A stretch of DNA of 50,797 nucleotides from Candidatus Thorarchaeota archaeon. Lineage in GTDB: Archaea; Asgardarchaeota; Thorarchaeia; Thorarchaeales; Thorarchaeaceae. The notes beneath the pieces are model-generated. The model saw only the letters and a program-made list of their open reading frames with translations. It made no database searches and was not told the DNA's origin. The translations under genes and the position numbers were made by a program. Shown piece after piece: positions 1 through 50,797 of this stretch (positions within the stretch are counted from its first letter, which is position 1; every line of letters begins with the position of its first letter). The DNA is taken from assembly GCA_018335335.1 (NCBI GenBank), contig JAGXKG010000011.1, positions 1 through 50,797 on the forward strand. The letters are read 5' to 3'.

Positions 1-39
1 CTCGCTGATATCTCGTTAGAAGAGGAATTTGAAGATTGA
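1..39 (+). CDS. C-terminal end of a probable antitoxin gene (partial)
   Basis: Twelve codons followed by TGA at 37-39 are read in frame 1 from the window edge, ending in an acidic tail (SLEEEFED). The stop overlaps the TTG start of the PIN-domain gene at 36, the tight coupling typical of VapBC-type toxin-antitoxin pairs, where a small antitoxin precedes the toxin. The antitoxin role is inferred only from position and the acidic end; its DNA-binding part lies outside the window. Confidence 0.4.
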   Translation, partial: LADISLEEEFED

Positions 40-443
40 GGGCTTTCATTGATGCATGTCACTTGGTATATCTAAACACGGTGACTGATTCCCAGAACAA
101 GAATCAATACTGGCAGTTGTATGAAGATATACTCTCCAGCTATCGAATTGTAACCAATGTCTTGGTGTTAGACGAGACAATCTACATCTCGATGAAGAAA
201 TACGGAGTTCCCTATGACGTAACGATTGATTTCATCGATGAAATAATCACACCATATACTGATATTTTACCGCTTGGACTGTATGAATATAGGATTGCGA
301 AAGATGCAATTCTCCAATATGGTTTCAGACCTTCCGATGCATTGCATTTTGGCACGATGCAAAATCATGATGTGACTGCAATTGTAACTGAAGATTCTGA
401 TTTCGATATCGTTGAAGGCATTGATATTATCTGGCTTTCATAA
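36..443 (+). CDS. PIN-domain protein, VapC-like toxin ribonuclease
   Basis: A 135-residue protein, a normal length for a stand-alone PIN domain. PIN proteins are Mg2+-dependent ribonucleases whose active site is built from three or four acidic residues. Here these are visible as D6 in the first strand (MRAFIDA), an acidic residue in VLVLDET, the Asp of RPSDALHFGTM, and the TEDSDFD segment near the C terminus; the RxSDALH motif is characteristic. The TTG start overlaps the stop of the upstream reading frame, implying translational coupling to an antitoxin. Toxin function is inferred from family and context; the cellular target cannot be read from sequence. Confidence 0.85.
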   Translation: MRAFIDACHLVYLNTVTDSQNKNQYWQLYEDILSSYRIVTNVLVLDETIYISMKKYGVPYDVTIDFIDEIITPYTDILPLGLYEYRIAKDAILQYGFRPSDALHFGTMQNHDVTAIVTEDSDFDIVEGIDIIWLS

Positions 444-529
444 GCGAAATGCTTCATCCATAGAAAACAACACGGTATCTGGATGGATTTTTGATTTTCA
501 CCATTATTTCAGAAATACTTTAAACAGAT

Positions 530-1246
530 TTGAGTGCGGTGCAACAAAGGTGTAAGCTATTGCGTGTCCCAGTCGAGGAACTTGACAAATATGATGGCAA
601 GATTTGTTTTATTTGCGGAGAGTATCTACTCAACCATTCTCCTTCTGATCTGGCTTACATGAATCTGGCATCTGGACGCAAGAGAAAGGCTAAACCGGAG
701 AGGTATTATCTATTTGAGTGTCCGAATTGTGGGAGGATTGCTCACAAGCGATGCTGGTATGACGAAGGAGAGGAAAAAGTCAAACTAGGATGGTTCAAAC
801 GGGGTTGGCAGCTAGTATGCCCCGGATGTGGTCAAGAGCTTTCTGAGGTTCGAGAAGATAGAACAGATTGGGATAAGGGATATCAGATACCAGGCCATCC
901 AGATGATGAACTTCCTGGCATATTCACGTCGGATTCTTTCATGTGGAAAGCCGGCTCGATGTTTGGTAAGGTAGGGAAGGCAATTGGTGATTTGTTCAAG
1001 GCAGTGGGTCTAGGATCACTGAGTGATAGCGAAACCAGTGCTGTAGCTAGAGCTGCAGCCCGTGTTGGAAAAACGATTAGAGATGTAGCCAGTAAGGTTT
1101 TCAAACTTGATATTCCTCCTGCAAAGCGCTCTGAAATCAAATCTCTTCGCTGTCAGAATTGCGGTGCTGCTTTACCCTTGCCCGAAAAGGATGAAGAGGC
1201 TGTGGTCTGTGAGCATTGTGGTACTGCTCATCTCATGCCCCAATAG
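530..1246 (+). CDS. Zinc-finger protein with C4HC3 cross-brace-like pattern plus zinc ribbon
   Basis: A 238-residue protein of unknown function with two metal-binding regions. The N-terminal one has pairs C26/C29, C64/C67, H72/C75 and C97/C100, a C4-H-C3 order like PHD or RING-variant fingers, though the first loop is long. The middle (about residues 134-195) is predicted helical with amphipathic stretches and no clear membrane span. The C-terminal zinc ribbon uses C208/C211 and C227/C230. The TTG at 530 follows an A/T-rich stretch; in-frame GTG at 539 or TTG at 560 could also serve. No enzymatic domain is visible. A protein-interaction or ubiquitin-type adaptor role is possible but only inference. 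Confidence 0.7.
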   Translation: MSAVQQRCKLLRVPVEELDKYDGKICFICGEYLLNHSPSDLAYMNLASGRKRKAKPERYYLFECPNCGRIAHKRCWYDEGEEKVKLGWFKRGWQLVCPGCGQELSEVREDRTDWDKGYQIPGHPDDELPGIFTSDSFMWKAGSMFGKVGKAIGDLFKAVGLGSLSDSETSAVARAAARVGKTIRDVASKVFKLDIPPAKRSEIKSLRCQNCGAALPLPEKDEEAVVCEHCGTAHLMPQ

Positions 1247-1330
1247 ACCAAAAAACTGCGCTGGATTTGTGCCAAAACCATTAATATGACCCAGTGATAA
1301 GTGACATTCAGAAGAACAAGCAGGTGGAAC

Positions 1331-1642
1331 ATGATGGCTAAGAAGCTCTACCTAGAGTATGACGAGAACACTTCACAATTCCGTGAGGTTTCAAGTAATC
1401 CCGATCTTGGTTGCATTGTTGCTGAATTGAACGAACAGAGTGAGAAGCTGACTCTCACAGTACCACATGATAAAGGCATGGTAACCAAGAGAAAAGCAGA
1501 ACGTCTTGCACGCGGAATTACCCGCTCTGGCTATCCTTTCAATGATGGAGGTCGCCGAGGTCGTGGATACACATTAGAAATCCAAGGCGAGGGTGGCAGA
1601 ATGCCTGATCGTCTCAAGTCAAGTCCGCGTGAAGTATACTAG
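1331..1642 (+). CDS. Conserved-looking hypothetical protein
   Basis: About 103 residues, not recognised. The ATG at 1331 (or the adjacent ATG at 1334) is preferred over an upstream in-frame GTG at 1301 because the ten extra residues are low in plausibility and the protein then starts with a strand-like AKKLYLEYDE segment. The body is a small alpha/beta protein with a basic, glycine-rich C-terminal half (GGRRGRGY), which could contact nucleic acid. It lies about 80 bases after the zinc-finger gene on the same strand, with no clear promoter between, so co-transcription is possible. Confidence 0.55.
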   Translation: MMAKKLYLEYDENTSQFREVSSNPDLGCIVAELNEQSEKLTLTVPHDKGMVTKRKAERLARGITRSGYPFNDGGRRGRGYTLEIQGEGGRMPDRLKSSPREVY

Positions 1643-1728
1643 TAGCTCACAAATACGGACAACCGCTTATCACCACTACGCAGTTGATGCCAAGTACTCT
1701 TGTGTGTCGGTTAGTGGAGACAGTTTAC

Positions 1729-2970
1729 TCAAAGATTGCTGACAGGAATTTCAATTCTGAATGTAGCTCCTGTTGGCTCTGTTTCTCTGTATTCTATGGT
1801 GCCATCTCCAAGCTCCAAGATTCGATGGACGAGATAGAGCCCCATGCTGAAATCTGTTCCATTTTTCGTTCCTTTTTGGAATAGTGAATTCTTAACTTCT
1901 GGAGGAAGGCCGGGCCCATCATCGCTGACTTCTGCGATAAAGAGATCATCGGACTGCTTCACTTCCACATCTACCTTCGGTGATATTCCTGCATGTTGAG
2001 ATGCGTTCCGGAACAGATTCTCGAAAATCAACGGGAAGAAGCGATTGGTAGTTACAAGATTTTTACTCTCGTTATGCATTGTCAGTTTAATCTCTAAATT
2101 TGGATGAATTCTCTCCGCATGCTCTATTATTGCTGGTAGAACTTCTCCAATGGTTGTCGAAATCCAGTCAGGACGCTTTGAAAGGGTTTTGACTAGTCTT
2201 CCAATTCTCTCTAGGGCTGCATCTGTTGATTCGATGAAATGTTCAGTTTTGGGGCTCAATTGTTGCTCCTTGGTTAGTTCAATCGATCCTTCTGCAACCT
2301 GTAGATCGTTCTTGATATCATGGACCAAGAGCGAAGTGTACGCTTCGATTTCTTTTCTGGCATTTGCGATTCGGAGATTCTTATCATGGAGCAATTCAAT
2401 GTAATGTTGCCTTGCCCAAGACCCGGCGTATACGAGAACTGAAAGAGCCCAGGTAGGGGCAACAAGGACTATGAAGCTATTGGGATCGTAACTGGGCACA
2501 CCAGGATGTAGCAGAACAGTCGTACCGAACACTACGTCCTGCAAAATGATCAGTGCGAGTCCAATTTGCATGTCCAGTAGATAGGTTGTGATGATTATTG
2601 CCGATGAAATCCAAATCATCATAACAGGTACTGTGCTGTATGACCAAAAACCCTTCTCAAGGAGAGCGGCGTAAGGGAATATTGCCCATATGGCTACCAG
2701 AAACGAGGAAGCTGCTCTCAATTTGCCTGCCCGGCTTAGCATGTATCCAACTAGAATCAACGCAGCCAGAATATAGAGTTCAGGAACCCGATCGGAGAAT
2801 AGAGAACTGAAGGGCTGAAGAACAATGAACATTGGTATTACTACAAGTGACAGCCCTGCAATGAACCTCATTCTGATTTCTGACCTTTGGTCGGAAGGCT
2901 CGATTGATGGTTCTACCAGGAACTGAAGTAGTCGCTTCATTCTGGTCTTCCATACCTTCTGCCTGCCCAA
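1729..2970 (-). CDS. Membrane-bound sensor histidine kinase (orphan)
   Basis: A 413-residue kinase. Residues about 34-183 hold five to six hydrophobic segments forming a membrane sensor. The dimerisation/phosphoacceptor helix carries H217 in the motif LLVHDIKNDLQ. The ATPase domain shows an N-box (ENLFRNASQH, 317-326), a G1 box (DDGPGLP, 350-356) and a later SMGLYL G2-like segment. It is expected to autophosphorylate and pass phosphate to a receiver protein, but no receiver or output gene lies nearby. The membrane sensor resembles no ligand domain I can name, so the signal is unknown. A TATA-like stretch (TATATCTAAAATGG, near 3007-3020) lies on this gene's upstream side. Confidence 0.88.
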   Translation of the reverse strand: MGRQKVWKTRMKRLLQFLVEPSIEPSDQRSEIRMRFIAGLSLVVIPMFIVLQPFSSLFSDRVPELYILAALILVGYMLSRAGKLRAASSFLVAIWAIFPYAALLEKGFWSYSTVPVMMIWISSAIIITTYLLDMQIGLALIILQDVVFGTTVLLHPGVPSYDPNSFIVLVAPTWALSVLVYAGSWARQHYIELLHDKNLRIANARKEIEAYTSLLVHDIKNDLQVAEGSIELTKEQQLSPKTEHFIESTDAALERIGRLVKTLSKRPDWISTTIGEVLPAIIEHAERIHPNLEIKLTMHNESKNLVTTNRFFPLIFENLFRNASQHAGISPKVDVEVKQSDDLFIAEVSDDGPGLPPEVKNSLFQKGTKNGTDFSMGLYLVHRILELGDGTIEYRETEPTGATFRIEIPVSNL

Positions 2971-3487
2971 GGTTTTAGCTCTCCTTTCATCGGTCTTAAT
3001 TCAAGTGTATATCTAAAATGGTATATTATCGTTCAACAATGTTATTGTGGGCGCATTGATTCCAGTTATGAGTTCAATCTAGTGACTCTATTCGGTGCTC
3101 CTAATCACAAGCATAGCTCAACATCTAACGTTTACTCTTCCCTCCTATATATCTTGGCTCTCGCCTTTGCCTATTGCTGTCCTAAGAAGCATCATAGAAC
3201 GGTCAATCTTCTGTGGAGCCATCCACAGCTAACGTTTACCCAAGGAGCTCTAATGGACAAACGTTTACTACCTACCTTCTTCGTTTACTGAAATCATTTA
3301 CCGTGTTTATGAGGGGTGTTTCTTGGAAATCGAAACGTTGTTTTCTGCATGATTATAACTGCAGGCTTCCTTGGAGTAAACGTTTGAGAATATTGAAGAA
3401 AACTGGCTGATGGAGCATTTACACAGTTGAATTGGGGGAACTGGCTAGAGTTATTAGACTGGGTAAGAAGGGAAAACTGGAATCCAG
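2971..3487. other. Gene-poor intergenic region with repeated AACGTTTAC motif
   Basis: No convincing coding sequence is seen here; the open frames present have atypical composition. Four exact copies of AACGTTTAC occur: 3127-3135, 3231-3239, 3260-3268 on the plus strand, and 3376-3384 inverted. Two of them share an extended context (AACGTTTAC followed by CCAAGGA, with one extra T in the inverted copy). Half-matches such as cgtttac (3286) also occur. The promoter of the histidine kinase lies at the left end and that of the flavoprotein gene at the right end. Confidence 0.6.
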
Positions 3488-4696
3488 ATGATTGAGAAAA
3501 CTCAAGTAACTGTAATCGGCTCGGGCCCAGCTGGTCTGACAGCTGCCAGATATTTAGGAGAGTCCGACCTACAGTATGTGCTGATTAGCAAAGAGTCGGA
3601 ACCCGGTGCATCCAAAGTGTGCGGGGGTTTTGTGCCTCAACCTGCGCTAAAGGAATTCAAAATTGAGAATTTTTCTGGTGCTCATGAAATATATGGTGCG
3701 CGGCTGCGATTTCCAGGGTTTCCTCCTCGGGATATATGGTTTGAAGATGCTGTAGGAGTTAACGCGAAGAGAAGCGACTTGGGAAAGGCTCTGGAGGAAA
3801 AGCTCAACCCCTCAAACGGGATTATGAAACTCGGTGCGGCGGTAACCTCTGTCGAATGTAATCGAGATGGTTGTGTGGTAGACTACTCATTCAACGGTAA
3901 AACGTCCCAAGTAGAGAGCGATTTGGTAATCGATGCCAGCGGGAGTCATCCCGTGTCATGCAAACATGACGGTATACGTTCTTACTTGTCCGATACTGAA
4001 ACTGGATATGGCTTCCAGTATCAGGCAAGCTACCGTACCGATGAGTGGGAATTTCCCAGACTGAACTACTTCTATTTCGGAAGTGAATACTCGCCGCGTG
4101 GTTATGCATGGATTTATCCACGGGCCAAGACTGCGGCTGTGGGTACCGGTGGTCTACTCAATACTGTTCGGGAACGAAATACTGCTCTTCCTCAGCATTT
4201 GGATCGATTGTTGAACGAGGAAACCCCCAATCAAGACTACTCGAGCTATCTCCATATTGTCAAACGAGAGGGCGCTCTTGTTCCTCTTGCAGGCGTTGTA
4301 ACACCAAGTTATGGGAAGAGATTGCTCTTGGCTGGTGATGCAGCGGCCCATTGCTCCCCGATCTCTGGTGAAGGCATCTATTTCGCAATGACTGCGGGGA
4401 AACTAGCTGCTGAGACCGTGGAGGAGTGCTGTAAAAAGAATGATTTCACCACACAGAAATTGGAATCCTACGAACGGCGTTGGCAGAGAGCTTTCGGCTC
4501 AGATCTGAAATGGGGTCGTAGAATCCAGCGTCGCTTCATGGGGACATCGTCTGGTGAATCGAGTTCGAAGTTTTTGGAATCTGAGGATGTGCTGAGGAAA
4601 GTAGCTGAGATGCTCCTTGGTCTCAAATCGGTTCGGAGCGCCATCCTTGGCTGTTTACCCTCGTATATCAAGTCACGACTAGCCTTCTGGCAATGA
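3488..4696 (+). CDS. Geranylgeranyl reductase-family FAD-dependent oxidoreductase
   Basis: A 402-residue flavoprotein. The N-terminal dinucleotide-binding motif GSGPAG (residues 11-16) binds FAD, the conserved cysteine segment VCGGFVP follows near residue 45, and the second FAD motif LLLAGDAAAHCSPISGEG lies near residue 285. This arrangement is that of the geranylgeranyl reductase family, whose archaeal members saturate the isoprenoid chains of ether lipids. Length matches the family. Whether the substrate is digeranylgeranylglycerophospholipid, or the gene is a paralogue with another lipid or quinone substrate, cannot be decided. It is monocistronic; the upstream region carries the AACGTTTAC motif cluster. 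Confidence 0.85.
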   Translation: MIEKTQVTVIGSGPAGLTAARYLGESDLQYVLISKESEPGASKVCGGFVPQPALKEFKIENFSGAHEIYGARLRFPGFPPRDIWFEDAVGVNAKRSDLGKALEEKLNPSNGIMKLGAAVTSVECNRDGCVVDYSFNGKTSQVESDLVIDASGSHPVSCKHDGIRSYLSDTETGYGFQYQASYRTDEWEFPRLNYFYFGSEYSPRGYAWIYPRAKTAAVGTGGLLNTVRERNTALPQHLDRLLNEETPNQDYSSYLHIVKREGALVPLAGVVTPSYGKRLLLAGDAAAHCSPISGEGIYFAMTAGKLAAETVEECCKKNDFTTQKLESYERRWQRAFGSDLKWGRRIQRRFMGTSSGESSSKFLESEDVLRKVAEMLLGLKSVRSAILGCLPSYIKSRLAFWQ

Positions 4697-4786
4697 CGGA
4701 ATTGTGTCTTCCATTTTATGAGATTACATGTTTTGTATCTTTAGGCAATAAGAACAAGTCTTATATTGCGATTCCCCCCACTTAAC

Positions 4787-4894
4787 TTAACGAGGATTGT
4801 AAGAATCGCAACAAATACATTGACAATCGTGAGAATCTTACCTTTGAAATGAAACATCGAAGCATTCTGCTCATCAATCCACAATCCTCGTTAA
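4787..4894. repeat. 108-bp element bounded by 14-bp perfect inverted repeats
   Basis: TTAACGAGGATTGT at 4787-4800 is the exact reverse complement of ACAATCCTCGTTAA at 4881-4894. The 80 bases between have no reading frame of note but include a weaker internal pairing (GTAAGA near 4799 with TCTTAC near 4836). The outermost TTAA may be a target duplication with 10-bp termini inside, or simply part of a 14-bp repeat. It may be a miniature transposable element or a DNA/RNA hairpin; no transposase is present. Confidence 0.6.
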
Positions 4895-5054
4895 TACCTC
4901 CGGATGTAGAGCACGTACACAGTATCTCTTTCCGTGGGCCAAAACACGTGGAGCCGTGACACAGGAGCAACACATTCGGGACCACTGGTCTATCTGTCTA
5001 AATAGCGACCAGCTTTTGTTGCTCTTGCTGTCGCTTTTTTGCATATCTAGTTAA

Positions 5055-5708
5055 TCAAAGAGAACTCTGATTCTGCCGTTCTACGACGTTCCAGATACAA
5101 TTTGCCAATCCCGTCGACATATTGAGGGGATAATCATTTTGATGCAGAAATTTCCCCCATGCATTGGATGCTTCTGTATCAGTACTTGTCTTCACAGACA
5201 CACCAATTTTGTTGAGCGCTGTTTCTACGAGATCAAACTCCTTCCTTGAGCATGATGTACTGAAGCCAAGTGCACTGAGGACCTTGTATCCCCACGCTGT
5301 CAACCACAACCCTTTCAGATTTACATTGGATCCACCTGTATACACGACAACCCGTTCCATCTCCTGTTCACGAAGCTTCAGAATCTGCTCTGTGTATTGC
5401 AGTATCTCGGGGTTGTCAACATGGCGTTCCACTTCGAAATTGATGGTAGTGCCGCCTTTCCGAATCTGTTTTCTCCAATTCCTCAGTATACATCGCTTGA
5501 GAGATTCTTTTGATTCTCCCGCCACCAATTTTCCAAACACAATGTCTGGAGGAATATCAACAAGCCCGAGTCCATAAATGCCTAGGGCCGCGGGAACATA
5601 CTGCACCAAGCGATAGTATCTCCAAAGCGGTTCGTAATATCTGACCTTGGCAACACGCTTTCTCAGTGAATCGAGGGTTCGGAACTTGTTCAACGAAACT
5701 ATTCTCAT
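5055..5708 (-). CDS. Hypothetical protein, 217 aa
   Basis: Not recognised. The protein is 217 residues with a basic N-terminal 35 residues (RTLDSLRKRVAKVRYY), a hydrophobic but not clearly membrane-spanning patch (YVPAALGIYGLGLVDI, about 38-53), and a helical C-terminal half containing several cysteines. Composition and absence of stops suggest a real gene. The start is ATG at 5708, preceded by a TATA-like stretch (TTTATTATCC) on the same strand about 30 bases upstream. It stands alone, separated by more than 300 bases from the neighbour on each side. Confidence 0.6.
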   Translation of the reverse strand: MRIVSLNKFRTLDSLRKRVAKVRYYEPLWRYYRLVQYVPAALGIYGLGLVDIPPDIVFGKLVAGESKESLKRCILRNWRKQIRKGGTTINFEVERHVDNPEILQYTEQILKLREQEMERVVVYTGGSNVNLKGLWLTAWGYKVLSALGFSTSCSRKEFDLVETALNKIGVSVKTSTDTEASNAWGKFLHQNDYPLNMSTGLANCIWNVVERQNQSSL

Positions 5709-5863
5709 CTGTCCTTTCCCTCTGTCAAGGGATAATAAACCCTACTTGGGTTAGTCTTCAGTCTCCTCAACAATGATGTACGGTAGAACCCTTTTGATTG
5801 GAGTATTCAACCTATAGAGCACATAGATATCAAGTAGATGGAAAGTCCAATTCTATGCTCGCT

Positions 5864-5907
5864 AAAAAAAAGAAGTCTGCAAGAGCATCAGTGATTGATG
5901 CCCTTGC
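5864..5907 (-). terminator. Hairpin plus U8 transcription terminator
   Basis: On the minus strand a 12-bp stem (GCAAGGGCATCA with TGATGCTCTTGC, one G-U pair, 5-nt loop; 5879-5907) is followed eleven bases later by eight T (plus-strand A run 5864-5871). The one non-Watson-Crick position is G-U only on the minus-strand RNA (A-C on the other), so the orientation is toward decreasing coordinates, matching the gene ending at 6046. Confidence 0.65.
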
Positions 5908-5911
5908 CTTT

Positions 5912-6054
5912 GTCCATGCTGAATACTACATCAGCATGGTAATCTTATGCAGGTAACCGGCTGCCCCATCCACACTCATCTGCTATTTGGAGCTACAGGT
6001 CTGCATGAATACACGTGCAACCTGTTACCTACGTCGGCTCCGCGGTTAGGAGCC
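5912..6054 (-). ncRNA. Structured 3' untranslated region or small RNA (candidate)
   Basis: Between the stop of the gene at 6046 and its terminator, the minus strand can form several hairpins. A 6-bp stem GGCTCC/GGAGCC (6035-6053) holds the stop codon in or beside its loop. ACAGGT/ACCTGT (5995-6000 with 6020-6025) encloses a TGCA/TGCA stem. AGGTAAC (5951-5957) can pair with GTTACCT (6024-6030). CCATGCTGA/TCAGCATGG (5913-5939) is a 9-bp stem. The density of stems suggests a functional RNA, but it resembles no family I know; SRP RNA and RNase P core motifs are absent. Confidence 0.35.
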
Positions 6055-6315
6055 AGACCCGCGCATCTTGTTTACTATGCGACATTTTTTCTGGTACGCT
6101 TTCTCATCTAGTTCGGTAATGAAATCCTCTAGACGAGCTACGCCAGTAAACTCTCGATCGATATCCAGGTCGCGCACGCTTACATGAGCCTTCTTCTTTT
6201 CGACTCGTACGTACACACCGCCGATTCCGACGTTGTGTTTCATGTAAACTGGTTCGTCCTGGTTTTTCACACGGTAGAAACCGCATCTCCGAAGCATCCT
6301 GCTCATCATCATCAT
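6046..6315 (-). CDS. Small hypothetical protein, about 89 aa
   Basis: Not recognised. The frame is open to 6552, but the first 79 codons are hydrophobic, poor in coding character and overlap the AACGTTTAC motif cluster, so a start at one of the clustered ATGs at 6315-6306 (MMMMSRM) is preferred. From there the protein is small, basic and alpha/beta (YVRVEKKKAHVSVRDL, then an acidic helix LEDFITELDEKAY). It ends in a loop of a stop-codon hairpin and is followed by the structured region and terminator to 5864. Confidence 0.5.
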   Translation of the reverse strand: MMMMSRMLRRCGFYRVKNQDEPVYMKHNVGIGGVYVRVEKKKAHVSVRDLDIDREFTGVARLEDFITELDEKAYQKKCRIVNKMRGSGS

Positions 6316-6352
6316 TTGTTGTCTAGCCCTCCCGGCGGCAGACAATTTACGA

Positions 6353-6563
6353 GTAAACGCTAACCCCCATATAAATCCACCAGATAATCGTATGTAAACG
6401 TTTGTTTTGAGATATGAGCTCCAAATTATGAATACAGTTATGTTAATTAAAATGACACTACACAAATTGAAGAAAATACTGCTAAATAACCGCATTTTGT
6501 AAAGTGTTATTTCGATAGGTTCGACAGAACTGAAGTAAATCGCGCGAAACATCTAACGTTTAC
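6353..6563. repeat. Second cluster of the AACGTTTAC motif
   Basis: Exact copies at 6394-6402 (inverted) and 6555-6563, plus a one-mismatch inverted copy at 6353-6361 (GTAAACGCT). The copy at 6555 shares a longer context with the one at 3127: both are preceded by acatct. The cluster lies upstream of the preferred start of the small gene ending at 6046, consistent with a binding site for a DNA-binding protein. A further exact inverted copy at 7201-7209 is inside a coding region and may be chance. Confidence 0.5.
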
Positions 6564-6765
6564 GAGATGAACTTGTATAGTGATGTAGGAAAATACCAAA
6601 CATTTACTGCCGAATGTTGAAAGGTTTATGCACAGCCCAGTCACGAAAAAGTCAAAGGGATCCGGAGATACCATTCCACTCTTGGAATTTCCGATTAGCT
6701 GAACAAGGCCAAGCCTTAAATCCATGACTGCATGGCTCATTTCGAAGGCCAAGAGGAATATTGTC

Positions 6766-7317
6766 ATGGATCTCTGGACCGATTTGATTCAATATTTTGC
6801 CAACCTGTTAGACCCCGTTTCTTCAATGCCGCTATCAACGGTGTTTATTCCGCTTGTTAGCATGATACTGGCTTTGATTTCCATTGCGGCTACAAGGCAA
6901 TTTACCGATGTGGAACAGATGCAGGCGGATATGCAAGAGGTAAAGGATTGGCAAGAGAAAATGAAGAAGGCACGAGAGACACAGGATGAGCGGCTCATGC
7001 AAGAGGTCACAGAGAAGCAATCCAGAATCATGCGGCTGCAGAGCAGCATGATGCAATCTCGATGCAAACCAATGTGTATAACCTGGTTGCCTTTCATTTT
7101 TGTGTTCATCGTTCTTAGAGCTGCCTATGCAGGTGTACCAGTGGCAATCCTTCCATTCAATATCCACGAAGTTCTGCCGTTCCTTGATGGGTGGGTTGGT
7201 GTAAACGTTGAAGGGAGCGGCTTTGGTCTCTACTTCTACGTCTGGTATGTGCTATCTTCCTTCAGTCTCAATAGTATGTTGCAGAAGGTATTTGGGGTAG
7301 CACCACCACAACCCTAG
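6766..7317 (+). CDS. EMC3/TMCO1-type DUF106 membrane protein (Oxa1/YidC superfamily insertase)
   Basis: A 183-residue protein from the ATG at 6766. TM1 is at about residues 23-41, a charged coiled coil follows (about 46-98, rich in Q, E, K, M), then TM2 (104-120) and TM3 (155-175). This three-helix plan with the coiled coil between TM1 and TM2 is that of archaeal DUF106 proteins, homologous to eukaryotic EMC3 and bacterial YidC, which insert membrane proteins. The in-frame ATG at 6724 is less likely: the TATA-like CTTAAATC at about 6714 would put transcription start after it. The gene is monocistronic. Confidence 0.85.
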   Translation: MDLWTDLIQYFANLLDPVSSMPLSTVFIPLVSMILALISIAATRQFTDVEQMQADMQEVKDWQEKMKKARETQDERLMQEVTEKQSRIMRLQSSMMQSRCKPMCITWLPFIFVFIVLRAAYAGVPVAILPFNIHEVLPFLDGWVGVNVEGSGFGLYFYVWYVLSSFSLNSMLQKVFGVAPPQP

Positions 7318-7690
7318 GATTTCTCACTACTTTGGGTGCACCCGACTTCAATGACGTAACGAGACACACCGCCCAGCTTTCAGAGACTGCTGATTACAGT
7401 GATTTACCAAACTAGAGCTAAGGTTTTTCTAGGTGATGGGGCATCACATAGATGGTGAAGAATGGGTTTACCCGAGACTGATTTAACCCGAAGGCACCAG
7501 ACTCTGACGGAGGACATCTGGTTGGCTAAACAACACTGTATAACACATACCTATATTGCACAGGTAGACGTCCTTCAGTCATATCCAGGCATTCAGCTAC
7601 CCGGTCATCGAATCGTCTGTGGAGGCTATAGTCCTGAGCCATAAGAAGCGGTCCTCGGCATTGAATAGGTTTGTTGACAAAATAGTGAAT
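7318..7690. other. Intergenic stretch without a supported gene
   Basis: About 370 bases. A 10-bp palindrome GGGTGCACCC (7337-7346) lies just after the DUF106 stop. The short open frames on both strands lack coding character, and no convincing tRNA, box C/D or riboswitch signature is seen. The promoter of the downstream gene must be in the right half, but no single TATA box stands out. Confidence 0.5.
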
Positions 7691-8686
7691 ATGAGCAAGA
7701 GAGGAGATTTCTCTTATATTCGCGAATCTATGGAAGCCTATTGGAAAAACAAAGACGATCATCCCTGGGATCGAATTTACAAGGCGCTAGCGCAAGAGAT
7801 GGGTGAACAAGAAGACGAGAGTTTTTCAGAACGTGTCATGCTTGTTCGTGAGGCTGTATTCTGTAGTCTCGATATGACTTCACTCAGTCTTGCTTTAGAC
7901 GTAGGAGCTAATGAAATCCTTTCCATCATGACGAATGAGACGGAATGGAAAGATGGACGCCGTGAAGCTAGGTCGCATTGTGCTTCGCTTCTCAAGAAAA
8001 GAATCGAGGCAGGAAAGATTGAGTATATTGTAGAAGTAGGTCTTGAGAAGGATGATTTCGAATACCTGATTCCTGAAGTCCGGGAAGCGAGAATTGCGAA
8101 ATTCAAAAAGGCGAAACCAACTCTTGATTCGGACAACGTTGACCTTGCTCCTTTAAGGAAGTCAAGATATGGAAGACAGCTTCTGCGGTCGTTAAATATT
8201 GTAGAGTCGAGCTTGGATGCAGATGATGAGCGGGTGGAGCGCCTTGTTGAGACTTACGAGCATCAGCTACTAGAACTAGAGCTATCTGATACTATTGATA
8301 TTCTCCCCGATAATCGTACACAACAGGTCACTTTGAATGGGGTTCCCGTGGATACTGGGAATGAACGACCGAGTAAAAGAATCAAGAAATCGCAATCTCC
8401 TGAAGCAGATCAAGATATCAGTAGTCAGGAAGAGCTCACTGGCTATGTGGCTGAGAATCTCAGAGAAATTGAATATGCGGGCGAGTTGCAGGCCCTAGAC
8501 GGAATAGGCCCTGTTATGGAATCCAAGCTCAAACAATGCGGGTATGACTCATTCGTAACTATTGCTCACGCCCAAGTTGAAGAACTGGCTGAAAAGATTC
8601 ACGGGGTAGGCCCTACGCGTGCTCAGGAGCTAATCGAGGGAGCGCGGAGGCTTCTTGATGGTGGAGGTAAAGGAGATGGCGGCTAA
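7691..8686 (+). CDS. Helix-hairpin-helix (HhH) domain protein
   Basis: About 331 residues from the ATG at 7691 (an upstream in-frame GTG at 7619 would add 24 residues). The first 200 residues are acidic and helical with no recognised fold. After a low-complexity linker (residues about 215-255), the C terminus carries two HhH motifs, ALDGIGPVMESKLKQ and KIHGVGPTRAQELIEGA, the non-sequence-specific DNA-binding module seen in RadA, DNA ligase and nucleases. It abuts the next gene (stop TAA directly followed by ATG), so both are probably translated from one mRNA. A role in DNA or chromatin maintenance is inference. Confidence 0.75.
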   Translation: MSKRGDFSYIRESMEAYWKNKDDHPWDRIYKALAQEMGEQEDESFSERVMLVREAVFCSLDMTSLSLALDVGANEILSIMTNETEWKDGRREARSHCASLLKKRIEAGKIEYIVEVGLEKDDFEYLIPEVREARIAKFKKAKPTLDSDNVDLAPLRKSRYGRQLLRSLNIVESSLDADDERVERLVETYEHQLLELELSDTIDILPDNRTQQVTLNGVPVDTGNERPSKRIKKSQSPEADQDISSQEELTGYVAENLREIEYAGELQALDGIGPVMESKLKQCGYDSFVTIAHAQVEELAEKIHGVGPTRAQELIEGARRLLDGGGKGDGG

Positions 8687-10174
8687 ATGACTCAGGGAAA
8701 CAAATCAACAAATCTCGCGGATGTTGAACATCAAAAGATATCAGAAATGCGAGATTTGGCAATGGAGTTGGAATCTCCTGATCTTGGGGAAGCCTATGAA
8801 GCCGCAGGAACACTGGCCGGCATGGATTACGCAAGGTCGCTTCTTCCCATAGCTTGGCGTATGCATGATTCTGAAGATCCTTACATTGAGAAACTGATGC
8901 TTAGGCTTGTGGCCAAGATCGCTTTTGGTCCGTATCTCGACGATTTCTTTGAGGCACTTCTCCTTTTGAATCCTGCAGAGAGAGAACAGATTCTGCAATC
9001 GATAGAGGAGAGGTTCGCCTCGATTGGAGCACCTGAAGGTAAAGAGGGGCGAGAAGACTGGAAGGATGCTCTGGAAAAACTTGGCAGAGAACATCAACCA
9101 ATTGTCTTTTCGATAATGAGCAATCTTGGTAGACAAGGCTATAGATGGGTGCGTACGAAAATCAGAGAGGAGCTCGATTCTATCTCGTTTGGAGCGGTCG
9201 AAAGTTTATCGAGTTTCAATACGAAGCATAGAAAGAGACTCTTCAAATTGCTGGCAGAACGGGCTGCTGATGAACGACGGGATTTGCTCCCCTATATTTG
9301 CGGAATTGCTAATGAGGATACAGTAAACTACCTTATGCCATTCCTAAGCGATGCTTCTTGGAAAGAGAGAGCTCAGGTAGCTGGTGCCGTATCTTCAGCA
9401 GGAATTGATAGAGCTGCTGGAATTGTCATGGATATTGTGAGTGATCCCAATTGGAGGGTCAAACAAGCATTGCTGAACAATCTCTCAATAGAGAAATCTC
9501 GCCTGACCAGCCTAATCAAGATTCTCGGGTATTTCGTAGCTGACTCTCATACCCGTGTGCGAAGTTTGGCTGAACGTGCTATTCTTAAGCTGGGCGTTGA
9601 AGAATGCAAATCATCAACTCTGGAAGAACAGCGATCACGAATACAACGGAGATTCAGAAAGGAGATTCTTCGGGCGGCGTCACGAAACAGTGATATCGAT
9701 TCTGAATGGCTTGGGGTTGCTGAATCCAGTGCTGAACCCATTCCCTATATGCCGGAAGATGAAGAGGGAACCGAGGATAGCGGTGAAGACGCACCGGTTG
9801 GTGTGAGTCTCGATGACATAGCGTCTCTGAAGCCAGAAGAACCTAAAGAGAAGGATGATAAGAAACCGCTCCTTTCAGCTCTTCTCGATGCAAAAGAAAA
9901 AGCACAAGGTGAAACTACGGCGGAGGATGAGCTAGATGTGCGTATACAAAGCATCGATAGTGACCTCGTTCCCAGCGAACGTTTCGTTCGACTTCTCAAG
10001 ATATTGTCTAGAGCAAATGAGGGTGGAGTTAGTATGGACACGCTTCGTGAGAGAGCAAAAGAAGTCCGAATTGATGATGACGATTTGGATGAAATAATTG
10101 CAGACTTAGAGAAACAAGGAATCATCTACTCATCAAGTGAGGGTATGATAAGCTACGTTGATTTAGAGTTGTGA
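8687..10174 (+). CDS. HEAT-repeat protein with C-terminal winged helix
   Basis: A 495-residue protein beginning immediately after the HhH gene. Residues about 15-320 are paired amphipathic helices in HEAT-like repeats (for example YLMPFLSDASWKERAQVAGA, then an IVMDIVSDPNWRVKQALL repeat). An acidic disordered linker (about 350-420) leads to a C-terminal winged-helix fold (SERFVRLLKILSRANEGGVS, then a DDDLDEIIADLEKQGIIY helix), resembling the C-terminal winged helix of archaeal MCM. The combination suggests a scaffold with a nucleic-acid or protein-docking end. Partnership with the HhH protein is inferred from the zero-gap arrangement. The family is not otherwise known to me. Confidence 0.75.
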   Translation: MTQGNKSTNLADVEHQKISEMRDLAMELESPDLGEAYEAAGTLAGMDYARSLLPIAWRMHDSEDPYIEKLMLRLVAKIAFGPYLDDFFEALLLLNPAEREQILQSIEERFASIGAPEGKEGREDWKDALEKLGREHQPIVFSIMSNLGRQGYRWVRTKIREELDSISFGAVESLSSFNTKHRKRLFKLLAERAADERRDLLPYICGIANEDTVNYLMPFLSDASWKERAQVAGAVSSAGIDRAAGIVMDIVSDPNWRVKQALLNNLSIEKSRLTSLIKILGYFVADSHTRVRSLAERAILKLGVEECKSSTLEEQRSRIQRRFRKEILRAASRNSDIDSEWLGVAESSAEPIPYMPEDEEGTEDSGEDAPVGVSLDDIASLKPEEPKEKDDKKPLLSALLDAKEKAQGETTAEDELDVRIQSIDSDLVPSERFVRLLKILSRANEGGVSMDTLRERAKEVRIDDDDLDEIIADLEKQGIIYSSSEGMISYVDLEL

Positions 10175-10251
10175 TTTGCAAAGGGCTAGAAACATATTAG
10201 AACGTCCAACCCCAAAACCGATTCTTTTAATCCTGTAAGTGCCAAGTAATC

Positions 10252-11589
10252 ATGGGTTCCACAATGGCGGATAGTTTGCTGATTGATAATACATTGATGG
10301 TCACATGCAATTCTGAAGACGAAATCATAGAAAACGGCTATGTCTATGTCGAAGACGATCACATTGAAGAAATCGGAACCGGGTCTCCAACAGTAAACCC
10401 CTCACGACACATAGATGGATCTGGATGTGTTCTCATTCCAGGACTCATCACTGCTCACACCCATCTGTATGGTATTCTTCTAAGAGGAGCAAATCTAGGG
10501 ATTGAGCCTCCAACTGACTTCGCTCAAGTATTGCAGCGTGTGTGGTGGCCTGTTGATGAAGCTCTTACCTTGGAGGATGCCCATGCGAGTGCGCTGTCGG
10601 CTTCAGCGGATATGCTCAAATCAGGCAGCACACTCTTCGCTGATACCTATTCGGGACCTAATTCCATAGAAGGGAGCTTGCAGGCTATTGCTGATGCTAC
10701 AAAGAACATAGGAATCAGGAGTATCCTTGCTTTCGAAATGACTGAACGACATAATCCGGAAGAAGCAAGGAACGGGCTTGAGGAAAATATCAGCTTCATC
10801 AGGGAAGCAAAAAAAGAGCCACTGGTTTCGGGAATGATGAGTGTACATGCATCGTTTACCGTTGGAGATGAGATAGTGAAAGAAGCCGCTTCTGCGGCGA
10901 GAAATCTGGGTGCTCCTATCACTGTTCACACTTCTGAAGGAAAAGTTGACTTGTACCATAATCTGGAGCGATGGGGTGAGCGGACGGTCGAAAGACTTGA
11001 TCGTCTTGGACTCCTAGATTCGAATGCTGTTCTTGCTCATTGTGTACATGTATCTGAGAATGAGCTCGAGCTGATACGCAAAAGAGATGCTAAGGTGGCT
11101 CATAATCCAATGAGCAATATGTTGAATGCTGTGGGAACAGCCCCAGTTCCCGATATGCTGGATATGGGAATCACTGTGGGGCTCGGAAATGATGGCTGGA
11201 TTTACGATCCTTTTGAGAACATGCGATGCGCTATGACCGTTCATAGACTTGCCTCCGGCAACCCAAGCGAAATCGGTCCATCTGAGGTCTTCCGTATGGC
11301 AACCATAGAGGGTGCACGTTGCTACGGTCTTGAAGACCACCTAGGCAGCATCGAGACTGGAAAATTAGCAGATTTGGTTTTGCTTGACGGCACCAATGTT
11401 CCCACACCACTGAACCCCAAGAGCGTGATTGGGCACCTTGTGAACACTTTCACGGGAAGCGATGTCAGTCACGTTGTTGTTAACGGCGATACCGTAGTAG
11501 AAAACGGTAGGCTGACAACAATGGACGAAGAAAGCGTGATTCAGAAATCAAGACAAAGTGCAAAGAAGTTGTGGAAGCGTCTCAAATAA
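10252..11589 (+). CDS. Amidohydrolase, MtaD/SAH-deaminase-like
   Basis: A 445-residue metal-dependent hydrolase of the amidohydrolase superfamily, subgroup of 5'-methylthioadenosine/S-adenosylhomocysteine deaminases and chlorohydrolases. Metal ligands are visible as HTH (H69, H71), VHTSE (mid-protein), HCVH, and the catalytic Asp in LGNDGW. The N-terminal composite beta domain (LLIDNTLMVTC) and C-terminal closing strands (GKLADLVLLDG) are typical. The likely reaction is hydrolytic deamination of an adenosine derivative in the S-adenosylmethionine salvage pathway; a guanine or other deaminase specificity cannot be excluded. ATG at 10252 or 10264 may be used. It ends at a hairpin terminator. 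Confidence 0.8.
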   Translation: MGSTMADSLLIDNTLMVTCNSEDEIIENGYVYVEDDHIEEIGTGSPTVNPSRHIDGSGCVLIPGLITAHTHLYGILLRGANLGIEPPTDFAQVLQRVWWPVDEALTLEDAHASALSASADMLKSGSTLFADTYSGPNSIEGSLQAIADATKNIGIRSILAFEMTERHNPEEARNGLEENISFIREAKKEPLVSGMMSVHASFTVGDEIVKEAASAARNLGAPITVHTSEGKVDLYHNLERWGERTVERLDRLGLLDSNAVLAHCVHVSENELELIRKRDAKVAHNPMSNMLNAVGTAPVPDMLDMGITVGLGNDGWIYDPFENMRCAMTVHRLASGNPSEIGPSEVFRMATIEGARCYGLEDHLGSIETGKLADLVLLDGTNVPTPLNPKSVIGHLVNTFTGSDVSHVVVNGDTVVENGRLTTMDEESVIQKSRQSAKKLWKRLK

Positions 11590-11628
11590 AAAAAAGAGGG
11601 GTGGGGTGAACCACCCGTTTTATCTTTT
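11588..11628. terminator. Bidirectional hairpin terminator between convergent genes
   Basis: GGGTGG (11599-11604) pairs with CCACCC (11611-11616) around a 6-nt loop. On the plus strand it is followed by GTTTTATCTTTT; on the minus strand by CTCTTTTTTTT (plus-strand A run 11588-11595). It can therefore end both the amidohydrolase transcript and the converging transcript of the gene ending at 11620. Confidence 0.65.
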
Positions 11629-12315
11629 CTTACAGGCTATGCCTAGAACTACAAGTACAGCTATACCGATTCCTACATAGAGGATATTGTCCTCGAGAAG
11701 CTGGATGATGTCATCCAAACCTCCGCCTCCTGCTGGCAGGCCCTCTCTTGTTACCTCAATCGAGGATTCAATTGTATCTTCTGAGGTATCCCATGTTTCC
11801 AGCTTGTATTCAGCTAGGAACCCGTCACTCTTGCTGTAAGTAGCCGTGATTCTGAATTCGTGAGTTGCGTTTTCAGTCTGGCTCCATTCCACTCCCCATA
11901 GATTTGCGTCTGAAATATAGTCTTCATCAGATATTTCAGTTTCAAGAAGGTCTTGGATTAGAGTCCAATTTCCAGTCGGAAGCGCGAATTTTCCACCGAC
12001 GAAGTAAACGCCTAGGAATATGAGTGTCGATAAGCCCATCGATGTGCCATTAGCCCACCAGAATCCTAGGTCATGCTCAGGAATGTTAGTCCAGTCCGCA
12101 AGGGGATCTGGAATCGCATCCGACGAGGTAGCGGTTATATTGATGTAGATGTCTTCACTCGGTACATCCTCTTCCGTGCTTGTCATGGTGTAGTCGAACC
12201 TATCACCAGTTGCTACTCCCCACTCAAGCCCTTGTGATGTTGCTGCAGCAACAGGAGACACAAGGAACATCGTGATGATAGCGAGCACGGCGGGAATTAC
12301 AAAACTTCGTTTCAT
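11620..12315 (-). CDS. Secreted, C-terminally membrane-anchored protein
   Basis: A 231-residue protein with a clear Sec signal peptide (MKRSF, a hydrophobic core, then VAAATS; cleavage near residue 25) and one C-terminal transmembrane helix (about 208-227) followed by a short basic tail (CKKR). The ectodomain is acidic, Thr/Ser-rich and beta-strand-like, with several N-x-S/T sites (NITATS, NGTS, NWTL, NATHE), so it probably sits glycosylated outside the cell. A glycine-rich hinge (PAGGGGLDD) precedes the anchor. No enzymatic motif is visible; archaeal exported proteins with this plan are common. Confidence 0.75.
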   Translation of the reverse strand: MKRSFVIPAVLAIITMFLVSPVAAATSQGLEWGVATGDRFDYTMTSTEEDVPSEDIYINITATSSDAIPDPLADWTNIPEHDLGFWWANGTSMGLSTLIFLGVYFVGGKFALPTGNWTLIQDLLETEISDEDYISDANLWGVEWSQTENATHEFRITATYSKSDGFLAEYKLETWDTSEDTIESSIEVTREGLPAGGGGLDDIIQLLEDNILYVGIGIAVLVVLGIACKKR

Positions 12316-12436
12316 ATTTGAAACCTCTCCAATGAGGATGTATGTTATTCCTTTTGTGTCTTTCTAGTCATCTTGGTTGAGGCCTCTACAGACAGAGTTT
12401 TGAGGACCATCCAACACAGCCTCATATGTGTCTTCG

Positions 12437-13393
12437 ATGCAACACGAATTGAGTTATCAGGGTCCCATTTTCGATGCTCATCTCCATATGGCTAGTCAAG
12501 AAGCATTGCATACCCTGATAGCTGTGGAGAATGACTTCGGCGTTGACAAAGGATTACTCATTGTTCATGGCGATGAGAACCAGCAATACGTTTGCGAGAA
12601 ATATCCGGACAGGTATATCTTTGCTAAGTATTTCTCAGGTACTCTTCCGTTCAAAGAGGGTTTCAAGTACATAGCCGATGGAATTAGGGATATGGACCCT
12701 GGCTGCTATCAAGTTGCTAAGATGCAGTCTGCTCCTAAGGTCAGAAACCGAGTAGAAAGCAGTATCTCTTCCCTTCGATTGGATGTGGATGGCTCAGAGC
12801 CGATGTTTGAAGCATTGACTGAAACCAACACGCCATTCTTACTGCATCTTAGTGATCCTGATACGTACTACCGCATTCACTACTCTGACAGGACGAAGTT
12901 CAGGACCAAAGATGAGGATTTGCAGGAACTAGAAGCAGTGATTCGGAACAACCCAGATGTGCAGTTTCAGCTTGCTCATTTTGCCGCACAACCAGAAATA
13001 CACCGGCTAGATAACCTTGCGCGGTGGTTCGATACCTATCCGAATTTCTATGTAGATACCGGTTCTGCCAGATGGATATGCCGCGAGCTCAGCAAAGATG
13101 TTGACCGAGCTAAGTCGTTCTTGGAGACATACTCTGATCGAGTCCTATTTGGTACTGACTGCGTAGCAAGAGACACCAATCGCGATTACTTCGAGGGACG
13201 ACATCTTTCCCTCAGGTTGCTACTGGAAAGTGATATACGAGACATGGAATTACCCTTCCCTGATCCTGATACTGCGGATTCAGGGGGAACCTACATCAAC
13301 GGATTATCCCTGTCGCAGGAGGCTCTTGAAAACATCTACTGGAAGAATGCGAATCGGTTGTACGGTAGATTCATTGGGCAAGCAGAAACATAG
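12437..13393 (+). CDS. Amidohydrolase_2-family metal-dependent hydrolase
   Basis: About 318 residues from the ATG at 12437 (a GTG three codons upstream at 12428 is also in frame). The N-terminal FDAHLHM gives the HxH metal motif; further candidate ligands are in QFQLAHFAAQPEIH and the late LFGTDCVARD segment with the catalytic Asp. This is the layout of the amidohydrolase_2 TIM-barrel family (decarboxylases and lactonases). The substrate is unknown. It is transcribed divergently from the secreted-protein gene, sharing a 120-base promoter region. Confidence 0.75.
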   Translation: MQHELSYQGPIFDAHLHMASQEALHTLIAVENDFGVDKGLLIVHGDENQQYVCEKYPDRYIFAKYFSGTLPFKEGFKYIADGIRDMDPGCYQVAKMQSAPKVRNRVESSISSLRLDVDGSEPMFEALTETNTPFLLHLSDPDTYYRIHYSDRTKFRTKDEDLQELEAVIRNNPDVQFQLAHFAAQPEIHRLDNLARWFDTYPNFYVDTGSARWICRELSKDVDRAKSFLETYSDRVLFGTDCVARDTNRDYFEGRHLSLRLLLESDIRDMELPFPDPDTADSGGTYINGLSLSQEALENIYWKNANRLYGRFIGQAET

Positions 13394-13415
13394 TGAAAAC
13401 CAGAAAAACGAGGCC

Positions 13416-13751
13416 TTACTTTCTTGTGTTTACTTTGTAGAATGAAAGAATGAATTCAGCCCGTTCTTGTTGTTTCTTCTTGATTCCTTGTATCCCTCTG
13501 TACTTGGTACGGTCGTCTACACCATATCTCTTGGGCCACGTAGTGTGCTTGCCAACTCGAAGACAAGGGGCTATGAGTTTGCGCTCTTTTTTGTCCAACT
13601 CGTAGGGACCAACTATATGCAATTTTTGTTTGGTAAGGTCAGCGTCAAAACGAACCTCTTTGGATACTTCAATAAATTCGTATGAATCTATATCCTCTTT
13701 GATAGCGTGTTTCTTCACGGTACGTAAAACAGCGTGCTTATCTGGTTCCAA
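13416..13751 (-). CDS. Small basic hypothetical protein, 111 aa
   Basis: Not recognised. The protein is lysine-rich, with beta-strand-like segments (SYEFIEVSKEVRF, KLHIVGPYELDKK) and a basic helical tail (IKKKQQERAEF). The start is a TTG at 13751, directly after the TAA of the upstream gene (taattg), so the two genes form one unit. The converging amidohydrolase ends 22 bases away. The strongly basic composition could mean nucleic-acid contact, but this is a guess. Confidence 0.55.
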   Translation of the reverse strand: MEPDKHAVLRTVKKHAIKEDIDSYEFIEVSKEVRFDADLTKQKLHIVGPYELDKKERKLIAPCLRVGKHTTWPKRYGVDDRTKYRGIQGIKKKQQERAEFILSFYKVNTRK

Positions 13752-14030
13752 TTATATACCTGTATCACCGGCATATTTCATGATTGACTGCTCGACGAAG
13801 GAAAGGCCGATTGCGGCCATCTTCTCTGATTGAGATGATCCATCGCTTTGTTTAATCCGCTCAACTGCATTATACTCATCCTGTGACATAGCAGCTTTAC
13901 TGCTCTTGACATATACCCTCAAAACCGTATCATCTACACTATTGTTGGACTTTCTCCAACTTATGTTAGCTCCTCTTGAGATATCCTCTTTTCTGACAAT
14001 TAGAACCTTCTTGGAACTTCTAAAGAACAT
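13752..14030 (-). CDS. Small hypothetical protein, 92 aa
   Basis: Not recognised. The N-terminal third is basic (FRSSKKVLIVRKED), the remainder polar and helical (MSQDEYNAVERIKQ, SEKMAAIGLSFVEQSIMKYAG). It starts at ATG 14030 and its stop touches the TTG start of the following gene, implying translational coupling of the two. The promoter probably lies in the 200 bases upstream, which also hold the terminator of the first cold-shock gene. Confidence 0.55.
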   Translation of the reverse strand: MFFRSSKKVLIVRKEDISRGANISWRKSNNSVDDTVLRVYVKSSKAAMSQDEYNAVERIKQSDGSSQSEKMAAIGLSFVEQSIMKYAGDTGI

Positions 14031-14163
14031 GATTATTCTCTTTTTTGCTTGAGTGACAACGAGAATGATTTTTTCTACAAACGTAGTGTCTCATCGTCCC
14101 AATCAGCGTCAGGCATAAGCAGAACTGGAGCAAGCTACAATAATCCTTCTTTTGACTGAGGTT

Positions 14164-14215
14164 GATAAAAAGAAAAAGATAGATAAAACAAGGTCACCCG
14201 CAAAGATGCCCTTGT
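14164..14215 (-). terminator. Terminator of cold-shock gene 1
   Basis: On the minus strand ACAAGG/CCTTGT (14188-14193 with 14210-14215) forms an outer stem around an inner GCA/TGC stem, followed by the T-rich stretch complementary to 14164-14187. It is weaker than the terminators of copies 2 and 3 and differs from them in sequence. Confidence 0.5.
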
Positions 14216-14258
14216 GTCTGTTTTATGCTGTTCGTAAGCTGCGCTATGCTCAGCTGTT

Positions 14259-14702
14259 CTAGATTTCCTCTAGTTCAAGTTCTTCCTCTTCTAGTCCAAG
14301 GTCCTCCTCTTCAAGTTCTTCCTCTTCTAGTCCAAGGTCCTCCTCTTCAAGTTCTTCCTCTTCTAGTCCAAGGTCCTCCTCTTCAAGTTCTTCCTCTTCT
14401 AGTCCAAGGTCCTCCTCTTCAAGTTCTTCCTCTGCTTCCAAGTCATCCTCTGCGAGGACTTCCTTGGATGCTTCGTACGATTCTTCGTCATACTCGTCTT
14501 CGGGGACGACTCGCTGGGCTCGAATACCCCTTGGAGTATCTTCAGTTTCGAAAACTACGCGGTCTCCCTCTGAGAGGAAGCGATCACTTTCGATGGCACT
14601 GGCGTGTACAAAGACGTCCTCGCCTTCTTCACGCTCAATGAAACCATAGTTCTTTCTTGCGCTAAACCATTTTACGGTGCCGTGTTGTGTCATGTTAGAC
14701 AT
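14259..14702 (-). CDS. Cold-shock-domain protein with acidic 12-residue repeats (copy 1)
   Basis: A 147-residue protein. The first 70 residues are a cold-shock (OB-fold) domain with RNA-binding motifs KNYGFIERE (RNP1) and DVFVHAS (RNP2). The remaining half is almost only Glu, Asp and Leu and consists of a 12-residue unit ([12 protein letters not shown]) repeated about four times, encoded by 36-bp DNA repeats. The domain binds single-stranded RNA or DNA; the acidic tail could modulate this by mimicking nucleic acid. ATG 14702 is chosen because its distance to the leader helix matches copy 3; ATG 14693 ([10 protein letters not shown]) fits the family's usual N terminus equally well. Confidence 0.9.
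14291..14434. repeat. Four tandem 36-bp repeats inside cold-shock gene 1
   Basis: The unit ctagtccaaggtcctcctct followed by tcaagttcttcctctt starts at 14291, 14327, 14363 and 14399, nearly identical in all copies (the last differs in its final base). A partial, degenerate copy follows at the gene's 3' end (14266-14290). The period is a multiple of three, so copy-number change keeps the frame. Confidence 0.9.
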
Positions 14703-14830
14703 TTCCGTTTGCTGTTATACAAAGTCTTCTCAACACTGAGTTTCCGTCATAAAGACATAGTCAGAATCAGAAAAAAATGCTGCAAACATCCTAAACCTAA
14801 TCCGAACCAAACGCAGTGTTACTCTGTATA
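14703..14830 (-). promoter_or_regulatory. Conserved structured 5' leader of cold-shock gene 1
   Basis: About 125 nt between the predicted transcript start (near 14830) and the ATG. The 5' end of the RNA, UAUACAGAGU (plus 14821-14830), can pair over 10 bp, with one G-U, with ACUUUGUAUA (plus 14716-14725) shortly before the start codon. Between them lies a core (14760-14808) shared with copies 2 and 3. Pairing of mRNA 5' end with the initiation region suggests a temperature-responsive switch (inference). Confidence 0.6.
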
Positions 14831-14849
14831 CTAAAACCCTCTTTTCTGT

Positions 14850-14865
14850 ACATATATAGTTTTGG
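14850..14865 (-). promoter_or_regulatory. BRE/TATA promoter of cold-shock gene 1
   Basis: Read on the minus strand, CCAAAACTATATATGT: a purine/A-rich BRE followed by a TATA box (14851-14858). The 16 bases are identical to those ahead of copy 2 (15571-15586), while the bases upstream diverge because of the insertion starting at 14865. Confidence 0.75.
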
Positions 14866-15013
14866 TAAACATGGGTGCTGTGTGAAAAGTCTTTGCCGAT
14901 GAATGGGGCTGATCACAAAACAGGGAAATGAAGATAGAAATCAGGCATATTGTAATTTGATCGCTCCATTTCCTTACTACCTTGTTGACTTTTCACACAG
15001 AGCCGTAAACATG
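14865..15013. mobile_element. 131-bp MITE with 18-bp terminal inverted repeats and 9-bp target duplication
   Basis: The element body is 14874-15004. Its left end GGTGCTGTGTGAAAAGTC and the reverse complement of its right end, GGCTCTGTGTGAAAAGTC, match at 16 of 18 positions. It is flanked exactly by direct repeats GTAAACATG (14865-14873 and 15005-15013). An 18-bp inverted repeat starting GGCT with a 9-bp duplication is the pattern of IS5-family (IS903-group) elements. No transposase is encoded, so it would have to be moved in trans. It inserted directly upstream of the promoter of cold-shock gene 1. Confidence 0.8.
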
Positions 15014-15100
15014 TGCATTGATATTCAATGAATACGAATATACTGGATCGCCAATAGACAAAGTAGTTACGCTGTATCTTTTCATATGTCGGAAGCAATG

Positions 15101-15146
15101 AAAAAACAAAAAGAAAAATAGTAGTGCTCACGGATATCCGCGAGCA
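15101..15146 (-). terminator. Terminator of cold-shock gene 2
   Basis: The minus-strand RNA forms a 9-bp stem (TGCTCGCGG with CCGTGAGCA, one G-U pair, ATAT loop; 15125-15146) followed by a T-rich tract complementary to 15101-15119. The same hairpin, with a changed loop, ends copy 3. Confidence 0.75.
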
Positions 15147-15196
15147 TGGTGTTCTGAGATGAGTTTGAATATCGTTTGTAGTACTTCTACGCTTGT

Positions 15197-15421
15197 CTAT
15201 ACCTCATCTGCCTCATCTTCAAGAACCACATTAACTGCTCGTAGTCCTCGTGGGCTCTCTTCAGTCTCGAATACAACTCTGTCTCCCTCTGAGAGAAACC
15301 GATTGCTCTGGATTGCACTAGCGTGTACGAAGACATCTTCGCCTTCTTCTCGCTCAATGAACCCAAAATTCTTCCTAGCGTTAAACCACTTTACGGTGCC
15401 ATGTTCTGTCATGTTATACAT
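15197..15421 (-). CDS. Cold-shock-domain protein (copy 2)
   Basis: A 71-74-residue single cold-shock domain with RNP1 KNFGFIERE and RNP2 DVFVHAS, closely similar to copy 3 and to the first half of copy 1, ending in a short acidic tail (LEDEADEV). Such proteins bind single-stranded RNA and DNA and act as RNA chaperones, notably after temperature downshift. Two starts are possible: ATG 15421 (MYNMTEHG), matching the leader spacing of copy 3, or ATG 15412 ([10 protein letters not shown]). The open frame upstream of these covers the leader and is not coding. It has its own promoter and terminator. Confidence 0.9.
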
Positions 15422-15551
15422 TTCCGATTTACTGTTATACAGAGATGATTTTTGACATTGCATCAAATCTCGTTGAAATGATCAGAATCAGAAAAAATGC
15501 TACTAACATCCTATACCGAATCTAAACCATATTGCAGTGTTACTCTGTACA
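15422..15551 (-). promoter_or_regulatory. Conserved structured 5' leader of cold-shock gene 2
   Basis: Homologous to the leaders of copies 1 and 3. The 5'-end segment UGUACAGAG (plus 15543-15551) pairs over 9 bp, with one G-U, with CUCUGUAUA (plus 15436-15444) near the start codon. Inside, a 32-base block (15497-15528) is identical to copy 3. A small hairpin (AUUUC/GAGAU) is kept as AUCUC/GAGAU in copy 3. Confidence 0.6.
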
Positions 15552-15570
15552 GTGCAACCCTCACAAGTTT

Positions 15571-15586
15571 ACATATATAGTTTTGG
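15571..15586 (-). promoter_or_regulatory. BRE/TATA promoter of cold-shock gene 2
   Basis: Identical over 16 bases to the promoter of copy 1 (minus strand CCAAAACTATATATGT). The TATA box at 15572-15579 sits 29 bases from the inner edge of the leader helix, the same offset as in copies 1 and 3, placing the transcript start near 15550. Confidence 0.75.
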
Positions 15587-15889
15587 ACGGCATATGTTAT
15601 TCTTGATTGATCCCACTTATGAGGTTATCAACCCCGACATAGACACCCATACTGAAATCAAGGGTTTCATTGACAATGAATTGCTATAGGAAAGTGGCAG
15701 AGCATGAACACAATTCGAAGTGAATCCACTGAGAGCTGTATGCTGACCCGGTTCTTACCCCTCTCGACTGACTCAATCCAGATGTTTGGTGTACTTTTCG
15801 GAAACGAAGATATCCTGTTCCCTATATTCACTCACAAATGGACGCGGATATCCTACTACAAACTGCTATAATGCCGCCAATAGAGTTTG
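15587..15889. other. Spacer between cold-shock genes 2 and 3
   Basis: About 300 bases separate the copy 2 promoter from the copy 3 terminator. No reading frame with coding character, repeat or RNA signature is seen. Confidence 0.5.
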
Positions 15890-15932
15890 AGAATAAAAAG
15901 AAAATAGAAATGCTCACGGGTGTCCGCGAGCA
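15890..15932 (-). terminator. Terminator of cold-shock gene 3
   Basis: The minus strand forms TGCTCGCGG/CCGTGAGCA (9 bp with one G-U; 15911-15932) with an ACAC loop, followed by a T-rich tract complementary to 15890-15910. Stem bases are identical to those of copy 2, so the duplication included the terminator. Confidence 0.75.
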
Positions 15933-15982
15933 CCATGTACTGAATTAAGATCTTAGTGAATCGTCTAAATGACTACTTCCTC

Positions 15983-16195
15983 TCAAACCTCTTCTGCTTC
16001 GTCTTCTAGGACGACATTGATTGCTCGTAGACCTCGAGGGCTCTCTTCAGTCTCGAAAACTACACGGTCCCCCTCTGAGAGGAACCTATTGCTTTCAATT
16101 GCACTAGCGTGTACGAAGACATCTTCGCCTTCTTCTCGCTCAATAAATCCAAAGTTCTTTCTAGCATTAAACCACTTTACGGTACCTTTAACCAT
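15983..16195 (-). CDS. Cold-shock-domain protein (copy 3)
   Basis: A 70-residue cold-shock domain starting [10 protein letters not shown] at ATG 16195, the standard family N terminus, with RNP1 KNFGFIERE and RNP2 DVFVHAS. It differs from copy 2 at only a few residues after the first ten. It ends in an acidic EDEAEEV tail. It has its own TATA box (16346-16354), leader and terminator, so the three copies are independent transcription units repeated about 0.7 kb apart rather than an operon. The expected role is RNA chaperone binding of single-stranded RNA. Confidence 0.92.
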
Positions 16196-16323
16196 TTTTG
16201 TTTCGCCTGTTGTACAGAGATGATTTTCAACATTGAGTCAAATCTCACTGAGATGATCAGAATCAGGAAAAAATGCTACTAACATCCTATACCGAATCTA
16301 AACCTATTCAATGCTGCTCTGTA
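16196..16323 (-). promoter_or_regulatory. Conserved structured 5' leader of cold-shock gene 3
   Basis: UACAGAG at the RNA 5' end (plus 16317-16323) pairs perfectly with CUCUGUA (plus 16213-16219), 18 bases before the ATG. The conserved core (16254-16304) matches copy 2. A hairpin AUCUC/GAGAU also forms inside. The rest of the leader varies, while the pairing segments and core do not. Confidence 0.6.
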
Positions 16324-16345
16324 TAATTCTTCGAGCTCGTATGTG

Positions 16346-16354
16346 TTTATATAC
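16346..16354 (-). promoter_or_regulatory. TATA box of cold-shock gene 3
   Basis: GTATATAAA on the minus strand, differing from the promoter of copies 1 and 2 but at the same 29-base offset from the leader helix, placing transcription start near 16324. Confidence 0.7.
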
Positions 16355-16394
16355 TTGTGCCAATGGACCATCTTGTTTTTGTTGGTCCAATAAT

Positions 16395-16947
16395 ACTCAT
16401 TCCCCCTCGATTCCAATGATTGCAGGTGATGGGTGGCATACATTGTACGTCTATGCTACAGATCAAGCATCAAACTCCGCCTACGCCAATTTCACATTCC
16501 TGGTGGATGGTACTGGCCCGGCTGTTGATGCTGTGGACGATATCAGTTTCTATGAAGGAATGACGGTCACGAAATAGCTTGGAGCGCCAGCGATGTGCAT
16601 CCGGCTCATATGTCATCTACAAGAATGGTAGTCTATGCGATACTGGTGATTGGACCGGTACAGGCGATGTCAGAACTGTCGATCTAAATCCGCTATCTCT
16701 TGGTACTTTCATTTTTACAGTTGTGTTTACTGACAAAGTTGGAAATACTGGCACGGATACCGTTATGGTGACAGTACTGATGGAAACAACAACGACAACT
16801 ACTAGCACTGGAACAACGACAACGACAGAAACATCCAGTACCACCACAACCGCGACATCTACAACAACCACGTCACCTCTTGTAGTACTCGGTGATACTT
16901 TGTTATTGGTGGTCGGTGTGATGCTTAGGAAAAGACAAGGTGGGTAA
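16395..16947 (+). pseudogene. Decayed C-terminal part of an Ig-like surface protein
   Basis: Three frames carry consecutive pieces of one protein. Frame A gives GWHTLYVYATDQASNSAY and FLVDGTGPAVDAVDD up to a stop at 16575; frame B gives WSASDVHPA (16580-16606); frame C gives SYVIYKNGSLCDTGDW and FTDKVGNTGTDTVMVTV. These are typical of an Ig/cadherin-like repeat with its next repeat. A Thr-rich stalk (TTTTTT, TETSSTTTT) and a terminal hydrophobic anchor with KRQGG follow. The upstream portion and any signal peptide are missing. Two frameshifts and a truncation mean it is very likely a dead remnant, though assembly error at the shifts is possible. Confidence 0.75.
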
Positions 16948-16987
16948 ATGAAATCGACTCGGATAGATGGTAGCTATGCCCGCTTCG

Positions 16988-17041
16988 AAAAAAGAGAAAA
17001 TGAAATAGAAAATAGATATCTAGAAGGGGGCAACCCCTTCT
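16988..17041 (-). terminator. Terminator of the BON-domain gene
   Basis: The minus strand forms an 8-bp perfect stem AGAAGGGG/CCCCTTCT (17022-17029 with 17034-17041, 4-nt loop) followed by a T-rich stretch complementary to 16988-17015, just after the stop at 17060. Confidence 0.7.
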
Positions 17042-17059
17042 GTGCTCTAATTAGTCAGC

Positions 17060-17722
17060 TTATTCAATGACAAGCTGATCGACGACGTCAGTGACGCCAA
17101 GGGTATTCTCAGCTGCGTCCATTGCTGCACGGTATGAAGTCCAACTTGGCAATGTACCTGACAAGGTTACGACGCCATCTTCAACTTTCACGTCAACATC
17201 ATCAGCGTTGACAGTGAACTTGGTTTCTAGTGCAGAGACCACGTCTTCTGCGATGGCTTTGTCAAGGACATCCTCAGTTGGAACAACTGCAAGCTCATTG
17301 GTGACATTGAGTACACCAGTAGCTCTTGACGCGACGTCTTCAGCTCTCAGCTTCTTCCAGTACGCATCGACTACACCGTCGAGCGTAACGACCCCGGTTG
17401 AGACATCTACGTCGATTTCTGAAGCATCAATACTGGAGTTCCACTCCAGCATATTTTTGATGTTGGACTCGATTTCCGAGTCGGTTGGAACGGTAACCTC
17501 GGTCGGAATCTCTACCTCAAGATTGTTCTCGACCTTGGTCACGCCCTCAGCGTCCCAAGCATCAAGCACAGCGTTTTTTGAAGAGGTATAGTCAGTTACA
17601 GTTCCGTCAAGTTTGACCTCTCCATCATCCACTGTGATACTGATGTCTGAAGAATCCACGCGGTCGTCCCAATACAAGTAATCAGCCACGTCTTTTTTGA
17701 TGCTCTCATCTGTCCTCGCCAT
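17060..17722 (-). CDS. Triple BON-domain protein (OsmY-like)
   Basis: A 220-residue protein built of three BON domains (about residues 5-72, 80-148, 153-219). Each has the alpha-beta-beta-alpha-beta pattern with the glycine-centred strand pair (DDGEVKLDGTV, STGVVTLDGVV, EDGVVTLSGTL). BON domains are thought to bind membranes or phospholipids and occur in stress-induced bacterial OsmY. There is no signal peptide, so it is probably cytoplasmic. The protein is very acidic and has no cysteine. It has its own terminator and a divergent promoter region shared with the nitroreductase gene. A stress-related role is suggested by family only. Confidence 0.85.
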   Translation of the reverse strand: MARTDESIKKDVADYLYWDDRVDSSDISITVDDGEVKLDGTVTDYTSSKNAVLDAWDAEGVTKVENNLEVEIPTEVTVPTDSEIESNIKNMLEWNSSIDASEIDVDVSTGVVTLDGVVDAYWKKLRAEDVASRATGVLNVTNELAVVPTEDVLDKAIAEDVVSALETKFTVNADDVDVKVEDGVVTLSGTLPSWTSYRAAMDAAENTLGVTDVVDQLVIE

Positions 17723-17876
17723 TCTCTACATCCTCCTTAATCATGTACCATTCTATACTATACCTTTATAAATTTTATGAATTATATGCATTATGAGAGC
17801 TATAGATAGTGCATTATATGCATTACACCACTATATAGACCACAAGTATAAAGGTGGGTTTCTTCTCCACTATGAC

Positions 17877-18668
17877 ATGAAAATTCCAGCAGAACGATGG
17901 GCAAAAGCAATCCCCGCAAGACATTCTAGAAGAAAGTACCGAGAGAAAGAGCTCCAAGCCGAAGCTGCTTCGAATCTGGAACAATTCTGTGAGGAGTTTC
18001 GTCCTTTTGGGAACGTTCGGAGCCTACTGATTGAAGAATCCCCAGAACAAATAGTGCGAGGAGCAATCGGACCGTTTGGAAAGATTTCTGGTGCTCAGGC
18101 CTATATGGCGTTCATCGTGGATGAAACGGACCCGAACGGGTACGCAGCACTGGGATACACCGGTGAAGGTCTGATTTTGGAAGCAACCGCAATGGGTCTT
18201 GATACGTGTTGGATCGCTGGCTGGCTAAAACAGACCGACGCAGAACTACGTATTGATGTTGAACCGAATGAAGCAGTACTTGCTGTTACACCAGTTGGAT
18301 ATGCCAAGAACAACTTGACTTTCTCTGAAAAGGTGCTGAAGAAGGCAACAGGATCCCGTGACCGAAAACCTCTCGAAGAGTTGCTTGTGAATGAACCTAT
18401 GGAATTGGATGAACGCATACAATATTGCCTGGAACTAGCCCGACTTGCGCCTTCAGCTGCAAACAGGCAACCTTGGAGATTCAGTATTGAGTCAGAGGGA
18501 ATGAAGATTAGCGTCGCTGATACATACACAAAGAATCTGAAGGATAGAAGATTGGATTGTGGCATCGCCATGCTGCATCTAGAGGTGGGAGCCCGTTCAC
18601 AGGAGATGAAAGGTGAATGGGAATTCATGCAAGGTCATGAAGTAGCCTTGTTCAAGTACCATTCATAA
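17877..18668 (+). CDS. Nitroreductase-family flavoprotein (TM1586-like)
   Basis: About 263 residues from the ATG at 17877. The start MKIPAERWAKAIPARHSRRKY is the family's usual N terminus, with the Arg/Ser-rich FMN-phosphate binding segment RHSRRKY. A second half-domain begins at ERIQYCLELARLAPSAANRQ, a nitroreductase core motif, consistent with the fused two-copy TM1586 type. It probably uses FMN and NAD(P)H; the substrate is unknown. An upstream in-frame ATG at 17793 follows a TATA box (CTTTATAAAT near 17765) and could be a leaderless longer start, but the extra 28 residues do not fit the family. Confidence 0.8.
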   Translation: MKIPAERWAKAIPARHSRRKYREKELQAEAASNLEQFCEEFRPFGNVRSLLIEESPEQIVRGAIGPFGKISGAQAYMAFIVDETDPNGYAALGYTGEGLILEATAMGLDTCWIAGWLKQTDAELRIDVEPNEAVLAVTPVGYAKNNLTFSEKVLKKATGSRDRKPLEELLVNEPMELDERIQYCLELARLAPSAANRQPWRFSIESEGMKISVADTYTKNLKDRRLDCGIAMLHLEVGARSQEMKGEWEFMQGHEVALFKYHS

Positions 18669-18703
18669 CTCCGCTCGGAATAACTCTTGAGAAGGAGGAT
18701 GTA

Positions 18704-18889
18704 GTGAGATCAAGATATGATTCACAGGTTTCTTATATCCAACCACCATTCAACTGCAAGAAGCAGGCTATTGATAAGGCGGTTGTTTGCCTGAAGATTA
18801 GTTGGCAGCCAAAAAGGATCGAATCAATGTCAAATCATAGACCCTTTCTGGAAGAGATGAGAACAAACACAGGGAAGATAGAGAAATGA
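18704..18889 (+). CDS. Possible small protein, 61 aa
   Basis: A GTG start is preceded by a strong Shine-Dalgarno-like GAAGGAGG seven bases upstream, and the stop overlaps the ATG of the next gene (ATGA), arguing for translation and coupling. The protein itself is polar, with no recognised domain, and could alternatively be a noncoding leader of the following gene. Confidence 0.3.
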   Translation: MRSRYDSQVSYIQPPFNCKKQAIDKAVVCLKISWQPKRIESMSNHRPFLEEMRTNTGKIEK

Positions 18890-19179
18890 GTGCTCAATCA
18901 AATATTGCTAAAAACGCAGAAATCGTGGAGAATTTCCTCGAAAATATCGAGAAGCGATTCAAAGACAATGCTGTGCAGGTTATTGATGTACGGATGCACG
19001 GTTGGAAATTCGTTAAGGTCACGGTGCGCTACAAGAAGAACAACATCGAGAAACGAGAAGTTCACAAACTGATGAAAGAGACCTTTCCAATGGTACGGCA
19101 TAAATACAGCCAGCAGAAAGGCGGCGGTACCCACGGGCAGTATCTTGTTCCAACTGATTCACCGATGCAACAGAATTGA
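18886..19179 (+). CDS. Small basic hypothetical protein, 97 aa
   Basis: Not recognised. An N-terminal helix (NAEIVENFLENIEKRFKDNA) is followed by beta strands (VIDVRMHGWKFVKVTVRYKK) and a basic helix (EKREVHKLMKETFP), ending in a flexible Gly/Gln-rich tail. The alpha/beta layout with a basic face could suit RNA or protein contact. It starts at ATG 18886 overlapping the previous stop, and converges on the YjbQ gene with an 8-base gap. Confidence 0.6.
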   Translation: MSAQSNIAKNAEIVENFLENIEKRFKDNAVQVIDVRMHGWKFVKVTVRYKKNNIEKREVHKLMKETFPMVRHKYSQQKGGGTHGQYLVPTDSPMQQN

Positions 19180-19186
19180 AACAGAG

Positions 19187-19609
19187 CTAGGATTTGTGGC
19201 GTCCAACAAATGCCAAACTGACACTCCTGCTTCTGGGTCCATCACATTCGACGAATAGAATACGTTGCCAAGTTCCAAGTACCAATTCACTTGATTTGAC
19301 CGGAACTGATTCGGTCGATCCGATAATTGAAGTCATCAGATGGGCGTGAGCGTTATTGTCAACTCTGTCGTGCTCGTATCCTTTGTTTCGAGGTACTAAT
19401 TCTTCCAGGTGATTCTCTATATCGCGCATCAACCCAGATTCTGCTTCGTTTATGGTTACACCAGCTGTCGTATGCTTACTTGAAATCGTCAATATGCCCT
19501 CATCTGCCCGATTCTCACGTAGCCACTGGTGTATTGGGCCCGTTATCTCTTTAACTTGGATGTTACGCTCCGTAGTTATTTGAATAGACCCTACAATGGT
19601 ATCAGGCAT
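19187..19609 (-). CDS. YjbQ/UPF0047 family protein
   Basis: A 140-residue protein, the full family length. The diagnostic segment SKHTTAGVTINE (about 44-55) and the later histidines in NNAHAHLMTSIIG, with the SSELVLGTWQRILFVECDGP end, match UPF0047/YjbQ, trimeric proteins with a metal-binding histidine cluster that show a weak thiamine-phosphate synthase side activity; the true role is unsettled. ATG 19609 is preceded on the minus strand by a TATA-like AAATATATGC (19648-19657), so it has its own promoter downstream of the HTH gene. Confidence 0.85.
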   Translation of the reverse strand: MPDTIVGSIQITTERNIQVKEITGPIHQWLRENRADEGILTISSKHTTAGVTINEAESGLMRDIENHLEELVPRNKGYEHDRVDNNAHAHLMTSIIGSTESVPVKSSELVLGTWQRILFVECDGPRSRSVSLAFVGRHKS

Positions 19610-19674
19610 AATGGATTCCCATCATCCAATTTCATACGTTCCCTAAAAAAATAGTGCATATATTTGAGCTAGAT

Positions 19675-19968
19675 TCAGTCCAGTTCTTCGTCGTCTTCCT
19701 GCGAAGATGGAAACCAATCCGTTATTTTCTTTTGTCCTTCTTCAAGACACCAACCAGGGCCATCCTCTTCTTTCTCGACAATCTGTTCCTCTTTCATATT
19801 ATTGAGATGGTATCTCACCGTGCTTGGTCCAACCTCGACTTCACTGGCAATCTCTGATACGGTCTTCCATTCATCATAATCAAGAGCGGCTATGATCTTG
19901 GTTCTCGTGATGAGACCCCTCGTGATATTCCGGATAAGACGCAGATAAGCCCGCAAATCAATGGCCAT
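19675..19968 (-). CDS. Winged-helix transcriptional regulator (ArsR-like)
   Basis: A 97-residue DNA-binding protein. Residues about 18-63 form the winged helix: TRTKIIAALDYDEWKTVSEI, then the recognition helix segment EVGPSTVRYHLNNMKEE and a wing VEKEEDGPGW. The N terminus is basic and helical; the C terminus is acidic (QEDDEELD). It resembles single-domain archaeal HTH regulators with no effector domain or metal cysteines, so the ligand is unknown. It probably acts on neighbouring genes, but no operator was identified. Confidence 0.8.
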   Translation of the reverse strand: MAIDLRAYLRLIRNITRGLITRTKIIAALDYDEWKTVSEIASEVEVGPSTVRYHLNNMKEEQIVEKEEDGPGWCLEEGQKKITDWFPSSQEDDEELD

Positions 19969-20032
19969 CTATCTTACACCTTTTCGAGCATCTACTTATG
20001 TGGAGTCAACTTTGTGAGGTGAGCATCTGGAG

Positions 20033-20305
20033 CTAGCGCCTCTCGAGTAGGCTCTTGAACGCGGCCGGCTCACGTCCTTCCGCGATGGGCTTGATTCTGT
20101 AATTCGGGTATTTGTGGCTTAATCTTGCTATCACTCTGGTGCCATTGAGTTTCTTGAATACACTTGCCTTGCTGCCCCTCCAGAGGTAAATAGTTTCATC
20201 CTCATGATCTATAAAGACTAGCACCCGATCTGTTCTAGTTTCTGCTTTATCCGGCTCTATCTCTACTAAGTCTGCATCCCCCGTTATCTCAAGAGCCTCT
20301 AACAT
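20033..20305 (-). CDS. Single gelsolin-like domain protein
   Basis: About 90 residues from ATG 20305 (a TTG two codons upstream at 20311 is also in frame). After a 25-residue acidic N-terminal segment, the core RVLVFIDHEDETIYLWRGSK, a helix (ASVFKKLNGTRVIARLSH) and the ending EGREPAAFKSLL follow the gelsolin-domain plan: central strand with WxG, long helix, and the EGxEPxxFxxL closing motif. Gelsolin domains bind actin and calcium; Asgard archaea are known to encode one- and two-domain versions (established for Thorarchaeota). Actin binding here is inferred. It is divergent from the gene at 20463. Confidence 0.65.
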   Translation of the reverse strand: MLEALEITGDADLVEIEPDKAETRTDRVLVFIDHEDETIYLWRGSKASVFKKLNGTRVIARLSHKYPNYRIKPIAEGREPAAFKSLLERR

Positions 20306-20462
20306 AGTCAAATCTCAAACCTTCAGGTTTTGTACTGTGTGTACTTCCTTTTGGTACCTTATTTTATTTGCTAGTCCGGTCTTATCTTGCTTCCGCATAC
20401 CTTTGAGGAACAGAGATTTAAACAAACACGACTCTATATACAGCAAAAGGAGAACACTACGC

Positions 20463-21197
20463 TTGCCAGATAAAAGGCATTCAGGAGTACACCTCGTAGA
20501 CCGTGAATCGCGTCGGATTGTAGTAACTGACGAAACTGTGACGCTGGGCTTTCCGTTGAATGCAATGCCAAATCCCATTTACTCAGCAATGCTGAATGCA
20601 GTTGATATACCTGGTGACGATATGGATGTCTTTCATGGCATATGGCGCGGAAATGTTATGAAGCCAACTCTAGTCACATTTGATAGAGATAAACCATTTC
20701 CGGTAAATACCGCCACCAAAATTGTGCGTCTCACCCTCAAAGATGATGCAATAGCAGAACGAATCGATGAGTTGGAGGGCAATCTACTGGAGATGTTTGG
20801 CCAACCCTTTGAAGACAGCTTTGATGAGCGGATATCCCTTTATCGGAATCTGTACTTGGATGAATCCCTGATTGATAGATTTCGTTTTGGCATAGCTGAG
20901 ATGTATGGCGATAGAAGCTACCAGAATATCAGGAAAAATCCTCGGGTTACTCTGCATTTCTCTTGGCCTACGAATGGCTCGCCACCCTGGTTGAGTTATG
21001 AAATCAGTTGTATTGCAGAGGTTGTAGAACAAGACACACCGTTTTATCGATTCATGCGGATGATGAGGCAGATTTTTTCAAGAGACTTCCTCGAATTGCG
21101 TGAAGAAGAGTATCCATGCGCATATAGGCTGTGGATATCCGATGTGCGTGAGAAAACGCTGAGCTCGCAGAAGGGTTTTGTTCCCCGTAATCAGTAG
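20463..21197 (+). CDS. Hypothetical protein, about 244 aa
   Basis: Not recognised. The frame is open from 20337, but a TATA box (CTCTATATACA, about 20432-20442) indicates transcription starting near 20460, so the TTG at 20463 (LPDKRHSGVH) is the likely leaderless start. The protein is mixed alpha/beta, with strands VDRESRRIVVTDETVTLGF, several aromatic-rich helices (DRFRFGIAEMYGD) and an acidic C-terminal helix region. No catalytic motif is seen. Its stop overlaps the converging VWA gene by seven bases. Confidence 0.6.
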   Translation: MPDKRHSGVHLVDRESRRIVVTDETVTLGFPLNAMPNPIYSAMLNAVDIPGDDMDVFHGIWRGNVMKPTLVTFDRDKPFPVNTATKIVRLTLKDDAIAERIDELEGNLLEMFGQPFEDSFDERISLYRNLYLDESLIDRFRFGIAEMYGDRSYQNIRKNPRVTLHFSWPTNGSPPWLSYEISCIAEVVEQDTPFYRFMRMMRQIFSRDFLELREEEYPCAYRLWISDVREKTLSSQKGFVPRNQ

Positions 21198-23698
21198 TTA
21201 GTCAGCCGCAAGAGTCTTTGAGGTAACTCATCAATAGAATCGATGTCAAGGACAACACCGTGAGATGACTTGGCCAGTTCATCAGCTGATTTTCGGTCAT
21301 ATTCAGCTGCTGGCACAAGAATAATCGTATCGATTCCCTGTTTCTTAATTTTGGCCATTAATTCTGTACATTCCGATTGGTCACTTAGGTAGACATCTGT
21401 ACAGAAAATGAATACTTTCTCTCTAGCTCTTGTCTTCTCAAAATTCTGGAGAGCAAGTCGAATCGAACTTGCTCCTCCAGTACCTCCGCTGGCCCTAAGA
21501 TCAAGAAGATTCGATGCTACCTTCTCAACTGACTTGGCTGAATCCGCCATGTCCTTAACGATATGTGTTGTATTATCAAATAGAACGACTCCGAAGTCAT
21601 CTTTCTGTATGCCGTAGAGCCCTGCCATGACGGAAATCGAAAGCATACCGAGTTTCTTCGGGTGATGCATGGAACCGCTTTTGTCAAGAGCCCAGTAGAA
21701 GGCCCTATGTCCATGATATGTTTCAGTGATTAGGAAATCGTCTGGCCGCAACGTGCGGAAATCTGTACGGCCCTCGGAAAGAAGGTGTGACAGGGTTTCC
21801 TCTAAATCAATGAGATCGATATCATCACCAATGCGAAATGGACGCACTGTGGTAGATGGTTGGATGCCGCCCAACATCGATGATCCCATTACTGCCCGGG
21901 CGAAGCTTTTGCCCAGATCAATCAGCAGACGTTTCGCAATCTGCTTCAATCTTCTCTTGAATTCTGGTGGCAGACTTTCTCGGTATGTATACCAAATTGT
22001 GACAATGTTTGTGGCTGGTCCTCCGAGTAGCCCTCTCAGTGCCATGTCTGCTCTTTGCGGGTCCGGTTCTCCACCACCCCTGTGTCGGCGCCCGGCCATT
22101 CCCAGCGCGGCCTGCAAATCAACATGCCCAATCGCTCCCAAGGCTGAAGCGTTTCCCATCCTGTTTGCCATGTCGGCTAGCTCTTTGAGCTGAGATTGAC
22201 TAAGTCCAGCCGAGGATATCAGCCCATGCAATCGATCGAAATCTTTAACGCCTTGCTTGATCAGCTTCTTGGCTACTTCGAAAGAAGGGTTCACAAGCTC
22301 GAGAATTTCACTTTCACTCATTCCCAGTTCTTGCCCTCTTTGGCGAATGGCCTGTTCTGAGGGACCGGTACCCATTCTTCTTGCTCTCCTAACATTCTTT
22401 CGCATGTGTGCTTTTGACTGCGATTGCTTGATAGCTTCATCACTGAGCTGTTGCATCTGTTGGTTCCAGGTATGCTTGCATTGACCAGGCAAATCCTTGC
22501 TTAGCTTGCTGTGCTGCGCCAGTTTCTTGAGTAAATACTCGGCTGGTGCGGAACGTGACTGTGCTCGTTCAATAGTCCTATCTGTCACTTTCTTTACTAG
22601 ATTCTTCCAATTCTGTTGTGGGGTAGCATTCTCACCAAGCTGGTGGTGGTCTACATTTTCTGATGCACCTTTACTGAATTGAGAATCATATTCTTTCATT
22701 AATTGGTCGTGGAGCGATTTGCCAGTATGGTTCTTGATTTGATTCACCATTCTCATTGATTCATCAAAAGCAAATTCTTGTGGAGCTGACTGCACATGAG
22801 AATCAGAATTCTTGGGCAATTCATTCAGATGCGAAGCATACGAAGTCATTTCCTCCAGATTCTGGATTGAATCTTCCAACTTTTTTTGCATAGCATCTCG
22901 GGTGGCTTTCTTTGGCGACCCAATATCCTTCATGTGCGATAGAGCCCTGGCCCCAGTAGCAGGATCTCGCTGGGCCAGGTCATTGAATTCTTTCTGGACA
23001 TCTGAATCACCTCGTAGCGCCTTGGCTGCTAGAGATTCAGCTCTGTTATGCGATGAACAAACTTGGTCAAGACTGTCTAGTGTCTTGGAATTCTCTATAT
23101 CCCTAGAGCTGAGACCTCCAATCCGTTCTAGAAGCTCTTGGGATGCTTCTTGTTTAAGCCTCTCATCATTAGAGATACCGCGTAAGACTATATCGCCTTC
23201 TGTGAGATAGTCTGTAGCAGAATTCAGCAAGTCGTCTTTGTCTGAATTCTTCAGTTTTCGCAGGTAGTTGTAGCCATCCGAAATTTTCTCAGTTTCAATT
23301 TTTTCAGATAGTTCCTGTTCTCGCAATATAGTATTGATGACTTCATTGAGTGAATCAGTGACTGCCTTCTTTGCTTTCTTTTGCTTCTGTTTCTTCTGTT
23401 GTGTTTCGAGTAATGTTTTCTCCTCATCTTCTCTTCCAAGCACGATGTCTTCAGCTACATCCCTCGCCACCTTCTGGTCAGCTGGGAATGTCGTATAGAC
23501 TGCAGCTTCGACCAAATCGTCAAGACTAAGTCTTCCTTGTTTGAAATACCGTGCACTCAAAAATTGTGGAATGGCTTCGGTCTGTCTTATGCTTGGTTTC
23601 TGCTTGAGGTCTTGGCGGGCCCTCATTCGAGAGACAAATTCCTGAGCGAACTCCACTACCATGCTCGGAATAGGGTCAATTCTTGCTTTTGTTCCCAT
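21191..23698 (-). CDS. Large VWA-domain protein, partner of MoxR ATPase
   Basis: An 835-residue protein. Residues about 1-640 are charged, helical and coiled-coil-like. The C-terminal von Willebrand A domain (about 660-835) has the metal-binding MIDAS start ALDKSGSMHH (D-x-S-x-S near residue 670), the conserved Thr/Gly-rich ASGGTGGASS loop and the later CTDVYLS Asp. It follows the MoxR gene by two bases, the classic MoxR-VWA pairing in which the ATPase and VWA protein act as a chaperone for assembly or metal insertion. The substrate is unknown. The long helical N-terminal part is unlike the short CoxE-type partners. Confidence 0.85.
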   Translation of the reverse strand: MGTKARIDPIPSMVVEFAQEFVSRMRARQDLKQKPSIRQTEAIPQFLSARYFKQGRLSLDDLVEAAVYTTFPADQKVARDVAEDIVLGREDEEKTLLETQQKKQKQKKAKKAVTDSLNEVINTILREQELSEKIETEKISDGYNYLRKLKNSDKDDLLNSATDYLTEGDIVLRGISNDERLKQEASQELLERIGGLSSRDIENSKTLDSLDQVCSSHNRAESLAAKALRGDSDVQKEFNDLAQRDPATGARALSHMKDIGSPKKATRDAMQKKLEDSIQNLEEMTSYASHLNELPKNSDSHVQSAPQEFAFDESMRMVNQIKNHTGKSLHDQLMKEYDSQFSKGASENVDHHQLGENATPQQNWKNLVKKVTDRTIERAQSRSAPAEYLLKKLAQHSKLSKDLPGQCKHTWNQQMQQLSDEAIKQSQSKAHMRKNVRRARRMGTGPSEQAIRQRGQELGMSESEILELVNPSFEVAKKLIKQGVKDFDRLHGLISSAGLSQSQLKELADMANRMGNASALGAIGHVDLQAALGMAGRRHRGGGEPDPQRADMALRGLLGGPATNIVTIWYTYRESLPPEFKRRLKQIAKRLLIDLGKSFARAVMGSSMLGGIQPSTTVRPFRIGDDIDLIDLEETLSHLLSEGRTDFRTLRPDDFLITETYHGHRAFYWALDKSGSMHHPKKLGMLSISVMAGLYGIQKDDFGVVLFDNTTHIVKDMADSAKSVEKVASNLLDLRASGGTGGASSIRLALQNFEKTRAREKVFIFCTDVYLSDQSECTELMAKIKKQGIDTIILVPAAEYDRKSADELAKSSHGVVLDIDSIDELPQRLLRLTNY

Positions 23699-23700
23699 TA

Positions 23701-24618
23701 TCAGCCAGCTCCCTTACCCCCAATAGTGGATCTGATGATACGGTTTACAGCTGGTTCGGGATCAACACCGGGCCTAAATCTCAATGCCCCACTAAGTACG
23801 TAGTTTGCTGCTTCTGAGAGTATAGAATGGTTCACATCTTTCCCCCCCTTTCTTTGTCCCATCTCAGATGCTAGGCGTGCGATGGATATTCCCGCTCTGA
23901 TTGACGCAGGTATCTCTATATCCGTAGATTGTCTAGTGGACGATACCAAGTCGTAGATTGTTTCAAGAACATGATCAGATAGCTTATACTCTGGACAGTT
24001 TACCTTGACAATCTCAATCTCCGTTTCTTTTCTCGGATACCCTAGTCGTATCCATACACGGATTCTGTCTCGAAGAGCCTCACTTAGCCTATGTGCACCG
24101 GCCATCTCCTCCGGGTTCATTGTTAGTACCGCGAAGAATTCTTCATCAGCGGAGATACGCCCAATCCTCGGAACGTTAGCCATTCTTTCTTCAAGCGGTT
24201 CTAGAAGTGAGTTCTGCACATATTCAGGTAACCTATTTGCTTCATTAAGACCGAATACTCCGCCGAAAACCATGCATTTCAACATGGGCCCTGGATCGAA
24301 TGAATCGAGACTGAACCCTCGCTCGAGAACTAGAGCCGGATTGTAAGATCCCACAAGATGTGAGGGCCTCACGCCTTCGTCGCCTGTTACCCAGTGGAAA
24401 TCCCTTCCACTCTCTTTTGCATATGCTCTAAGAAGTAAAGTCTTTCCTACACCCGGCGGCCCAATTATTCCTGGTATGAGTCCAGCGTTTTCACAATCTG
24501 TAAGCACGTCGAATGCTTCTCGGTATTGTTCTTTTATCACAATACGAAGCTCGTCTTCAGTTGCTGCCTTGAGTCTTCTATTGAAAGCTTTCTTGAAGTC
24601 ATCTCTTGTTCTGGCCAT
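23701..24618 (-). CDS. MoxR-family AAA+ ATPase
   Basis: A 305-residue ATPase. Walker A is IIGPPGVGKT (residues 51-60), the Walker B-like segment is in VFGGVFGLNEANRLP, where the usual DE is replaced by NE, and sensor 1 lies in FFAVLTMNPEE. An arginine-finger region follows (SEALRDRIRVWIR), with a C-terminal lid of helices. MoxR ATPases remodel or activate partner proteins, typically with a VWA protein encoded next to them, as here. The promoter is probably in the 90 bases before ATG 24618. Confidence 0.88.
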   Translation of the reverse strand: MARTRDDFKKAFNRRLKAATEDELRIVIKEQYREAFDVLTDCENAGLIPGIIGPPGVGKTLLLRAYAKESGRDFHWVTGDEGVRPSHLVGSYNPALVLERGFSLDSFDPGPMLKCMVFGGVFGLNEANRLPEYVQNSLLEPLEERMANVPRIGRISADEEFFAVLTMNPEEMAGAHRLSEALRDRIRVWIRLGYPRKETEIEIVKVNCPEYKLSDHVLETIYDLVSSTRQSTDIEIPASIRAGISIARLASEMGQRKGGKDVNHSILSEAANYVLSGALRFRPGVDPEPAVNRIIRSTIGGKGAG

Positions 24619-24709
24619 ATGTAGCCCTCACTTGCTCTACTATCTTCCTCTCCTATTAGATTATTAAAGCATCCCTGAACCTGAACTCTCTTTTCAATAT
24701 ACAAACATT

Positions 24710-25408
24710 CTACGGTGCCGCTCCTGTGTAGATGGAAATGAGATACATCAGTAATGCAGTTACTATACCCGCCATGAATGTCTTAGCTCCATATTTCCAG
24801 ATGCTCTTCTTCGAGACCTTGCCTAGAAAGAGTCCTAAAAGAAACAACAGGATCATACAGACCACAATCGCTGCATAGAATGACGTGAAGAAATCAAAGA
24901 CACTGAATCTAACCGTAAGCAACGGGATTATGACAATGAAGGCAGCTACAGCTGGTGATGCCCCGTCAACAATTGCCACTATCACGGAAGTCGTTTTGGT
25001 GGCTCTTGCATACATGGACTCGCTCATATCACAAAGCATCGCCCTGCCCATTTCCTCGACTTCACGATCCCGTTCTGCACTCTCTGTAAGATACGAACCG
25101 CTAAAGCCCGAAATAGCCATGGCCAAGCTGGTTCCTATGGCTCCCAGTAGAGTTGAATTGAATACCGTCCGTGGCGGCTCTTGGTAAAGCATGATTAAGC
25201 CACCCAGCAGCAGCCCCAGCATGGTCAGGGCACCATCAAAGGCATTCATTGCTAGGTAGCGTCTTGCAATTTGTACTCCCTCTGTTAGCTCAAGTGCCCT
25301 CATTATTCTTTCAATGCGGGAACAATCCTCGCCATGGATGATTTCATCACTAATTCTAGTTATGTCTTCGCTAATCCCTGATTCGTTTTCTTCTTTTGTA
25401 TCAGACAC
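24710..25408 (-). CDS. VIT1/CCC1-family metal transporter
   Basis: A 232-residue membrane protein. After an acidic 50-residue N-terminal tail, the first membrane helix has the family signature (RRYLAMNAFDGALTMLGLLL) and the second the Gly/Ala/Ser-rich LAMAISGFSGSYLTESAERD, in which the Glu/Asp residues form the metal path in the plant and yeast vacuolar iron transporters. About five helices follow the family plan (61-80, 85-105, 150-180, 185-203, 208-228). It likely exports Fe2+ or Mn2+, though divergent archaeal members are untested. It is monocistronic. Confidence 0.8.
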   Translation of the reverse strand: MSDTKEENESGISEDITRISDEIIHGEDCSRIERIMRALELTEGVQIARRYLAMNAFDGALTMLGLLLGGLIMLYQEPPRTVFNSTLLGAIGTSLAMAISGFSGSYLTESAERDREVEEMGRAMLCDMSESMYARATKTTSVIVAIVDGASPAVAAFIVIIPLLTVRFSVFDFFTSFYAAIVVCMILLFLLGLFLGKVSKKSIWKYGAKTFMAGIVTALLMYLISIYTGAAP

Positions 25409-25534
25409 CAGTTTTTCCTACCTGTTGAAAGAGAATTATGCTATTCTCCTTGTAGACCTAGGAAATTTCTTAGGACTTCAATCTTTCTAATCCGCTGCAA
25501 TATTCCTAAACCGATAAAGACCGTAAGCCGATTA

Positions 25535-25693
25535 TTAGAAAACCGCGGTAAATATGGCTATTAGCAACCCAATCAGGATAATCGCTCCGACTAACTGGCA
25601 CCAACATTCGCAACATTTGTCGCAGAATCCTTCGTCTTCTTCATCTTCTTCGTCGGTGGGCGTGTAATCGGATGGCATCGGAATCTCTGTCAT
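25535..25693 (-). CDS. 52-aa Cys-rich, C-terminally membrane-anchored peptide
   Basis: Too short for most gene callers. ATG 25693 to TAA 25535 encodes 52 residues: an acidic N-terminal part (DEEDEEDEG), then five cysteines in nine residues (CDKCCECWC, 24-32) directly before a hydrophobic helix (LVGAIILIGLLIAIFTAVF) running to the C terminus. The layout resembles eukaryotic CYSTM peptides. A TATA-like CATAAAGT lies upstream on the same strand. Coding is supported by the amphipathic logic of the sequence; function is unknown. Confidence 0.55.
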   Translation of the reverse strand: MTEIPMPSDYTPTDEEDEEDEGFCDKCCECWCQLVGAIILIGLLIAIFTAVF

Positions 25694-25755
25694 TTCTGGC
25701 TAAGCCACCTAGGTTTTACTTTATGAGGTTCGGTTGGTTCGGTTATCGTTAATTA

Positions 25756-25836
25756 ACCCTTATCAGCATATTGGAGCTGAAAGGCTGAATGAGCCGAGTC
25801 TAACATAAAGGGTATAAATCCGTTTCCGATAAGGGT
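25756..25836 (+). promoter_or_regulatory. leu operon promoter with inverted half-sites
   Basis: The TATA box TATAAA is at 25813-25818. ACCCTTATC (25756-25764) and its reverse complement GATAAGGGT (25828-25836) lie about 50 bases upstream and about 15 bases downstream of the TATA box, the second near the expected transcript start (about 25840). Such paired sites suit a repressor; no regulator gene lies beside it. Weak related sequence cataaagggt lies just before the TATA box. Confidence 0.5.
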
Positions 25837-25850
25837 CAGGATAGCCTCGT

Positions 25851-25893
25851 GCAATGAGGGATTCATTGCTTAGAGAGAATGTCAAAGGTGACA
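25851..25893 (+). promoter_or_regulatory. Leader hairpins of the leu operon
   Basis: GCAATGA/TCATTGC (25851-25857 with 25863-25869) and TGTCA/TGACA (25880-25884 with 25889-25893) form stems in the short leader before the TTG start at 25898. No leucine-rich leader peptide or poly-U tract follows, so classic attenuation is not supported; they may affect translation. Confidence 0.35.
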
Positions 25894-25897
25894 AAGA

Positions 25898-27058
25898 TTG
25901 GCTAAAACATACAAAGTGGCCGTGCTACCAGGCGATGGTATAGGGAAAGAGGTTATTCCTGAAGCTGTCAGGGTCATGGAAGAAGCCGCTAGTTTGATTG
26001 GAGGCCTTCGTGTTGAACCTGAGAGATTTTCTGTGGGCGCAGAATATTATGTTGACAAAGGTCAAGAGTGGTCTATCGAAGCAGAAGAATTTACAAAAAA
26101 CGAAGCAGACGCCATCTTGTTTGGAGCGGTTGGAACCTCTGATGTGACAGGGGAGCCAATTAGGTTACTGGACGGAAGACACGCTGGTCATAGCATAGTC
26201 ATCGGCCTGAGACAAGAGCTAGATCTATATGCAAATCATCGCCCGGCCAAACTGTACGAAGGTGTTCCAACACCATTGGCTGATAAGAATCACAATGACA
26301 TTGATATGGTGATTATCCGAGAAAACACGGAGGGTCTGTACGCACCCATTCGGGGGGCTTTGAAGCGGGGAGCAGAGACGGAAGTTGCAGTTGATAGCCG
26401 GCTGATTACAAAGAGTGGCTCGAGTCGGGTCATAAGATATGCTTTTGACTTGGCTAGAAAACGTGATGGATCTCCACTTGATGGTCGAAGTCGTGTGACA
26501 TGTGTTGATAAGAGTAATATGCTTGCCGGGTGCAACCTTTTCCGAAGCATGTTCAAGGAAGTAGCAGAGGATTATCAGGATATTGAGACAGACTTTGCAT
26601 ATGTGGATGCTTGGACACTCTGGGCCCTGACTAAGCCTGAATTCTATGATGTATTGGTGGCCCCAAATATGTTCGGGGATATAATCAGTGACCTCGCGGG
26701 TGCCCTACAAGGAGGTCTCGGTATGGCGCCTTCCGGAAACATAGGGAACAAACGAGCCATGTTCGAACCAGTCCATGGTTCCGCACCGGATATAGCTGGA
26801 CAAAACAAGGCCAATCCGATTGCTTCTATTCTATCAGTAGCAATGATGTATGATTGGCTTGGTTCGAAGCGAAAAGATAAGCGATGCAAGGAGGCATCCT
26901 TGTTTATCGAAAATGCAGTACAAGAAGTCTTGAAGAATGCAAGCATTCGCACTCCCGATATTTGTAGGGGGATGTGGAAGGATGTCGAACCCTCAACAAC
27001 TGGAGATGTCACGGATGCTGTTGTTCAGGCAATGGCAAAAATCGATGCAAATAGGTGA
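25898..27058 (+). CDS. leuB: Isopropylmalate/isocitrate-type dehydrogenase
   Basis: A 386-residue beta-decarboxylating dehydrogenase starting at TTG 25898 ([18 protein letters not shown]). The substrate-binding arginines lie in [19 protein letters not shown], the metal-binding aspartates in [17 protein letters not shown], and NAD binding in [12 protein letters not shown]. It oxidises a 3-substituted malate, most likely 3-isopropylmalate in leucine synthesis, given the adjacent LeuC/LeuD; homoisocitrate or similar substrates are possible. It is translationally coupled to leuC (GTGA overlap). A little longer than typical LeuB. Confidence 0.85.
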
Positions 27059-28326
27059 AGATATTGGGCCTTACACTAGCTGAGAAGTTGCTTGGAAATC
27101 ATACTCAATCGGGAACTGCCGCAGCTGGTGAGACAGTTATTGCTGATGTTGATTTCCTGATGGTGAACGAAGCACTGGCAAGAATCATTCCGGTTCTTGA
27201 AAATATGGAAGTCAACAAGGTCTGGAATGCGAATCGGATGCTTGTTGCAAATGATCATTGGTCACCAGCACCAGATGCAAATACTGCCGAGATGCATCGT
27301 AGAATACGGGAATTTGTCAAAGAACAAAATATAGCACACTTCTGTGACGTTAACTGCGGCATAGCACATCAGGTCATGGCTGAAAAGGGATTCGTAAAGC
27401 CAGGAGACTTGATTATCGGATCGGATTCCCACTCTACAACTTACGGTGCATTCAACGCGTTTTCAACTGGGTTTGCATCTACAGATAGTGCCATTGTAGC
27501 TGCTACTGGTCGAAACTGGTTTCGAGTACCTGAGTCCATTCGCATTGATATTATTGGCAAACTATCGGACAGAGTCATGAGCAAAGATTTGATTCTCAAG
27601 ATACTGACTGAACTCGGGCCTGATGGTGCAAATTATCAATCACTTGAGTTTCATGGTCCTGTGGTTGATTCCATGTCCGTGGCATCACGGATGACCATGT
27701 GTAATATGGCGGTGGAGGCAGGAGCGAAATGCGCTCCAATGAAAATCAATCCAGCAGTCCGCAAGTGGATGCATTCTAGGCCCCCTAAAGCCAAATGGTC
27801 GCCGGTAGAACCCGATGAGGATGCAGAGTACGTTGATACTCTGACGTTTGACCTCGAGGAAGAACCGCTTGAACCTATTGTTGCAACACCATATAGTCCT
27901 TCTAATGGAAAGATGGTCTCAGAGGTGGAGGGAACACCAGTTGATCAGGCTTTCATCGGTTCATGTACTAATGGAAGATTCGAGGATTTGAAGATTGCAG
28001 CGGAGATTGTTGAGGGCAAGCAAGCTGATCGCGATACTAGATTCATAGTTACACCGGCAAGCACCAAGGTATACCTTGAAGCAATGCGAGCTGGCATTCT
28101 TGAGACTCTCATATGTGCAGGTGCTGTGATTACTAACTCCACATGTGGAGCATGCATTGGTGGACATTTGGGTGTCCTTGGCAAGGGTGAAGTAGCCATT
28201 TCAAGCACGAATCGTAATTTCAGAGGGCGCATGGGACATCCGGATTCTCTTGTCTATCTCGCCTCTCCTACAACAGTTGCTGCAAGCGCATTGGAAGGAA
28301 AGATTACTGATCCGAGGAGGCTCTAA
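27055..28326 (+). CDS. leuC: 3-isopropylmalate dehydratase large subunit / homoaconitase-type
   Basis: A 423-residue aconitase-superfamily large subunit, the length of the archaeal LeuC/HacA group, with iron-sulphur ligands in FIGSCTNGR and NSTCGACIGG, and substrate-binding GSDSHSTTYGAF. It isomerises 2-isopropylmalate or a homologue with the small subunit encoded next. GTG start at 27055 overlaps the leuB stop (GTGA). The exact substrate is uncertain because no leuA or homocitrate synthase is in the window. Confidence 0.88.
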   Translation: MKILGLTLAEKLLGNHTQSGTAAAGETVIADVDFLMVNEALARIIPVLENMEVNKVWNANRMLVANDHWSPAPDANTAEMHRRIREFVKEQNIAHFCDVNCGIAHQVMAEKGFVKPGDLIIGSDSHSTTYGAFNAFSTGFASTDSAIVAATGRNWFRVPESIRIDIIGKLSDRVMSKDLILKILTELGPDGANYQSLEFHGPVVDSMSVASRMTMCNMAVEAGAKCAPMKINPAVRKWMHSRPPKAKWSPVEPDEDAEYVDTLTFDLEEEPLEPIVATPYSPSNGKMVSEVEGTPVDQAFIGSCTNGRFEDLKIAAEIVEGKQADRDTRFIVTPASTKVYLEAMRAGILETLICAGAVITNSTCGACIGGHLGVLGKGEVAISSTNRNFRGRMGHPDSLVYLASPTTVAASALEGKITDPRRL

Positions 28327-28328
28327 TC

Positions 28329-28844
28329 ATGACTTGGTATGATACCATAACTGGCAGAGCATGGGTTTTCGGTGATGATATCGATACTGACCAGATTATC
28401 CAGGGTCGTTATCTTACTTGCTTGGACTATTCGGAAATGGCAAAGCATACCTTGGAGATTCCAAGACCTGAGTTTGCCGATGAAGTAGAGGAAAGCGATG
28501 TTATTGTCGCGGGAAACAATTTCGGTGGTGGATCTTCCAGAGAGGAGGCTCCACAGGTCATCAAAGAATCAGGTGTTGGCTGTGTTGTCGCGGAGTCATT
28601 TGCCCGGATATTTTATCGGAACGCAATCAACATCGGATTGCCGATTATGAGGATTGAAGAAACTTCTTCTATTCCAGATGGGGCGGAAGTTGAGGTATCT
28701 CTTGAATCAGCAACCGTGACAGTCAAAGACTCCAGCGATACGATATCTGGTGAACCCCTTCCAAGCGTGATGAAAGATATTCTCCAAGCTGGTGGGGCAA
28801 TTCCCTGGTTCAAAAAGATGCGAAATGAAAATGGTTTTCCGTAG
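28329..28844 (+). CDS. leuD: 3-isopropylmalate dehydratase small subunit / homoaconitase-type
   Basis: A 171-residue swivelling-domain protein that forms the active enzyme with the large subunit. It shows DDIDTDQIIQGRYL near the N terminus, the GNNFGGGSSREEAP motif and the SFARIFYRNAINIGLPI segment. The loop after RYL, which decides substrate chain length in this family, reads TCLDYS, unlike the RTT of homoaconitases I remember. ATG 28329 is preceded by GAGGAGG ten bases upstream. It completes the leuBCD-like operon. Confidence 0.86.
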   Translation: MTWYDTITGRAWVFGDDIDTDQIIQGRYLTCLDYSEMAKHTLEIPRPEFADEVEESDVIVAGNNFGGGSSREEAPQVIKESGVGCVVAESFARIFYRNAINIGLPIMRIEETSSIPDGAEVEVSLESATVTVKDSSDTISGEPLPSVMKDILQAGGAIPWFKKMRNENGFP

Positions 28845-28956
28845 TTTTTGGCCTTATTCCCTATGTGATATTGTTGGGACTGATTAGATTCAAAAAGGAG
28901 TAAGTGGACACATAGCATCAAGTAGTACCATTGTATCATCTCATAGGTGAGGAGAT

Positions 28957-30360
28957 ATGACAGATACAAATAATGAGATGGACACGATTCATGATAGACC
29001 CCATGGCTTACGACTCATTGGACTCACACAAATGGGGTTTGGATTTCTGGGACTCCTGGCTTCTGCTGGACTCCTAGCTGCTGTTCTACTTGGAGCCATC
29101 GATTTTGCTGGCATGGGCCCAATTTATGCCCTCCTCATCTTCGTGGGAGTGGCAATTCCTTGCTTGGTCATAGGTAACTACGTTGACGATTTGCGTCGAT
29201 GGGCCGTTTTTGCTCAGCTGGGTTATAGTGTTTTTGCGGTTGCTGTGTCTGGCTACTTTCTGTACACACAGGGTATTGACTACAGTTGGACCTTCCCATG
29301 GTTTGGGTATACATTCGATATCCAGATTGGGAATGTGGCTGTACTGATTTTGGGAATTGAATCAGCAGTCATTCTCTATCTCTTGGCTCGATGGAACCAA
29401 GCTGTTCCCCCACCTGGTGCGGTTATAGTTCGGGACCGTGGCCGTGCCGCATTGATTGAGGATGGATTGCTTCCCTCACCACTGGAAACCAAAATGATTG
29501 GTCCCGATGGATCCCGTATTTCGGATGAGAAAGCAAAGGAGATAATGGATGTCCGTCGCCTTGAAACAGAAGAGGGTATGGCCATTCTCTGTTCTAACTG
29601 CGGAGGAGCAAATCCTTTGAGCGAAATGCAAGATGACAATACAGTGGAATGCAACTATTGTGGTGTTTCGCTTGCGGTCTCAGGTGTCTTCGTGCCGTGT
29701 GAGAATCACCCAGAGTATCTTGCCGCAGCCAAATGTTCTGTATGTGGAGATTACTTCTGTCGACGTTGCTTGACTTCTCAGGAGCCACCCGTTGATGAAC
29801 GATGGGAAGGTTCGAATGTGTATCTCTGCCAAAACTGCTTTGAAGGACGGTATCGTCCAGCTGTTACAACTACATCGTTGGTTCTGCCAATTGACGATCT
29901 CTTTGATGAAGCTGGCGGACGGTTCTCCAAGGTTGGAGGCCTGTATCGGAAATTCCTTGGAAAATATGCTGGTGTGATGAAGTATGTTCTTTTTGGAGCT
30001 CTGAGAGTTGCGAAATCGATGATGCGCTCGAGCAGGGGTAAAGACAGGGACAACGCTATTGGTTTTCTCATCGTAATGGTTGTGCTTATCGTAGCCATAC
30101 CGGTCTTGGTGGGCGCACTATTGCTTCTTGGGGCTTTGGTCATTATTCCTGCTTTGTTCTATGCTGGACTGATTGGCGTGGCCTATGAAACATACAAGAT
30201 TATCCGGCACACAGATTTTGTTTCCTTGGCGGAGGCTCGCGAGAAAGAACTGACCGAGGACAAGCCAGCAAAGCAGAGGGAGTCAATACTCCGAGATACA
30301 ACCAGACCCTGGGAACAGCAAACAGCTACAGCACGTCCAGTAACAAAGAGAGGTGACTAG
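28957..30360 (+). CDS. Multi-pass membrane protein with zinc ribbon and B-box-like finger
   Basis: A 467-residue protein. About four N-terminal helices (residues 20-150) are followed by a cytoplasmic region with a zinc ribbon (CSNCGGANPL ... CNYCGV, about 208-233) and a B-box-like finger (CENHPEYLAAAKCSVCG, then FCRRCL and CQNCF), then two close hydrophobic segments near the C terminus (about 365-410). ATG 28957 has a GAGGAG Shine-Dalgarno four bases upstream. It is co-transcribed with a related gene. The B-box-like finger occurs with membrane segments in several bacterial and archaeal protein families of unknown role. Confidence 0.7.
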   Translation: MTDTNNEMDTIHDRPHGLRLIGLTQMGFGFLGLLASAGLLAAVLLGAIDFAGMGPIYALLIFVGVAIPCLVIGNYVDDLRRWAVFAQLGYSVFAVAVSGYFLYTQGIDYSWTFPWFGYTFDIQIGNVAVLILGIESAVILYLLARWNQAVPPPGAVIVRDRGRAALIEDGLLPSPLETKMIGPDGSRISDEKAKEIMDVRRLETEEGMAILCSNCGGANPLSEMQDDNTVECNYCGVSLAVSGVFVPCENHPEYLAAAKCSVCGDYFCRRCLTSQEPPVDERWEGSNVYLCQNCFEGRYRPAVTTTSLVLPIDDLFDEAGGRFSKVGGLYRKFLGKYAGVMKYVLFGALRVAKSMMRSSRGKDRDNAIGFLIVMVVLIVAIPVLVGALLLLGALVIIPALFYAGLIGVAYETYKIIRHTDFVSLAEAREKELTEDKPAKQRESILRDTTRPWEQQTATARPVTKRGD

Positions 30361-30361
30361 C

Positions 30362-31171
30362 ATGGCCAAGACGATACGATGTCCTGCATGTGGTGGCCCG
30401 GTTAGGGTGATTCACGATGATGAGGTGAATCGGTGCGAATACTGCGCAAGCCCAGTTCTGGGTCCAGACCAGGACAGAGACTGTGTGAATCATCCAGGTA
30501 GACTTGCAAAAGGTGTCTGTCATGTATGCGGGGATTTACTGTGTGAAGAATGCATGAAGAAACGGGTTGCTGATTATGGCGGCAAGCTGTTCACCATCGT
30601 AAATTGCACCAAGTCACGTTGCAGGGATGAAAGCAGATGGGCCAAGCCGCTCAATGAGGAATACCACCGACTTACCAATATGGATTGGGCTAATGATATC
30701 GATAATAAGATTCTGCGAGTCACCGGGTTGGGAGCCATCCTCATGATGGTGTTTGAACTAGTATTCATCATCAGTATGCTTTATACTCGGTTCTTCACTA
30801 GTTGGGGCTGGAATAATATTCCAAATCTGTTTATTCCTGGAGATACTGTTATTATACTAGGTATCCTTGGGAATCTTCTTTCCGCCTTTCTGCTGCAAAC
30901 CTCTTTGCAGGTGTATGTGCACGAAAGACAACTTGCAGCCGGTATTGCCTTGGTCGTTATCCTGATTCTAGAAGCCGCTTTCCTGATTTTCAGAGGGCTC
31001 TTTTTCAATTTGCTATTCTTTCCTAACCGATACCTTTTGCCAATCCTGTTCGTTGCGTTCGGTATTGGTACGCTCATGGTGTTTAGCGGATCGCTCCTTG
31101 CGATACGGACCGGTTACAAGAAACGTAAACAGATTCAAGCTGCCAAGGAAGAGCTTGGCCTCACAGATTAG
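30362..31171 (+). CDS. Membrane protein with zinc ribbon and B-box-like finger (paralogue)
   Basis: About 269 residues from ATG 30362, one base after the upstream stop. It begins with a zinc ribbon (CPACGGP ... CEYCASP) and a B-box-like finger (CVNHPGRLAKGVCHVCG, LLCEECMKK), the same order as in the previous protein but placed at the N terminus, followed by four hydrophobic helices. GAGGTGA is an upstream Shine-Dalgarno. The two probably act together at the membrane. Its stop overlaps the stop of the convergent adenine deaminase gene by four bases. Confidence 0.7.
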   Translation: MAKTIRCPACGGPVRVIHDDEVNRCEYCASPVLGPDQDRDCVNHPGRLAKGVCHVCGDLLCEECMKKRVADYGGKLFTIVNCTKSRCRDESRWAKPLNEEYHRLTNMDWANDIDNKILRVTGLGAILMMVFELVFIISMLYTRFFTSWGWNNIPNLFIPGDTVIILGILGNLLSAFLLQTSLQVYVHERQLAAGIALVVILILEAAFLIFRGLFFNLLFFPNRYLLPILFVAFGIGTLMVFSGSLLAIRTGYKKRKQIQAAKEELGLTD

Positions 31172-32913
31172 TCTGGGGTATCGAATAAATCGATAATCCT
31201 GAACTTGTCTACGTCGACAAGCCCCTTGTCAGTGATTTTCAGCTCTGGAATCACCGGCAATGATAGAAATGCCATCGCCATGAATGGCTCTTCAAGCGAG
31301 GTCCCAATCGTTTGGGCAGCTTCTCGCAAATCCTTGAGTTTCTTGCTCACATGTTCTATTGGTTGGTCGGACATGAGTCCTGCAATAGGGAGTGCAAGTG
31401 ATGCTAGAATCTCACCATCTCGTACAACTGAAATACCACCCTGCATTCTGAGGATTTGAACAGCAGCTTCTATGAGATCCCCATCGTTTGTTGAGATAAC
31501 TACGATATTATGGCTGTCATGTGCAATTGAAGATACCATAGCACCTTCTTTAATGCCGGACCCTTTCACAAAACCAATGGCTCGTGGTTCAGTGGCGTTG
31601 TGCCTTTCGATAATTGCAACTTTGGCCAAATCTCTGTCTGTATCCGATACCGCAAGTCCGTCCTCTATGTTGGTTTCTTCGACTAGATGATTTGTGACTA
31701 TTTGATTTGGCACCATCCCGATGACATTCATTCTATCTCCTTTTGCCGGCACTTGGAAATCTTCAGGTTCCAGCCAGTGTATGTTTATAGACCTTCTGAG
31801 ATGGGGTGATTCCTTGACGCCAAATTCTCCAGTCATTTCGCCGTCTTTAGCAACGAGATGACCACTCTTGAAGACCATATCTACTCCAATATCTTGGAGA
31901 GAGTCCAATACGACCAGATCGGCGTGATAACCAGGAGCAACAGCTCCTGCCTGATGGATTCCATAATGCTTGGCTGTTGATATTGTAGCCACCTTGATTG
32001 CCAGAATGGGATCAACACCCAATTTGACTGCTGTGCGTATCATGCCGTCGATATGCCCTCGCTCAATGAGATCCAGCGTATTGCGGTCATCGGTCACGAA
32101 GCTGCAGAACATGGCTGTTTCTGGTTTGATGATTCCAGCCAGGTCAGCCAGATTCCGAGCGGTTGAACCTTCTCGGATATGAATATGCATTCCTGCTGCG
32201 AGTTTTTCCTTTGCCTCTTCCAAGGTTGTTGCTTCATGTTCCGATGTTATCCTTGCTGCAGCATAAGCATTCAAATCAAGGCCTTCTAGACCCGGAGCAT
32301 GCCCGTCGATTCGTTTCCCTCTTTTTAGAGTCACTCGGATTTTTTCAAATATATCTGGGTCTCTGGTGACAACGCCTTGGTAATTCATAGCTTCTGCCAG
32401 ACCTAAGACATAGTCTTCGCTCAAGAGAGGTTTTATGTCCAAGAAATCTAGGGATACCCCGTTTGTTTCTAGTTCAGTTGACGGTACACAGGATGGAATC
32501 ATGATATAGAAACTCATTGGCCCTCCACGCATGCTCTTGCTCATGTACATGATACCCTCCATACCCAGTACATTAGCTATTTCATGGGGGTCTGCTACTA
32601 CTGCACCAGTACCATGTGGAACAACAGCTCGAGCATATTGAAGCGGCATGACCATACTCGATTCGACATGAACATGGCCATCGATAAACGAGGGTGCAAC
32701 ATATTTCCCTTCTATATCTATGATTTCTCTACCCTGATACTCACCGATTCCTGCTACGTAGCCACCATGGATAGCGATATCCCCTTCAGTTACTTCGCCA
32801 GTAAAGACATTGACAACCGAACCATTCTTCAAAACAATATCTGCCCGAGTTCGACCTGCTGCAACATCAACCATTTGATCGAGGGGATACTCGTCAGGGC
32901 GTTCTAGGAACAT
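31168..32913 (-). CDS. ade: Adenine deaminase
   Basis: A 581-residue amidohydrolase of adenine deaminase type, near the family's usual length. The metal motif FIDGHVHVESS (H80, H82), the VVADPHEIANV segment and GHAPGL place it firmly in the family, which converts adenine to hypoxanthine and ammonia in purine salvage. The C-terminal half carries the family-specific HNIVVISTNDGDL and GGISVVRDG segments. ATG 32913; monocistronic, converging on the zinc-finger membrane gene with overlapping stops. Confidence 0.93.
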   Translation of the reverse strand: MFLERPDEYPLDQMVDVAAGRTRADIVLKNGSVVNVFTGEVTEGDIAIHGGYVAGIGEYQGREIIDIEGKYVAPSFIDGHVHVESSMVMPLQYARAVVPHGTGAVVADPHEIANVLGMEGIMYMSKSMRGGPMSFYIMIPSCVPSTELETNGVSLDFLDIKPLLSEDYVLGLAEAMNYQGVVTRDPDIFEKIRVTLKRGKRIDGHAPGLEGLDLNAYAAARITSEHEATTLEEAKEKLAAGMHIHIREGSTARNLADLAGIIKPETAMFCSFVTDDRNTLDLIERGHIDGMIRTAVKLGVDPILAIKVATISTAKHYGIHQAGAVAPGYHADLVVLDSLQDIGVDMVFKSGHLVAKDGEMTGEFGVKESPHLRRSINIHWLEPEDFQVPAKGDRMNVIGMVPNQIVTNHLVEETNIEDGLAVSDTDRDLAKVAIIERHNATEPRAIGFVKGSGIKEGAMVSSIAHDSHNIVVISTNDGDLIEAAVQILRMQGGISVVRDGEILASLALPIAGLMSDQPIEHVSKKLKDLREAAQTIGTSLEEPFMAMAFLSLPVIPELKITDKGLVDVDKFRIIDLFDTPD

Positions 32914-33014
32914 TCTCTATTCACTTCAGATGTTGTCACATCGGAATCTGAAAAGGTCTTTGGTCTGTCTCCAATTCTGGCCATCTTCTGATGGTTCTCC
33001 ACCAAATCCCCAGC

Positions 33015-34301
33015 TCAAGTACTTGCCCTCACGAGAATCCAGGCGATTCTATCCATGACCGGAAACAATCCAAATTCGATTAGAAACCGATAGAATGTAC
33101 CCAAGAACCAGAATATCGTGAATATCATTGCAAGGTTGATGAGCTCTTTGTAGACCTTGAGTCTCTTCAATTTGGAAGTAATATCCTCGCCTTCTGCTTC
33201 CTGATATGCAATTGCGAACATGAATCCGTAGTAAACCACAATGAGCCCAACTGTGAAACGGATATAGTTAGCAATGAATGAGAAACCGAGATGCTCGAAA
33301 GAACCGTCTGCAGGGTTGATGATCGTAATAGCCGTTGCTGGGGAGTCACCTACGAGAATCCTTTCCTGACCATCAATAATAACAAGATCTGATTCGTAAG
33401 GCTGAACTAGGAAGTCCTTGCCATACTCCACCAATATCTCCTTCGTGTCTCGATCTAGAAAGAATACACGCCCATTATTCGAATCGGTAATCATATACGT
33501 ACCGTTTCCAATGTCGTCGCAGTCTCTTGCCCACCTAAGTTCGCCTTCGGGAAACTCTGGTGCATACTCCCAGACCACTTCCTTAGTTTCGTAGTCGATT
33601 TCCACAATGCGGTGGTTTTCGCTATCACAAATGATGAGATTACCATTATCTCTAATATCTACGTTATGTTGATGATTGAGCTTGCTTTTTTGTAGAGGTT
33701 CTCCATAATGCCAGATGATTTCCTTTGTCTGGGAGTAGTTCACTTCAACAATCATATCGAAATTTCTCATGGATATGAGTATGGAATCGTAGTCTCGTCC
33801 TTTTCTTGAACCATTAACCCACTCCGCATCGTTAATATGCGTCCAATCAACTTCTCGATATTCTTGACTCTGAACATAATCTAAAGCAGATTCTTTCCAT
33901 CCCCAGCTGTTCCCAACTGCTGTCCAATTAACATCACTGATTTTCTTTGGATTCCACTCCCATTCAATTCTGGATGGATCATCAATATCGATTTCGTATA
34001 CCCGTTCACCTGCAGTATCACATACAATAACATCACCGTCTGGCAGCAACTCTGCTTCATGAACAAAGACTTCCGGAATATCGCTTTGCCATAGCACTTC
34101 CAGATGATCATTTACGATTGTGACCTTCCCACCATTGTCCGACATAAGATAGTTCCCCTGGTATTGACCTTCGGAGATGTAGTCTATGTCGAGAGGCATT
34201 CCAAACGGTTGCATATTAGGAAGGAGACCAAAAAAGACCGGTAGTGCGGCCAATTCAATGACAAGCAGAATGATGATAAGTTTGTGTTCTCGCTTCAACA
34301 T
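33015..34301 (-). CDS. Membrane-anchored arylsulfotransferase-like beta-propeller protein
   Basis: About 428 residues from ATG 34301, which lies one base inside the upstream stop (TAATG), better than the in-frame start at 34355. An N-terminal signal-anchor (LIIILLVIELAALPVFFGLL) is followed by a beta-propeller with repeated strands (HEAELLPDGDVIVCD, HNVDIRDNGNLIICD, NGTYMITDSNNGRVF), and two helices close the C terminus. This resembles ASST-type arylsulfotransferases of archaea, but the catalytic His cannot be fixed by eye, so sulfotransfer is uncertain. It is transcribed with the small membrane gene at 34301-34633. Confidence 0.7.
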   Translation of the reverse strand: MLKREHKLIIILLVIELAALPVFFGLLPNMQPFGMPLDIDYISEGQYQGNYLMSDNGGKVTIVNDHLEVLWQSDIPEVFVHEAELLPDGDVIVCDTAGERVYEIDIDDPSRIEWEWNPKKISDVNWTAVGNSWGWKESALDYVQSQEYREVDWTHINDAEWVNGSRKGRDYDSILISMRNFDMIVEVNYSQTKEIIWHYGEPLQKSKLNHQHNVDIRDNGNLIICDSENHRIVEIDYETKEVVWEYAPEFPEGELRWARDCDDIGNGTYMITDSNNGRVFFLDRDTKEILVEYGKDFLVQPYESDLVIIDGQERILVGDSPATAITIINPADGSFEHLGFSFIANYIRFTVGLIVVYYGFMFAIAYQEAEGEDITSKLKRLKVYKELINLAMIFTIFWFLGTFYRFLIEFGLFPVMDRIAWILVRAST

Positions 34302-34633
34302 TACCACCCCACGAAATATGCTATTGTTGCAAACGCCAGGTACGCCATCAACCAACTTCCAGAGTATCGCAGTACTGTTTTCATAACGTTCTGCCTAGCT
34401 GTCTCTGTTTCATTACCTACTGTCCTCCTAATTGTGAATACCGATATGATTAGTGTAGGTACAAAGAAAATCGGAATCAAGACGTACCAAGAGAGCTCTG
34501 TAAATCGTGTTACAAAGTAACTTGAGAACCCAAAAGCTATGCCGCAGATGATCTTCGTCCAGAACAAGCTCTCGTTGATTTTGAGTAAACCTTTGCTCTC
34601 TGAAGATGGGGTAGCAACCTTATCCATTTCCAT
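34301..34633 (-). CDS. Small membrane protein, 110 aa
   Basis: Not recognised. Three hydrophobic helices (about 25-45, 50-68, 90-108) with a polar N terminus and a connecting charged loop (RRTVGNETETARQ). It precedes the propeller protein with overlapping stop and start, implying a complex or shared membrane function. It may hold or export the partner; no motif supports a mechanism. Confidence 0.6.
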   Translation of the reverse strand: MEMDKVATPSSESKGLLKINESLFWTKIICGIAFGFSSYFVTRFTELSWYVLIPIFFVPTLIISVFTIRRTVGNETETARQNVMKTVLRYSGSWLMAYLAFATIAYFVGW

Positions 34634-34736
34634 TTCTCGTCCTTGGGAAGTGCCACCAATGGAACTAGTCTACAATTATCTTAATCTTTCTGATTCTTTA
34701 GATACACATCTAAACAGGGGTTTTGGATACTTTCGG

Positions 34737-35411
34737 CTAGCAGAATTTCTCATATGGAGATAAATCACCGTTCCATCCTACCAAATCTGGCCAGTTGTAT
34801 CGAGGATTTCGGGGTTTACAAATTATCTCCTTGATAGCTGGTCCCTGCTTCAGGAAATCCCGGGTATTGGCCGTTTCAACCACAATAGCGCTACTCAGGC
34901 CTATCCAGTCTCCAGCTAAGCTAACCACGTCTTCCCCAGCTGGCACACTACCAGCATCGGTAGCCATCATAGCTGCTAGTATTCCAACACCTATTCCCGA
35001 ACCGAATAGGCTGAAGACTCTACGGATGATAAATGTTGTAGTCGGAAATCCTCTTTCTTGCAATGGAGCATCTATCGAGAAGAACGGATCTGTTCCTTGG
35101 ACAATGTCTACTTCTTCTTTGAGAAGCTTGCTTCGAATACTTTCATCCTCAATGCCTATCCTCAAGTCTCCTATCGGTGTTCCTTCCACTTTCGTACCTC
35201 TTGGGGATGTTACAGTGATGATTCGCACATCCGTATCCGTACGTATTTCTGCGAGTTTGAGAGCAGACAAACCTGTTTCAGAAGCAACGATCATTCTCTT
35301 GATGCCTAGTAGTTTTGCTCGTTCTATTGCGAGTTCTATTGTTTTCTTTGTGTTGATTTCACCACAGGATTCGAAGTAGAATGTGCTTCGTGCTTCACCA
35401 AGTTCTGTCAT
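34737..35411 (-). CDS. Pyruvate kinase C-terminal-domain-like protein
   Basis: A 224-residue protein with the fold of the pyruvate kinase regulatory domain as a stand-alone protein: FYFESCGEINTKKTIELAIE, the VASETGLSALKLAEI helix-strand pair, and a Gly/Ala-rich later part (ILAAMMATDAGSVPAGEDVV). Archaea have such free-standing proteins of unsettled function, so it should not be taken as a pyruvate kinase. ATG 35411; about 80 bases separate it from the next gene. It is monocistronic or the last gene of a unit. Confidence 0.7.
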   Translation of the reverse strand: MTELGEARSTFYFESCGEINTKKTIELAIERAKLLGIKRMIVASETGLSALKLAEIRTDTDVRIITVTSPRGTKVEGTPIGDLRIGIEDESIRSKLLKEEVDIVQGTDPFFSIDAPLQERGFPTTTFIIRRVFSLFGSGIGVGILAAMMATDAGSVPAGEDVVSLAGDWIGLSSAIVVETANTRDFLKQGPAIKEIICKPRNPRYNWPDLVGWNGDLSPYEKFC

Positions 35412-35490
35412 ATGGTTGTCTTCCTTATGCCTGAAGGTTCCGCATGTCCTTCTATCAAGGGATGGTTCTAAGCAATCTCTATGTGAGAGC

Positions 35491-36198
35491 TCACCACGAA
35501 AATGGATCTTGGTCCACTTCTGTGTTCAATGAGGGATTCAGTTTCTTGAATTCTTGAACATACTGAAGATTGGTAAATTCGAAAATTAGCTTGCCATCTT
35601 GATTCACATCAATCGCCAAAAATGCTGCTGGAGGATTATCCCGAAGCATTTTCACAAGCTCTGCTCGCTTTGCGATTCTCGACCAAATTGCTCCCATACT
35701 GAGTGTGACAATAATCAGTATTACAGCAGCCAATCCAAATGTAGCCAGCGGGAGAATCGGAAACATGAGTTGGAATGCAAACAGACCTATCGTAAGAAGA
35801 AAGAAAGTAAATGAAACCTTGCACATAGATTCTTCTCTTTTCTCATATTTGGTGCCTGTGCTTTCTGCTTTCTCTTTTGAGTCCTTCTTGCAATCTTCGC
35901 AGATATACAGTGTTGCTCGTATTCTTTCATGCCGTTCGATTATGGCATCCTTACTGTCTGCAGATGCGCCGCTTTCTCTTTCAACCCAAATCCGTTCGTA
36001 GGTTTTGCCGTATCTCTCGGAACCTTCATCCATCTGCTTTCCACAGGCTATGCATCTACGCGGCCAAGATACAACGAATTGCTTATCATCAACTCGGAAC
36101 AAACCAGATTCTCCTTTCAAGGTTACTTTGGGAATGTCATGCTTTATGTTTTGAGCGTTCCGCACATTAGCGGTATGACTACTGTGAGAAGCCCTCAT
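35491..36198 (-). CDS. Membrane protein with a zinc-binding N-terminal domain
   Basis: A 235-residue protein. The N-terminal half holds two Cys pairs (RRCIACGKQ, C49/C52, and YICEDCKKD, about C99/C102), suggesting a zinc-ribbon-like domain, followed by two membrane helices (about 127-147 and 150-172) and a C-terminal beta-rich tail (AFLAIDVNQDGKLIFEF). No similar protein is known to me. It lies six bases from the next gene on the same strand, so both are likely co-transcribed. Confidence 0.6.
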   Translation of the reverse strand: MRASHSSHTANVRNAQNIKHDIPKVTLKGESGLFRVDDKQFVVSWPRRCIACGKQMDEGSERYGKTYERIWVERESGASADSKDAIIERHERIRATLYICEDCKKDSKEKAESTGTKYEKREESMCKVSFTFFLLTIGLFAFQLMFPILPLATFGLAAVILIIVTLSMGAIWSRIAKRAELVKMLRDNPPAAFLAIDVNQDGKLIFEFTNLQYVQEFKKLNPSLNTEVDQDPFSW

Positions 36199-36203
36199 GC
36201 AGG

Positions 36204-36869
36204 CTATAGATCTAGTGTATGAACCGTGATTTCCTCGCTGGTGCTTGCCAGTTCTCGGTTCAGCTGATGATGATTGGGCTGCTTGTTATTCCACGGTGAC
36301 GATATGAAATGAATTTCGTGAGGTCTTGTATCCTCATCGATTTTGGCATGTCCCCATTCTTCCAGCGTACGAACTAGAGGTCTGGTCTTCCGTGTACCTA
36401 TACCACAGGCTTCTCCAAGTTCTTTGTATGTTGACTCTTTCTCCATTTCAAGAGCATCAAGCACTTGGTATTCTGGAACCTTCAGCAGAGCCTGCTTGAG
36501 TGAACTGTTCTCACGGATTAGCTGACTGGTGTCTGCAGAAAGGGCTTGATCTAGTTGAGCTTTCAAATCGTTCATTTCTTCTATCATTGAAGCTCTTTCG
36601 TTCTCATGCCTTGAAATGATGCCTGTGGATTTCTGTATCAATTCAGCGCTCAAGTCTCGTCCAAGGCCTGTTAAAGCTTCATTTGAGGCTTCCTTGGCTT
36701 CTTGCAATATACCCTTCAAGTCCGAGGAATCCAGCCATTCTCCATCGACGAGGGATTCGATTTGGGAGAAATACTTGTTCAGTCGACTGATCCACATTTC
36801 AGTCAGTTCCTGGAAGACACCTGCCATTTTTAGTGTCCTCTTCGCTGCTGCCTCTTCTGGTTGCCCCAT
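36204..36869 (-). CDS. Coiled-coil protein with C-terminal winged helix
   Basis: A 221-residue protein. Residues about 20-135 form long helices and coiled coil (SRLNKYFSQIESLVDGEW, then NDLKAQLDQALSADTSQL). Residues about 135-190 look like a winged helix: VPEYQVLDALEMEKESTYKE, GTRKTRPLVRTLEEWG, followed by a wing. The remainder is polar and probably disordered. It may be a DNA-binding regulator that dimerises through the coil. ATG at 36869 or 36827. It precedes the zinc-domain membrane gene by six bases. Confidence 0.65.
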   Translation of the reverse strand: MGQPEEAAAKRTLKMAGVFQELTEMWISRLNKYFSQIESLVDGEWLDSSDLKGILQEAKEASNEALTGLGRDLSAELIQKSTGIISRHENERASMIEEMNDLKAQLDQALSADTSQLIRENSSLKQALLKVPEYQVLDALEMEKESTYKELGEACGIGTRKTRPLVRTLEEWGHAKIDEDTRPHEIHFISSPWNNKQPNHHQLNRELASTSEEITVHTLDL

Positions 36870-36971
36870 ATCAAATCACAATTGAGCAAGGCCGGGACCA
36901 AAGATTAGAATGAGTGTTGCCTAAATAATACAAAGGGCAAATGCGGCCTTGAAATCAGATTCGGGTCAAGA

Positions 36972-37805
36972 CTAGCTTTCAGGCCAGTATATTCTGTCTC
37001 GAAACTTCTTGAGAGCGTAGGGGAAATCACGTTCTTTGTACTTGATGTCAGCTATGAGTATGACTGAGTCATCCACCATAACGGATTCCAAGTCTCGGCA
37101 ATTCATGAGTGGAGTGATATCCAAGAAATGAAGTTCGTTATCGGTCAAATCAAGCCAAAGGAGGCTTTTTGATTCTGACAATGGATGTAGATTAATCGCG
37201 AGGAGCCCTATATCTCTAAGCCAGAGACCTTCCAGCTGCTCACACCCCCTTAGCGGGCTCAAATCAATAGTCTCAAGAGGGTTGCTCTCCAAGAATAACT
37301 CTTGTAGCCGAGCGCATCCCGCCAAAGCATCTAGGTCTATGGCATAGATCTCATTGTCATCTAATCGAAGAAATCTCAACTGCTTGCAATGGCTCAACGC
37401 AACCAATTCAATATTTTGGATGGAATTTGTCTGAAGGTATAATTCCTCCAATTTGACACTGAATGCCAGCGGAGCCAAATTGATATTTCGGATTTTGTTT
37501 ATGGCCAATGAAAGAAACTTCAAATTCATGCTTTCCGTGGGCCACAAATCGATTTCTGTGAGTCTGTTGGAACTGAGATCGAGATATTCGAGTTCTTTTT
37601 GCTCACTGAGCGGATCCAGAACAATAGTCTCAAGCCAGTTGGCTGACAAGTCCAACTTCTTGAGATTTAGAAATTGATTGAATTGCTCAAGGTTGATGTG
37701 GGTGATATCGCATCCTGAGAGATTCACGGAATCAGTTTCAGTATCGTACGTCCTCTCGGAATCAGTACCGCTTTTCGTTTTGTAGCTAATTGAGATGTCG
37801 CTCAC
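36972..37805 (-). CDS. Leucine-rich repeat protein
   Basis: A 277-residue protein of about eight to nine 24-residue leucine-rich repeats (pattern LxxLDLSxNxLxxIDLxPL), from residue 45 to 245, with short caps. There is no signal peptide or membrane segment, so the protein is presumably cytoplasmic and acts as a protein-binding scaffold. Repeat regularity (LEYLDLSSNRLTEIDL, LRFLRLDDNEIYAIDL) is close to bacterial and eukaryotic LRR types; such proteins are found in several Asgard genomes. The binding partner is unknown. Monocistronic, ATG 37805. Confidence 0.85.
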   Translation of the reverse strand: MSDISISYKTKSGTDSERTYDTETDSVNLSGCDITHINLEQFNQFLNLKKLDLSANWLETIVLDPLSEQKELEYLDLSSNRLTEIDLWPTESMNLKFLSLAINKIRNINLAPLAFSVKLEELYLQTNSIQNIELVALSHCKQLRFLRLDDNEIYAIDLDALAGCARLQELFLESNPLETIDLSPLRGCEQLEGLWLRDIGLLAINLHPLSESKSLLWLDLTDNELHFLDITPLMNCRDLESVMVDDSVILIADIKYKERDFPYALKKFRDRIYWPES

Positions 37806-37868
37806 CTGGAGCCCCTCTTAACTACTCAAACAAGGGTGACTAATGTGTCTTACTTTTCTTTGAAGTTT

Positions 37869-38444
37869 CTACCAGGGAGCGACTACAGTCTTCTCTATAT
37901 GTGACCAGCTAGTTGGCTCTTCTGTGGTTTTGACGAATCTCATGATGAGCTCGCGTATTCCTCTAGGATTGTTTATGTCCTTCATGACAAGAACAGGTTC
38001 CTCCGCATCGCTTTCCCTATAGATGACAACATCTCCTATCCCAACTGCGATTTCCTGAGGTTCACTAGCGATTTCAACCTTACTGATGTCGTCGTAGAAC
38101 ACCCTTCTAGTGTGTTTACTGATGATGCCTGTTCTTATGCGCACGTTCCAAGTCGTGACGACATATAGAGTATATCTCCTCGCAGCCTCGACCCCAAGGA
38201 CGATAACAAGGCCAAAAACAATTGCGCCTACCCCCATATTCCACGAAATAGTGCTGTAAGGTATGATACTGCCTGCACTCATGACATTGAAGAGTGTACC
38301 AGAGATGAATGCTACAAAACCAACTGCGTAATGGATGAGTCTGCCAGCACGGCTTGGCCGAAATATGGCCACCAGCTTCTCCTTTTCGTCAGGAGGCTGA
38401 GTAACAACTGATTCTTCCTCGCTCTGCTGTTGTTCCTGTGTCAT
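37869..38444 (-). CDS. PH-domain (YdbT/bPH2-like) membrane protein
   Basis: About 191 residues from ATG 38444 (an upstream frame to 38528 is unlikely to be translated). After an acidic Gln/Glu-rich N terminus, two membrane helices (about 45-68 and 73-95) are followed by a beta-rich domain: YTLYVVTTWNVRIRTGIISK, then the VFYDDISKVEIA and VGIGDVVIYR strands, typical of the bacterial PH domain family (DUF304/bPH2), which is thought to bind lipids or proteins. Function unknown. It lies 64 bases downstream of the LRR gene promoter region. Confidence 0.72.
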   Translation of the reverse strand: MTQEQQQSEEESVVTQPPDEKEKLVAIFRPSRAGRLIHYAVGFVAFISGTLFNVMSAGSIIPYSTISWNMGVGAIVFGLVIVLGVEAARRYTLYVVTTWNVRIRTGIISKHTRRVFYDDISKVEIASEPQEIAVGIGDVVIYRESDAEEPVLVMKDINNPRGIRELIMRFVKTTEEPTSWSHIEKTVVAPW

Positions 38445-38619
38445 CTTAGTTGCACCTGAATGAATCTGAAATCTGAGACAATCTTCTATTTGTCTTGCTG
38501 ATGATGTGATGTCGAAGCATCGCTTCATTCCATGAGTGTCTTGCTTTCTGGTGAAAAAACCCTCATATTAAAGTCTCCGTAAGGGCCCCCATGTCTCGAT
38601 GATATACCCATGCAAATTC

Positions 38620-39567
38620 TCACTTGAAAGCTGGTAAAACGTGTTCACCCAATGCTTGGCATTGGGCCTTTTCCTCGCCGTATGGAAACATGAAAATAAA
38701 ATGGGTTACCCCCATTTCCTGGTATTCTCGGACTCGTTGAATAATCATTTCTGAATCTCCCCAAAGCGCCGAACTAACCTTTTCGCGATAGTCGTCTACT
38801 TCCATATTTCGCTCTTTGGCTGTTTTTTCTATCTTCTTCTCCATTTCTTGCTTGCTCTTGAACCAGCGAGTCCATAGGCCTACTGATCTGCTCAGCTCGG
38901 ATTCTCTTTCATGTTTCTTAGCCATAGATGACATCTTTCCAAATATTTTCCGACATTCTTTGGGAGTAAACGCCCATGCTAGGTTTAGTCCATCTCCATA
39001 TTGAGCTGCAACTTCAACTATGCGATTTCCTCCTGTCATGCTACCCACCCAGATTGTAGGATGAGGTTGCTGTACCGGCTTCGGTTCGGAAATCAGGTTT
39101 TCTACAGAGTAATAGTCCCCATCAAACGAAAATTTCTCCTTAGTCCACGCGCCCTTGATAATTTGAATTCCTTCACCGAGTTGTTCTATTCTCGTCAAAT
39201 CATTTGGATATTCGATTCCATAAGCTTCATAGTCTAGCTCCTTCCACCCCGCCCCAATTCCAAACTCCAGTCGTCCTCCCGAAAGATTGTCTAAGCTTGC
39301 CCCCATCTTAGCATGAAGAGCTGGGTTTCTGTAGTTGTTACAAAAAACTAGTGACCCGAGCCTAATGTCACTGTTCTCTCTGCTCAGGGCAGACATGACT
39401 AACCATGGATCTAGTAGAACCCTGTCGGTGGCATCCTGATTGAGTATGAAATGGTCTGAAAACCAAGCTGTGTCGAAATTATTCTCCATTGCGATATTGG
39501 CTATACTTCTGATTTCACTGAATTCGTACCCAAATTGCGGTTCGATTTGAATTCCAAAGCTGGACAT
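38620..39567 (-). CDS. Luciferase-like monooxygenase (F420-type LLM)
   Basis: A 315-residue TIM-barrel flavin/F420 enzyme. The N-terminal strand FGIQIEPQF, the DTAWFSDHF segment, RLGSLVFCNNYRNPALHAK and the NLSGGRLEFGIGAGW motif identify the LLM family. Archaeal members often use coenzyme F420 for hydride transfer; substrates vary (secondary alcohols, aldehydes, methylene-tetrahydromethanopterin). The C-terminal region (MGVTHFIFMFPYGE) closes the barrel. It stands alone with no metabolic neighbours, so the substrate is unknown. Confidence 0.82.
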   Translation of the reverse strand: MSSFGIQIEPQFGYEFSEIRSIANIAMENNFDTAWFSDHFILNQDATDRVLLDPWLVMSALSRENSDIRLGSLVFCNNYRNPALHAKMGASLDNLSGGRLEFGIGAGWKELDYEAYGIEYPNDLTRIEQLGEGIQIIKGAWTKEKFSFDGDYYSVENLISEPKPVQQPHPTIWVGSMTGGNRIVEVAAQYGDGLNLAWAFTPKECRKIFGKMSSMAKKHERESELSRSVGLWTRWFKSKQEMEKKIEKTAKERNMEVDDYREKVSSALWGDSEMIIQRVREYQEMGVTHFIFMFPYGEEKAQCQALGEHVLPAFK

Positions 39568-39646
39568 GAGGATATTCTCCTAAACCTAGGAGCTATTAGG
39601 AATCAGAAGGCATTAACTCTTCTTCTTTTACGGTAGCATGAAGTGA

Positions 39647-41452
39647 CTAAGTCGCTCCTGGATAGCATTCCTTCATGATGAGACGCATGAGGCTCATTCG
39701 TATTCTGTCCTCGTCAACAAAGCCGGTTAGCTCGTCCTCGCAGATACGAATCATTGGCAACATGGGAAGCTCGTCCTCATCAATCACTACTGAAGGGTCG
39801 TCCACATTGATGACTTCAACAAATCGCTCTGCAATGCCCATCTCCTGCATAAGACCGAAAAGCGTCTCCTTGGTGGGCTCGCAGAAAAGACAGTGGTCCG
39901 ATTCATAGAATATAACACATTTGCTGCGTCCACATGGGAGCTCGGCCTCTTCAATCCATTTCGGCAATGTAATGACGATCGATGCACCCTTCGTATGGTC
40001 ACCCTCAACTCTGTCTCCTGCCCAAATACGTCCGCCGAGTTCATTGATCACCATTCTGGCAAGCGTAAGACCAAGACCTCGACCAACCATTTGCCGTTCG
40101 GAGCTGTTACGATTGAAGATACTCTCCTTTAAGGAGTCGGGTATTCCCTTTCCATAGTCCATACATTCTATTCTTACTCTATCGCTTTCGTTGGATGCTA
40201 CAATCTCAATTTCTACGTTGTCACCTTCAGTAAAAAGCACAGAATTTGTCAATACATTAAGAAACACATGGCGCAGGAATCTGTTACCAACAATCTCGAA
40301 TTCTCCCTCTTCCACTTCACAATCCACATCTATCTGCTTCCACCTGAATGTATCCCTCACCGATTGGATAGCACGGTTGATGCATTCGACTGGATCTTTC
40401 CTTTCTTTCTCTGGTGGGTCTTTCTCCAGCTCCCATATGATTCTCAGATTAGTGACCATACGAGTCGCTCTATCAATATTCCAGTTGGACTCGCGTATCA
40501 GTTGCTGAATTTCGGGTGGAACATCCAAACTTTGGTCAATAAGCCCGATAGTGAACAAAAGCGTCTGATTGACATTCGAAAGATCATGTGTAATTACGTC
40601 CAGATACAGATTAGCCCGTTCTCTTTCTTCTTTCTCTTTGAGTTCCGCCGTCTTCCGCCTGTTTATGTCCAGTGCCATGAATCCTATTCTTGGAGGCTTA
40701 TCAGGAACACTGAGAGAACTTGCTGTAACGCTGACCCAAATGGTACTTCCATCAGAATGCAGCATCCTCATTTCTACGTCTCGCACCGTTTTACCTTGGA
40801 GTACTTCGGACACAATTTGATCTGCAGAACGCCGTCCGCGTTCTTTTCCAGTTGTAAGTGATGAAATATTTCGTCGGAGCATATTTGAGGAATCGTACCC
40901 GAGAAGGGTTTCTGCGGCGGTATTCACGTCTTGGATTATCCCACGTCTACTCAGAGTGAAATATGCTATGGGCGAAGAATCGTAGAGTGTTCGATAACGG
41001 GCTTCTGAAGCCTCTAGAGAAGCTTCTAAGGCAACCTGCTCTGATATGTCCCGCACTATAGCTAGAATTGCTGGTTTGCCGTTGAAGATGAAATCAGAAG
41101 TGCTCATCTCTGCATTTACAACGTGCCGTTTCGAATCAAGCAATCTCACCCTGAAACTTGGTCGGCTGGATTCGCCAAAATCGAAGGACTCAATGTTCTC
41201 TGTATACATGTGTTTAGTTGCTGGATCTAGATACTCCTCAAAAGGTGTCCCTATGACATCCTTCGTTGTTGCATCCAGCATTTCGCAAAAGGCAGAATTT
41301 GAATAAGCAATTATCCCATCCTGGATGGCTACTATTCCATCATTTGCCATCTTGACAATCGCTTCTACATTTTTGCCAGAGAGGAATCTATTACTTTCGT
41401 ACTCCTGACCTTTTGCCACTTCTATGTCCTCTGCTGTGGGGTTGATTAACAT
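39647..41452 (-). CDS. PAS-PAS histidine kinase with C-terminal thioredoxin-like domain
   Basis: A 601-residue soluble sensor kinase. Two PAS domains (about 28-140 and 148-265) precede the kinase core: phosphoacceptor H289 in VITHDLSN, N-box around N399-N403, DYGKGIP (432-438) and GRGLGLTLAR (457-466). Unusually, a 95-residue thioredoxin-like domain follows: VIFYESDHCLFCEPTKE with active-site pair C521-x2-C524 and a LPMLPMIRI segment positioned like the thioredoxin cis-Pro strand. This suggests a redox input to the kinase (inference). No receiver gene is adjacent. No membrane segment is seen, so it is probably cytoplasmic. Confidence 0.85.
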   Translation of the reverse strand: MLINPTAEDIEVAKGQEYESNRFLSGKNVEAIVKMANDGIVAIQDGIIAYSNSAFCEMLDATTKDVIGTPFEEYLDPATKHMYTENIESFDFGESSRPSFRVRLLDSKRHVVNAEMSTSDFIFNGKPAILAIVRDISEQVALEASLEASEARYRTLYDSSPIAYFTLSRRGIIQDVNTAAETLLGYDSSNMLRRNISSLTTGKERGRRSADQIVSEVLQGKTVRDVEMRMLHSDGSTIWVSVTASSLSVPDKPPRIGFMALDINRRKTAELKEKEERERANLYLDVITHDLSNVNQTLLFTIGLIDQSLDVPPEIQQLIRESNWNIDRATRMVTNLRIIWELEKDPPEKERKDPVECINRAIQSVRDTFRWKQIDVDCEVEEGEFEIVGNRFLRHVFLNVLTNSVLFTEGDNVEIEIVASNESDRVRIECMDYGKGIPDSLKESIFNRNSSERQMVGRGLGLTLARMVINELGGRIWAGDRVEGDHTKGASIVITLPKWIEEAELPCGRSKCVIFYESDHCLFCEPTKETLFGLMQEMGIAERFVEVINVDDPSVVIDEDELPMLPMIRICEDELTGFVDEDRIRMSLMRLIMKECYPGAT

Positions 41453-41608
41453 TTCAGGAGACAGACATATGCGTTACCTAGTGTGCTATACTGCGTTCTG
41501 ATTTGCGCTACGATTCAGCTAGGTGTCCCCTTTCTTGCCTACAAAGAATATCCTATTCCACTTAATACTTGTCCGTTCGAATCAATCGTGATTAGAAACA
41601 TCATTGTT

Positions 41609-43171
41609 TCATTTGTAGTTGTCTAGTGCTTGTACTGAGAGGCGTAGAAAGAAACCCACCAACAAAACAGTAACCATTGGCATGATAATCTGGATTGTCC
41701 AAGCCTCAGCGGACTGCAATACAAGTGTCATCATCATTCCTCCGAGAACAAGATCTACAACAGGAAACGCAAGAGCTAGGGGTATTGGTGGTTTGGAAGG
41801 ATTGTTTGTGAAAACCGGCACGTATGAACCCATCATGATTCCAGCAGCAGAGAATACTAGAACCAATGGAAACGCAAGACTGGTGAGAAAGGCGGATCCT
41901 TCAACTCTGAAGATATACACAAGGAGACCCAATTGTGGCAGTAATCCGATGCATGATTCCAAGACACTCTGTATATACTTAGAAAGGACGATATCAATTG
42001 TTCGGAGTGGGCTGCTCTTGAGTAGGTAAACTCGCTCCTTTTCATCCATGAAACTCATCAAAGATGATATACAGGACACCTGAACCAGGAGAATAAGTAT
42101 GAGCATAAAGGCGGGTACTGCTGTAGATTGGAACTGTTGCGGAATCTGAATCGGTTGCAGCCAGGACGGAGTCACTAGAAAGAGGTATACCACAAAACTC
42201 CCTCCAACAACCGCATAAATGTATTTCCAGAATTGCAGAGGAAGTCGTATCCTGCTCCAGAAGTCTTTCTTCATAATCCACGTGATCGGGTCATCCAGCC
42301 TTGAGTTCACGAAATTTGCCTCACCCTTGACAACTTCGCTGAATCCCGTTGCCTGTCCTACTCCTCCACCCCATGCATCCCCTCTTGGGGTTTCATTGAG
42401 GATTGTAGCAGTCAGCCCCCAAATCATGTAAAACATGAAAAGCGTAGCAAAAACCACAGGGGCAAAATACCCTATAGAAAGAATTCCAGTTGTTTCTGTA
42501 ATAATACCGATATATGCATTTGAGTGTAGCAATAGTACTGAATTCGGATTTGATGTGATTTGTGGTATAGTGGGAATCAGAATAATTGCAGCTAGTACTA
42601 ATGCACCACCAATTCTCTTGATCCTACTTGAATCAGCTGATATTTCAGCGGCAATACTGTGAATGAAGTAGTTGCTATCCAAATAGAGAATAGAAGAAAC
42701 GAGGAGCATACCTAGAGCAGGTAGTATACCTATATTTTGCTGAATTACGGGAAATAACACCAGAATAACTATGGCTAGGTATGCTGCCTTTCTCAGGAGC
42801 TGACGCACATAGTTGCTTACAAAGATTTGATAGGTCTTTACGGGCGCTGGCATAAGCACTTGCTCATCCGTAGACTGTATGTAGGAAGAGATTTGCTCAC
42901 CGAAGTATCCCGATAACAGAGACGCAACTGGGAGCAATGATGCTGCGGTGAAAAGCAGATTCCTATCGAGAAGCTCTTCCAAAGCAACTTGAATGTCTGT
43001 TATCAAGGGAGAAAAAGCCACAAGCAGGGATATGACATACGAGATGAAAATTCCAGCTGATATCACTATCAGGTAGAAAACAAGCATAGATTTTTCCGAT
43101 GCCGTTCTCCGCACCTGGTTGTATGACATGCGAATCTCGTTCGCAACAAGTTGAAGAAGGGTAACGGTCAT
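41609..43171 (-). CDS. ABC transporter permease, ABC-2-like
   Basis: A 520-residue polytopic membrane protein with about twelve hydrophobic segments, consistent with a fused pair of six-helix ABC-2 type permease halves. It lies ten bases after the ATP-binding protein gene, so the two form one exporter. It contains no periplasmic-binding features, and the substrate cannot be inferred; archaeal exporters of this shape move lipids, antibiotics or sodium. Confidence 0.75.
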   Translation of the reverse strand: MTVTLLQLVANEIRMSYNQVRRTASEKSMLVFYLIVISAGIFISYVISLLVAFSPLITDIQVALEELLDRNLLFTAASLLPVASLLSGYFGEQISSYIQSTDEQVLMPAPVKTYQIFVSNYVRQLLRKAAYLAIVILVLFPVIQQNIGILPALGMLLVSSILYLDSNYFIHSIAAEISADSSRIKRIGGALVLAAIILIPTIPQITSNPNSVLLLHSNAYIGIITETTGILSIGYFAPVVFATLFMFYMIWGLTATILNETPRGDAWGGGVGQATGFSEVVKGEANFVNSRLDDPITWIMKKDFWSRIRLPLQFWKYIYAVVGGSFVVYLFLVTPSWLQPIQIPQQFQSTAVPAFMLILILLVQVSCISSLMSFMDEKERVYLLKSSPLRTIDIVLSKYIQSVLESCIGLLPQLGLLVYIFRVEGSAFLTSLAFPLVLVFSAAGIMMGSYVPVFTNNPSKPPIPLALAFPVVDLVLGGMMMTLVLQSAEAWTIQIIMPMVTVLLVGFFLRLSVQALDNYK

Positions 43172-43180
43172 TTCAAAAAC

Positions 43181-44098
43181 CTACTTAGCCGGAATACCAC
43201 CAGTTAGCTCGAGAAAGATTTCTTCAAGGCTTTTACACTCTGGACATCGATTTCTTAATTCAGTTAGTGTTCCCCTGCCCACAGCCTTTCCATGGTTCAA
43301 TATCACAAATCTGTCACACAATGCTTCGGCTACTTCAAGGATGTGAGTGGAAACGAGTATCGCAGAACCCTCATCTCGTAATTCTCTCAGCTGCTTCTTG
43401 AAGTTCCAAGCGCCAAGTGGGTCGAGCCCGTAGATGGGTTCATCAAGGGCAAGGATAAACGGAGGCGGTCTAATGAAAATCCCGACAACGAGAACTCGCT
43501 GAAGGTTACCCTTTGATAAGGTCCCGATATAGGAGTCTAGGTATTTGTCTAGGTGAAATAGATCAACGTATTTTCTGGTTCTCAGTATTCGTTCGACTGG
43601 TGAAACGTCATAGAGCTTTGCAATAAACTGGAAGTACTCCTTCACTCTGAGACTTGGGTAGCATGTTGGCTTCTCAGGTATATATCCGATTCTCCGTTTT
43701 GCCTTGAGGGGTTCTTTCTCAATATTGTACCCGGCAATCTCTACTTCACCAGCTGTTGCTTTGATGATCCCTGTGAGAATCCGTAGGGTTGTGGTTTTGC
43801 CTGCTCCATTAGGCCCTACTAGACCTACGATTTCTCTAGGATGGACATCTAGGTCAAGGCCATTTACAGCCACCGTAGTGCTGTAATTCTTCTTGATATT
43901 TCTGAGTTTGATTGATGGGTCACCAATTTCGTGGGGTGACGCTAAATCCTTCTTATGCCACTCCTCTAAATTGTCCATTAGCTTGTCAATAAGCAATTGG
44001 CGGCGAACGGTTCTTTCCGTAATAGGGATATTGAATTCCCTTGCAAGACTGAACAGCTCTTCCCCACTCATTTTTTCTACGATGCTCTCAATCTGCAT
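43181..44098 (-). CDS. ABC transporter ATP-binding protein with N-terminal extension
   Basis: A 305-residue ATPase. Walker A GPNGAGKT (95-102), signature LSKGNLQRV in place of LSGGQ, Walker B FILALDEP and the H-loop STHIL. The first 60 residues are an extra helical domain (SGEELFSLAREFNIPITERT, LLIDKLMDN) resembling the SAP/Rho-N helix-hairpin type, unusual for ABC-2 ATPases. With the permease at 41609-43171 it should drive export. The ATG at 44098 gives the extension; a start near residue 60 would remove it, but no good alternative start is visible there. Confidence 0.82.
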   Translation of the reverse strand: MQIESIVEKMSGEELFSLAREFNIPITERTVRRQLLIDKLMDNLEEWHKKDLASPHEIGDPSIKLRNIKKNYSTTVAVNGLDLDVHPREIVGLVGPNGAGKTTTLRILTGIIKATAGEVEIAGYNIEKEPLKAKRRIGYIPEKPTCYPSLRVKEYFQFIAKLYDVSPVERILRTRKYVDLFHLDKYLDSYIGTLSKGNLQRVLVVGIFIRPPPFILALDEPIYGLDPLGAWNFKKQLRELRDEGSAILVSTHILEVAEALCDRFVILNHGKAVGRGTLTELRNRCPECKSLEEIFLELTGGIPAK

Positions 44099-44207
44099 GC
44101 TTGTCTTCTCTCCTTGACGAAGAACCTTCTACCATTTTGCGGTCATTCGTTACTCGTACCACGTTATCAGCTTTGCGGACAATTCTCATTAATGATTTCT
44201 AACTATA

Positions 44208-44906
44208 TCACAGATTATATTCCAACTCTTTCAGTAGTTCAAGTTTCCAGTTTTCAAGCTTGGTAAGGAGAACCATGATTTCTACCCCCTCTTCATGTGC
44301 ATCTCTAAGAGCTTTTCCAAATTTAGGATCTGTTCTATCGTTTGGGGTGAAAACGGTAGCATCCGGACGTTGGATAACAAAGATTACACAAGCTCTATCG
44401 GCTATCCCTTCATGAAGTACCTCTACCAAGTGCATCATATGTCTAGCTCCCCGTTTTGTTGGGGCATCAGGAAAACTGGCCACACCAGAGTTGACCAGTG
44501 TACACGATTTCACCTCGATGATGGAATCAATTGAACCTCCGTAAAGCCTGAAATCGAACCGCCCTCCAAACATTGAAGGCTCTGATTTAACTTCACAATA
44601 CTGGGAAAACGAGGGTAATTCCTCTTGTTCCAAAAGATGCCCCACAAATTGGTTTGGCAAACGTGAATCTATAGATACAAGTATGCCCCTATGTTTGACG
44701 ACTATAAGGTCATAGTCGGTTTTTCTTTTGGGGCTGGGCAGATAGCGAAGATATACGGTTTTTCCTTTAATCATCAGCTCTTCCATGCGGCCTGGGTTGG
44801 GGATAAAGGCTTGAAACTCGTTCCCCTTCAATCCAACTATGCCCAGAAATCGATTTGGTCTCGAAAGGAATTGAGCTTCAACGATTTCGCCTTTTTGCAG
44901 CTCCAT
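44208..44906 (-). CDS. sfsA: SfsA-family DNA/RNA-binding nuclease-like protein
   Basis: About 232 residues from ATG 44906, chosen over the frame's earlier ATG 44966 because a TATA-like ATATTATAGG at about 44931-44941 would place the transcript start near 44910 and because SfsA proteins start at this point. The nuclease-like core has RFDFRLYGG, the SIIEVKSCTLV strand with catalytic Glu and Lys, and FPDAPTKRGARH, all SfsA family signatures. Function is described as DNA-binding/nuclease; the original link to maltose use is specific to E. coli. Confidence 0.85.
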   Translation of the reverse strand: MELQKGEIVEAQFLSRPNRFLGIVGLKGNEFQAFIPNPGRMEELMIKGKTVYLRYLPSPKRKTDYDLIVVKHRGILVSIDSRLPNQFVGHLLEQEELPSFSQYCEVKSEPSMFGGRFDFRLYGGSIDSIIEVKSCTLVNSGVASFPDAPTKRGARHMMHLVEVLHEGIADRACVIFVIQRPDATVFTPNDRTDPKFGKALRDAHEEGVEIMVLLTKLENWKLELLKELEYNL

Positions 44907-44986
44907 GTTCAGATCTATTATGGACGACCTATAATATTCACTGATACAGCTTGCCTCCTTTGACATTGTCACCTTATTCTATTAGA

Positions 44987-45238
44987 TTAGCAGTGATGTC
45001 TTGACCTAGGGATTTCGGGACGTTTTGGAGCGTATTCAACCCACTGAATGAGCCGGACACTCGGAATATCCACGAGTAACAATGAAAGTTGCTGGACTTG
45101 TCGCAGGTCAGAGGAATCATCCCTATATCTGCTTCCTTCATATACTAGAGATGGGCGGAAACCTTGAAGATTCAAGGCCGCAACTTCGATTTCACATATG
45201 AATGATTCTACCCAGTCTGGCAGATGGAGACAATCTGA
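44987..45238 (-). pseudogene. Short open frame, possible gene remnant
   Basis: An 83-codon open frame ends at 44987 with protein-like composition (LPDWVESFICEIEVAALNLQ, then LSLLLVDIPSVRLIQWVEY) but has no ATG/GTG start in its first part; the first usable start is a TTG at 45175. It could be a degraded gene, a truncated one, or chance. It lies between sfsA and DNA polymerase IV in a 360-base gap otherwise empty. Confidence 0.3.
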
Positions 45239-45330
45239 TTAGTCCACTCAGTGTAGAAGCATCACATTAGATATGGAATTTCATCTACTCTTCCTTACGT
45301 GACTCATGAGTACTAAGATTCAACTATCGA

Positions 45331-46428
45331 TTAGACGAACTGTGTGAGTTTCATCTGAGATTCAATATCCTGAAGACTAGAGAGCTTGACTCCGAGAAGA
45401 CGAATCGGGCGGTTATCTGCCCTGTTCTCTTCATACAAATTGATGGCCGTCTTCTCCATTGTTGCATGAGAATCGGTAGGAGTTGGCAAAGTTCTGCTTC
45501 TCAGAATAGTGGTGAAATCAGAATATCTCAATCGTATGGAAACTGTCTGATATCCCAGCCCCCTCTTGTTTAATTTAGAGTAAAGGGAGTCACACAGGTG
45601 GTTTATGGTTTTGAGTATCATTCCCAAATCATCTGGCGATATGTTCTCTGAAAAAGTGGTTTCTTTACTGAACGAGCTTCTACGATGCCCACTTGATTGG
45701 ATTGTACGATCATCAACTCCGCAAGAACGATCATGGAGCCACTTTGCAGAATTGCCCATGATAGGAACAAGCTGAGGAATGCTGAGAGTCTGAATATCAC
45801 TGAGCTTATGCAGCCCATGGTCGTACAGCTTTTCTGCGGTCTTAGAGCCCACACCGTTGATAACCCGTACATCAAGTGGTGCCAAGAAATCTCTGAGTTC
45901 ATCCAGGTCACGAGGAGCTACTGTAATGCCCATGGGCTTGTTCATATCTGTTGAGATTTTGGCTACAGACATGTTGGGTCCTATTCCGATTGAACACGGC
46001 AAGCGTGTCGAACGTTTGATTGCGTCTTGAATCGAATTTGCGATGTTGCGGGCTTCTTTTGAAGTGCTGAACAAATCTGATACGTCTATGTATGCCTCAT
46101 CTATGCTTGTTTTTCTGATAGAATCTTCGTCTGCGTATGACTGCAAAACCGTCATAAAATCAGAAGAAGCGTCCTTATAGTGCTGGAAGGAACTGCTAAC
46201 GAAGATTGCTTCTGGACATAGGGAATAGGCCTTAGAGACTGGCATTCCTGAAGTGATACCGTATTCCCGGGCTTCGTATGATGCGGTTCTCACTACTCCC
46301 CTGGAGGGGCCTTCGGTGGGATCCGGCCCGACACATACAGGTTGGCCTATGAGGGCTGGATTGATTCTGAACTGCTCCACAGATGCGAAGAATGCGTCCA
46401 TGTCAACGTGAGCAATCCATCTATTCAT
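45331..46428 (-). CDS. dinB: DNA polymerase IV (Y-family, DinB)
   Basis: About 365 residues from ATG 46428 (an ATG five codons upstream, 46443, is in frame). Palm motifs HVDMDAFFASVEQF and KTSIDEAYIDVSD carry the catalytic Asp/Glu residues, GVVRTASYEAREYG is the family's fingers segment, and helix-hairpin-helix LDVRINGVGSKTAEKL follows. The C terminus ends in QMKLTQFV, a PCNA-interacting PIP motif of the kind archaeal Dpo4 has. It performs translesion synthesis. No SOS-like operator is recognised. Confidence 0.92.
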   Translation of the reverse strand: MNRWIAHVDMDAFFASVEQFRINPALIGQPVCVGPDPTEGPSRGVVRTASYEAREYGITSGMPVSKAYSLCPEAIFVSSSFQHYKDASSDFMTVLQSYADEDSIRKTSIDEAYIDVSDLFSTSKEARNIANSIQDAIKRSTRLPCSIGIGPNMSVAKISTDMNKPMGITVAPRDLDELRDFLAPLDVRVINGVGSKTAEKLYDHGLHKLSDIQTLSIPQLVPIMGNSAKWLHDRSCGVDDRTIQSSGHRRSSFSKETTFSENISPDDLGMILKTINHLCDSLYSKLNKRGLGYQTVSIRLRYSDFTTILRSRTLPTPTDSHATMEKTAINLYEENRADNRPIRLLGVKLSSLQDIESQMKLTQFV

Positions 46429-46654
46429 TGCTCCTTCAACCATGCTGTATGTGACTTGGTGTCATTTGGGTTTTGAAGTGTCCCTTCTTCTGTTCAGGAG
46501 GACACGTAATACGGGGGGAGGAGAGAGAAAGTATTCTTTCCCGATTCAGAGGAGTCACATCTTTCGGATTATGTGGGTACTTTACTATTCGACATAATCG
46601 CTATTAGAAAATCGAATAAAGGCTGTTGCTTTTTGAAATAGACGCGATGAGTAC

Positions 46655-47641
46655 TCAAGCTGATTTGCTGTTATTTGCATATGCTTTCTTTTGAAGTTCT
46701 TTGAAGAAGGAGGACAAATCGACGTTGCCACCACTGACGATAATTCCTACACGCTTGTCCATGAATCGGTCTTTGTTCGTCACGATCCCAGCTAATGGCA
46801 CGGCGGATGATGGTTCCACAACAAGTTTCATCCGTTCCCACAGGAGTCGCATAGCGTTGACTATATCCACATCATCTACCAGCAGGATGTCATCAACATT
46901 CTTGGATATTATATCGAAGCTGAGTTCACCAAGCGAAGTAAGAAGCCCATCCGCAATGGTGTGGGGCTCCACGCTGGGATGAAACGTGCCAGTCTTGAAG
47001 GATTTGTACGCGTCATCTGCATTGGCAGGTTCGACACCCACAACTTCAATGCTGGAGTCTATGCCCCTAGCCGCCAATGAAGTCCCACTGATTAGCCCGC
47101 CTCCGCCAACTGGAGCCAGAATGAAATCAAGTTTCTTCATTTCTCTAAGCAGCTCAAGAGCGGCAGTCCCAGCTCCGGCAATCACCTTTGGATTGTTGTA
47201 CGGATGAATCAAGGTTTGTCCTTCTTGAGATATGATTGCATTTGTCGTGCTTTCTCTCCCCTCAAGTGTGGGCTCACACATCACAACTCTTGCCCCGTAA
47301 CCCTTGGTAGCTTTCTGTTTGACCTTGGTGGAATTACGCGGCATCACGATTGTAGCGTCAATATCTAACATTCGGGAAGCTAGGGCCACAGCTTGAGCAT
47401 GGTTACCGGACGAGTGAGCAATCACTCCCTTTTCCTTCTCCTCATCGGATAGTTGGCTGATTGCGTTGTATGCCCCTCTGAACTTGAATGCCCCGCCTTT
47501 CTGGAAGTTCTCACACTTGAAGAAAACATTACAGTTGGTCATGCTGTTAATGCTTGATGATGTCATGACTGGGGTATGATTAGCGATTCCCTGGATCCGC
47601 TTCATTGCGTCCTTCACGTCTTGGAATTCTACCAACAACAA
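46655..47641 (-). CDS. Threonine dehydratase / serine racemase-family PLP enzyme
   Basis: A 328-residue PLP enzyme of fold type II. The Schiff-base lysine is in GGAFKFRGA, with the phosphate-binding GGGGLISG loop and the SSGNHAQAVAL motif. The ACT domain of biosynthetic threonine dehydratase is absent, and length and sequence suit the catabolic threonine dehydratase or serine racemase group. It deaminates threonine/serine or racemises serine; the choice needs an assay. TTG start at 47641; divergent from the MBL gene. Confidence 0.85.
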   Translation of the reverse strand: MLLVEFQDVKDAMKRIQGIANHTPVMTSSSINSMTNCNVFFKCENFQKGGAFKFRGAYNAISQLSDEEKEKGVIAHSSGNHAQAVALASRMLDIDATIVMPRNSTKVKQKATKGYGARVVMCEPTLEGRESTTNAIISQEGQTLIHPYNNPKVIAGAGTAALELLREMKKLDFILAPVGGGGLISGTSLAARGIDSSIEVVGVEPANADDAYKSFKTGTFHPSVEPHTIADGLLTSLGELSFDIISKNVDDILLVDDVDIVNAMRLLWERMKLVVEPSSAVPLAGIVTNKDRFMDKRVGIIVSGGNVDLSSFFKELQKKAYANNSKSA

Positions 47642-47781
47642 TCCACTCCACTACCTACAGTACTACCCAACCATCACTTAGGCATTTTGAAACTCACAAT
47701 ACAACTTGGCTGGTGAGGATTCTTCGGATTTCTGAACGCAGGATTCTTGTCCGATGGTTTTATACAGTCCTTGAATACCCT

Positions 47782-48657
47782 ATGCTCATGGATGTAACCA
47801 AAACTGGCCAGAGAGGTTTTGTCTTTTCTTTCCATGAGCCATTCTTGACGAATGTGTATGTTGTAATGGGCGACAAAGCAACGTATATCTGTGATACCTT
47901 CCTAGGTCCAGACCCTGTTGAGCAGATTCTGAGTTGGTTTAACGAAAACGGATATGATCTGAAGGAATTCTCTGTCTTCTACTCGCATTATCATTATGAC
48001 CATGTCTGGGGCAGTTGTGCGCTGGGTAGTAGTACGGTTATCGCTCATGAGAAGTGCCGAGAGCTCTTGTTGGAGTATGGTGAGTCTGAAATGCAAGAAT
48101 ATGGGGAGAGCATGATTGGAGATGCCGCGTTGGTTTTGCCAAACGCCACCTTCACACAAAGGATTGAATTGCATTACGACAATCTCACCTTCTGGCATAC
48201 ACCAGGTCACACGCCCGATTGTAGCAGTATGTATGATTCCGAGGATGCAGTACTTTTCGTTGGAGACAATGTGGAAAGCCCCATCCCGTTCCTAGATACT
48301 CCTGACATCGATGGATATCTCAGGAGTATAGAGTCATATTTTGAAGTGGATTGGGACTTATTGGTGACGAGTCACGATTCTCCCACGAAGGAGGCGAACT
48401 TGATACGAGAGAATATTGATTATCTTGCTAGGTTCTTGTCTAAGGGATATGATTCATCGCTCGATGATGAAGCTACTTCAATCCGACACGCCCGGAATCT
48501 TGTAACCGTGGCCAAGAGTGAAACGGAAGAAATGGGAAAAAGCATTTCACGGGAGTACCTTGGTCGGGCCAGAGCGATTCTCGAAAGGTTCGAAGATAAC
48601 CCGACTGCTCTCAAGCTATTGAAAAAACTTGATCAGCTACTCTCATCATTTTATTAG
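47782..48657 (+). CDS. Metallo-beta-lactamase-fold hydrolase
   Basis: About 292 residues from ATG 47782 (or 47788). A TATA box (TTTTATAC, 47758-47765) suggests a short leader, so the longer open frame from 47605, which overlaps the divergent gene, is not used. The metal motif SHYHYDHVWG (HxHxDH), the downstream THTPGHTPDCSS-like segment with further His, and the FVGDNVESP aspartate are those of the MBL superfamily. The substrate is unknown; the helical C-terminal tail (about 80 residues) is extra. Confidence 0.85.
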   Translation: MLMDVTKTGQRGFVFSFHEPFLTNVYVVMGDKATYICDTFLGPDPVEQILSWFNENGYDLKEFSVFYSHYHYDHVWGSCALGSSTVIAHEKCRELLLEYGESEMQEYGESMIGDAALVLPNATFTQRIELHYDNLTFWHTPGHTPDCSSMYDSEDAVLFVGDNVESPIPFLDTPDIDGYLRSIESYFEVDWDLLVTSHDSPTKEANLIRENIDYLARFLSKGYDSSLDDEATSIRHARNLVTVAKSETEEMGKSISREYLGRARAILERFEDNPTALKLLKKLDQLLSSFY

Positions 48658-48951
48658 ATTCTCAAGTGTGATAAGATACACCACTACGATTCAAAAGGGC
48701 TGGAGGCACGGGGTACTTTGTTCACTTCTGAAAATTAATCGAATGGAGTAACAAAAGCGGATTATTTTCCTCGTTCTGAGCTTTGGAGCCTCGTTTATTG
48801 CATAGTGGCCATTATAAGTATTAGAAACGCTCATTGTCGAATCTGTATAACGCTTTATTCAAGAAACCCCGAACCTTATATAATGCGGATACTAAACCAC
48901 GTATACTGAACGATTTAGATACTTTAAGTATCTGATTCGGAGGAGATTAAA
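48658..48951 (+). promoter_or_regulatory. Promoter and palindromic operator of the ECF transporter genes
   Basis: CTTATATAATG (48873-48883) is a strong TATA box placing the transcript start near 48907. AGATACTT-T-AAGTATCT (48917-48933) is a perfect 8-bp inverted repeat in the leader, immediately before the GGAGGAG Shine-Dalgarno at 48939-48945. It may be an operator or an RNA hairpin blocking translation. No known riboswitch signature was found in the remaining 200 bases. Confidence 0.55.
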
Positions 48952-49743
48952 CTGGCAGAAGAAGAACGCGTAAGAGAAAGAGAAAGAGCTCCAATGGGAT
49001 ACGGAGGAGCTAGCATTGCCTTTATAGCCGTTTATGGTGCTATTCAAGGCGCACTAGCTCTTGTGCCGATATTCCCGTATGTTGGCGGTGGCGGTTTCGT
49101 GCCACTGTCAGTGGTGTTCTCGGCAATTGGACCATTAGTCCTAGGACCCATTGGTGGTGTTCTTGCAGCTGTAATCGGCGGAACTGTTGGTATGTTCATC
49201 AGTCCTGCTACATTCCCACTCGGTCCCTTGGACGTATTACTCACAGGGATACTTCCAGCATTCTACACAGCTTTTGCATTGAACGGTGATGACAAGAAAT
49301 TCTTGCTATTGTCGATTATCATCTGGATTATAACAGGGATTTTCGCTACCGTCTTCCCGTTCATTTGGCCAGGAATTGAAGGAACAACCTGGGATCCTCT
49401 GGTATCAATCCTTGCTCTCTACTATTGGCTGCCTTGGCTTATCCTAATGATAACACCGCTGGGCACCAAATTCATACCAGAGTGGGCACGCGGCGAAGAT
49501 AGACCTAAGAGATATGCTGCTGTCTTCTTGGCCGTGTTGATGGGCTTGATGGCATGGTATATTCCATGGGGTACAATCTACTGGCTAATTCTTGAGTACA
49601 ATGTATCCTTGGGTATTGCTGTCCACATCTCATACATGCCTTGGGTACCTGCGATGGGTATCATCACTACTATCATCGCTGTTCCCGTCGTAGAAGCCTT
49701 AGAGCGTAGTGGTTTGCCAAGAATACCAAGAGCTATTTGGTAA
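48952..49743 (+). CDS. ECF transporter S-component-like membrane protein
   Basis: About 263 residues if the CTG at 48952 is used; the Shine-Dalgarno GGAGGAG lies seven bases before it, whereas the ATG at 48994 has none. Six hydrophobic helices (from about residue 20 of the longer form), with Gly/Pro-rich first helices (VPIFPYVGGGGFVPLSVVFS, GPIGGVLAAVIGGTVG), fit the integral substrate-binding S component of an ECF vitamin/metal transporter. The ATPase gene follows, supporting this. The substrate is unknown. Confidence 0.7.
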   Translation: MAEEERVRERERAPMGYGGASIAFIAVYGAIQGALALVPIFPYVGGGGFVPLSVVFSAIGPLVLGPIGGVLAAVIGGTVGMFISPATFPLGPLDVLLTGILPAFYTAFALNGDDKKFLLLSIIIWIITGIFATVFPFIWPGIEGTTWDPLVSILALYYWLPWLILMITPLGTKFIPEWARGEDRPKRYAAVFLAVLMGLMAWYIPWGTIYWLILEYNVSLGIAVHISYMPWVPAMGIITTIIAVPVVEALERSGLPRIPRAIW

Positions 49744-49764
49744 CCTATATATTGAGTATACACG

Positions 49765-49804
49765 GACACCGGCTTGGTCTGCCGGTGTCTTCTGGTTTTT
49801 ATTT
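49765..49804 (+). terminator. Hairpin terminator or processing site after the S-component gene
   Basis: GACACCGGC (49765-49773) pairs perfectly with GCCGGTGTC (49781-49789) around a 7-nt loop, followed by TTCTGGTTTTTATTT. It lies between the S component and ATPase genes, so it may reduce downstream expression. Confidence 0.7.
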
Positions 49805-49860
49805 GACCAGCTTGTAACCGGTTTTTAGTGTTAATGAAACAGTGCGGAAGGAAAACAATT

Positions 49861-50797
49861 ATGGAAACAAGTGATTTAGTCAAAATCGATCGGGTGACTT
49901 TCACGTATGAGAGAGGCCCGACTGCTTTGAAAGACGTATCTCTTGGAATCAAACGTGGAGAAGTAATAGCAGTAATGGGAGCAAATGGTGCTGGCAAAAC
50001 CACGCTTTGTTTTCATTTGAATGGCGTTATTCCTATGGTCTATGCAGGTACCGAGAAGGGTCAAATTACGGTAGCTGGATTGGACCCTTGGGAAACCCCA
50101 ATTATCGAGTTATCCAGACACGTGAGCATGGTGCTTCAGGATCCAGAAAGTCAATTTGTCACAAATGATGTACGGTCAGAATTGGCATTTGGACCCGCGA
50201 ATCTTGCTGTTCCAAAGGAAGAGATTCTCGAGAGAATCGAGTTCGCAACAAAGGTGTGTGGATTAGAAGGGTTGCATGATAGAAGGCCTGCTGATTTGAG
50301 TGGTGGGCAAAAACAGAGAGTGGCCTTCGGAGCAGGGTTAGCGATGTTGCCTGACCTCCTTGTTTTGGATGAGCCTACAAGTCAGCTTGACCCAGTGGGA
50401 ACAGCTGAGGTTCTAGACACTTTGAACAAGCTCACCAAAGAGGAGGATCTGTCAATCGTTATTACTAGTCACAAAACAGAGAAAGTAGCGGAATTTGCTG
50501 ACAGGGTACTCGTTCTGAATGAAGGTGAGGTCGTTGATCTTGGGTCTCCTCGAGATGTGTTCTCACACGTTCAGAAGCTGGACTCGGTTGGAGTTAACCC
50601 TCCTCAGGTGACTATTCTGTGCAATCGTCTTGCCGATAAGATACCCGGATTCAAGGAGGAATATGAGCGACGAGGTGGCATTCCAATAACATTGGATGAG
50701 GCTTTCAATCTACTAACTGACCTGTTAGATAGTGGGTTCCTAAGGATTGATTGGAAAGAACCGCCCAAAGAGGAAAAAACAGAAAAAGAGACAGGGC
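49861..50797 (+). CDS. ECF/CbiO-type ABC transporter ATP-binding protein (partial, runs off the window)
   Basis: About 312 residues are present before the window ends. Walker A GANGAGKT (40-47), the Q-helix segment LQDPESQFV that marks ECF ATPases, signature DLSGGQKQRVAFG, Walker B LLVLDEPTSQLDP and switch H in ITSHKTE are complete. It energises the S component encoded upstream. ATG 49861 follows an A-rich stretch. The C-terminal extension beyond residue 240 (VGVNPPQVTILCNRL) is normal for the family; a second ATPase domain could follow beyond the edge. Confidence 0.9.
   Translation, partial: METSDLVKIDRVTFTYERGPTALKDVSLGIKRGEVIAVMGANGAGKTTLCFHLNGVIPMVYAGTEKGQITVAGLDPWETPIIELSRHVSMVLQDPESQFVTNDVRSELAFGPANLAVPKEEILERIEFATKVCGLEGLHDRRPADLSGGQKQRVAFGAGLAMLPDLLVLDEPTSQLDPVGTAEVLDTLNKLTKEEDLSIVITSHKTEKVAEFADRVLVLNEGEVVDLGSPRDVFSHVQKLDSVGVNPPQVTILCNRLADKIPGFKEEYERRGGIPITLDEAFNLLTDLLDSGFLRIDWKEPPKEEKTEKETG

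Follow-up and report, generated by a model that had tools for sequence, protein, structure and literature searches.

Redoxins usually influence signalling proteins as separate, external partners. The KaiB-like domain of the cyanobacterial clock kinase SasA is an N-terminal module that binds KaiC and is not known to have a CxxC. SasA (PMC6769508) is nevertheless comparable to the kinase encoded in the window (the whole 50,797-nucleotide stretch of Candidatus Thorarchaeota DNA analyzed here), since both are histidine kinases carrying a thioredoxin-fold domain, but in the window kinase this redoxin is C-terminal and has an invariant CxxC. The PAS-PAS-HisKA-HATPase core is common to the window kinase and the cytosolic PAS-containing archaeal histidine kinases, and is typical for archaea (Galperin et al. 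2018, PMC5847659). A word search of the main text of that paper finds no mention of a redoxin appended to a kinase; the fusion of REC to thioredoxin reductase in Heimdallarchaeota, which the same text includes, is a different arrangement.

Proteins that resemble histidine kinases and lack the phosphoacceptor are also described, namely DivL and the Methanosarcina type 2 kinases RdmS and MsmS (PMC4211667, PMC11784639). Methanosarcina kinases without an H-box bind and hydrolyse ATP and have no autokinase activity, and for RdmS a labelling that depended on cysteines in oxidising conditions is described as an unspecific artefact (PMC11784639). One class of the fused proteins considered below (class B) is similar to DivL, RdmS and MsmS in that the phosphoacceptor histidine is lost and the histidine kinase scaffold kept. 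Unlike them, it has a redoxin tail whose CxxC is intact, and the window protein itself retains the histidine. Among free-standing redoxins, the small archaeal thioredoxins or glutaredoxin-like proteins 1fo5 and 1nho (PDB) have the same fold as the window tail, with CxxC after strand 1, a cis-proline before strand 3 and a length of about 85-95 residues; they lack the four accessory cysteines discussed below, whereas the window tail is fused behind a histidine kinase. Histidine kinases, redoxins and the pairing of a histidine kinase with a redoxin fold, as in SasA, are thus already known. No fusion of a histidine kinase to thioredoxin was found in searches of open-access papers, in which "thioredoxin domain" referred either to expression tags or to operons of no relevance here. 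As far as that literature was searched, the combination of a C-terminal CxxC redoxin, a linked set of four cysteines and a histidine-free sister clade is undescribed.

The window protein is a sensor histidine kinase with intact kinase boxes, followed by a redoxin tail (Table 1). Pfam recognizes two PAS domains and an HATPase_c domain (PF02518, 69.5 bits) that ends at residue 498, and the boxes FLNVLTNS, DYGKGIP and GRGLGLT are present. HisKA has no separate Pfam match in this protein, and H289 is placed within the AF2 helix formed by residues 264-307. In the full-length AF2 model (mean pLDDT 85), the tail is a separate unit starting at residue 513. Neither the Pfam nor the AF2 results give any sign of a membrane segment. 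The tail has six cysteines (C507, C512, C521, C524, C571 and C596). The first-pass annotation had described a PAS-PAS-HisKA-ATPase protein with a fused C-terminal domain, a CLFC motif, a proline within an LPMLP segment, and C507 and C512 ahead of the domain; all of these are borne out by the ORF, Pfam, AF2 and the relatives. A second histidine-kinase-like ORF in the window (1729-2970, minus strand, 413 residues) resembles the fused protein in its kinase core and lacks the redoxin tail.

Table 1. Features of the fused kinase gene, its flanks and a second redoxin-kinase fusion (window positions unless a locus is given).
Feature	Position	Strand	Basis or remark
Whole gene, PAS-PAS-DHp-CA-thioredoxin-like histidine kinase	39647..41452 including stop (coding 39650-41452)	-	Single 601-residue ORF
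First PAS domain, residues ~26-135	41048..41377	-	Pfam PAS, two stretches; AF2 elements 26-135
Second PAS domain, residues ~150-262	40667..41005	-	Pfam PAS 152-254; AF2
DHp two-helix region, residues 264-344, H-box VITHDLSNVNQ	40421..40663	-	AF2 helices 264-307 and 313-344; alignment
Phosphoacceptor histidine H289	40586..40588	-	Alignment of relatives; substituted in paralogous clade
HATPase_c (CA) domain, residues 350-498; N-box N403, DxGxG D432 and GRGLGLT intact	39959..40405	-	Pfam, AF2, motif check
C-terminal thioredoxin/glutaredoxin-fold domain (predicted), residues ~505-598	39659..39940	-	AF2 and Foldseek, profile comparisons
CLFC redox motif, C521 and C524	39881..39892	-	Kept in 63/63 fused proteins
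P566, cis-proline position before strand 3, in LPMLP	39755..39757	-	Invariant alignment column
C507-G-x-x-x-C512, accessory cysteines 1 and 2, at ATPase-domain junction	39917..39934	-	Alignment
C571, accessory cysteine 3, end of strand 3	39740..39742	-	Alignment, AF2
C596, accessory cysteine 4, after last helix	39665..39667	-	Alignment, AF2
Luciferase-like (LLM) oxidoreductase, flank of kinase gene	38620-39567		
ABC transporter pair, other flank of kinase gene	41609-44098		Presumed 520-residue permease without Pfam match, named from its position beside the ABC ATPase
PAS-Trx-PAS-histidine kinase fusion, other Asgard family	L179:2628-4607, orthologues L185-L193

The tail has no significant domain match in Pfam or NCBIfam, the best being the glutaredoxin-like DUF836 at E 0.039, below the cut-off, and profile and structure routes were therefore used to identify it. 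Modelled alone with 33 relatives, the domain is predicted by AF2 to form a glutaredoxin/thioredoxin core (pLDDT 80, and about 85 inside the full protein), with the strand-helix-strand-strand-strand-helix order of the beta-alpha-beta-beta-beta-alpha redoxin core. In a Foldseek comparison with the PDB, nearly all of the top 50 matches are to thioredoxins, NrdH or glutaredoxins at probabilities of 0.99-1.00, with moderate TM-scores (about 0.4-0.6 by query) and every E-value at or above 0.001. A profile of 23 tails has the 1fo5 thioredoxin as its best PDB match (E 0.025), and 7 of the 8 PDB matches listed are named as thioredoxins, glutaredoxins or (protein) disulfide oxidoreductases. A further connection runs through a standalone six-cysteine family: the tail profile aligns to it at 99.9% (hhalign, E 9e-35), its own profile matches the 1nho thioredoxin at E 8.7e-8, and one member, L058, exceeds the Pfam Thioredoxin cut-off (25.2 vs 23.5). 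Both the CxxC at the start of helix 1 (C521/C524) and the cis-proline position before strand 3 (P566) are present in the tail by sequence position. A thioredoxin/glutaredoxin fold is thus supported by AF2 with Foldseek, by profile comparison, by conservation of the CxxC and by homology via the standalone family, in agreement with the thioredoxin-like fold first suggested. Membership of the KaiB family is rejected, as Pfam gives the window domain no KaiB match at E up to 10. The standalone proteins (98-145 residues; L058-L083, L092, L093 and G000:C29:3046-3483) often occur in several copies per thorarchaeal genome, and some have extra cysteines (CGRCSC, CGC, DCFC).

The whole architecture is found again in 63 distinct fused proteins (a count that leaves out two Trx-V4R protein rows), and all 63 have the CxxC. 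A chance CxxC or frame fusion is ruled out by the identical continuous ORF architecture in many genomes. A search of 228 genomes of the phylum with the tail profile detects the C-terminal fusion in 41 of the 47 genomes that belong to the window's family (Candidatus Thorarchaeota). Six family genomes lack it, five of which are less than 88% complete and one (G009) 97% complete. Tail-profile matches in other families of the phylum are far weaker, with best E-values of 1e-5 to 1e-10. Of the named loci with the fusion, nearly all belong to MAGs of Candidatus Thorarchaeota; a few carry the label Lokiarchaeota or just archaeon, and one pattern scan of genome contigs returned Asgard-labelled or unlabelled archaeal records only. 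The first-pass annotation had proposed looking for the fusion in other genomes, and had named an unrelated fold or homologues without the CxxC as evidence against its reading; the fusion recurs, and neither such a fold nor such homologues were found.

The fused proteins divide according to the phosphoacceptor histidine. In class A, defined by its presence (35/63), every kinase motif is retained, C507 and C512 occur in 35/35, and C571 and C596 occur in all members except one sequence cut by a contig end. The window kinase belongs here, with H289, N403, D432 and GRGLGLT all intact. In the other 28, the histidine is replaced by S, N, R, Q or K and the CxxC is kept throughout; all four accessory cysteines are absent from 22 of these (class B) and kept in 6, and some class B members also lack the N-box asparagine. 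On a tree built without the H-box and N-box columns, every histidine-free protein falls on one branch (SH-aLRT 98), which corresponds to one loss of the phosphoacceptor histidine and two changes in the accessory-cysteine label. A paralogous clade thus lost the histidine once, after which most of its members shed all four accessory cysteines and retained the CxxC.

In an alignment of 23 divergent relatives that share the window kinase's class and whose domains are 40-93% identical to the window's domain, the invariant positions are C507, G508, C512, F515, Y516, S518, C521, C524, P553, P566, C571, G577 and C596. The six cysteines recur in 27/29 full-length members of the standalone family, the other two lacking C596 only. 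Canonical thioredoxins from the same and related genomes lack the accessory cysteines, except for one that has a single match to the set, a cysteine at the C596 column. Because they track the histidine, recur in the standalone family and are absent from canonical thioredoxins, the accessory cysteines behave as a set. From thioredoxin topology, in which they would lie at the start of strand 1, the end of strand 3 and the end of the last helix, C507, C512, C571 and C596 are expected to cluster beside the ATPase domain, at the opposite pole from the CxxC.

A second fusion of thioredoxin to a histidine kinase is present in nine genomes of another Asgard family, in the order PAS-Trx-PAS-DHp-ATPase. 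Its redoxin exceeds the Pfam Thioredoxin cut-off (29.8 vs 23.5) and has CVYC in 9/9, and T or S stands in place of the H-box histidine in 9/9. This is an independent joining of the two modules in Asgard archaea, and the existence of two such fusions argues that the pairing of a redoxin with a histidine-kinase scaffold is functional. Several other redoxin arrangements were observed. In a further Asgard family, a thioredoxin domain and two V4R domains occur in one protein (L084:1550-2995, L085:1095-2543). At L181:472-1152, an apparent thioredoxin-like domain is followed by a small-GTPase-like segment, with the middle masked with N. A small canonical thioredoxin-like protein with CAFC and weak KaiB similarity (L213:2456-5434, at G000:C23, ~20455-23433; also L086-L091) shares a conserved gene cluster with two KaiC-like ATPases, a Rab-like GTPase and a Roadblock/LC7-like protein; the arrangement recalls KaiB-KaiC.

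With moderate confidence, the window protein is read as a cytosolic archaeal histidine kinase of the sensor type that has a thiol sensor built into it, and redox control of the kinase through the tail is plausible. In such a model, the CxxC pair would switch between dithiol and disulfide (or a mixed disulfide) with the thiol state of the cell or a partner redoxin. By coordinating a metal (Zn or Fe-S) or forming structural disulfides, the four accessory cysteines might fix the redoxin against the kinase, and a redox change would cross this four-cysteine hinge to the ATP-binding domain and set autophosphorylation at H289. Phosphate would then pass to an unlinked response regulator; none is encoded adjacent to the kinase, and 11 REC domains are found elsewhere in the genome. 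Three observations speak against a thiol sensor: it is unusual for input domains to lie at the C-terminus, no response regulator is adjacent, and the histidine-free clade retains the CxxC. Since the CxxC outlasts the phosphoacceptor in that clade, the tail cannot act only on its own protein's autophosphorylation. The original interpretation holds for fold and fusion; the direct redox control of autophosphorylation that it suggested is a reasonable but incomplete reading.

The likely target of the CxxC in histidine-free paralogues is a partner protein, which may be the active kinase (compare DivL, PMC4211667, and the Methanosarcina kinases without an H-box, PMC11784639). Many Thorarchaeota have both classes, and several times the class A and class B genes lie about 18-24 kb apart on one contig. 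It is tentatively suggested, as a rather unlikely extension, that a class A kinase and a class B protein (usually CxxC-only) heterodimerise, with thiol-disulfide exchange between tails setting activity, and that redoxin-histidine kinase fusions arose at least twice in Asgard archaea. No class B protein was found in the window's genome or its one congener, and class A must there work alone or with another partner.

The main rival to a thiol-sensing kinase is that the redoxin is the output, with ATP binding or kinase conformation gating a thiol-disulfide oxidoreductase that acts on clients, and phosphotransfer secondary or dispensable. The tail does follow the ATPase domain, the place of effectors; the CxxC is invariant even in the 28 proteins without the phosphoacceptor, the second Asgard family combines a universal CVYC with no H-box histidine, and ATP binding and hydrolysis persist in archaeal histidine kinases that have no H-box (PMC11784639). 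However, class A, to which the window protein belongs, has every kinase motif, loss of the N-box asparagine in some class B proteins would impair ATP gating, and the thioredoxin of the other Asgard family lies between PAS domains, an input position. An output role is considered unlikely.

If the six cysteines instead bound a soft metal or carried persulfide, the kinase could be a metal or sulfane-sulfur sensor that controls the efflux of metal and the handling of sulfur. In relatives, class A genes commonly lie amid genes for ABC transporters, P1B-type heavy-metal ATPases (16/22) with ArsR (14/22), DsrE (15/22), DUF5400 and TusA (11/22), whereas such metal and sulfur genes occur at 0/15 class B loci. 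In the window's genome, however, they are on other contigs, unlinked to the kinase; the linkage is thus not obligatory, and its standing as a defining context is weakened. Moreover, the metal ATPase already has its own ArsR regulator, and CxxC with a cis-proline is the classical redoxin arrangement. Direct metal or sulfur sensing is quite unlikely, and the neighbours offer a hint of the physiology (metal or sulfur stress) but do not define the system. At L214:474-1636 (G000:C103), TusA, DUF5400 and DsrE are clustered as at the relatives' class A loci, along with further small ORFs and unlinked from the kinase.

A docking or dimerisation module with only the fold of a redoxin and no redox chemistry is improbable: the KaiB-homologous domain of the histidine kinase SasA (PMC6769508) offers a precedent, and redoxin-fold proteins with weak KaiB similarity adjoin KaiC-like ATPases in these same archaea, but the window domain has no KaiB match, and docking alone poorly explains a CxxC and cis-proline that are invariant in proteins down to 33-40% identity.

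In these archaea, then, the redoxin is a covalent part of a histidine kinase, conserved in most sequenced Thorarchaeota, and another Asgard family has its own, independently formed version. The fusion, with its invariant CxxC, suggests that the cell senses its thiol-redox state directly via the kinase. Histidine-bearing six-cysteine kinases and their histidine-free, mostly CxxC-only paralogues constitute a natural experiment on which cysteines are relevant to kinase control, and the kinase offers a simple test of thiol-redox sensing in Asgard archaea, relatives of the ancestor of eukaryotes.
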